A DNA stretch of 41,362 nt from assembly GCA_028689835.1 (NCBI GenBank), contig JAQVCK010000006.1, positions 1 to 41,362 of the forward strand, given 5' to 3'. The stretch's first letter is position 1. Every line of letters starts with the position of its first letter. Source of the DNA: Pygmaiobacter sp. (GTDB taxonomy: Bacteria > Bacillota > Clostridia > Oscillospirales > Ruminococcaceae). The notes under the pieces were generated by a model. It was not told the origin of the DNA, made no database searches, and saw only the letters and a program-made list of their open reading frames with translations. Below, one piece after another: positions 1-41,362 of this stretch. The position numbers and the translations under genes were made by a program.

Positions 1-145
1 CCTGCAATTTTTCTTTCAGCGCGTCACACTTTGACTTTGTGCGGCTGGCAATCATAATTTCTTCAAACACGTCGCTGTTTTGGCAGCACTTGTGAATGGC
101 AACGCTGGCGACACCGCCACAGCCAATGATCATGCATTTTCCCAT
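1..145 (-). CDS. Saccharopine dehydrogenase-like / carboxynorspermidine dehydrogenase, N-terminal fragment (runs off the window edge)
   Basis: Reverse complement from ATG at 145 reads MGKCMIIGCGGVASVAIHKCCQNSDVFEEIMIASRTKSKCDALKEKLQ, a Rossmann GxGGVxxxxxHK start typical of LYS9/CASDH proteins; lies in a polyamine operon. Confidence 0.75.
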   Translation of the reverse strand, partial: MGKCMIIGCGGVASVAIHKCCQNSDVFEEIMIASRTKSKCDALKEKLQ

Positions 146-160
146 CTGGTTCGTCTCCTT

Positions 161-1009
161 TTATTTGACAATTTGCAATAAAATTTCGCGGGTCAGTTTA
201 CAGGCCACGGCGGTCGAAGTGCCGCTTTGGTCGTAGTGGGGCGAAAGCTCGTTGATGTCACAGCCTACCACCCGCAGCTTGTTCAGCTGCAAAATGGCGC
301 GCAGCAGCTCGGTAAAGCTGACGCCGCCGGCCTCCGGCGTGCCGGTGCCGCAGAAAACCGACGGGTCCAGCACATCAAGGTCCAGCGACACATACACCGG
401 CACCCCCGCAAGCGCCGGTAACACCGCGGCAAAATCCGCAAGGGTAAACGGGTGCAGGTCAGTGTGGGCGCGGGCAAACGCAAACTCGTCGCGCTCGCCG
501 CTGCGAATGCCAAACTGGTGCAGGCGGCCGTCGCCGACAAGCTGCCACACCTGCCGCATCACCGTCGCGTGGGACAATGTCTCGCCAAGATAGTCGGCGC
601 GCAAATCGGTGTGGGCGTCAAAATGCAGCACGTGCAGGGAGGGGTAAGCCTTTTGCACGGCGCGCACCGCACCCAGCGTTATCAGGTGCTCGCCGCCCAG
701 CATCACCGGCAGCTTGCCGTCTGCCATCAGCCGCGCGGTGTATTCTTCGGTGAGCTGCAGCACCCTTGCGGGGTTGCCGAACGGCAACTCTAAATCGCCG
801 CCGTCGAACACCTGAATGTCGGTGAGGTCACGCCCGCTATAGGGCGAATAGGTCTCGATACCAAAGGACTCGCTGCGGATGGCGGGCGGCCCAAAACGGG
901 TGCCTGGCCGAAACGAGGTCGTACCGTCAAACGGTACGCCAAACAGCACGGCAGAGGCTTCTTCGTAATCGGCGTCGCAGCCAAGAAACGTCTGGATATT
1001 CTTATTCAC
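161..1009 (-). CDS. speB: Agmatinase (ureohydrolase family)
   Basis: 282 aa; metal-ligand motifs GGEH, HFDAHTDLR, SLDLDVLDPS; neighbours are polyamine genes. Confidence 0.93.
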   Translation of the reverse strand: MNKNIQTFLGCDADYEEASAVLFGVPFDGTTSFRPGTRFGPPAIRSESFGIETYSPYSGRDLTDIQVFDGGDLELPFGNPARVLQLTEEYTARLMADGKLPVMLGGEHLITLGAVRAVQKAYPSLHVLHFDAHTDLRADYLGETLSHATVMRQVWQLVGDGRLHQFGIRSGERDEFAFARAHTDLHPFTLADFAAVLPALAGVPVYVSLDLDVLDPSVFCGTGTPEAGGVSFTELLRAILQLNKLRVVGCDINELSPHYDQSGTSTAVACKLTREILLQIVK

Positions 1010-1856
1010 TTTGCGCCAGCGCCTCCTTTACGTAGGTTGGCAGGTAAAACGCGCCGCGGTGCAGCGCGGTGTTGTAGTAGCGGGTGGCAAGGCCAAGGCG
1101 GTTCCACTGTGCGGGCTGCTGGTCGCTTACCGGGTGCAGCCCCTTGGACGCAAACCCAAACAGCCAGTGCCCCGACGGGTAGGTAGGGATATGCGCCTGA
1201 TATACTTCGCTCACCGGGAACACCCCTGCAATGCGGCGGTGGGCGTCCTGCATGGCCTTTGCGTCCTCTTGGTAAAACGGGCTTTCGTGCTGGTTTACCA
1301 TGATGCCCTGCGCCGTCAGCGCCTTGTGGCAGTTGCCGTAAAACTCTTTGGTAAACAGCACTTCGCCCGGGCCGGACGGGTCGGTAGAATCGACCAGAAT
1401 CAAATCATACACGCTGTCGGTATGGCGGATGAATTTCAAGCCGTCCTCAAAATGCAGGTGCATGCGCGCATCGTCAAACCCGCAGGCAGTACCGGGTAAA
1501 AAGCGGCGGCAGGTCTTTACGACCTCTTCGTCGATCTCCACAATGTCCACCTGCTCAATGCCGGGGTACTTGCCCAGCTCGCGGGCAACCCCGCCGTCGC
1601 CCGCGCCAATTACCAGCACGCGGCGGATGCCGGGGTTTACCGCCATCGGCACATGCACCATCATTTCATGGTAGATAAACTCGTCACGCTCGGTCAGCAT
1701 CATCACGCCGTCCAGCGTGAGAAACCGCCCAAACTCGGGCGAATCGTACACGGCAATGCGCTGGTAGTCACTTTGGGCCGCATAAAGCTGCTGCGTGACC
1801 CGGATGGAAAAGCGCACATCCTTTGTGTGGTACTCGCTGTACCATAAATCATCCAT
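1002..1856 (-). CDS. speE: Spermidine synthase (polyamine aminopropyltransferase)
   Basis: 284 aa; LTLDGVMMLTERDEFIYHEMMVHVP, VLVIGAGDGGVARELGKY, DLILVDSTDPSGPGEVLFTKEFY. 8-nt overlap with speB. Confidence 0.96.
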   Translation of the reverse strand: MDDLWYSEYHTKDVRFSIRVTQQLYAAQSDYQRIAVYDSPEFGRFLTLDGVMMLTERDEFIYHEMMVHVPMAVNPGIRRVLVIGAGDGGVARELGKYPGIEQVDIVEIDEEVVKTCRRFLPGTACGFDDARMHLHFEDGLKFIRHTDSVYDLILVDSTDPSGPGEVLFTKEFYGNCHKALTAQGIMVNQHESPFYQEDAKAMQDAHRRIAGVFPVSEVYQAHIPTYPSGHWLFGFASKGLHPVSDQQPAQWNRLGLATRYYNTALHRGAFYLPTYVKEALAQSE

Positions 1857-3309
1857 CGGCTTCCCCTTTCTCCAGCACGTTTAAGCGGCTGGCGTCCATG
1901 CACTCGGGCCCGGTCAGCAGGCAGCCCTTTTCGCGTGCGTAGTTGATATAATCCACAATGTCGCGGGTGATGCGCTCGCCCGGTGCCAGCACCGGGATGC
2001 CCGGCGGGTAGCACATCACAAATTCGGTGCACACTTCGCCGATGCTTTCTTCTAGCGGCAGGCTGCGCTTTGGCGCATAAAATGCCGTTTGCGGCGACAG
2101 CACCACCTCGGGGCTGATGTATTCGCTTTCAAACATATCACTGTTGTCTTTTTTATAAAGGCGCCGCAGTTCGGCCAGCGCGCTGATGAGCCGCTCGACA
2201 TTTTTGGTCTTATCCCCCACCGAAATATAAGCAAGAATGTTGCCAAGGTCGCCAAACTCAATTTGAATGTTGTACTCGTCGCGCAGCAGGTCGTACACCT
2301 CAATGCCCGCAAGGCCGATGCCCAGCGTGTTCACCGAAAGCTTGGTCGTATCAAAATCGTAAATGCTGTCGCCGTTGACAAGCTCGCTGCCGTAGGCGTA
2401 ATAGTCGCCAATGGCGTTGATTTCGCTGCGGGCATAGGCGGCAAAGTTTTTGACCTTTTCAAAAATCTGCACCCCCTGCAACGCAAGGTTGCGGCGCGAA
2501 ATATCAAGGCTGGACATTAGCAGGTAAGACCCGCTGGTCGTCTGCGTGAGGTTGATGACCTGCCGCACATAATGCTCGTTCACCGCCGGCCCGCACAGCA
2601 ACAGCGAGCTTTGGGTCAGCGACCCGCCGGATTTGTGCATGCTGACGGCGGCCATATCCGCCCCCGCCGCCATAGCGGAGACCGGCAGCCCCGCGCCAAA
2701 ATAAAAGTGGGTGCCGTGGGCTTCGTCTGCCAGCACGCGCAGCCCGTGCGCGTGGGCCAGCTGCACAATTTCGGCAAGGTTGGAACAGATGCCGTAATAG
2801 GTGGGGTTGTTGACTAAAATGGCCTTGGCTGCCGGGTGCGCGGCAAGGGTGCGCCGCACCTCGGGCATGGCCATGCCCAGCGCAATGCCAAGGCGGCGGT
2901 CGGTTTCGGGGTTGACATACACCGGCACCGCGCCGCACAGCACCAGCGCGTTGATGACGCTTTGGTGCACATTGCGCGGCAGAATAATTTCATCGCCGCT
3001 TTTCAGGGTGGAAAGCAGCATCGCCTGCACCGCCGAGGTGGTGCCGCCTACCATAAAAAAGGCGTGCGCGGCGCCAAAGGCTTCGGCGGCAAGCTGTTCT
3101 GCCTCGCGGATGACCCCGGACGGGTGGCACAGGTTGTCCAGCGGCTTCATTGAGTTCACGTCCACCGCAAGGCACTGCTCGCCCAAAAAAGCGGTCAGCG
3201 CCGGGTTGCCGCGCCCGCGCTTGTGGCCCGGCACATCAAACGGCACCAGGCGGTCGCTTTTCATGCGCTCTAGCGCCTCGTACAGCGGTGCTCTGGTCTG
3301 GTCCATCAT
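1849..3309 (-). CDS. speA: Orn/Lys/Arg decarboxylase (PLP fold type I), probable arginine decarboxylase
   Basis: 486 aa; [42 protein letters not shown] (PLP Lys). Arginine specificity inferred from the adjacent agmatinase. Confidence 0.9.
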
Positions 3310-4085
3310 TGCTGTGCCTCCCGGTAGATGTTGGTGCCGCTGAAAATTTCAATCATCTCGCGGCGCAGTGCATTGGTGATGTCCAGCCGCACCTGCGGCG
3401 GCAGCTCGTACACGTCGGAGTTGAACAGGTAGTTTTGCAGCACAATGTCTTTGATGAGCATTTTGGTGTGAAAGATATTCGACTGGTAGATGTTGACGTC
3501 GATGGAGTCGTACCGGCGCAAGGTATCCTCTGCGATATAGTCCTGTATCGAGGCGATGCGGTGGTCGATGAACAGCTTTTTGCCCTCGACATCGCGGGTA
3601 AAGCCGCGCACGCGGTAATCCATCGTGATGATGTCGGAGTCAAAGCTGCCAATCAAAAAGTCCAGCGTGGAAAGCGGGGTAATCTCGCCACAGGTGGCAA
3701 CGTCGATGTCCACCCGGAAGGTGGCAATCGAGGTTTCGGGGTGGTACTCGGGGTAGGTGTGCACCGTGACATGGCTTTTGTCCAAATGGGCCACGACGGT
3801 TTCCCCGCTGCGGCTTTGCACCATGCTTTTTTCGGCAATCAAAAAGGTGACACTGGCGCCCTGCGGCTCGTAGTCCTGCCGGGAGATGTTCAGCACCGTC
3901 GCGCCAATCATGCCGGTCAACCGGGTCAGGATGTCGGTGAGACGCTCTGAATTGTACTGCTCGTTGATATACTTGATATAGTCCTGTTGTTCACGTGCCG
4001 TTTTAGCATAGCAGATATCGTAAATATTAAAGCTCAGCGACTTGGTTAAATTGTTAAAGCCGTACAGTTTCAGTTTGTCCACCAT
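3306..4085 (-). CDS. speD: S-adenosylmethionine decarboxylase proenzyme (E. coli SpeD-like class)
   Basis: 259 aa; [15 protein letters not shown] pyruvoyl-processing region and ATCGEITPL. 4-nt overlap with speA. Confidence 0.93.
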
Positions 4086-4102
4086 TAAAATCCCCCCAAA
4101 TA

Positions 4103-4140
4103 CAAAAAAAGATGCACCACAGTATTCTGTGATGCATCTT
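4103..4140 (-). terminator. Intrinsic terminator/attenuator upstream of speD
   Basis: Minus strand AAGATGCATCACA-GAATAC-TGTGGTGCATCTT followed by a T run. The one non-Watson-Crick position is a G-U wobble only in minus-strand RNA. Confidence 0.75.
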
Positions 4141-4476
4141 GCGTTTTTGCCAAAATCAATACAACAGCATACGGCGCCTTGCGGTACCCGGCAGGCCGGG
4201 CGCTGCGCGCTTTCTTTTGTACTGGCTCAGAGTCTATATAGTAAGAAACTACTTTTACCACTCTTATTGACCGTTTCACAAGCGTGTATCAGAATACACT
4301 TGGTTATGAAGTAACCAACTGGCAATTCAGTTGCCAACTTATAAATTTTGCGCTCTTAACGCAATCAATAATGTGGGTTGCCCCACGCTCGGCAGTTGAC
4401 CCGGCTGTCCGTCTGGCCTTAAGTTTTGCCGCGGCAAAACTGGTCTGTGTTTCTTCTCGCTATATGCGACCTGAAG
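4103..4476 (-). ncRNA. Candidate structured RNA / long 5' leader of the speD operon (class not identified)
   Basis: Begins at a consensus sigma-A promoter and ends in an intrinsic terminator 18 nt before the speD ATG. Contains many short hairpins on the minus strand, including GTGGG-GCAA-CCCAC (GNRA loop), GTTTTGCCGCGGCAAAAC, TTGCG-TTAAGAG-CGCAA, TTGGTTA-CTTCA-TAACCAA, GTGTAT-TCTG-ATACAC and CCCGG-CCTG-CCGGG. Confidence 0.55.
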
Positions 4477-4483
4477 CAGATTT

Positions 4484-4513
4484 ACTATAAAGTATTACAC
4501 TGGTTGCTGTCAA
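4484..4513 (-). promoter_or_regulatory. Sigma-A promoter for the speD leader
   Basis: Minus strand TTGACA (4508-4513), 18-bp spacer, TATAGT (4484-4489). Confidence 0.75.
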
Positions 4514-4732
4514 GGTTTTTTTGTTTTGCCCATCACGATTAAACCATTTCATACCCATAATATGGGTATTATTCTTGTTTCTGTTGTGACATCCAAGCTT
4601 TTTGGTACACAAAAACCGTTATTTTGTAAACTGTGGGGCTTTTGCAGCACAGTTTTTTAGGTGATATAGAAAATTTGACCAAATTTGTGAAATTTCATAT
4701 CACATCACTGTTTTCCCTGTGGCTTCAAGCAG

Positions 4733-4762
4733 TTGACAGCCCTTGCAACAGCGGGCTATACT
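4733..4762 (+). promoter_or_regulatory. Sigma-A promoter for the Fe-S flavoprotein gene
   Basis: TTGACA (4733-4738), 18-bp spacer, TATACT (4757-4762). Confidence 0.7.
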
Positions 4763-4834
4763 GGCAGGGTAGGCGGGCTTTTGTAACTGGCCTGCGCCCG
4801 CCCTGCGGGCAGATTGAAACTGGGGGGTTTTAAA

Positions 4835-5461
4835 ATGAAGGTACTGCTGGTCAACGGCAGCAGCCACGAAAAAGGCTGCACTTATACTGCACTGCAACAG
4901 GTGGCGGCTGTTTTAGAACAGGAAGGCATTGCCTGCGAAACAGTGCAACTGGGTGGTGGCCCGGTGCGGGACTGCATTGCCTGTGGCAAATGTAAAACGC
5001 TGCAAAATGCCTGTGTGTTCCGCGATGATGTGGTCAACGAGGTGATTGACAAAGCCGCGCAGGCCGACGGCTTTATTTTTGGCACACCGGTGTATTACGC
5101 GCACCCCAGCGGGCGCATTTTGTCGGTGCTGGACCGCACGTTTTACGCGGGCAAAAAAGCTTTTTTGCATAAGCCCGGTGCCGCCATTGCCTCTGCGCGT
5201 CGCGCGGGTACCACCGTGTCGACTGACGTGCTAAACAAATACTTCACCATTGCCGAAATGCCAATTGTCGCTTCGTCTTATTGGAACATGGTGCACGGCA
5301 ACCGGCCTGAAGAGGTATTGCAGGACGCCGAGGGCATGATGACCCTGCAAAACCTTGGTCGCAACATGGCTTGGCTGCTGCGCTGCATTGAGGCGGGCAA
5401 AGCGCAGGGCATTACCGCGCCCCAAAACGACGGCAGTGTGCGCACCAACTTTATTCGCTGA
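4835..5461 (+). CDS. NADPH-dependent FMN reductase / iron-sulfur flavoprotein (Isf-like) family
   Basis: MKVLLVNGSSHEKGCTYTAL flavodoxin-like start, then CIACGKCKTLQNAC (C-X2-C-X2-C-X6-C). ATG at 4835 has a GGGGGG ribosome-binding site; the supplied ORF start at 4814 is an upstream TTG. Confidence 0.85.
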   Translation: MKVLLVNGSSHEKGCTYTALQQVAAVLEQEGIACETVQLGGGPVRDCIACGKCKTLQNACVFRDDVVNEVIDKAAQADGFIFGTPVYYAHPSGRILSVLDRTFYAGKKAFLHKPGAAIASARRAGTTVSTDVLNKYFTIAEMPIVASSYWNMVHGNRPEEVLQDAEGMMTLQNLGRNMAWLLRCIEAGKAQGITAPQNDGSVRTNFIR

Positions 5462-5516
5462 CTCGGGTGCTGTGCGGCAGCACGCCGCCGCGGCCAGTTA
5501 GTGGCTAAAAAATGTA

Positions 5517-5545
5517 ACCCCGGCACACCGCCGGGGCCTTTTTTT
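5517..5545 (+). terminator. Intrinsic terminator
   Basis: CCCCGGC-ACACC-GCCGGGG followed by CCTTTTTTT. Confidence 0.85.
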
Positions 5546-5622
5546 GCGGCACTGTTGCATTTTTTTGCCCCGTGCCGATTGCAAATGAGGCCTAAAAAAG
5601 TTATGATATTGGGCGAGGGGGA

Positions 5623-6864
5623 ATGTTGATGAAGTTGTTTTCGGGCAAGCACCACCCTGCCCTTGGTTTTTTAAAGTACGTTGGGCCCGGCTTGCTGGTA
5701 ACCGTGGGGTTTATTGACCCCGGCAACTGGGCATCCAACATTGCGGCAGGCTCTGCCTACGGCTATACGCTGCTTTGGATGGTCACGCTTTCTACCATCA
5801 TGCTGATTTTGTTGCAGCACAACGCCGCGCACCTTGGTATTGTAACCGGCAAGTGCCTTGCCGAAGCAACCACCGAAAACGTGCGCCCGTGGCTGCGTTA
5901 TTTTATTTTAGGCACCGCAGTTGCCGCCGCGGTGTCCACGGCGCTGGCTGAAATTTTAGGTGGCGCCATTGCGCTGAACATGCTGTTTCACCTGCCCATT
6001 AAACTGGGCTCGTTATTGGTGATGGTGGTTGCACTGTTTTTGCAGTTTACCAACTCGTACAAAAAAATTGAAAAAATCATCATTGGCTTTGTTTCGCTGA
6101 TTGGGCTTTCGTTTTTATTTGAGATTGCCATTGTCAATATCGGCTGGCCGCAGGCCGCCGCCGGGTGGGTGACACCGGCGTTCCCCACCGGGTCAATGCC
6201 CATCATCATGAGCGTGCTGGGTGCGGTGGTAATGCCGCATAACCTGTTTTTGCACTCCGAGATCATCCAAAGCAGGCAGTGGAACTTGCAGGATGAAGCG
6301 GTGATTCAAAAACAGCTGAAATACGAATTTGGCGACACTTTGCTTTCGATGTTGATTGGCTGGGCCATTAACAGCGCGATGATTTTAATGGCCGCCGCCA
6401 CCTTTTTTCAAAACGGCATTGTGGTAAACGACCTTGCGCAGGCAGAACAGATGTTGCGCCCGCTGCTGGGCAATGCCGCCTCGGTCGTATTTGCGGTGGC
6501 ACTGCTGTTTGCGGGGCTGTCCTCCAGTATTACGGCGGGCATGGCGGGCGGCAGTATTTTTGCCGGCATGTTTGCAGAGCCATACGACATCCACGACAGC
6601 CACACCAAAACCGGTGTGTTGATTACGATGGTGGTGGCTACTGTCATCATCTTTTTTATCTCGTCGCCGTTTGACGGGCTGATTTATTCGCAGATGCTGC
6701 TGAGCATTCAACTGCCAATTACCATTTTTACGCAAATCTACCTGACCTCTTCGCACAAGGTCATGGGCAAATACGCAAACTCGCGGCTGGACAAAACCCT
6801 GCTTTGGGTAATAGGCCTTGTCGTGACCGTACTAAATATTGCACTGCTACTCAGCGCGCTGTAA
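5623..6864 (+). CDS. Nramp family divalent metal (Mn2+/Fe2+) transporter
   Basis: 413 aa; canonical metal-site motifs DPGN (FIDPGNWASN) and MPH (VVMPHNLFLHS). Confidence 0.92.
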   Translation: MLMKLFSGKHHPALGFLKYVGPGLLVTVGFIDPGNWASNIAAGSAYGYTLLWMVTLSTIMLILLQHNAAHLGIVTGKCLAEATTENVRPWLRYFILGTAVAAAVSTALAEILGGAIALNMLFHLPIKLGSLLVMVVALFLQFTNSYKKIEKIIIGFVSLIGLSFLFEIAIVNIGWPQAAAGWVTPAFPTGSMPIIMSVLGAVVMPHNLFLHSEIIQSRQWNLQDEAVIQKQLKYEFGDTLLSMLIGWAINSAMILMAAATFFQNGIVVNDLAQAEQMLRPLLGNAASVVFAVALLFAGLSSSITAGMAGGSIFAGMFAEPYDIHDSHTKTGVLITMVVATVIIFFISSPFDGLIYSQMLLSIQLPITIFTQIYLTSSHKVMGKYANSRLDKTLLWVIGLVVTVLNIALLLSAL

Positions 6865-6872
6865 AGCGCTGT

Positions 6873-6913
6873 AAAAAGGCTCCGTTTGCCGGTACGGCAA
6901 ACGGAGCCTTTTT
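6873..6913. terminator. Bidirectional intrinsic terminator between the Nramp gene and msrAB
   Basis: Perfect 19-bp inverted repeat AAAAAGGCTCCGTTTGCCG-GTA-CGGCAAACGGAGCCTTTTT. Confidence 0.9.
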
Positions 6914-6941
6914 ATGTTCTGTTTTCTATTTTTACATACGG

Positions 6942-7901
6942 CTAATCCACCAGCGGCAGCAAGGCACCGTAGCCCTGTTGCTGCATTTCGTCTTTCGGCA
7001 CAAAGCGCAGCGACGCACTGTTAATACAATAGCGCAGGCCACCCCGCTCTGTGGGGCCATCATTGAACACATGCCCAAGGTGGGCATCCCCCACACGGCT
7101 GCGCACCTCGGTGCGCACCATACCGTGGGTGATGTCTTGCAGTTGCTTTACCACATTCGGGTCCAGCGGCTTTGCAAAACTGGGCCAACCGCACCCGCTT
7201 TCAAACTTGTCGGCAGAGCTGAACAGCGGCTCACCAGTGGTGATATCGACATAAATACCGGGACGAAACGTCTCATAGTACTCGTTTTGAAACGGCGGCT
7301 CGGTGGCATTTTGGCGTGCAACCTCATATTGCAACTGGCTCAATGTGGCGCGCAGCGCATCGTCGCTTTGCGGGGCATAGGCTGTGGGGTCTACCACCGC
7401 AGCCGCGGCCTTTGCAAATTTTTCGGGTGCAATGTGGCAGTACCCGCCGGGGTTTTTGTCCAGATAATCCTGATGGTACTCCTCCGCCCGGCTGAAATTT
7501 TCCAGCGGGCGCACCTCGATGGCAATCGGCTGGGTAACCTTTTTTGCCAGTGTGGCAATCGCCTTGTCAATCACAGGGCGGTCACTAGCATTGGTGTAAT
7601 AAATGCCGGTGCGGTACTGCGGGCCGCGGTCACCGCCCTGCCGGTTAACCGACACCGGGTCAATGGCGTCAAAATAGAGGTTTAGCAAAAAGCTCAGCGG
7701 CACCACCGCAGCGTCATACACCACCTTTACTGTTTCGGCGTGGCCGGTGGTGTGGCTACATACCTCTTCATAGGTGGGGTTTTGCGTGGTGCCGTTGGCG
7801 TACCCTACCTCAGTGTCCTGCACCCCATGCACCGATGCAATGTATTTTTCCATCCCCCAAAAGCAGCCGCCTGCAAGGTAAATTTCAGACATAAACAGCA
7901 C
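6942..7901 (-). CDS. msrAB: Bifunctional peptide methionine sulfoxide reductase MsrA-MsrB fusion
   Basis: Msr[12 protein letters not shown] at the N-terminus; Msr[31 protein letters not shown] at the C-terminus. Confidence 0.95.
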
Positions 7902-8029
7902 CTCCTGCTGATTATTTTGTAGATTGTTTGAACTGGGCTGCCAGCGTGTGGCCCCGCCCTGTCTTTATACTACCTCAATTTGGTAGGAATTTCAATCCCC
8001 CCGCTTTTTCACTTTGCCGCCCCCCACAA

Positions 8030-8075
8030 AAACAAACAGGGTGTGCTTTGCTGGTTTGGCAAAGCACACCCTGTA
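8030..8075 (-). terminator. Intrinsic terminator of the gltBD operon
   Basis: CAGGGTGTGCTTTGC ... GCAAAGCACACCCTG 15-bp stem followed on the minus strand by TTTGTTTTTG. Confidence 0.8.
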
Positions 8076-8095
8076 TTACTTGGGTTTAAACAACC

Positions 8096-9556
8096 TCATT
8101 CCAGGTTCGTATAGCCCATTAAAAATTCATCCACTTCGCGCGCCGCGGCACGCCCCTCATAAATAGCCCACACCACCAGCGACTGGCCGCGGTGCATATC
8201 CCCTGCGGTAAATACACGGGGGGCGGAGGATGCAAACCCGCCGGGGGCTGTTTCAACACAGCTGCGCGGGGTGCGCTTTAAGCCAAAGGCCGCGGGCACT
8301 TCGTCCTGCGGGCCCAAAAAACCTGCGGCAATCAGCAGCAGTTCGCAGTCCAACACTTCTTCGGTGCCGGCAACCGGCTTGAGGTCCGGCCCCAGCTTGA
8401 CTGTTTTTACCCCAACCAGCGAGCCCGCTTTGTCGCGCAACAGCTCGGCAATCGTCGTCTGGTAACGGCGGGGGTCCGCGCCAAATACGGCGATGGCCTC
8501 CTCCTGCCCGTAATCGGTCTTGGCGATTTTAGGCCATTCCGGCCAGGTGTTGGTGTCGGTGCGGGTGTCGGGTGCTTTTGGCATCATTTCCAGCTGCACC
8601 ACCGACTTGCACCCGTGGCGGATTGACGTGCCCACGCAGTCGTTGCCGGTGTCGCCGCCGCCCACAATCACAACATTTTTGCCCTTTGCCGAAATAAAGG
8701 CATTGTCTTTTAAATTGCTGTCCAGCAGGCTTTTGGTGGTCGCTTTCAAAAAGTCCACGGCAAAGTACACGCCGTCGCCCTCGCGGCCCGGCACTTTTAA
8801 GTCCCGCGGGTTTGCGGCGCCACAGCACAATACCACCGCGTCATAGCCGCGCAGCAACTCTTTTGCCGAAAGGTCTTTGCCCACTTCGACCCTGGTGCGG
8901 AATTCGACCCCCTCCGCCGCCATCAGGTCGGTGCGGCGACTGACAATCTGCTTTTCCAGCTTCATGTTGGGGATGCCGTACATCATCAGCCCGCCCACGC
9001 GGTCGGCACGCTCGAACACCGTGACGGTGTGCCCGCGGTGGTTTAATTGGTCGGCGGCGGCAAGGCCGGATGGCCCGCTGCCCACGACGGCTATGCGTTT
9101 GCCGGTGCGCACCTTGGGTGGGTTTGGCTGTACCAGCCCTTTTTGCCAGGCCTCTTCAATAATGCCCAGTTCGTTGTCCTTAATGGTCACGGGGTCGCCG
9201 TTCAGCCCGCAGGTGCAGGCGGTCTCGCACAGTGCCGGGCAAACGCGGCCGGTGAATTCGGGGAAATTGTTGGTCTTCATCAGCCGTTGCAATGCGTGGC
9301 CAAAGTTGCCGGTGTAAACAAGGTCGTTCCACTCCGGGATTAAGTTGTGGATGGGGCAGCCGGAGACCATGCCGTTCAGCACGGCGCCCGACTGGCAGAA
9401 CGGCACGCCGCACTCCATGCAGCGCGCGCCCTGTGTGCGGCGCTCTTCTTCGCTGAGCAGCGGGTGAAATTCATTGTAATGGGTGATGCGCTCGAGAGGT
9501 GACTCGCTGGGATTCACCTTGCGCTGATACTCCAGAAAACCGGTGGGCTTGCCCAT
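8096..9556 (-). CDS. gltD: Glutamate synthase small subunit
   Basis: 486 aa; CMECGVPFCQSG, GRVCPALCETACTCGLN, GSGPSGLAAADQLNHRGHTVTVFERADRVGGLMMYGIPNMKLEK. Confidence 0.96.
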   Translation of the reverse strand: MGKPTGFLEYQRKVNPSESPLERITHYNEFHPLLSEEERRTQGARCMECGVPFCQSGAVLNGMVSGCPIHNLIPEWNDLVYTGNFGHALQRLMKTNNFPEFTGRVCPALCETACTCGLNGDPVTIKDNELGIIEEAWQKGLVQPNPPKVRTGKRIAVVGSGPSGLAAADQLNHRGHTVTVFERADRVGGLMMYGIPNMKLEKQIVSRRTDLMAAEGVEFRTRVEVGKDLSAKELLRGYDAVVLCCGAANPRDLKVPGREGDGVYFAVDFLKATTKSLLDSNLKDNAFISAKGKNVVIVGGGDTGNDCVGTSIRHGCKSVVQLEMMPKAPDTRTDTNTWPEWPKIAKTDYGQEEAIAVFGADPRRYQTTIAELLRDKAGSLVGVKTVKLGPDLKPVAGTEEVLDCELLLIAAGFLGPQDEVPAAFGLKRTPRSCVETAPGGFASSAPRVFTAGDMHRGQSLVVWAIYEGRAAAREVDEFLMGYTNLE

Positions 9557-12500
9557 CAGCGTTCCCCTCCTCTCGTATTCACATAAAAGGCCTCAACTTC
9601 GGCCTGCTCGCGGTTCATGCCCTTCTCTTCCATCTGGGCAATGGTGCGCAGCATGCGGTCGTAGTCGTAAGGCAGTATTTTTTTGAAGAACGGCAGATAG
9701 CGGCCAAAATCGGCCAGAATAGCCTTGCCGCGCGCAGAACCGGTAGCCGTGGCATGCTGGCTGATCAAATCTTTCAGCTCGGCAATGTCGTGCTTTTCGG
9801 TGACCTGCTCCATTGACACAAACTCTTTATTGAGCCGCATGTAAAGGTCGCGCCCCTCATCCAGCACATAGGCGACACCGCCCGACATGCCGGCGGCAAA
9901 GTTTTTGCCGGTGCGGCCCAAAACCACCGCGCGCCCGCCGGTCATGTACTCGCAGCCGTGGTCGCCCACGCCCTCTACCACCGCAATGGCGCCGGAGTTG
10001 CGCACGCAAAAGCGCTCGCCCGCGACACCGCACACAAAGGCCTTGCCGGAGGTAGCGCCGTACAGCGCCACATTGCCGATGATGATGTTTTCATCCGCCG
10101 CAAACGGGCTGCCCTTGGGCGGGTAGACAATCAGCTTGCCACCCGAGAGCCCCTTGCCAAAGTAGTCGTTGGAATCGCCCTCTAGCTCCAGCGTGAGGCC
10201 GCGCGGGATAAACGCGCCAAACGACTGCCCGCCGCCGCCGTTGCACTTTACGGTAATGGTGTCATCGGCAAGGCCCCCGCTGTATTTGCGCGTCAAATCA
10301 GAGCCCAAAATGGTGCCCAGCGTGCGGTTGGTGGACGACACCGGGATTTCGACCCTTGCCTTTTCGCCTTTTTCAAGTGCCTTTTGCAGCTTCTTTTCCA
10401 GCAGGCTGAGGTCCAGCGTGTCCTGCAACTTAAAGTCAAACACATCGGCAGGGTCAAAGTGGCGTTTTACGCCGGTGCCCAGCCACGGGTTTGCCAGCAC
10501 GCCCGAAAGGTCTATTTTTGCGGCGCGGCCATTGACGGCGTGGCGACGCACCTGCAACAGGTCGGTGCGGCCCACCAACTCGTCCACGGTGCGCACGCCC
10601 AGCTTTGCCATGTGTTCACGCAACTCTTGCGCAATAAAGCGCATAAAGTTTGCCACATACTCGGGCTTGCCGCGAAAACGCTTGCGCAGCTCTGGGTTTT
10701 GGGTGGCAACGCCCACGGGGCAGGTGTCGAGGTTGCACACCCGCATCATCACGCAGCCCATTGTCACTAGCGGCGCGGTGGCAAAACCAAATTCCTCTGC
10801 GCCCAGCATGCAGGCAATGGCGACGTCGCGCCCGCTCATCAGCTTGCCGTCGGTCTCTATCACCACGCGCGAGCGCAGGCCGTTTTCCATCAGCGTCTGG
10901 TGGGTTTCGGCAAGGCCCAGCTCCCACGGCAGGCCGGCCGAGTGGATGGACATGCGGGGGGCGGCGCCGGTGCCGCCGTCATGGCCGGAGATCAGCACCA
11001 CCTGTGCGCCCGCTTTGGCCACACCGGCGGCAATGGTGCCCACGCCTGCCTCTGACACCAGCTTGACCGAAATGCGCGCCTGCCGGTTGGCATTTTTTAA
11101 GTCGTAAATCAGCTGGGCAAGGTCTTCAATGGAATAAATGTCGTGGTGCGGCGGCGGCGAAATGAGCGACACGCCCGCGGTGGAATGCCGTGTTTTCGCA
11201 ATCCACGGGTACACCTTTTTGCTGGGCAAATGCCCACCCTCGCCGGGCTTTGCACCCTGCGCCATTTTAATTTGAATTTCGTTTGCCGACACCAGATACT
11301 CTGACGTGACACCAAAGCGCCCGCTGGCCACCTGTTTGATGGCCGAGTTGCGGTCGGTGCCAAGGCGCTCGGGCCGCTCGCCACCCTCACCGGAGTTCGA
11401 CTTGCCGCCCAGCATGTTCATGGCCTGCGCCATGCACTCGTGTGCCTCCTGCGAAATAGAGCCGTAGCTCATTGCGCCGGTTTTAAACCGCTTCACAATC
11501 GAGTCGACACTTTCCACTTCTTCCAGCGGCAGCGGGGTATCGCTGTACTGAATTTCCAACAGGCCGCGCAGCGTGTGCGGGCTATTTTCATCGTCCACCA
11601 GTGCGGTGTACTGTTGAAACAACTCGTAATCGCCACGGCGGGTAGCCTCTTGCAGCAGGTGGATGGTCTGCGGGTTATACATATGGTCCTCGTACCCTGC
11701 GCGTGCCTTGTGTGCCCCCATCGAATCGAGTGTGAGGTCGGTGCCAAGGCCCAGCGGGTCAAACGCACGCGAATGGTTGCGGTCAACCAGCTGCGCAATT
11801 TCGTCGAGGCCTATGCCGCCCACGCGTGAAACGGTGCCGGTAAAGTACTCGTCAATAACCTCTTTTGAGATACCCACCGCCTCAAAAATGCGGGCGGACT
11901 GGTACGACTGCACGGTGGAAATGCCCATTTTAGAGGCAATTTTAACGATGCCTTGCAGAATGGCGTTGTTGTAATCATCCAGCGCGACATGGTAATCCTT
12001 GTCCAGCAGGCCCTCGTCAATCAGCTCGGCAATCGTCTCCTGCGCAAGGTAGGGGTTGATGGCGCGCGCACCATAGCCAAGCAACGTTGCAAAATGGTGC
12101 ACGTCGCGCGGCTCGGCAGATTCAAGCACGATGGACACCGCCGTGCGCTTGCGGGTGCGCACAAGGTATTGTTCCAGCGCTGAAACCGCCAGCAATGAGG
12201 GCAGTGCGACATGGTTTTCGTCCACCCCGCGGTCGGACAGAATAATGATATTCGCCCCAGCGCGGTAAGCGCGGTCCACCACCACAAACAGGTGGTCAAT
12301 CGCTCGCTCGATGGGGGTGTTTTTGTAGTACAGCATCGACACAGTCTCGACATGGAAACCCGGCTTTTTCATGTGCCGGATCTTCATCAGGTCAACCGAG
12401 GTGAGGATGGGGTTGTGCACCTGCAACACCTTGCAGTTTTCGGCCTTCTCTTGCAGCAGGTTACCGTCGTCGCCGATGTACACCGTGGTGTCGGTGACGA

Positions 12501-14103
12501 CCTCTTCGCGAATGGCGTCGATAGGCGGGTTGGTCACCTGTGCAAACAGCTGTTTAAAATAGTTGAACAGCGGCTGGCCCTTGTCGTCCAGCACGGCCAG
12601 CGGGATATCAATACCCATGGCGGCCGTCGGTTCGGCCCCGGTTTTCGCCATCGGCAAAATGGTATTTTTCACATCCTCATACGTATAGCCAAATGCCTTT
12701 TGCAGGCGGGCCAGCTCTTCGGGCGAGCGGCTTTCCACCCGCTGGTTCGGGATGGGCAGGTCGGCAAGGTGCAACAAATTTTTGTCCAGCCATTCGCCGT
12801 AGGGCTGGCGGGTGGCATAGCGTTTTTTCAGCTCGCTGTCCTCAATCACCTGCCCCTGCACCGTATCCACCAGCAGCATGCGGCCGGGCTTGAGGCGCGA
12901 TTTTTCAACGATTTTTTCCGGCGGGATATCCAGCACGCCCACCTCGGACGACAAAATCAGCCGCCCGTCACTGGTGACATAGTAGCGCGAGGGGCGCAGG
13001 CCGTTACGGTCCAGCACCGCCCCCACCATGTCGCCGTCTGAAAACAAAATCGACGCGGGGCCGTCCCATGGCTCCATCAAAATGGCGTAATACTGGTATA
13101 AGTCGCGTTTTGCGCGCGAAATGGCCTTGTCGTTGCTCCACGGCTCCGGGATTGTCACCATCACGGCAAGCGGCAGCTCCAACCCGGCCATCATCATAAA
13201 TTCCAGCGTGTTGTCTAAAATAGCCGAGTCGGACCCGCGGTTGTCCACGACCGGGTAAATTTTGTCGGCATCCGCATCCAATAGAGGCGAAGACATTGTC
13301 TCCTCCCGCGCCAGCATACGGTCGGCGTTGCCGCGAATGGTGTTGATCTCGCCATTGTGCAACAACATCCGGTTGGGGTGCGCACGCTCCCACGACGGGT
13401 TGGTGTTGGTAGAAAAGCGCGAGTGTACCAGCGCAATGGCCGACTGGTAGTCTTTGTCCTGCAAGTCCTTGTAAAAGCCGCGCAGCTGGTGCACTAAAAA
13501 CATGCCCTTGTACACAATGGTGCGGCTGGACAGCGAGCAGACATAGGTGGTGTCGGCAGACTGTTCAAACACGCGGCGCGCGATGTACAGCTTGCGGTCG
13601 AAATCCAGCCCCTTTTTCACGTTGGCGGGCCGGGCGACAAAACCCTGCTCGATAAACGGCATTTTGGCCAGCGCCTTGCTGCCCAGAATCGACGAATCGA
13701 CCGGCACCGTGCGCCAGCCTAAAAACTGCATGCCCTCTTTTTCGACGATGACTTCAAACATCTTGCGCGCCTGGCTGCGTTTTAGCGCGTCCTGTGGGAA
13801 AAAGAACATCCCCACGCCATAATCGCGCTCTTGCCCCAGCGTCAGCGACAGCTCCGCCGCCGCTTTTGCAAAAAAGCGGTGTGAAATTTGCAGCAGAATC
13901 CCCACACCATCGCCTGTTTTGCCCTCGGCGTCTTTGCCTGCACGGTGCTCTAGCTTTTCGACGATTTTCAGCGCGTCATCGACCGTTTTGTAGCTTTTAC
14001 GGCCCTTGATGTCAACCACTGCGCCAATACCACAGGCATCGTGCTCAAAGGCGGGGTCGTAAAGACCCTGCGGGGCAAACCCTTCCCTTCGTTCCATTTC
14101 CAT
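9556..14103 (-). CDS. gltB: Glutamate synthase large subunit
   Basis: FEHDACGIGAVV glutaminase start, CNLDTCPVGVATQ, KPGEGGHLPSKKV, GGHDGGTGAAP-like segment. The supplied ORF extends to 14196, but ATG at 14103 (MEMERREGF) with an upstream GAGGGG fits better. Confidence 0.95.
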   Translation of the reverse strand: MEMERREGFAPQGLYDPAFEHDACGIGAVVDIKGRKSYKTVDDALKIVEKLEHRAGKDAEGKTGDGVGILLQISHRFFAKAAAELSLTLGQERDYGVGMFFFPQDALKRSQARKMFEVIVEKEGMQFLGWRTVPVDSSILGSKALAKMPFIEQGFVARPANVKKGLDFDRKLYIARRVFEQSADTTYVCSLSSRTIVYKGMFLVHQLRGFYKDLQDKDYQSAIALVHSRFSTNTNPSWERAHPNRMLLHNGEINTIRGNADRMLAREETMSSPLLDADADKIYPVVDNRGSDSAILDNTLEFMMMAGLELPLAVMVTIPEPWSNDKAISRAKRDLYQYYAILMEPWDGPASILFSDGDMVGAVLDRNGLRPSRYYVTSDGRLILSSEVGVLDIPPEKIVEKSRLKPGRMLLVDTVQGQVIEDSELKKRYATRQPYGEWLDKNLLHLADLPIPNQRVESRSPEELARLQKAFGYTYEDVKNTILPMAKTGAEPTAAMGIDIPLAVLDDKGQPLFNYFKQLFAQVTNPPIDAIREEVVTDTTVYIGDDGNLLQEKAENCKVLQVHNPILTSVDLMKIRHMKKPGFHVETVSMLYYKNTPIERAIDHLFVVVDRAYRAGANIIILSDRGVDENHVALPSLLAVSALEQYLVRTRKRTAVSIVLESAEPRDVHHFATLLGYGARAINPYLAQETIAELIDEGLLDKDYHVALDDYNNAILQGIVKIASKMGISTVQSYQSARIFEAVGISKEVIDEYFTGTVSRVGGIGLDEIAQLVDRNHSRAFDPLGLGTDLTLDSMGAHKARAGYEDHMYNPQTIHLLQEATRRGDYELFQQYTALVDDENSPHTLRGLLEIQYSDTPLPLEEVESVDSIVKRFKTGAMSYGSISQEAHECMAQAMNMLGGKSNSGEGGERPERLGTDRNSAIKQVASGRFGVTSEYLVSANEIQIKMAQGAKPGEGGHLPSKKVYPWIAKTRHSTAGVSLISPPPHHDIYSIEDLAQLIYDLKNANRQARISVKLVSEAGVGTIAAGVAKAGAQVVLISGHDGGTGAAPRMSIHSAGLPWELGLAETHQTLMENGLRSRVVIETDGKLMSGRDVAIACMLGAEEFGFATAPLVTMGCVMMRVCNLDTCPVGVATQNPELRKRFRGKPEYVANFMRFIAQELREHMAKLGVRTVDELVGRTDLLQVRRHAVNGRAAKIDLSGVLANPWLGTGVKRHFDPADVFDFKLQDTLDLSLLEKKLQKALEKGEKARVEIPVSSTNRTLGTILGSDLTRKYSGGLADDTITVKCNGGGGQSFGAFIPRGLTLELEGDSNDYFGKGLSGGKLIVYPPKGSPFAADENIIIGNVALYGATSGKAFVCGVAGERFCVRNSGAIAVVEGVGDHGCEYMTGGRAVVLGRTGKNFAAGMSGGVAYVLDEGRDLYMRLNKEFVSMEQVTEKHDIAELKDLISQHATATGSARGKAILADFGRYLPFFKKILPYDYDRMLRTIAQMEEKGMNREQAEVEAFYVNTRGGER

Positions 14104-14310
14104 ATTGCTATAAACCCCTCTTCTGGTAGGTGCTGGCACCGCCCGCAGCTGCATGGCACAGCACACCGCCGCTCCGCAAAGCCCTACTGGCACCACCGCC
14201 TGCAGGCAGTGGGCCGTTTACCTTATAAAAGGCAGCTTTGCGGCGCATTGGTGCGCCCTGTTTTATGGGCCGGTTCCCGACCGGCCTTTGGTACACAGGC
14301 AGTGCAAACC

Positions 14311-14416
14311 GAAGAACGTTTTCCACTTTCGTTTTAAAAGAATTACCCTCTAAAACGGTATGGAAAAAGGCGTTCTTCCCCCTACCCCTGGGTGAACGCC
14401 TTTGTTCTCCGTTAGT
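14311..14416 (-). promoter_or_regulatory. Structured gltB leader with mutually exclusive hairpins, one terminator-like
   Basis: Minus strand AAGGCGTTC...GAACGCCTTTTT (14364-14403) versus a longer hairpin GAAGAACGCC..TTTTCCA..CGTTTTA/TAAAACG..TGGAAAA..CGTTCTTC (14311-14378). Both use the same GAACGCC segment. Confidence 0.5.
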
Positions 14417-14422
14417 GTTTCG

Positions 14423-14451
14423 AGTATACTGTTTTGGCCGTTTGCTGTCAA
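14423..14451 (-). promoter_or_regulatory. Sigma-A promoter of gltBD
   Basis: Minus strand TTGACA (14446-14451), 17-bp spacer, TATACT (14423-14428). Confidence 0.75.
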
Positions 14452-14591
14452 GCAAACTGCCGGTCTTTCTGGTACTTTGTGCCTCTTTTTGGGTCTTTTA
14501 TGAAATCAGTATGCAAAATAATGCATTGTATTGTATATAATTACAACTGTGCCCACACCAGTGACGGTGCGGGCTGTGTGCGGTTTTCCTG

Positions 14592-15107
14592 CTATTCACC
14601 CTGTTGTTCAGCTTTGCGCTTTTGTGCGGCAAGGCGCCCACCGATAAAATGGCGGTAAAGCCCCGGCTCGGACCCGGGTATCACAAAGGCGTTTACCGTG
14701 CGGCGGTAAAACTCTTCGGGGCCCACCCCGCCAATGATGGCATAGGCATACCCCTCTTCTCGCATCGCGTGCAGCGCTTTCAGCAGCAGGGCCTTGCCAA
14801 GGCCTTTGCCGCGGTACTGCTCCAGCACCATGGTGGGGCCAAAAAAGTCGGGGGCGGTGGCGTCATAGCAGGCATAGCCCAAAATCTCGGTGCCCTGCAA
14901 TGCAATAAAGCAGGATACCGGCTGGCGGAAAAAGCAGACTTCGCACTCCGAAACTGCGCTTGGGTAGGCGTTTTGCTGCATCCACGCAAGCACCCGGTGC
15001 TTGTCCGGCGGCAAGGGGCGCACCAGCTCAATGCCCTGCGCGAATAGCGCCTCGCACAGCGGGCGCTCGTCGGGCAAATCCAATAAAGAAACCAGCATAT
15101 CCGGCAT
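14592..15107 (-). CDS. GNAT family N-acetyltransferase
   Basis: 171 aa; VLEQYRGKGLGKALLLKALHAMREEGYAYAIIGG acetyl-CoA site. Last gene of the peptidoglycan salvage operon. Confidence 0.85.
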   Translation of the reverse strand: MPDMLVSLLDLPDERPLCEALFAQGIELVRPLPPDKHRVLAWMQQNAYPSAVSECEVCFFRQPVSCFIALQGTEILGYACYDATAPDFFGPTMVLEQYRGKGLGKALLLKALHAMREEGYAYAIIGGVGPEEFYRRTVNAFVIPGSEPGLYRHFIGGRLAAQKRKAEQQGE

Positions 15108-15126
15108 CGTGTTGTTCCCCTTTCAC

Positions 15127-16200
15127 TTAGCGGGCTAAAAAAGCACGCAATACTGCTTCGTGTACCTGGGTGCGGCACGCCGTCAAATCCGGCGGGGTGG
15201 TTTGCCCCGGCACGGCAAGGCGGTTTGTCAAAAGCGCCATGCCAACGCCATGCGCGGGCGACAGCCACAGGCTGGTGCCGGTAAAACCGGTATGCCCGCA
15301 GCCATCGGGGTATTTTGCGTCACACTCAAAGCCCAGCCCGCGCCCTACGCCGACATCCTGCATGGCCTGCACCAGCAGCCCGCTTTGCGCGCACAGGTAC
15401 CGCCGGCCCAGTGCCACAAGGGCGTCTGCCGGGCCAAACAGCCCCGCGTGCCCGCTGACACCGCCAAAATAATACCAGCAGTTGCCGTCGTTTGCCTGCC
15501 CGGTGACCGGCTGCCATTTGCTGCGAAAGCCGCCAAACGCAAGGCCGCGGTCGGCGCACATTTTTTCTTCTACCCCGTTGCCAAAACAGCCGATGGCAAT
15601 GCGGCCGGGCCCGCGCAGGCGGGCCGGCACCGGGGTGCCTTTTATAAAATACAGCGGGCCCTGCTGCTGTGTAGAAAGCCCAAGCTGCACAAGGGCTTGC
15701 GGCAGCGGCCGGCCGGTGGTCTGCTCTACCAGCTTGCCCAGCAAAATAAAATTGAGGTCGCTGTACCGCATGCCGCTTTGTGCCGGGTTTTCTGCCAGCA
15801 CCTTTGCCAGCAGCGGGTAAAACGGCCCGCCCTGTGTGTAAAACGGGTACCACGGCAGCAGGCCGGACGTATGGGTGAGCAACTGCGTAAGCGTAATTTC
15901 GCCCAGCCTTTGCTGTAGCACCGGGTACTCTGCCGTTTGTGGCAGCAACGGGGCCAGCGTGTCGGCTAGCGCAAAGGCCCCCTGCTCTGCCAGCAGTAAC
16001 ACCGCCGTTGTGGTAAACAGCTTGGTCAGCGAAGCAAAGTCAAACCAGGTATTTGCATTTGCAGTACCGCAGGCACCACGAAACAAAATCTCATCCCGCG
16101 TAAACACCGCATACGCGGCGTCCGGGTAACAGCCCGCCGCGCGGTAGCTTTCAATTAATTCTACTGCCTGCTGAAAAGAAGTGTCCGCCATCGTTTTCAC
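15127..16200 (-). CDS. Cytosolic beta-lactamase-fold serine hydrolase, possible AmiE-like N-acetylmuramoyl-L-alanine amidase
   Basis: SLTK (SxxK), YSDLNF, GHTGFTG motifs; no signal peptide; start overlaps the nagZ stop (or ATG at 16191). AmiE assignment is by gene context only. Confidence 0.85.
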   Translation of the reverse strand: MKTMADTSFQQAVELIESYRAAGCYPDAAYAVFTRDEILFRGACGTANANTWFDFASLTKLFTTTAVLLLAEQGAFALADTLAPLLPQTAEYPVLQQRLGEITLTQLLTHTSGLLPWYPFYTQGGPFYPLLAKVLAENPAQSGMRYSDLNFILLGKLVEQTTGRPLPQALVQLGLSTQQQGPLYFIKGTPVPARLRGPGRIAIGCFGNGVEEKMCADRGLAFGGFRSKWQPVTGQANDGNCWYYFGGVSGHAGLFGPADALVALGRRYLCAQSGLLVQAMQDVGVGRGLGFECDAKYPDGCGHTGFTGTSLWLSPAHGVGMALLTNRLAVPGQTTPPDLTACRTQVHEAVLRAFLAR

Positions 16201-17723
16201 CTCTCACGGGTAAACAGCCGCATGGCAAGCTGCACGGTTTTGGGGGCGTACTCAAACAGGGCAAACGCAAACACCCCGCCGGGCAGCAATTTCAGCTCAA
16301 ACGGGTTGCGCAGGGCCACAACCGCCAGCGGTACACCCGCCCTGTGCAGCGCTTCGGCCAACGCCATTTGGGCCGGGTGGATGTTGCCGTTAACAGTGCC
16401 CAGCACCACACTGCTGTGTGCCGGTGCCGCGGCCAGAATCTGCTGCACCTGCTGCTGCGTGGGGTCAAGGTCAAATAACTGCTGCGCGCCGCCAAACTGC
16501 GCCTGCATGGCACCCGCAAAGCTGTAATCGGCAAGCTGCGCGTTTGCCACCATGGTCGTCTGCCGGCGCAGCGGCGATACAAACAGCGGGTTTTGCCCCA
16601 GCGCAAAGCCAGTGCCCTCTCCCTGCCTGCTGCGCAGGATGGCGTCCCACGAAAGCTGTTCGGCAAACCCCTGCATCTCTGCCTTTGTCGCTGCCGCCAG
16701 CGGTGCCTGTGGGTGCAGGTACCGCGCTTTGCAGGCAAGGATACGCCCCACAGCCTCATCAATGCGGGCCATCGGGATCTCGCCGCTTTGCACGGCCTGC
16801 TGCAACGCCTCTACCGCACCGATGACCTCGGCGGGGGTGTGGGAGATAAAGATGAGGTCGATGCCCGCCTTGACGGCCTCCACCGTGCCCTTTGCCACCC
16901 CGACCGTCTCTTTGATGGCGTTCATCTCCATACAGTCTGAAATGATGAGGCCGCCAAAGCCCAGCTGCTCGCGCAGTAAGCCGGTGACAATGGCGCGCGA
17001 CATGGTGGCGGGCACGTTTGCCGCCTCCAGCGCGGGGAACAAAATGTGCGCGATGGTGATGGACGGGATGCCCTTCGCAATGGCCGCCTTAAAGGGCAGC
17101 AGCTCCAGCTCTTGTAACTGTTGTAGTGTTTTAGAGATGACCGGCAGCGCCAGATGCGAGTCGGTCACCGTGTCGCCGTGCCCGGGGAAGTGCTTGCCCG
17201 CGGTCAGCATGCCGGCCTGCTCGTACCCGTCGTAGGCCGCAAGAGCGTACCGGCACACCTGTTCGGCCGTTTCGCCATAGCTGCGCACGCCGATTACCGG
17301 GTTGCTTGCGTTGTTGTTGATGTCCAGCACCGGCGCAAGGTTAAAGTTGATGCCGACGCTTTGCAGCTGGGCCGCCGTGTCGGCTGCGGCCTTTTGCACC
17401 CGCGCGGTATCCCGCAGCGATGCCTGCGCCATGGCGGAGGGCATTTGCGCCATGTCCTCCGGCAGGCGGGAGACCACGCCCCCCTCTTCGTCGGAGGAGA
17501 TCAGCGGGGCGATGCCGGTGTTTTGCTCAATAAAATCATTCAGGTCGGCGCACAGCGTTTTCAGCTGTGCTTCGGTTTGCTGGTTATACTTAAACAGGAT
17601 GACATTGCCCAGCGCGTAATCCTTGACCAGCGCCCGAAACTCGTCGCTCATCTGCTGCCCGGGGAACCCGGTGACCAGCATTTGGCCCAGCTTTTGTTTC
17701 AGGCTCATTTCTTCTATCTTCAA
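16197..17723 (-). CDS. nagZ: GH3 beta-N-acetylglucosaminidase, NagZ-like, cytosolic
   Basis: KHFPGHGDTVTDSHLALP and SDCMEMNAI motifs. Likely TTG start at 17723 (LKIEEMSLKQKLGQ) preceded by GGGAGG; the ORF extension to 17876 overlaps anmK and is probably not translated. Confidence 0.9.
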   Translation of the reverse strand: MKIEEMSLKQKLGQMLVTGFPGQQMSDEFRALVKDYALGNVILFKYNQQTEAQLKTLCADLNDFIEQNTGIAPLISSDEEGGVVSRLPEDMAQMPSAMAQASLRDTARVQKAAADTAAQLQSVGINFNLAPVLDINNNASNPVIGVRSYGETAEQVCRYALAAYDGYEQAGMLTAGKHFPGHGDTVTDSHLALPVISKTLQQLQELELLPFKAAIAKGIPSITIAHILFPALEAANVPATMSRAIVTGLLREQLGFGGLIISDCMEMNAIKETVGVAKGTVEAVKAGIDLIFISHTPAEVIGAVEALQQAVQSGEIPMARIDEAVGRILACKARYLHPQAPLAAATKAEMQGFAEQLSWDAILRSRQGEGTGFALGQNPLFVSPLRRQTTMVANAQLADYSFAGAMQAQFGGAQQLFDLDPTQQQVQQILAAAPAHSSVVLGTVNGNIHPAQMALAEALHRAGVPLAVVALRNPFELKLLPGGVFAFALFEYAPKTVQLAMRLFTRER

Positions 17724-17745
17724 TTCCCCTGTTCCTCCCTTGGGC

Positions 17746-18927
17746 TTATTGGCTGATTTTGCCCATGACGACCGGGTGCGCAGCGCCGGTGGCGGACGGC
17801 ACGTTGTTGCACCCGCCGTGAATGGCCTCGTTTGCCAGGACGGCAAAGGCAACCGCCTCTTTGGCATCGCCGTCAAAACCGATCTGCTCGTTGGTCACCA
17901 CTTCGGTTTCGGGCAAATAATCTGCGATGTCGTGCAGCAGGGTCTCGTTATAGCTGCCGCCGCCGCCCACAATCAGCCTGTCCGGCACTGCCGGCAAGTA
18001 CTGCTGCGCCGAAAACGCAATGGTTTTAGCCGTATAACGGGTCAGCGTGCGCAGTACCTGCCCGTCGGTCAGCCCCAGCGTTTTTGCCTGTTGCAGCACA
18101 CCCGCCAAAAAGCTTTCGGTATAGCGCTCGCGCCCGGTGGTTTTGGGCGGGCACTGTGCAAGGTAGGCATCTTGCATCAAAAAGTCCAGCAGTGTTTCGT
18201 CCCAGTCGTACTGGGCCGCGGTTTTGCCACCTTCATCCCAGCGCTGCTTGCCGCCGGTCATTTTGGCAATCATGCCGTCCATCAGCATATTGCCCGGGCC
18301 GGTGTCAAAGGCAATGGTATCGCTCATGGCGCCATTTGCCGGTAAAAAAGTGATGTTGCCGATGCCGCCGATGTTTTGCAGCGCGATATTCTGCGTTTTG
18401 CTGCGGTAGATCAAATACTCGGAATAGGGCACCAGCGGCGCACCCTGCCCGCCGGCGGCGACGTCCCGCACGCGAAAATCGGACACCGCAATGGTGTGCA
18501 GCCTTTCGCACAGCAGCGACACGTTGCCGATTTGCAGCGTGGCCGCGACCTCGCGCCCAAGGTACTGCACTGCCACCGGCTGGTGGTACACCGTTTGGCC
18601 GTGGCAGCCCACAAGGTCGATGTCGGCGGCGGTAATGCCCGCTTTGGCGCAAACCGCCTCGCAGGCCTCTAAATACAACTGGCCCAAAACGCCCTGTAGC
18701 ATACAGATGGTATAGGTGCCGCCGTAATCGCCGCGGGCAACGCGCAAAATTTCTTCGCGCACGGCATCGTCAAACGGCACGGTGACATAGGCGCGCTGGC
18801 GCACCACCGTGTCAAGGCCATGGCCGGTAATCTGCACCAGCACGGCATCCACCGCGTCGGCCGAGGTACCACTCATCAGGCCGATGACCAGCTTGTCCTG
18901 CTTTTGCATCAACTGTGCAAGGCTCAT
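17746..18927 (-). CDS. anmK: Anhydro-N-acetylmuramic acid kinase
   Basis: 393 aa; GLMSGTSADAVDAVLVQI, GCHGQTVYHQP, FDTGPGNMLMDGMI, VGGGGSYN. Confidence 0.95.
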   Translation of the reverse strand: MSLAQLMQKQDKLVIGLMSGTSADAVDAVLVQITGHGLDTVVRQRAYVTVPFDDAVREEILRVARGDYGGTYTICMLQGVLGQLYLEACEAVCAKAGITAADIDLVGCHGQTVYHQPVAVQYLGREVAATLQIGNVSLLCERLHTIAVSDFRVRDVAAGGQGAPLVPYSEYLIYRSKTQNIALQNIGGIGNITFLPANGAMSDTIAFDTGPGNMLMDGMIAKMTGGKQRWDEGGKTAAQYDWDETLLDFLMQDAYLAQCPPKTTGRERYTESFLAGVLQQAKTLGLTDGQVLRTLTRYTAKTIAFSAQQYLPAVPDRLIVGGGGSYNETLLHDIADYLPETEVVTNEQIGFDGDAKEAVAFAVLANEAIHGGCNNVPSATGAAHPVVMGKISQ

Positions 18928-19748
18928 CCTTTGACCCCCCCAAGGGCAATGCCCTCAATAAACTGTTTTTGCATTGTAATATAAAGCGCAAACGGGATGG
19001 CAAACGAAACGGTGGCCGCCGCCATGCTAAGGCCATAGTTGGTGTCGTGCTGCGAGTTAAGCAGCGAAAGCGCCACCGTAAAGGTGTACATGCTGTTTTC
19101 GGTATTGGCGACTAGCGGCCACAAAAAGCTGTTCCAGCAGGCGACAAAGGTAAAGATGGTCAGCGACACCAGCGCGGGCTGAATGAGCGGCAGAATAATC
19201 TTAAAGAAAATCTTGTACTCCGGGCAACCGTCAATCTGCGCCGCCTCGATGTAAACGTCATCGACGCCTTTCATGAATTGGCGAATCATAAACACGCCAA
19301 ACGCACCCGCCATGGGCACAAACAGCGCAGCGTAGCTGTTCAGCCAGCCTATTTTGCGCATGGTCAAGAATAGCGGGATCAGTGTGACCTGTGAGGGCAC
19401 CATCATCGTAGCCAGAAAAATCTTAAACAGCTTTTCTTTGCCCGGCACCGGTTTCTTTTCAAACCCGTACGCCGCCATGGCACACACAAGGTCGGTCCAT
19501 ACACAGGCCAGCACGGTAACGATGATACTGTTGAGCAGCGAGCGGCCAAAATCATTTTTAAAAATAATGGTGTAATAGTTTCTGAGATTAAAAGTCACTT
19601 CGTCCCACCGGATGTACAGCGAGCGCAACTGGGTAAAGGACATCAACAGCATATAGATCAGCGGGGCAACGCAGATTAGTGCAAACAGCGACACCAGCAC
19701 CGTGCCGATGATCCCCATGGGCGAAATTTTTTTGCGTGCGGTTTCCAT
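18924..19748 (-). CDS. Carbohydrate ABC transporter permease (MalG-like, CUT1)
   Basis: 274 aa; EAAQIDGCPEYKIFFKIILPLIQPALVSL EAA loop. 4-nt overlap with anmK. Confidence 0.93.
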   Translation of the reverse strand: METARKKISPMGIIGTVLVSLFALICVAPLIYMLLMSFTQLRSLYIRWDEVTFNLRNYYTIIFKNDFGRSLLNSIIVTVLACVWTDLVCAMAAYGFEKKPVPGKEKLFKIFLATMMVPSQVTLIPLFLTMRKIGWLNSYAALFVPMAGAFGVFMIRQFMKGVDDVYIEAAQIDGCPEYKIFFKIILPLIQPALVSLTIFTFVACWNSFLWPLVANTENSMYTFTVALSLLNSQHDTNYGLSMAAATVSFAIPFALYITMQKQFIEGIALGGVKG

Positions 19749-19757
19749 CGCGTCTCC

Positions 19758-20642
19758 CTACCTTTCTTTAAATACTTTGTCCTGCAGCCAATGGATTGCA
19801 AGTACAAACAGCAGCAAAATGACCGCAATGGCACTTGCATACCCCAGCTTTTGGTTGGAGAACGCATACGTGTACACCATATACGCCAGCGTAATAGTAG
19901 AGGTACCCGGCCCGCCACCGGTAAGCTGGTATACAATATCAAAGATCTGGAACGATGAAATAATGCCCAGCGTCACGATCATATAAGTAATCGGGCGCAG
20001 GTTTGGCACCGTGACATGCCAAAAGCGCTGGGCGGGGCTGGCGCCGTCCATCAGCGCGGCCTCCTGCTGTTCTTTGGGGATGCCCATCACACCGGCATAG
20101 TAAATAACCATATAATAGCCGACGTTTTTCCAGATGGTCACAAGGCAGATACACAAAAATGCCAGTGCCTTGGTGCCCAGCCAGTTGACCTCGCCGATGC
20201 CGAATAACCCCAAAAAGTTATTGATGATGCCGCCTCTCGTTTTTAGCATTACTTTCCACACGGCAGCCGCCGCAATGTTGGAAACAATGACCGGGATAAA
20301 GATGGTGCTTTTAAGTAGCGCGCCATATAACCCCCGCATTTTGTCGGCAATAAACACTGCAATCAGCAATGCCAGCAGGGTTTGCACCGGCACAGTGACA
20401 ATTACATATTTTAGCGTGTTCCACAGCGCACTGTAAAACGTGGAGCTTTTGAATACCCCCTCATAGTTTTGTAACCCAATAAATTCAGCAGGGCTGTACA
20501 TATCGTACTTTGTAAAGCTGAAATAGATTGCAAGAATGATGGGTATAATGGAAAACATTAAAATGATCACAAAGCTTGGCAGGATATACAGTATACCATA
20601 AAACGCCTGCTGCTTGCGCCCGGTTAACCCTCTCTTTTTCAT
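19758..20642 (-). CDS. Carbohydrate ABC transporter permease (MalF-like, CUT1)
   Basis: EAALMDGASPAQRFWHVTVPNLRP EAA loop. Start at MKKRGLTGRK (20642) preferred over the ORF start 20723. Confidence 0.92.
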   Translation of the reverse strand: MKKRGLTGRKQQAFYGILYILPSFVIILMFSIIPIILAIYFSFTKYDMYSPAEFIGLQNYEGVFKSSTFYSALWNTLKYVIVTVPVQTLLALLIAVFIADKMRGLYGALLKSTIFIPVIVSNIAAAAVWKVMLKTRGGIINNFLGLFGIGEVNWLGTKALAFLCICLVTIWKNVGYYMVIYYAGVMGIPKEQQEAALMDGASPAQRFWHVTVPNLRPITYMIVTLGIISSFQIFDIVYQLTGGGPGTSTITLAYMVYTYAFSNQKLGYASAIAVILLLFVLAIHWLQDKVFKER

Positions 20643-20759
20643 GAACGCGTCCCCACGCCCTTTCCTCTGAGTATGGCAAAGGAGCCATATGGCCACTGGG
20701 TGGCACATGTGGCTCCCTTGCACGCGGCCCCACTGATGGGTAAAAGGTGCCTGCGTTAG

Positions 20760-22046
20760 TTACAGCGCCGCGTTGTATTCTTCCATCGTGTTGTCAATGA
20801 CCTGCTGCGGGGTCAAATCGCCCATGTACATCGACTGGATGTTTTTGAACAGGATGTCGTAGAACGAATCCGCATTCTCAAAACCGGGCCAGATATGGAA
20901 GTTTGCAATTTCGGCTTCGCTCTCGTAAATCTTCTGGAAACGCTCGTTCTCGGTATAAGCGCCATCCTTGGTCAGCGGGGTCATGGCATACAGCTTCTCG
21001 TGGAACGCGTCCATCACCTTGGCGCTGGTCATATACTTCAGCGCTTTGACTGCAAGCTCTTTGTGGGGGCTGTTGGCAGCCACGGCAAGCGAGTCGCCCG
21101 AAATCCAGAAGCCCTCTTGGCCATCCGGGCCTTTTAAGGTGCTGAAATCCCAGTTGATGCCGGCTTTGTCGATTGAGCCCGCCATACCGGTACCCATCAT
21201 CACCATCGCAGCTTCGCCATTGCGGAACAGGTCCGGTGCGTCGCCCACTGAAACAACGGTGTCATCAAAAATACCTTCGTCCTGCAAGCTCTTCAGGAAG
21301 TTGAGGGTCGTCTTGCCCGCTTCGCTGTTGAGGTTGGGCTTGCCGTCTGCATCCAGGAAATCGCCGCCCGCCTGCCAGAAATACGGCAGGAACGAAGTCA
21401 TCATAGAGCTTTTGCTGCTGGAGTTACCCCAGGGCTGAATAAACGAATAGACGTCGGGGCGTACTTCCTTGATTTTTTTGCTGTAGGCAATCAGCTCGTC
21501 CCAGTTTGCAGGAGGCGCATCAAAACCGGCCTCTTTCAAGATATCCATGTTGCAGAACAGCACACTGGCATCGCCCACCATCATGGGCAGCACATACTGG
21601 CCACCTGCAACGTTGCCAATGTCATAGTAATAGTAGTTATCTTTTTCTTCCTGCGTGAAATACGAATCCAGCGGCTCTAATGCGCCAGCTGCCGCAAGGT
21701 CATACAGGGTGTCGATGTATACAACGTCAGGCCCTTCGCCCGAGTTCATACCGGTGGTGATTTTCTGCATGTACCCGGTCCAAGGGAAGATTGAAACCTC
21801 TACCTTACAGTTGTTCTCCTGCTCAAACTCCTTAAACTGGTCGGTCCAGAAATCCATGTCCGTATACTCGGCATCGCCGCCGGCATAGGGGGGTACCCAT
21901 ACTTTCAGCACGGTGGCATCCGCAGAGGAACCCGATGTGCTTGCCCCACTGGCAGCCGCAGAAGAAGATGCCCCCGTGCTACCACAGGCAGCCAGAAGAG
22001 AAAACATCATCAGTGCCGACAAAAACAACGCGATCTTTTTTTTCAT
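20760..22046 (-). CDS. Extracellular solute-binding lipoprotein of a sugar ABC transporter
   Basis: 428 aa; lipoprotein signal LSALMMFSLLAACGS; family 1 SBP pattern GEGPDVVYIDTL. Confidence 0.93.
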   Translation of the reverse strand: MKKKIALFLSALMMFSLLAACGSTGASSSAAASGASTSGSSADATVLKVWVPPYAGGDAEYTDMDFWTDQFKEFEQENNCKVEVSIFPWTGYMQKITTGMNSGEGPDVVYIDTLYDLAAAGALEPLDSYFTQEEKDNYYYYDIGNVAGGQYVLPMMVGDASVLFCNMDILKEAGFDAPPANWDELIAYSKKIKEVRPDVYSFIQPWGNSSSKSSMMTSFLPYFWQAGGDFLDADGKPNLNSEAGKTTLNFLKSLQDEGIFDDTVVSVGDAPDLFRNGEAAMVMMGTGMAGSIDKAGINWDFSTLKGPDGQEGFWISGDSLAVAANSPHKELAVKALKYMTSAKVMDAFHEKLYAMTPLTKDGAYTENERFQKIYESEAEIANFHIWPGFENADSFYDILFKNIQSMYMGDLTPQQVIDNTMEEYNAAL

Positions 22047-22181
22047 TCTTTTTTCCTCCCTTTTCAGGCTTTTTTATTAACAGAGCTGTTGCGCCCGGTG
22101 TTGCGATTGATTGCACCACAAACGGCACTTACGCAGCACCGGGTGCTGCCTTGCCGTGTTTTGCAATCTTCTACCAGTGCT

Positions 22182-23087
22182 TCAGCACGTTTTCAACGCT
22201 TCCCGCACCTTGCCGCCCGCCTGCATCAGTTTGCGCTTTGCGGTTTCAAGGTCGGTATCCAGTAAAATACGGGTGATGGCGAGCTTCGCCTCTCCCTCTG
22301 CCTCCAGCAATGCCTCACTTGCCTGGCTGCGGTCGCAGCCGGTGGCCTGCATCACAATATTTTCTGCACGGCAAGCCAACTTTTCATTGGTCTGCCGCAA
22401 ATCCACCATCAGGTTTTCGTACACCTTACCGGTCTCAATCATACTGACGGTCGAAATCATATTCAGGGCCATTTTTTCTGCGGTGCCCGCTTTCAGCCGG
22501 GTGCTGCCGGTTAAAACCTCCGGGCCGGTCAGCAGCTCAATGGGCACATCTGCCTCCGCTGAAATTTTGGCGTTTTTGTTGCAGGAGATTGCCACCGTCG
22601 CACAGCCAATGCTTCTTGCATACCGCAGGGCCCCAATGACATACGGGGTACGCCCGCTGGCCGCAAGGCCAATCACGGTATCGTTGCAGGTCAGCCGGAT
22701 GGCGGTAAGGTCCTGCTGTCCCAGCGTCAGGCTATCCTCTGCGCCTTCCACTGCTTTCACAAAGGCGGGGGTTCCGCCCGCAATCAACCCCACGACAGTG
22801 TTGTCGTTTACCCCAAAGGTAGGCGGGCATTCCACTGCGTCCAGCACGCCAAGGCGGCCACTGGTGCCCGCGCCAATATACACAATGCGCCCACCCCGCC
22901 GCAGGCTTGCCGCCGTGTGGGTAATTGCCTCTGCAATCTGCCCCAGCTGCTCGCGCACCGCAGTGACCGCATAAGCGTCCTCTTCGTTCATCACTTTTAA
23001 AATATCAATCGAGCCCATTTCATCTAAATGCATTGTTTTGGGGTTACGCGTCTCCGTCGTCAATGCATTCAAATTCAGCTTCGCCAT
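22182..23087 (-). CDS. murQ: N-acetylmuramic acid 6-phosphate etherase
   Basis: ETRNPKTMHLDEM, YIGAGTSGRLGVLDAVECPPTFG. Start at MAKLNLN (23087) preceded by GGGGAAGCAGAAG. Confidence 0.95.
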   Translation of the reverse strand: MAKLNLNALTTETRNPKTMHLDEMGSIDILKVMNEEDAYAVTAVREQLGQIAEAITHTAASLRRGGRIVYIGAGTSGRLGVLDAVECPPTFGVNDNTVVGLIAGGTPAFVKAVEGAEDSLTLGQQDLTAIRLTCNDTVIGLAASGRTPYVIGALRYARSIGCATVAISCNKNAKISAEADVPIELLTGPEVLTGSTRLKAGTAEKMALNMISTVSMIETGKVYENLMVDLRQTNEKLACRAENIVMQATGCDRSQASEALLEAEGEAKLAITRILLDTDLETAKRKLMQAGGKVREALKTC

Positions 23088-23949
23088 CTTCTGCTTCCCC
23101 TTTGTCACGTTTGTCAATATGCGTTGCAATCAGCGCAGTCTGGCTGGTAGAATATGTCGCTTGAATATAAGCAAGGTAAAGAATATCAATCACCAGCAGT
23201 TGTGACAGGCGGGAGGTGAATTTGCCCGACGTAAACTCGTATTCCGTTGCGCTGACATATAAGTTATAGTCTGCCAGCTTCGACAACTCCGACTCTACAA
23301 AGCAGGTAATCGCAATGATTGGCACCCCGTTTGCTTTCAGCTGCCTTGCGCAGTCCACCGTCGCCTTTGTCTTGCCGGAATAGCTGATGAGCACCGCCAC
23401 ATCGTTTGGTGTCATCGTCTTCGCCATCACAAGCTGCAAATCAAAATCATCCGAAATCTGGCAATGCTTTTTAACGCGGATAAATTTAAAAAATGCGTCC
23501 TTTGCCACTAACAGCGAAGCCCCCACGCCAAAAAAGGTCATGCTGTCGGCCCGCGACATCAGCCCCACACACTGTTCTACCACCCGGCCGTCAATCAAGC
23601 TTTGGGTGTCCTCCAGTGACGCATTGCTGCGCGATACCGTTTTGCTGATAATCGTCTCAATGCTGTCCTGTGCGCCAATTTCAAAATTGCTCTCAATCAC
23701 CACACCCTCTCGCAGTGCCAGCTCACAGGCCAGTGCACGCTGGTATTCGCGGTAATCGCCAAACCCAATTTTGCGGCACAGCCGGCCAATGGTCGAAGGG
23801 GAGGCAAACACCACCCTTGCCAGCTCGTGCGTACCCATATGGGACGCGCGTTCCGGGTCGCTGAGAATAAAGCGAATGATGCCCTTTTCGGTCTCGCTCG
23901 CCTGTTTTAAATATTCTTTTGCTCTTACAATCACGCTTTTCATATTCAT
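23044..23949 (-). CDS. murR: RpiR/MurR family transcriptional regulator (HTH + SIS)
   Basis: 301 aa; N-terminal HTH (HELARVVFASPSTIGRLCRKIGFGDYREYQRAL), SIS domain (ISYSGKTKATVDCARQLKANGVPIIAITC). Adjacent to and overlapping murQ. Confidence 0.85.
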   Translation of the reverse strand: MNMKSVIVRAKEYLKQASETEKGIIRFILSDPERASHMGTHELARVVFASPSTIGRLCRKIGFGDYREYQRALACELALREGVVIESNFEIGAQDSIETIISKTVSRSNASLEDTQSLIDGRVVEQCVGLMSRADSMTFFGVGASLLVAKDAFFKFIRVKKHCQISDDFDLQLVMAKTMTPNDVAVLISYSGKTKATVDCARQLKANGVPIIAITCFVESELSKLADYNLYVSATEYEFTSGKFTSRLSQLLVIDILYLAYIQATYSTSQTALIATHIDKRDKGEAEDGEAEFECIDDGDA

Positions 23950-24072
23950 TTACCTGACGTCTGGCCGTTCCCTGTATACGGGTTGTTTGTAAAAAGCAAT
24001 GGGCCTTTCAAACAAAAATGCCCCCGTCGTGGCGGGCCTACCCGCCTGCCGGCCATTGCTTTTCCCAAACCC

Positions 24073-24102
24073 AATATACAACCTTTAGGTACTTTATGTC
24101 TA
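24073..24102 (-). promoter_or_regulatory. Promoter of the murRQ operon
   Basis: Minus strand TAGACA (24097-24102), 18-bp spacer, TATATT (24073-24078). Confidence 0.55.
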
Positions 24103-24221
24103 CATTTTTAAATTTTATGATACTTCGTTTCATAACATGATACAATATTGCCTATTTTCCTGCTCTAATTGTTTCTTTTTTGTCAAAAATATTCAAATAT
24201 TGTTTCATGCCGCTTTGCTTA

Positions 24222-24268
24222 CAAAAAAACAGGCGCTTGCCCGCGCTACCGGGCCAAACACCTGTTTT
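24222..24268 (-). terminator. Intrinsic terminator of the epimerase-GNAT unit
   Basis: Minus strand AAACAGGTGTTTGGCCCGGTAGCGCGGGCAAGCGCCTGTTTTTTT. Confidence 0.75.
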
Positions 24269-24300
24269 AATACTTCTATTGCGCACTGCTGCCAGGGTGG

Positions 24301-24789
24301 TTAGTTTGTGGTACCCTGCTTCGCCAGTGTTTTAATCATCAGCCATTCGCCAATGCCGGGGTGCACCGCATTTTCAATCAGCCCCAGCGCACAGTACCCC
24401 TTGCGCTCGTATAGTGCTTTTGCCTGCCGGTTAAAATCGCTGACCATCAGCGTGACCTTTTTTGCGCCCTGTTGCAATGCCAGCTCTTCAAACTGGGCCA
24501 ACAAAAAGCTGCCTACCCCCTGTTTGCGCCATGCCGGGGCAACGCTGAGCAAAGACAGGTAGGGATATAAATTGCAAAAGCCCGCCGGTAAAATTTTCAT
24601 CAGGCCAACAGCTGTGTCGGCTTCATCCACTGCAACATATAATAGGTCTGCGGCGAAAGCTTTGTCGACTGCGCGCTGAAATGCACCGGGCTGTGCAAAA
24701 TAGTACTGCTCTATCGCACTGCCGCTTGCCATCTGCCCGCATGCCGCAAGGTCGCCCTCTACTGCCCTACGCAGTTTAAACTGTGTCAT
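24301..24789 (-). CDS. GNAT family N-acetyltransferase
   Basis: SVAPAWRKQGVGSFLLAQFEELALQQGAKKVTLMVSDFN; start at MTQFKLRR overlaps the epimerase stop as ATGA. Confidence 0.88.
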   Translation of the reverse strand: MTQFKLRRAVEGDLAACGQMASGSAIEQYYFAQPGAFQRAVDKAFAADLLYVAVDEADTAVGLMKILPAGFCNLYPYLSLLSVAPAWRKQGVGSFLLAQFEELALQQGAKKVTLMVSDFNRQAKALYERKGYCALGLIENAVHPGIGEWLMIKTLAKQGTTN

Positions 24790-25880
24790 TGTACACACTC
24801 TTCTAGCCAACTGGCCGTTGCTTTTACCCCAATACCGGGGGCATCTCCCAGTAAAACGCGCGGCCCGTCAAACACCGGGCCCCCGGTAAACGGGTCGGCC
24901 GCGCACAGCCCCGGGCCGTCCAGGTCCACCATCGTGACCACCTGCCGGGCTGCGGCCAAGTGGGCGGCCGCACTGACAGAAAGCCGGCTTTCCAGCATAC
25001 AGCCCACCATGCACTGCACCCCGTATAACTCGGCCAGCGTGCAAATTTGCAGGGCTTTGGCAATGCCGCCGGTTTTCATCAGTTTAATATTGATATAGTC
25101 CGCCGCATGGCTTTGTAACACTTTTAGCGCGTTTTGCGCCGAAAAAACACTTTCATCGGCCAAAATCGGGGTGTCCACCTGCCGGGTAACCTCGGCAAGG
25201 CCCTGCAAATCGTGGGCGGGTACCGGCTGTTCTACTAAGTCAATGTTCAGCCCCGCATCTTCCATCTGCCGTATCAGGCGCACGGCCTGCTTTGCCTGCC
25301 AGCCCTGGTTGGCATCTACCCGCAAGCGCACATCGTCGCCAACGGCCTGCCGCACCGCGCGTATGCGCTGCACATCGTCGCCGCCCTTGCCCACCTTTAC
25401 TTTTAAAATGCGGTACCCCGCCTGCACAGCGGCAAGGCTGTCCTGCACCATTTGCTGTGGCGCGTTCATCGAAATGGTCAAGTCGGTCTCAAGCGCACTG
25501 TGCGCACCGCCCAGCAGCCGGTAAAGCGGCTGGTTGCAGCTTTGGGCAAACAGGTCGTAAAGCGCCATGTCCACCGCGGCTTTGGCAGAGGTGTTGCCTA
25601 CAATGGCCCCGTGCAGGGTGGCCAGCACCTCTTCAAACGAATCCAAATCCCTGCCCAAAAGGGCGGGGCGAATATGGCCCAAAATCGCCGCTTTAATCGA
25701 CGCATTCGTCTCCCCGGTAATGGCTGCCGTAGGTGGGGCTTCCCCCCAGCCGACCAGCCCGCCAGAGGCGGTAACACAAACCAGCGTGTCCTCTACCGCT
25801 TCTACCGTGCGCAGTGCAGTTTTAAACGGGGTCTTTAGCGGTACACGCACCCTGCCCACCTTGATGTCCTCTATTTTCAT
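24786..25880 (-). CDS. Dipeptide epimerase, probable L-Ala-D/L-Glu epimerase (enolase superfamily)
   Basis: PLKTPFKTALRTVEAVEDTLV, GWGEAPPTAAITGET, LKVKVGKG, RVDANQGW, VEQPV, ADESVF, IKLMKTGGI. Start at 25880 (MKIEDIKVGRVRV). Confidence 0.88.
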   Translation of the reverse strand: MKIEDIKVGRVRVPLKTPFKTALRTVEAVEDTLVCVTASGGLVGWGEAPPTAAITGETNASIKAAILGHIRPALLGRDLDSFEEVLATLHGAIVGNTSAKAAVDMALYDLFAQSCNQPLYRLLGGAHSALETDLTISMNAPQQMVQDSLAAVQAGYRILKVKVGKGGDDVQRIRAVRQAVGDDVRLRVDANQGWQAKQAVRLIRQMEDAGLNIDLVEQPVPAHDLQGLAEVTRQVDTPILADESVFSAQNALKVLQSHAADYINIKLMKTGGIAKALQICTLAELYGVQCMVGCMLESRLSVSAAAHLAAARQVVTMVDLDGPGLCAADPFTGGPVFDGPRVLLGDAPGIGVKATASWLEECVQ

Positions 25881-26041
25881 CCGGCACCATCCCTTCGTTT
25901 TGCCTGTACGGCGCCTTTTTTCTACCGTACGCCAGTATTCAGTGTAACGCAAAGCAACGGGGGATGCAAAACCATTTTGTGATACAATTTTTCACGCTGC
26001 AATTTGCCCCGGTACGCGCCGTACCTGCCCACATTGCCCGG

Positions 26042-27430
26042 TCATTGTACTGCCGGCGCCACTGGCCCAGTTTCCAGTTTTTTCATGCTCTTTTTAAACT
26101 GAACACCAAACAGCACTGCGGTAAAGGTAACCGCCAGCAAATCGGCCACCGGCTCTGCGGCATAAATCGCCGTTGTGGGGGCACCGCTGAATAGCCGTGG
26201 CAGTGTGTAGATCAGCGGGATTAATAATACAAACTTGCGCATCACCGCCACGACGATGGAGGCCTTGGCACTGCCAATTGCAATAAAGGTCATCTGGCAG
26301 GCAACCTGTAACCCAAACACCAGCAGTACGGCAAAGTAAACCCGCACCGCACCAATGGTAAAAGCGGCCAAGGCCGCATCAGCTGTAAACATGCCCACAA
26401 ACACCTGTGGTGCCAACATCAGCAAGGCCCAAAACAGCGCCGAATACAGCAGGCTGACCTTCAATAACAACCAAAAGGTCGCGCGTACCCTCTGCGGTTT
26501 TTTTGCCCCATAATTATAACTTGCAATTGGCTGTGCACCCTGCCCCAACCCCTGCAACGGCAACAGGGCAAACTGCATCACGCTGGTGAGGATGGTCATT
26601 GCCCCCACCGCAATATCACCGCCGGCGGCAAGCAGTGAAGAGTTATAGCAAACCGCAATGATGCTTTCGCTTGCCCCCATGATAAACGGCGCCAGCCCCA
26701 ACGCAAGGCAAGGCAGCAGAATACGCGGCGAAAGCCGCAGGTTGCGGCGTTGCAGCCGCAGCAGTGTTTTTTTGCCGGTCAAAAACAATAACACCCAGCA
26801 ACAGGACACCGCCTGTGACAAAATGGTGGCAAGCGCAGCACCACGCACCCCCATGCCAAGCGCATAGATGAAAATGGGGTCCAGCACAATGTTGCACACC
26901 GCGCCAATCATCACCGACGCCATACTGATTTTGGTAAACCCCTGCGCAGTGATAAACGCGTTCATGCCCAGCGTTAGCTGCACAAACAGCGTGCCAAGGG
27001 CATAGACACTCAGGTAATCGGTTGCGTAGGTAATGGTGTTTTCACTTGCACCAAAAGCTAATAAAACGGGCCGCCCCCAAAGCAACAGCACTGCGCTAAG
27101 CAATAATGAAATCAACACCTGAAACAAAAAGCAACTGCCCAATATTTTTTGGGCTTCTTCTTCATCGCCACGCCCCATGGCAATGGACGCACGGGGGGCC
27201 CCGCCGGATGCAACCAGCGACGCAAAGGCAGTGACCACCATGATGACCGGCATACACACCCCCACCCCCGTCAAAGCAAGGGCACCCTCTGCCGGCATAT
27301 GGCCAATATAAATGCGGTCTACAATGTTGTACAACATGTTGATGACCTGCGCTGTAACGGTGGGTAATGCCAGCCTGCGCAGCAGACGTGGGATGGGGGC
27401 AGTGCCAAGAAACTGGTTGCTTTGCTGCAT
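26042..27430 (-). CDS. MATE family efflux transporter
   Basis: 462 aa, 12-TM pattern; LPTVTAQVINMLYNIVDRIYIGHM; GLGQGAQPIASYNYGA. Confidence 0.93.
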   Translation of the reverse strand: MQQSNQFLGTAPIPRLLRRLALPTVTAQVINMLYNIVDRIYIGHMPAEGALALTGVGVCMPVIMVVTAFASLVASGGAPRASIAMGRGDEEEAQKILGSCFLFQVLISLLLSAVLLLWGRPVLLAFGASENTITYATDYLSVYALGTLFVQLTLGMNAFITAQGFTKISMASVMIGAVCNIVLDPIFIYALGMGVRGAALATILSQAVSCCWVLLFLTGKKTLLRLQRRNLRLSPRILLPCLALGLAPFIMGASESIIAVCYNSSLLAAGGDIAVGAMTILTSVMQFALLPLQGLGQGAQPIASYNYGAKKPQRVRATFWLLLKVSLLYSALFWALLMLAPQVFVGMFTADAALAAFTIGAVRVYFAVLLVFGLQVACQMTFIAIGSAKASIVVAVMRKFVLLIPLIYTLPRLFSGAPTTAIYAAEPVADLLAVTFTAVLFGVQFKKSMKKLETGPVAPAVQ

Positions 27431-27437
27431 GGGGGTG

Positions 27438-27878
27438 CTACTTCCTTTCCAGTGCGCTGTGTGCGTTTTTTACAATGCGGGCATTCAATGCGGCATATTC
27501 ATCCAACTGGCGTTGTGTAAAACCCGCAAACAAATCCGTGGTAAAGTCATCCCGCGCAGCCTTTACATCCGCAGTCATCGCCGCCCCGGCGGGGGTCAGT
27601 ACAAGGTGTATCCGCCGCCGGTCGGCCGTGTCTGGCCGGCGCAGCAACAGCTTTTTTTGTATCAGCCCTTCCACCGCCTTTGAAACATTAGCCTTGGGCA
27701 GCATGCGCAGCTCCACAATATCCGTTGCGGTGTCTTTCCCTGGGTTGTTGATCAAAAAAATCAGCACCTGCATCTCTAACGGCAAAAGGCCATACTTTTG
27801 TGCAAGGCTGCTTGCACTGCGCTCAAACAGCTGCATTACTAGCTGCACATTTTGCAATATTGCTGTATTGTTCAGCAT
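27438..27878 (-). CDS. MarR family transcriptional regulator
   Basis: 146 aa winged helix; LPKANVSKAVEGLIQKKLLLRRPDTADRRRIHLVLTPAG. Confidence 0.92.
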   Translation of the reverse strand: MLNNTAILQNVQLVMQLFERSASSLAQKYGLLPLEMQVLIFLINNPGKDTATDIVELRMLPKANVSKAVEGLIQKKLLLRRPDTADRRRIHLVLTPAGAAMTADVKAARDDFTTDLFAGFTQRQLDEYAALNARIVKNAHSALERK

Positions 27879-27898
27879 GGTACCACCTTCTTTTAAAT

Positions 27899-27957
27899 AG
27901 TTTTTATATAAACTGTTTCTATAGAAACTATTATATTCCTTTCTTTCTCTTTGTCAA
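27899..27957 (-). promoter_or_regulatory. marR-MATE promoter with a palindromic operator
   Basis: Minus strand TTGACA (27952-27957), 16-bp spacer, TATAAT (27930-27935). Perfect 14-bp palindrome GTTTCTATAGAAAC (27915-27928) near +1; second imperfect repeat AGTTTTTATATAAACT (27899-27914). Confidence 0.7.
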
Positions 27958-28033
27958 GCGGGGGGCCGTTTTCTTTTTTATCGTCGAATTTCGTCTCCCT
28001 TTGGTATTTTTTGTTGTATTTTACCATTTTTCA

Positions 28034-28062
28034 TTGAATCCCCTTTGCAAAACCTATATAAT
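28034..28062 (+). promoter_or_regulatory. Promoter of the GGDEF/HD-GYP gene
   Basis: TTGAAT (28034-28039), 17-bp spacer, TATAAT (28057-28062). Confidence 0.6.
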
Positions 28063-28201
28063 AAAGACAATTGGTTTTATTTGGTATCCCTGCTTATTTT
28101 CCGTTTAAGCGCCATGCTTTAGATTTCTGTTTTCGCATGGTATGTGTGACTTATTTCACCCGGCTGCTAAACTACCAGCAACCACAACAAAAGGACCGCC
28201 T

Positions 28202-30766
28202 ATGAAAAAGCACATTACATTTGGCCTTTCAACCGCTGTCACCCTGTTACTCTGCCTTTTATTTGGCAACGAAAACACTTATCGCATTGCTTCCATTTTA
28301 CTGATTTTCCCTGTCATTTTGGCGGTTATCTTCTACCGCAAACGCGGGCTTATTTATGCCGCCCTTATTTTGCTGGTCTCTCTTTTGATTCCCATTTTTT
28401 TAATCAAAAACCCTTATACCACTATACAATCTGTTGTTGAAGTGCTTCTTTTCTTCTCGCTTGCCGTTACCCGTTATTTCGTCGAGTCCCGGCGCGAAAC
28501 GTTGCAAAGCGAGCTGGATGTTTTTTTTGAAATCAATGCCGACATGATGTGTATTACCAACCTTGAGGGGTATTTTTTGCGGGTCAACCCCTCTTTTGGG
28601 CAGGTTTTGGGGTACGAGACGCAAGAGCTTGAGGGCCACCAATTTTTAGAGTTTGTGCACCCAGATGACCAAGAAGACACCATCAACGCGGCGCAGTCCA
28701 TCAACAACAACAACCGCATCCGCGGGTTTGTCAACCGATATTTGTGTAAAAATGGCGAGTACCGTTATATTGAATGGCAGTCTGCCCCACCTATTGGTGC
28801 TACCATTTATTCCACTGCACGGGATATCACCGCCCAAAAACAAGCAGACTTATTACAAAAATACACCATTTTGCGGTACGAAGCATTGCAAAAAGTCTCT
28901 GCTTTTCAGGCAAAAAACGAGGCTGAGTTATTAAATGTGCTTTTAGAAGAAGCTTTAACTTTGCTCGGCTGCCCTGCAGGGTATGTGTTTTTTGCAGACG
29001 CCGACACCAACAAGCTTTCGCTTGCCGCCTGTAAAACACCGCATGGGGCATGCAACTGCCCCCCAGAGGCGTACCAGCAAAACCCATTACTGCTACAAAC
29101 CCTCGCCAGCGACAAAGCGCAAATTTTTAATGACACTCACCAATTGCACGAACAAAACCTGTGCTTTGACACCAATGGAAGCATGGAAAACTTACTAATT
29201 TTACCGGTGCGTGACGCGGAAGCTCCGATTGCAGTACTTTGCATTGGCAACAAGGCCACCCCGTTTGACCAAAACGACCAGTTGCAACTACAACTGTTCA
29301 CCAAAAGCGGGCTGCAACTGCTGTTGCGCCGCCGGGCAGAAGCCGCATTAAAACAGCAAAAGCAATGGTTTGAAACCACTTTGCTTTCCATCCACGACGG
29401 CGTCGTCGCCACCTACCCCGACGGGCGTATCCGCTTTGCAAACCAGCCTGCGCTTACCTTTGCCCCGCCGGGTGTATCACCATTGGGGCAGCCCATCAGT
29501 GAGGTTTATCATTTTGTGGCCAGCAGTGGGAACCACCCCATTCAATTGCAAACCCCTTTAAACCCACAAGCAGAAAAACGGGGTATTTATGCCGAAAATC
29601 TGCACTGCCCGCGCGAAGACGGCACTGCCATCGACCTTGATATCAGCGCTTCCGCCATCCGCTCGGATAACCAAACTCTTTTGGGGTATCTTTTCATTTT
29701 TAAAGACGTCACCCAAAAAAACCGGGATGCACAGGAAATCCGTTTCCTCACCTACCACGATAAACTGACTGGCTTGTATAACCGCCGCTTTTTTGAAGAG
29801 GAGTTACATCGCTTAGATGAACAGCAAGGGTGCCCGCTTTCGATTATCATTGGCGATGTGAATGGCCTAAAACTGACCAACGATGCGTTTGGCCATTTGG
29901 CGGGAGACCTTTTGCTGACCACCACCGCAGACATTATCCGCGAAAGTGTGAGGCAAAGTGATGTTGCGGCGCGGTGGGGCGGTGACGAATACGGTATCCT
30001 GTTACCGGGGACCGACGAAAAAACCGCCAAATCCATTGCACAGCGCATTCACGAAAAATGTGCCGCTACCAACATCAGCAATATCACGCTGTCCATCTCG
30101 CTTGGTGTGGCCACTAAAACACAAGCTGGTGAAGATGTTACCGACGTGCTGCGCCGCGCAGATGATGCAATGTACTGCACCAAACTGCTGGAAAGCCGCA
30201 GCATGAAAAGCACGGCAGTAAAAACCATTTTACGTGTTTTACACGAAAAAAAGCCCGCAGAAGAGGCGCATTCCAACCGGGTCTCGTCTCTGTGCAGGCA
30301 GATAGGGCAACTGCTTGAATTGCCAACAGTACAGCTGGATGACCTTGCCCTGCTGGGCAAAATACACGACATTGGCAAAATTTCAGTACCCGACGCGGTG
30401 CTTAGCAAAGAGGGCCCCTTAAATGAGGAAGAGTTAGAAGATATGAAACGCCATGCAGAATCAGGGTATCATATCGTCAACGCTTCACCGGAACTTTCTT
30501 TCCTTGCAAACGAGGTACTTTGCCACCATGAGTGCTGGGACGGCACCGGTTACCCCGGTGGCCTTTCTGGCGGCCGCATCCCGTTGCTTGCGCGCATTTT
30601 GTCGGTAGCAGATGTCTATGACGAGATGACCAACGGGATACGTGGGCCACAGCTTGCAAACCCGGCGGCAATCAGCGAGCTGCGCCGGGTTGCAGGCAAA
30701 CAGCTTGACCCGATGATCGTTGAAGTTTTCACCCATGCACTAGAGCAGGATAAGGCGCAGTCATAA
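28202..30766 (+). CDS. Membrane PAS-GAF-PAS-GGDEF-HD-GYP cyclic-di-GMP signalling protein
   Basis: N-terminal TM helices; PAS (MMCITNLEGYFLRVNPSFGQVLGY); GGDEF as RWGGDEY with RQSD I-site; HD-GYP HDIGK ... HHECWDGTGYP. ATG at 28202 preferred over 28142. Confidence 0.92.
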   Translation: MKKHITFGLSTAVTLLLCLLFGNENTYRIASILLIFPVILAVIFYRKRGLIYAALILLVSLLIPIFLIKNPYTTIQSVVEVLLFFSLAVTRYFVESRRETLQSELDVFFEINADMMCITNLEGYFLRVNPSFGQVLGYETQELEGHQFLEFVHPDDQEDTINAAQSINNNNRIRGFVNRYLCKNGEYRYIEWQSAPPIGATIYSTARDITAQKQADLLQKYTILRYEALQKVSAFQAKNEAELLNVLLEEALTLLGCPAGYVFFADADTNKLSLAACKTPHGACNCPPEAYQQNPLLLQTLASDKAQIFNDTHQLHEQNLCFDTNGSMENLLILPVRDAEAPIAVLCIGNKATPFDQNDQLQLQLFTKSGLQLLLRRRAEAALKQQKQWFETTLLSIHDGVVATYPDGRIRFANQPALTFAPPGVSPLGQPISEVYHFVASSGNHPIQLQTPLNPQAEKRGIYAENLHCPREDGTAIDLDISASAIRSDNQTLLGYLFIFKDVTQKNRDAQEIRFLTYHDKLTGLYNRRFFEEELHRLDEQQGCPLSIIIGDVNGLKLTNDAFGHLAGDLLLTTTADIIRESVRQSDVAARWGGDEYGILLPGTDEKTAKSIAQRIHEKCAATNISNITLSISLGVATKTQAGEDVTDVLRRADDAMYCTKLLESRSMKSTAVKTILRVLHEKKPAEEAHSNRVSSLCRQIGQLLELPTVQLDDLALLGKIHDIGKISVPDAVLSKEGPLNEEELEDMKRHAESGYHIVNASPELSFLANEVLCHHECWDGTGYPGGLSGGRIPLLARILSVADVYDEMTNGIRGPQLANPAAISELRRVAGKQLDPMIVEVFTHALEQDKAQS

Positions 30767-30927
30767 ACCACAGCATTTCACGCTTAATGAACTTTTATCT
30801 ATTTTGACCATGTTTCTCTTGTGCTGTATCGCCAATCGTGGTATTATATGCCAAATAGGTTTTATTTTCATTAACCGTGCAAAGCTTGTTATCTTTTTTT
30901 ATTCTCCTTTAAGGGAGGGTTTCCTTT

Positions 30928-31932
30928 ATGGATAATTTGTTTTCTTGTAACTTATATCGCTTGCTGCTGGAACAACTGCCAGAAGGCGTTATTGTCACGG
31001 ATGCACAGGGCAAAATTCTTTTTGTGAACCCCGCTGCAGAGCGGATTCGCAATTTAAAAAAAGAAGATATTTTACAGCACAATGTCTTAGGGTGCCACGC
31101 ACCTGCTTCGCATGAAAAAGTGACACGCGCCATTGAGTTTTTACGTGCTCACCCAGATAAAACGTATCACCGCATGGTAAACGACCAGCTAAACAAAAAA
31201 GTATATGAAAATACGTATACCGGCATTTACGATGCAGAAAAAACGATGCAGGGTATGGCGGTGATTACCCATGATGTGACGGAGAAACGCCGCGCAGAAG
31301 AACTGCAGGCAACCGCGTCACGCGCGCAAAATATTGAGCTTGAAAACATGCGCCTGCAATACCATCAGTTGCTGATGACCTCAATGGAAGCACTGACCAA
31401 TGTATTGGAAGCACGGGATGAGTACACCAACGGGCACTCAAAACGGGTGGCCGATATTGCCTCGAAATTGTACGAGCACCAGTACGGTATCACCGACACC
31501 TACCTTGACATCCAGTGGGCGGCAAAGCTGCATGATATCGGCAAAATAGGTATTTCTGATTTAATCATCAACAAGCCCGGCAAGCTGACAAGTGCAGAAT
31601 ACGAACTGGTTAAAAACCATAGCCGCATTGGCGTTGATATTTTAAAAAACCTTGACCCCGGTGAACGCCTGACCCCGACAATTCTACACCACCACGAGCG
31701 GTTTGACGGTAAGGGGTACCCCTTGGGGCTTGCGGGGTATGCCATTCCCATGGGGTCGCGTATTATTGCCATTGCCGACACTTACGACGCAATGCGTTCT
31801 TGCCGGCCTTACCGGAAACCAATCTCCTTTGAAAATTGTATTGCAGAAATACGCAATAATGCTGGCAAACAGTTTGACCCCGAATGGGTGAATGTGTTTT
31901 TAGACCTTGCCAATACGGGTAGCATTGATTGA
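30928..31932 (+). CDS. PAS-HD-GYP domain protein (predicted c-di-GMP phosphodiesterase)
   Basis: 334 aa; PAS (LPEGVIVTDAQGKILFVNPAAERI) and HD-GYP (KLHDIGKIGISD ... HHHERFDGKGYP). Confidence 0.92.
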   Translation: MDNLFSCNLYRLLLEQLPEGVIVTDAQGKILFVNPAAERIRNLKKEDILQHNVLGCHAPASHEKVTRAIEFLRAHPDKTYHRMVNDQLNKKVYENTYTGIYDAEKTMQGMAVITHDVTEKRRAEELQATASRAQNIELENMRLQYHQLLMTSMEALTNVLEARDEYTNGHSKRVADIASKLYEHQYGITDTYLDIQWAAKLHDIGKIGISDLIINKPGKLTSAEYELVKNHSRIGVDILKNLDPGERLTPTILHHHERFDGKGYPLGLAGYAIPMGSRIIAIADTYDAMRSCRPYRKPISFENCIAEIRNNAGKQFDPEWVNVFLDLANTGSID

Positions 31933-32032
31933 TATTGGGCTGTGCAGCAACCTGCTGCGCAAGTTTGCCATGACATGGATACCGTGATTTTGACGGCCCA
32001 CATTATTGCTGTGATGAAAGAGGGGTTTAAAA

Positions 32033-32455
32033 ATGCTGACACCACAACAATTGGAAGCTTTTATGCGACACCAGCCAGTGGCCTTTATTGCCCCCACCGA
32101 CCAATCTACACCGTCCAACCAGCGTGCACCCCTGCGCCCCTGTGGGCGCCATGGGATGTCTGAATTTTATTTTTCTGTCAACGCCAACGCCTTACCCGCC
32201 GGCCAATACCAGCAAGGGCCAAATGTCAATTTATACTTCTTTCGCAAGGGGCTTTTTCGGTACGAGTCGGTGATGCTGTCGGGCCGCATGGAAATTTTGC
32301 GGGACCCCGAGCTTAAAAAAGACTTGTGGCGGCCTAAAAACCGCCTGTTTTACCACCACGGCAGCGATGACCCCAATTATTGCATATTAAAGTTCACCAC
32401 CACGGAGGGCCGCTATTACTGTGATTTAAAAACAGAACCCATTCTTATTTCATAA
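32033..32455 (+). CDS. Pyridoxamine 5'-phosphate oxidase-like flavin-binding family protein
   Basis: 140 aa; NVNLYFFRKGLFRYESVMLSGRMEILRDPELKKDLW pattern of the PNPOx-like split barrel. Confidence 0.7.
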   Translation: MLTPQQLEAFMRHQPVAFIAPTDQSTPSNQRAPLRPCGRHGMSEFYFSVNANALPAGQYQQGPNVNLYFFRKGLFRYESVMLSGRMEILRDPELKKDLWRPKNRLFYHHGSDDPNYCILKFTTTEGRYYCDLKTEPILIS

Positions 32456-32556
32456 ATCCTCTTTGCCAACAGTAAAGGGGGCTTTATTTTTTATTGAATA
32501 CCATATATTACCATGTATATGAGGGGGCTACATGGTTTTTTCTTGTGGTGTATCTA

Positions 32557-32609
32557 TAAAAAAGTGCTTTGAAAACGGCCCGCACGGGGCTGCTCTCAAA
32601 GCACTTTTT
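32557..32609. terminator. Bidirectional terminator between the PNPOx-like gene and corA
   Basis: AAAAAAGTGCTTTGA ... TCAAAGCACTTTTTT arms in a convergent gap. Confidence 0.8.
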
Positions 32610-32621
32610 ACTGCTGTTTTT

Positions 32622-33560
32622 TTAAATCCACTTTTTGCGCATCATCACCCAAATTGCCCCCAATGTCAACGCCAGAGCAATGGCCATAATATACAAAAAG
32701 CCAAACGGGTTTTGCGCAAAAGGCACCGGCACGTTCATACCCCAAAGCCCAAACACAATCGTTGGGATGGTGAGTGCAATGGTGATGACCGCCAGCAGCT
32801 TCATCACGATATTCAGGTTATTTGAAATGACCGAGGCAAACGCGTCCATCGTACCGCTTAAAATGTCGCGGTAAATATTGCTCATCTCAATGGCCTGCTT
32901 ATTTTCAATAATGACATCTTCCAGCAGTTCGGTGTCCTCCGGGTAATCTTTCACAAAATCAAGCCGCAACATTTTTTCCAGCACGATCTCGTTGCTTTTC
33001 AGCGCGGTAGAAAAATACACAAGGCTTTTTTCCAGCCCCAGCATCTGAATCAACTCTTTGTTTTTCATGCTGATGTGCAGCTCGTTTTCAACCCGGGTGC
33101 TACTTTTGTCCACCTGGCGCAGGTAAAACAAGAATAGCGTGGCGTTGCGGTACAAAAATTGCAGCGTCATGCGGTTTTTTTTGCGGGTGTTCAGCCCGCG
33201 CACCAGCCCCTCGGTAAAGGCGCGGGGCAACGCCACCTCTTTCAGGCAGACCGTCACAATGTTGTCGTCGGTCAAAATAATGCCAAACGGCAACGTGTTG
33301 TACACAAAGTTCGGCCCCTGTGTTTCTACCGTCGGGGTGTCCACCAAAATCAGGGTGTGCCCGTCCTCAATTTCCAGCCGGCTGCGTTCCTCTTCATCCA
33401 GCGCGGCAACTAAAAAGTCGCGCTCAATCGACAGGCAGGATGAGACCCGCCCAATTTCTTCTTCCGTCGGCGCGCAAAGGTGCACCCAGCAGCCGGGCAG
33501 GATTTTCTCCTGCTCTGCCAGTGCGCCGTTGACGGGGTTGGTCATGTAAATATCAATCAT
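32622..33560 (-). CDS. corA: CorA family Mg2+/divalent cation transporter
   Basis: 312 aa; two C-terminal TM helices with the GMN motif (GLWGMNVPVPF); KKW C-terminal tail. Confidence 0.92.
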   Translation of the reverse strand: MIDIYMTNPVNGALAEQEKILPGCWVHLCAPTEEEIGRVSSCLSIERDFLVAALDEEERSRLEIEDGHTLILVDTPTVETQGPNFVYNTLPFGIILTDDNIVTVCLKEVALPRAFTEGLVRGLNTRKKNRMTLQFLYRNATLFLFYLRQVDKSSTRVENELHISMKNKELIQMLGLEKSLVYFSTALKSNEIVLEKMLRLDFVKDYPEDTELLEDVIIENKQAIEMSNIYRDILSGTMDAFASVISNNLNIVMKLLAVITIALTIPTIVFGLWGMNVPVPFAQNPFGFLYIMAIALALTLGAIWVMMRKKWI

Positions 33561-33566
33561 GCGTCA

Positions 33567-33688
33567 CCTGCTTTCCCGGGCAGGGTCAGGCGCGCTGTGA
33601 GTGTAAAACCACTCGCCGGCGGGCCCGGCTACCCGGCATATTCATACTACTTCGAGGGTTAGGATCGCCTTCCACGAGGGTTTCACTC
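33567..33688 (-). promoter_or_regulatory. Candidate structured corA leader RNA with SD-sequestering hairpin
   Basis: Minus strand closing helix GAGTG-AAACC-CTCG / CGAG-T-GGTTT-TA-CACTC (33599-33615 with 33675-33688) enclosing several short hairpins, then CCTGC-CCGGGAAA-GCAGG overlapping the Shine-Dalgarno GCAGGTG. Confidence 0.45.
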
Positions 33689-33718
33689 TCCTTTTTTGTA
33701 AAATTTGTTTGGGGCCGC

Positions 33719-33743
33719 AAAAAAAGCGCAGGTTTTACTGCGC
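33719..33743 (-). terminator. Intrinsic terminator (end of the alpha-galactosidase transcript, or corA leader attenuator)
   Basis: Minus strand GCGCAG-TAAAAC-CTGCGC-TTTTTTT. Confidence 0.75.
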
Positions 33744-33760
33744 TGTTTTGCTGTATCTTT

Positions 33761-33790
33761 AGTTTAGCCTATTTTAGGCTGTTTTGTCAA
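33761..33790 (-). promoter_or_regulatory. Possible corA promoter with an operator-like inverted repeat in the spacer
   Basis: Minus strand TTGACA (33785-33790), 18-bp spacer, TAAACT (33761-33766). Spacer holds AGCCTA-TTT-TAGGCT (33766-33780). Confidence 0.4.
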
Positions 33791-33824
33791 CAAAAAAAGC
33801 CCTTTTTGCCGTATTTTACAGTTT

Positions 33825-36215
33825 TTAAACATCTGGCTCGTCTTTTCTCTCTTTTTCTTCCGGCAGCGCGGCTTTTCCCGCTTTTATTTCATACAAGCGG
33901 GCCGCAAAATCCGGCATGGGGCGCACGTTTTCGTTATAACCGGTGCCGGTAAACGCCTGTTTTAGGCGAATACCCGCCCGCATCAGCAAATCGCCCCACG
34001 CGGTATAACTCTCCTGCTCACAATCCAGCGCTTTCAAATCGCCCACCGCGTGCATCAGGTAACCGTCGGTATTCACATGCACGGGCAAAATCTGGTTGAG
34101 CAGGCTGCCAAAGGTTTTAATGGCAACGCGCTCGGGGCGCACCGTCACGGTGTACATGCGCTGGGGGCTAAGGCCGGCAAGCCGCAGCGGCCTGCGGGCA
34201 CTGTTGGGCACCACCAGCCCCTGAAACTCGCCGGCCACCGCTTCGGTGCGGTCTTCGCTTACCACCATCCAGCGGGTCTCGCGGGTTTCGGTGCCGCGGC
34301 TACCATCCGCTTCAAACGGGCTTTGCAGCCGGTAAAAGCGCCCCTGCTGCAACACCTCGCGGTGGGCTTTGTACCAGCTGATTTGCGCCGCCATCATCTT
34401 TTTTTTTACCGGGGACGCGACCGCAAGGTCCAGCTCGTACCCCAAAAGGCCAAAGGCCGCAACGTCAAACCGGGCCTCCAGCGGCGACTGGCGTGCCGTC
34501 TGATGGTTGGGGCTTGCCGAAACATGGGCCCCCACCACACATTGCGGGTAGCCGTAGCTGGTGCCGGTTTGAATTTTCTGCCGCTCGTAGGCATCGGTGT
34601 CGTCGCTGGCCCAAATTTGCGGCATATAGCACAGCATACCAAGGTCAAACCGGTTGCCGCCCGACGCGCAGCTTTCAAACAATACGTCAGGGCAGGCCGC
34701 CGTCACCCGCGCAAGCACATCGTACAGCCCCTGCACATACCGGTGCGAAAACCGGCCCTGCTCGTCGAGCGCGGGCGAATACAAATCGGTCAGCGGGCGG
34801 TTCATATCCCATTTCACATAGCGAATCGGCGCGCTTTGTACCGTTGATACAACCTGCTGCACGATGTAATCGCGCACTTCGGGCCGGCACAGGTCCAGCA
34901 CCAGCTGGTTGCGCCCGCGGGAGGGCGCAACCCCCGGCACCGTTACAGCCCAATCCGGGTGGGCACGGTAAAGGTCCGAATCCTCGTTTACCATCTCCGG
35001 CTCCATCCACAGGCCAAACTGCATGCCCAGCGCGTTGACCTTTTGCGCAAGCCCCGCAAGGCCCTGCGGCAGTTTTTTGGTGTTGACCGCGTAATCGCCA
35101 AGGCCCGCTTTGTCGCTGTTGCGCGCGCCAAACCAGCCGTCATCCAGCACAAACAGTTCAACGCCCAGCGCCGCGGCTTCGCGCGCCAGCTTTAGCAGCC
35201 GGCGCTCGTTAAAATCAAAATAGGTCGCCTCCCAGTTGTTCAGCAGCACCGGGCGCGGGCGGGTAGCAAACACAGGCGGCAAAATGTGCTGTTTCACAAA
35301 CCGGTGCATGTTGTCGCTCATGCCGTTTGCACCCTCGTCTGAACAGGTCATCACCGCCCACGGCGCGTCAAACTGCTGCCCCGGTGCCAGCGGCCAGCAA
35401 AAGCCGTCACTCTGCACCCCGGCCAGCACCCGTGTTTCGCCCAAGGTCGAAACCTCTGCCGCGCCCTCAAAGCTGCCGGAATAAACGAGGTTAAACCCGT
35501 ACACCCGGCCCGTAAACTCGGTGGCGCCGTCCTCTTTTAAAAAGAAAAACGGGTTGGTACGGCTGGACGATACCCCGCTGCGGCTGCCAAAGCAAACGGC
35601 CCCCGGCGTAAGGCGGTGCGGCGTGACATTGCGCTCGCGCGCCCAGGCACCGGTCAGCGTATACAGCGTGTAAGCGCAACCCGGCAAATCCAGCTGAAAG
35701 CTGTCTGCCCGCTGCAACTGCACGGTATCCTGTGTGCCGTTGTGCACCCGCACGGTGCGGGCAATCACGTCCGCCTGCTCGTATACGGTATAAAACAGTG
35801 TCACCTGCAAGCCGGTGGCGGTGGCAAGGTACAATGCCAGCGTGCCGTCTGCCCCATGGGGCGAGGGCAGCCCGTCCAGCACCGGGGTCTCGTTTAAAAT
35901 TTCAAAGCCGGTGTACGCAAAATCGGCGGTGGTGCCCGCCTTTTGTGCCGCAATAAACGACGAAAGCCGAAAATCGCCCTTATTTTGCGGCGAAAAATCC
36001 AGCGGCAGGCTGTCAAGTGACAACGGCGCGGTGTCGGGCCGGTATACGACCTCACTGCCATAGCCCGCCGCATTTTTAGTGAGTAGCGGGCCGGTGTCGC
36101 ACACCTTGATTTTAGGGCCGTAATAAAGCTGTTGCAACAGCCCGCCCTCTGCCCGCACAAGGTAACTGGTGGTACGGGTATCCAACTGAAAAACCGTATC
36201 GGTGACCGTGATCAA
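33825..36215 (-). CDS. GH36 alpha-galactosidase
   Basis: 796 aa; LLNNWEATYFDF, FVLDDGWFGARN, WMEPEMVN, KWDMNRPL nucleophile, LFESCASGGNRFD. TTG start at 36215 with upstream AGGGGG. Confidence 0.95.
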   Translation of the reverse strand: MITVTDTVFQLDTRTTSYLVRAEGGLLQQLYYGPKIKVCDTGPLLTKNAAGYGSEVVYRPDTAPLSLDSLPLDFSPQNKGDFRLSSFIAAQKAGTTADFAYTGFEILNETPVLDGLPSPHGADGTLALYLATATGLQVTLFYTVYEQADVIARTVRVHNGTQDTVQLQRADSFQLDLPGCAYTLYTLTGAWARERNVTPHRLTPGAVCFGSRSGVSSSRTNPFFFLKEDGATEFTGRVYGFNLVYSGSFEGAAEVSTLGETRVLAGVQSDGFCWPLAPGQQFDAPWAVMTCSDEGANGMSDNMHRFVKQHILPPVFATRPRPVLLNNWEATYFDFNERRLLKLAREAAALGVELFVLDDGWFGARNSDKAGLGDYAVNTKKLPQGLAGLAQKVNALGMQFGLWMEPEMVNEDSDLYRAHPDWAVTVPGVAPSRGRNQLVLDLCRPEVRDYIVQQVVSTVQSAPIRYVKWDMNRPLTDLYSPALDEQGRFSHRYVQGLYDVLARVTAACPDVLFESCASGGNRFDLGMLCYMPQIWASDDTDAYERQKIQTGTSYGYPQCVVGAHVSASPNHQTARQSPLEARFDVAAFGLLGYELDLAVASPVKKKMMAAQISWYKAHREVLQQGRFYRLQSPFEADGSRGTETRETRWMVVSEDRTEAVAGEFQGLVVPNSARRPLRLAGLSPQRMYTVTVRPERVAIKTFGSLLNQILPVHVNTDGYLMHAVGDLKALDCEQESYTAWGDLLMRAGIRLKQAFTGTGYNENVRPMPDFAARLYEIKAGKAALPEEKERKDEPDV

Positions 36216-36243
36216 TCTGCGCGCCCCCTGCTTTTTAAAATTA

Positions 36244-36302
36244 CAATGTTTCAGCTAAAACTGAAACATTGCTGCCTTAATTATACCCCGCTGCGGGTGG
36301 TA
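36244..36302 (-). promoter_or_regulatory. Alpha-galactosidase promoter with an 11-bp-arm inverted repeat at the start of the transcript
   Basis: CAATGTTTCAG-CTAAAA-CTGAAACATTG (36244-36271) immediately downstream of the minus-strand -10 TATAAT (36280-36285); weak -35 TTGTTT. Confidence 0.55.
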
Positions 36303-36435
36303 AAACAACCGGCGGTGTGCTATACTGTTAAAGTATATAGGTATGCCGCCGTGTGTTTTGCTAAGCCTTGCCACGGCGGTGCTTTTGCCGATTACGCGCC
36401 AGCTACTGTGGCGCAGACCAAAGGGGACACAAACG

Positions 36436-37473
36436 TTGGAAATTTTGAAACCGGAGCAGTACGGCGAAGCCGAGGCTTTTGTCGCACACCACCCGTCGGG
36501 CAGCTTTATGCAAAGCCCGGCCTGGGCAAAGGTAAAACCGAACTGGAAGCACGAAATTGTGGTACAGCGGGACCCTGCGGGCCAGATCATTGGCAGCATG
36601 AGCATTTTGATTATGCCGATGGGCCCCGGCGCTTTGATGTATGCCCCGCGCGGCCCGGTGTGCAGCTATGATGACAGCGAAACGCTGGCGGCGCTGCTGG
36701 CGGGTGCCAAACAAGTGGCAAAACAGTACCACGCGCACATTTTAAAAATGGACCCCTATATCATAGAGGGGGACGAAGCCCATATTGCGGTGTTTCGCGC
36801 ACTGGGGTGTGAGTTTACACCCGACGCCGCGTTTCACGACACCATTCAGCCACGGCACAACTACATGCTGCCCTACCTTGAGGGGCTAACCGAAGAAAGC
36901 CTGCTGGCAAAGTTTGTGCGCGAGACCCGGTATTACATCCGCTACCCTGAAAAGCACGGGGTCGTGTGCCGCTATGGCACCGAGTGCCTCGACGACTTTT
37001 ACAAGGTCTATTCTGAGACCGGCGAGCGGCAGGGCTTTTCCATCCGCCCCAAAGAGTACCTTGCCGGGTTTTTGGCGGCTTACCCCGCCGCGGCACGGCT
37101 GTACATGTGCTACGCGCCGTCGGGCGAGCCAATCTGCGGCGGCCTTGCGGTAAACTACGCGGGCAAAACCGCGCATGTATACGGTTGCTCCAGCGACGAC
37201 CACGAGTTGCGCCGCCTGCGGGCAACCTACCTGTTGCAATGGGAAATGATGAAATGGGCGCTTTCGACCGGCTGCCGTATTTACGACATGCAGGGGGTCG
37301 CCACCCGGCCGGAGGACAGCGAAGCACTGTACAATGTGCTGGGCTTTAAACAAAACTTTACCGGTGAGATCGTCACGACCGCCGGCGAGTTTCGCATGAT
37401 TTACAACGCGGGGGTGAATGCCGCAGTGGAAGCTGCACTGCATCTGCGCGAGCGAATGCGCGGGCGGCGATAA
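36436..37473 (+). CDS. FemABX-family peptidyl/aminoacyl transferase (peptidoglycan bridge or lipid II:glycine transferase-like)
   Basis: GSFMQSPAWAKVKPNWKHEIVV, LMYAPRGPVCSYDD, GEPICGGLAVNYAGKTAHVYGCSSDDHELRRLRATYLLQWEMMKWA, YDMQGV. TTG start at 36436 with AGGGG; ORF start 36343 unlikely. Confidence 0.85.
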   Translation: MEILKPEQYGEAEAFVAHHPSGSFMQSPAWAKVKPNWKHEIVVQRDPAGQIIGSMSILIMPMGPGALMYAPRGPVCSYDDSETLAALLAGAKQVAKQYHAHILKMDPYIIEGDEAHIAVFRALGCEFTPDAAFHDTIQPRHNYMLPYLEGLTEESLLAKFVRETRYYIRYPEKHGVVCRYGTECLDDFYKVYSETGERQGFSIRPKEYLAGFLAAYPAAARLYMCYAPSGEPICGGLAVNYAGKTAHVYGCSSDDHELRRLRATYLLQWEMMKWALSTGCRIYDMQGVATRPEDSEALYNVLGFKQNFTGEIVTTAGEFRMIYNAGVNAAVEAALHLRERMRGRR

Positions 37474-37532
37474 CCACCAGCAACCAAACAAAGCCGGGCC
37501 GGGCATGGCCCAACCAGACAGGGGGAACAACC

Positions 37533-39515
37533 ATGCAAGAGAAAAAAACGTTTTACATTACCACACCTATTTATTACCCGTCGGACAAGCTGCACATTGG
37601 CCATAGTTATACCACCGTGGCCTGCGATGCGCTGGCGCGCTATAAACGCCTTTGCGGTTATGACGTGATGTTTTTGACCGGCACCGATGAGCACGGCCAG
37701 AAAATACAAGACAAGGCCGAAGCCCGCGGTGTCACCCCAAAACAGTATGTGGACGAGATCGTCGCAACCATCAAAGACCTGTGGAAGCTGATGGACATCA
37801 GCTATGACCGCTTTGTGCGCACAACCGACGACTACCACGTTGAATCGGTGCAGAAGATTTTTCAAAAGCTGTACGAAAAGGGCGACATCTACAAGGGTGT
37901 CTACAAAGGGCACTACTGCAAACCGTGCGAAAGCTTTTGGACCGACAGCCAGCTGGTGGACGGCAAGTGCCCCGACTGTGGGCGAGAGGTCTACGACGCA
38001 GAGGAAGAGGCCTATTTCTTCCGCATCAGCAACTACTCGGACCGTCTGCTGCAATACTATGAGGACCACCCGGACTTCATTCAGCCCGCCTCGCGCAAAA
38101 ACGAGATGATTGCATTCATCGGCCAGGGCTTGCAGGACACCTGTGTGTCGCGTACCAGTGTCAAATGGGGCATCCCCGTAACCTTTGACCCCAGCCACAC
38201 CATTTATGTGTGGATTGATGCGCTTTCAAACTACATCACCGCACTGGGTTACGGCAACACCCGCTACGACGATTACGACCACTATTGGCCCGCGGACATC
38301 CACATGGTGGGCAAAGAGATTTTGCGGTTCCACACCATTATCTGGCCCGCGATGCTGATGGCGCTGGATTTGCCGTTGCCTAAAAAGGTGTTTGGCCACG
38401 GCTGGGTGCTGATTGACGGCGGCAAAATGAGCAAATCGAAGGGCAACATTGTCGACCCCGGCATTCTGTGCGGGCGGTACGGCGTGGACGCCATCCGTTA
38501 CTTTTTACTGCGCGAGATCCCGTTTGGCAACGACGGTGTGTTTACCAACGAGTCGCTGATTAGCCGCATCAACACCGACCTTGCCAATGACCTTGGCAAC
38601 CTGCTGTCGCGCACCGCCGCCATGGTGAAAAAATATTTTGGCGGCACCCTGCCCGCACAGCGGCGCGCCGATGCGCTGGACGACGAGCTTGCCGCACTGT
38701 GCGAAGCGCTGCCCGGCAAAGTGACTGGCTGTATGGATGAACTGCTGTTGCCGCAGGCGCTGATGGAAATTTTTAAAGTGGTGCAGCGCGCCAACAAATA
38801 TATTGATGAAACCACCCCGTGGGCCCTTGCAAAGGACGAAGCCCAGCGCGACCGCCTTGGTGCCGTGTTGTATAACTTGTGCGAAACCTTGCGCTATGTC
38901 GCAGTGCTGATTACCCCGTTCTTGCCCTCTACCGGGCCGAAGATTGCCGACCAGATTGGCGTGCCCGCAGAGCTGCGCAGCTTTGACAGCCTTGGCCACT
39001 TTGGTGCCCTGCCCGCAGGGTGCCTCGTGCCCGGCGGCGAAGCGCTGTTCCCGCGCATTGATGCCGAAAAAGAGCTGGCAGAGCTTGCCGCCCAAAAGGC
39101 AGCACAGGAAGCCAAGCAAAAAGCAGCGGAAGCTGCCCCTGCCGGGACAAGCGCAGCCAGTGATGTCGCAATTGAGCATGAACCGGAAGTGGATTACGAC
39201 ACCTTTAGCAAAGTAGAAATGCGGGTGGCCAAGGTGACCGCCTGCGAAAAGATGAAAGAGAGCCGCAAGCTGTTAAAATTGACGGTGTTTGACGGCGAGC
39301 GCGAACGCACGATTCTCTCTGGCATTGCCAAATGGTACGAGCCGGAACACCTGATTGGCAAAAAGGTGGGCATTGTGGCAAACCTTGCCCCCCGCCCGAT
39401 GATGAGCGGCAAATACCTGTCGGAGGGCATGATCCTTGCCGCCGATACCGAAGACGGCGGCGCGGCGGTGTTCTTCTTCGCCGATGATGTGCTGCCCGGT
39501 AGCCGCATCCATTAA
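37533..39515 (+). CDS. metG: Methionyl-tRNA synthetase with C-terminal tRNA-binding domain
   Basis: 660 aa; YPSDKLHIGHSYT, zinc-site Cys pairs CKPC/CPDC, KMSKSKGN, C-terminal EMRVAKVTACEKM. Confidence 0.97.
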   Translation: MQEKKTFYITTPIYYPSDKLHIGHSYTTVACDALARYKRLCGYDVMFLTGTDEHGQKIQDKAEARGVTPKQYVDEIVATIKDLWKLMDISYDRFVRTTDDYHVESVQKIFQKLYEKGDIYKGVYKGHYCKPCESFWTDSQLVDGKCPDCGREVYDAEEEAYFFRISNYSDRLLQYYEDHPDFIQPASRKNEMIAFIGQGLQDTCVSRTSVKWGIPVTFDPSHTIYVWIDALSNYITALGYGNTRYDDYDHYWPADIHMVGKEILRFHTIIWPAMLMALDLPLPKKVFGHGWVLIDGGKMSKSKGNIVDPGILCGRYGVDAIRYFLLREIPFGNDGVFTNESLISRINTDLANDLGNLLSRTAAMVKKYFGGTLPAQRRADALDDELAALCEALPGKVTGCMDELLLPQALMEIFKVVQRANKYIDETTPWALAKDEAQRDRLGAVLYNLCETLRYVAVLITPFLPSTGPKIADQIGVPAELRSFDSLGHFGALPAGCLVPGGEALFPRIDAEKELAELAAQKAAQEAKQKAAEAAPAGTSAASDVAIEHEPEVDYDTFSKVEMRVAKVTACEKMKESRKLLKLTVFDGERERTILSGIAKWYEPEHLIGKKVGIVANLAPRPMMSGKYLSEGMILAADTEDGGAAVFFFADDVLPGSRIH

Positions 39516-39535
39516 CCTGCGCGGAAAAACCGTTC

Positions 39536-39569
39536 AAAAGTTGCCCTGCTTTCAAGGGCAACTTTTTTT
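39536..39569 (+). terminator. Intrinsic terminator after metG
   Basis: AAAGTTGCCCT-GCTTTCA-AGGGCAACTTTTTTT. Confidence 0.8.
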
Positions 39570-39588
39570 GAACCAAAGGAGAATTTTT

Positions 39589-40521
39589 GTGGAACACCAT
39601 CCCGTGCGGCGCTGGTTCACCGGCCGTTTTTCAATGCCTGCCACCGCAGTGCTTTGCACCCTGCTGTGGGGCAGCGCGTTCCCGTTTGTCAAGTTAGGGT
39701 ATGCGGCTTTTGGGGTCACCGCTGCCACCGGTGCACCGGCAAAGCTGTTGTTTGCAGGGTTGCGTTTTGGGTTTGCCGGGCTTTTGGTGCTGGTGCTGGG
39801 CAGCTTGCAGGCAAAGCGCCCCCTGCTGCCGGCACGCAATGCCATCGCACCTGTTTTACTGACTGCGCTGGTGCAAACCGTGGCGCAATATCTGTTTTTT
39901 TATATTGGTCTTTCCAACACCACCGGCACACTGGGCAGCATTCTCACCTCCACCTCCGCCTTTTTTGTGGTGCTGGCCGCCCCTGCCTTTTCGCGGGGGG
40001 AACAAATCACCGCAAAGGGCCTTGCCGGCAGCGTAATTGGGTTTTTGGGCGTATTTTGGGCAGCAGGCGGCGCGGCATTTGCCTTTCACCTGACCGGTGA
40101 GGGGTTTATGTTACTTTCCGCCCTCGCCTCTGCCGGCGGTGCGCTATTGTCACGCCGGTTTGCACAAACCATCTCCCCGCTGTTGCTCACTGGCTGGGCG
40201 CTGTTTTTGGGCGGCGCGGCACTGGCCGCGGCCGGGGCCTTACTGGGCGGGCGGCTTGCCGTGGTTTCCGCACAGGGCATTGCACTGCTTTGCTATTTAA
40301 TTTTACTGTCTGCCACGGCGTTTTCGCTTTGGACGACCCTGCTGAAATACAACCCTGCCGGGCGCGTTGCGGTATTTAATTTTCTCATCCCGCTGTTTGG
40401 CACCATCTTATCGGTATTGCTGCTGGGCGAAGACACGCTGCAACCACGCATTTTAGGTGCGCTGGTGCTGGTGTGCGCCGGCATCGCATTAGTCAACTAT
40501 AAAAAGGAGAGCAAGCAATGA
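39589..40521 (+). CDS. EamA/DMT superfamily transporter
   Basis: Ten hydrophobic segments, two EamA repeats. GTG start at 39589 with AAAGGAG ribosome-binding site; ORF start 39436 overlaps metG. Confidence 0.88.
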   Translation: MEHHPVRRWFTGRFSMPATAVLCTLLWGSAFPFVKLGYAAFGVTAATGAPAKLLFAGLRFGFAGLLVLVLGSLQAKRPLLPARNAIAPVLLTALVQTVAQYLFFYIGLSNTTGTLGSILTSTSAFFVVLAAPAFSRGEQITAKGLAGSVIGFLGVFWAAGGAAFAFHLTGEGFMLLSALASAGGALLSRRFAQTISPLLLTGWALFLGGAALAAAGALLGGRLAVVSAQGIALLCYLILLSATAFSLWTTLLKYNPAGRVAVFNFLIPLFGTILSVLLLGEDTLQPRILGALVLVCAGIALVNYKKESKQ

Positions 40522-41318
40522 CACCTATTTTTGACACTCACGCCCACTATAACGACAAGGCATTTGACGACGACCGCGAGGCCGTGGTTGCAGCCCTGCC
40601 ACAAAACGGCGTTGGCACTGTAATCGAGTGCGGCATTGATTTTAACAGCTGCATGACTGCGCTGGACCTTGGCCACCGGTACCCGCACATGTATGTGGCG
40701 CTGGGCATTCACCCGCAAAGCCTACTGCCGGAGATGCATGCCACCACGACCATGAAGTTCCACGGTGACTGGCGTGCCGAGATGGCCGCTATTCGCCCCT
40801 ATTATGACGACCCGAAGGTAGTTGCCGTGGGCGAATGCGGGCTGGACCACTTTTACCCCATCCCCCGCGACGAGCAGATTGAGCTGTTTCGCGCCGAACT
40901 GGAACTTGCCCGCGAGCTGGATTTTCCCATTTTGATGCACGACCGCGAGGCACACGGTGACACTTACCCCATTTTAAAAGAATACCGGCCCAAGGGCATC
41001 TTGCACTGCTATTCGGGCAGCGCACAGGACGTCGCGTGGCTGGCGGAACAGGGCCTGTACTTTGGCTTTGGCGGTGCCACGACCTACAAAAATGCCCACC
41101 ATACGCTGGAAGCCGTTGCCGCCGTGCCGGACGAGCTGTTTTTGCTGGAAACCGATTCGCCCTACATGACGCCGAACCCGGTGCGCAAAGAGCGCAATAC
41201 CTCGGCCAATATTTTGCATGTGGCAAACAAGCTTGCCGAAGTGCGCGGCACGACAACCGAAGAGCTGATTGCCCTTGCCTCTCGCAACGCGCACCGGCTG
41301 TTTAAGATACCGGAATAA
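40518..41318 (+). CDS. tatD: TatD family metal-dependent hydrolase
   Basis: 266 aa; FDTHAHYNDKAFDDDR, GECGLDHF, HCYSGS, LLETDSPYMTP. ATGA overlap with the EamA gene. Confidence 0.95.
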   Translation: MTPIFDTHAHYNDKAFDDDREAVVAALPQNGVGTVIECGIDFNSCMTALDLGHRYPHMYVALGIHPQSLLPEMHATTTMKFHGDWRAEMAAIRPYYDDPKVVAVGECGLDHFYPIPRDEQIELFRAELELARELDFPILMHDREAHGDTYPILKEYRPKGILHCYSGSAQDVAWLAEQGLYFGFGGATTYKNAHHTLEAVAAVPDELFLLETDSPYMTPNPVRKERNTSANILHVANKLAEVRGTTTEELIALASRNAHRLFKIPE

Positions 41319-41362
41319 GCTTGCCGCGCGCGGTACGCCGCAAAACAGCATTTTTGCACAGT

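Follow-up and report, generated by a model that had tools for sequence, protein, structure and literature searches.

The window analysed here, positions 1 to 41,362 of contig JAQVCK010000006.1 from Pygmaiobacter sp. (assembly GCA_028689835.1), carries on its minus strand a polyamine operon in the order speD, Orn/Lys/Arg decarboxylase, speE and speB (Table 1). A leader RNA of ~370–375 nt (~4477–4102) precedes speD. Its promoter (TTGACA-18-TATAGT, 4513 to 4484, minus strand) has 11 of 12 consensus matches and is among the top two of the 11 sites detected (4.6 expected); the spacing to the -10 box predicts a transcription start at about 4477. The T tract of a 14-bp intrinsic terminator stops 17 nt 5' of the speD ATG (4085). 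The leader core (4477–4227) has a minimum free energy (MFE) of -79.9 kcal/mol, compared with -61.2 ± 4.6 kcal/mol for dinucleotide shuffles (z -4.1; 0 of 200 shuffles as low). These results bear out the initial annotation, which had proposed a promoter-to-terminator RNA on the minus strand before speD. A perfect palindrome (ATACCCATAATATGGGTAT, 4551–4569), possibly an operator, separates the leader from a divergent FMN-reductase-like gene (4832–5461) and sits ~40 bp ahead of the -35 box. The latter gene has its own near-consensus promoter (TTGACA-18-TATACT, 4733–4762, plus strand).

Table 1. Features of the speD leader and its operon, by window position.
Feature	Position	Strand	Remarks
-35 box TTGACA	4508..4513	-	promoter scan
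-10 box TATAGT	4484..4489	-	promoter scan
P0 5' strand (GGUC..AUAUAG..AAGAAAC)	4449..4471	-	closing helix; own-versus-swapped test
5' domain	4389..4446	-	RF02440 match; contains P1, P2, P3 and candidate pseudoknot
P1	4445-4442/4401-4398	-	outer pair U-A, G-C or C-G in homologues
P2	4441-4434/4429-4422	-	variable hairpin
P3	4418-4416/4405-4403	-	
Candidate pseudoknot CGG/CCG	4411-4409/4392-4390	-	invariant, without covariation support
P4 hairpin GUGGG-GCAA-CCCAC	4373..4386	-	covarying in homologues
P5 5' strand UAUUGAUU	4363..4370	-	pairs with 4272-4265
P6 hairpin GCGUU/AGCGC	4350..4362	-	GAG/CUC in most homologues; compensatory
P7 5' strand UUUAUAAGU	4337..4345	-	
Inserted hairpin UGGCAA/UUGCCA	4320..4336	-	lineage-specific; also in homologue L028, with compensatory change
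P7a hairpin UGGUUA/UAACCA	4301..4317	-	
P8 hairpin GUGUAU/AUACAC	4284..4299	-	variable; partly by eye
P7 3' strand GCUUGUGAA	4275..4283	-	CUUGUG (4282-4277) doubles as antiterminator strand
P5 3' strand GGUCAAUA	4265..4272	-	pairs with UAUUGAUU
Conserved junction strand AGAGUGGUAAAAGU	4251..4264	-	alternative helix P9 possible between its AGAGU and ACUCU (4233-4229)
P0 3' strand (GUUUCUU.CUAUAU.GACU)	4231..4249	-	own-versus-swapped test
CGCAAG, partner of CUUGUG (4282-4277)	4138..4143	-	overlaps terminator 5' arm
Intrinsic terminator stem-loop	4109..4140, U-tract to 4102	-	14 pairs, T7 tract
speD, SAM decarboxylase	3306..4085	-	TIGR03331, 406.6 bits (cut-off 255.8)
Orn/Lys/Arg decarboxylase	1849..3309	-	PF01276
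speE, spermidine synthase	1002..1856	-	
speB, agmatinase	161..1009	-	

An alignment of 88 full leaders delimited a conserved stretch of ~200–230 nt. The closing helix P0, in which the start of the transcript (consensus AGAGUCU..AGCAAAUAUU) pairs with ..AAUAUUUGCU..AGACUCU, encloses the whole RNA. All 17 P0 pairs in the window are standard and, across 75 dissimilar leaders, own strands paired 2.5 kcal/mol better than swapped strands (z -9.9, p ≤ 5e-5). The anatomy described in the initial annotation was right as far as it went; it had missed P0, the switch between P7 and an antiterminator, and the RF02440 match. For example, the GTGGG-GCAA-CCCAC hairpin it singled out is P4, a position occupied by a covarying hairpin in homologues, and its distal pairing of UAUUGAUU with GGUCAAUA (ATTGATT/GGTCAAT) is the long-range, nearly invariant helix P5. 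Its suggestion that GTTGGCAACTGAATTGCCAGTTGG switches between two alternative hairpins was not supported: in one homologue, L028 (GGCTACTGAATAGCC), compensatory change keeps GGCNA/UNGCC and CAACTG/CAGTTG is broken, which favours a lineage-specific inserted hairpin over a switch. In the 5' domain, a CGG/CCG hairpin proposed by RNAalifold was replaced by P3 (GGC/GCC), whose pairing survives G-C to A-U changes. Towards the 3' end, P0 and the P9/P10 hairpin use the same 3' strand, so the latter is retained solely as an alternative to P0; competition between P9 and P0 is a possible second switch. The MFE structure of the window RNA contains P4, P6, P7, P7a, P8 and part of P0 and leaves out P1, P2 and P5, with the consensus fold lying ~6 kcal/mol above it.

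Covariation among homologous leaders, which the initial annotation had named as a check, confirms the helices through compensatory changes. Among 46 sequences, 97.9% of the cells pair, whereas slid partners reach no more than 45%; compensatory change is seen at 19 pairs. Extending the alignment to 100 sequences with a covariance model, a procedure that leans toward the model, gave compensatory change at 32 of 53 pairs (393 cells) and 97.6% pairing versus at most 44% with slid partners. When all 30,135 column pairs were scanned without a model and judged by a tree-based null, five reached E ≤ 0.1, all inside P1, P2 and P4, and the next-ranked were mostly helix pairs. Conservation of P5, P7 and the pseudoknot is too high for strong covariation. 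At the base of P7 (alignment columns 141/197), a non-Watson-Crick A.C pair is exchanged for G.U (64 to 24 sequences), an isosteric wobble replacement such as a precisely folded RNA should show.

The sole Rfam match in the leader is RF02440 (SpF59_sRNA; 4389–4446, 62.1 bits, cut-off 37.2, model positions 1–54), a 54-nt model labelled "Streptococcus sRNA SpF59 (ldcC RNA)". The Rfam check thus identified a family that covers 54 nt and has no assigned function rather than a well-described class. Matches to SAM, T-box, PyrR, lysine and other Rfam leader classes were absent above the gathering score when the window and 20 loci were searched with cmscan. RF02440 is one module, the first third of the leader, within an RNA of ~230 nt. 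Nor is it an independent sRNA confined to Streptococcus, as its label has it: it scored above cut-off in 18 of 399 genomes drawn evenly from the phylum Bacillota, in many families, and in each case ahead of polyamine genes. The pneumococcal RNA (F59, srn235, SN20 or Spd_sr49) is a discrete transcript of ~318–327 nt between SP0915 and SP0916 (PMC2887815, PMC12323649), and sRNA listings up to 2025 still give it no function (PMC3395615, PMC12323649). Its length and its Rfam family suggest that it contains the same 3' domain. In the literature searched we found no description of a riboswitch or polyamine-attenuator role for the F59/RF02440 RNA; an earlier report under the name 'ldcC RNA' is possible.

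A search with the core pattern retrieved at least 118 stretches in named genomes of the Bacillota. Carriers among the matches listed include Bacillus, Paenibacillus, Acetobacterium, Acidaminococcus, Phascolarctobacterium, Faecalibacterium, Blautia, Flavonifractor and many Oscillospiraceae, as well as one metagenome-assembled genome labelled Spirochaetes. Two IMG/VR pattern matches that would have placed the RNA in viruses are one identical coding sequence and were rejected as a chance match. Among the matches listed, the first downstream gene was polyamine-related in 124 of the 126 scoreable loci: speD (41), Orn/Lys/Arg decarboxylase (36), potA (24) or a carboxynorspermidine-synthase-like gene (23). 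One of the two others (L101) is a P-II protein gene followed by potA. These counts are biased toward the form with the 5' domain, whose pattern was used to pick the loci. The nspC, speD and potA proteins score above their cut-offs, whereas the carboxynorspermidine-synthase-like proteins (388 bits, where the curated cut-off is 800) carry a family-level name only; nspC is often next downstream of their genes. Because both the downstream proteins and the operons differ, the shared RNA marks a regulon rather than operon inheritance.

A covariance model (R1) trained on 46 of the collected sequences detected the RNA in 25 of the 399 phylum genomes and, within the window's order, in 39 of 147, in searches that are less biased than the 5'-pattern collection yet have the same training sequences underlying them. 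R1 added seven genomes without an RF02440 match, at scores down to 30 bits, and in all seven the RNA stands directly before speD or a decarboxylase gene. Most of the seven have no recognisable RF02440 module; therefore, Rfam models the less universal half of the RNA.

Three copies precede genes unrelated to polyamines. A second copy in the genome of the window (L002, L189; G000:C97:8209-8267) keeps the 5' domain (57.7 bits) in an otherwise diverged leader, has its own terminator and lies upstream of the gene for a secreted C39-like peptidase; this copy is possibly a paralogue with a different signal. The others lie before a peptidase-like lipoprotein gene (L183 in G448, 115.6 bits), M28-type as read by eye from its sequence, and before a gene for a membrane protein of unknown kind (L177 in G529, 68 bits). 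Near the polyamine operon of a further locus (L009, 2514–2605) we noted a c-di-GMP-I riboswitch on the opposite strand.

Of 130 leaders, 71 have a strong terminator where one is expected and about half have none under the strict rule used; among controls, strong terminators occurred in 1 of 130 shuffled and 1 of 119 coding sequences. Chance hairpins as the source of the leader fold are ruled out by these terminator controls together with the slid-partner controls and the folding z-score. In P7, the 3' strand ACUUGUG hardly varies and has its complement in the terminator 5' arm, which carries sequences such as CGCAAGU, CACAAG and ACAGGU. Runs of at least 6 bp between the two occur in 45 of 65 leaders, against 13.1 expected from shuffles and 0–13 for other core segments, and own partners pair better than swapped ones (p 5e-5). 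Furthermore, in a homologue that has lost P7 (L180 in G481) both sides of the antiterminator are altered together (CACUUGA, with UCAAGUG in the terminator). P7 itself (UUUAUAAGU/ACUUGUGAA) is near-invariant, and its consensus pairing is weak (A-U and G-U for the most part, and a single G-C), as a switching helix should be.

P7 plus terminator (off) and antiterminator (on) are mutually exclusive because both use ACUUGUG. When polyamines are scarce, ACUUGUG would pair with CGCAAGU, blocking the terminator and allowing the genes to be transcribed. A polyamine, most likely spermidine, bound to the folded core would instead hold P7; the terminator would then form and transcription would end before speD. 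The proposal of a structured minus-strand cis-acting terminator-attenuator of polyamine genes is strongly supported by the gene association, compensatory changes, terminators and conserved antiterminator.

The RNA is also modular: in some homologues the 5' domain is missing, or the P5 and P7 helices have lost their 5' strands. For example, P1–P4 are absent from G521, P6 and the P7 5' strand from G481, and little remains beyond the 3' module and P0 in G221 and G196. Natural truncations in which the whole 5' domain or the P6/P7 5' strands are gone (L166, L169, L179–L182) still have ACUUG(UG) and the AAGAGUAGUAAAAG junction, and in most cases the terminator partner as well. These homologues are useful material for mapping the sensor.

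The leader has the general hallmark of a riboswitch, in that a conserved structure and an expression platform stand before metabolically coherent genes. Judged from sequence comparisons, the ~230-nt core and its ~370-nt leader probably form a cis-acting RNA that attenuates transcription for polyamine synthesis and uptake, most likely as a spermidine riboswitch. Points against this reading are the three copies before other genes, the MFE structure without P1, P2 and P5, the homologues with missing parts, and the many leaders in which the strict rule detects no terminator. Two routes lie downstream of the RNA, one through SpeD and SpeE with decarboxylated SAM (dcSAM) and one, of the carboxynorspermidine type, through the carboxynorspermidine-synthase-like enzyme and then NspC. 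Spermidine is the metabolite that both routes share with the Pot importer. We favour it over SAM, dcSAM, putrescine and cadaverine because two chemically different spermidine routes and the PotABC importer share the RNA. Of the earlier idea of a riboswitch or attenuator sensing polyamines or SAM, the attenuator part stands, and the gene set points to spermidine rather than SAM or dcSAM. The same attenuator could instead bind putrescine, cadaverine, agmatine, carboxyspermidine, dcSAM, MTA or a basic amino acid, a reading we consider unlikely despite the Orn/Lys/Arg decarboxylase and agmatinase genes in the operons and the two copies before secreted peptidase-like genes. The carboxynorspermidine-type route involves neither dcSAM nor MTA, and amino acids leave the potA association unexplained, with spermidine again the common point.

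Control by a protein, with a polyamine sensor binding the conserved junction as PyrR does for pyrimidines, would account for the retention of AAGAGUAGUAAAAG in most truncated homologues. This appears more improbable still: a large, multi-helical RNA with a pseudoknot-like, near-invariant 5' domain is typical of aptamers, and no common regulator gene was seen in the operons examined. The discrete transcript and sRNA listing of pneumococcal F59/srn235 (PMC3395615, PMC12323649) would suit a trans-acting small RNA that sits beside polyamine genes by chance. Chance is, however, very hard to reconcile with an RNA that precedes several unrelated polyamine gene families across many Bacillota families and conserves a terminator/antiterminator logic, and the independent ncRNA offered as an option by the initial annotation has become less likely. 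Ribosome-mediated attenuation by a leader peptide is scarcely credible and the least probable of these alternatives. Of 105 aligned leaders, 58 have an open UUG-started frame of nine codons (UUGAUUGAGUUAAAAGCUCAAAUUUUAUAA), but it has no Shine-Dalgarno sequence, its stop position varies, hairpin lengths shift the frame, and its changes are compensatory for P6.

We regard the RNA as a real, widespread and structured cis-regulator and, as far as sequence evidence reaches, a strong candidate for a new class of polyamine riboswitch, of which the RF02440 model covers a fragment. Polyamine binding to RNA is unspecific, and proof of true polyamine riboswitches has been hard to obtain. The only accepted one that we found in the literature searched is a rare SAM-I variant (PMC10853860). 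On balance, we lean toward the present RNA being a second, unrelated and far commoner spermidine (polyamine) riboswitch class, with a large modular aptamer spread across the Bacillota and held in databases as a mislabelled fragment. It would unite two spermidine routes and the Pot importer in one RNA-controlled regulon in gut Clostridia and in Bacillus and Paenibacillus, which the Rfam fragment would extend to streptococci and, among them, to the F59 locus of pneumococcus. The F59 sRNA thereby gains a likely function, and the antiterminator pairing predicts the exact outcomes of compensatory mutations.

Several known systems resemble this RNA in part. PyrR and T-box attenuators use a similar terminator/antiterminator logic in Bacillota leaders but control different genes, and the leader has no Rfam match to either. 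The ABC-leader before potABCD in Pasteurellaceae (PMC2965389) is also a terminator-attenuator ahead of a polyamine importer; it is gammaproteobacterial. The potE, odc1 (PMC8632094) and speF motifs are likewise structured RNA candidates before polyamine genes, but they come from Veillonella or alphaproteobacteria, and no match to them was reported here among Rfam families. The spermidine riboswitch built on a variant SAM-I aptamer precedes speD, speE, speB and ldcC and has 13 known members (Salvail et al., 2023; PMC10853860). Like the present RNA, it lies before polyamine synthesis genes, and it acts as a terminator-based off switch, as is proposed here. Its four-stem fold differs from the architecture described here, which has no SAM match in Rfam and recurs at 118 or more loci. 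Polyamine genes and an intrinsic terminator are common to both and an RF00162-like SAM-I aptamer is not, so that the likeness is one of working rather than of membership. RF02440/F59 has the 5' domain in common with this RNA (62.1 bits here) and occupies the equivalent genomic position, which in pneumococcus is ahead of SP0916. However, whereas Rfam models it as a 54-nt Streptococcus sRNA, here it is a module, absent from some members, of a ~230-nt cis-element of the Bacillota.
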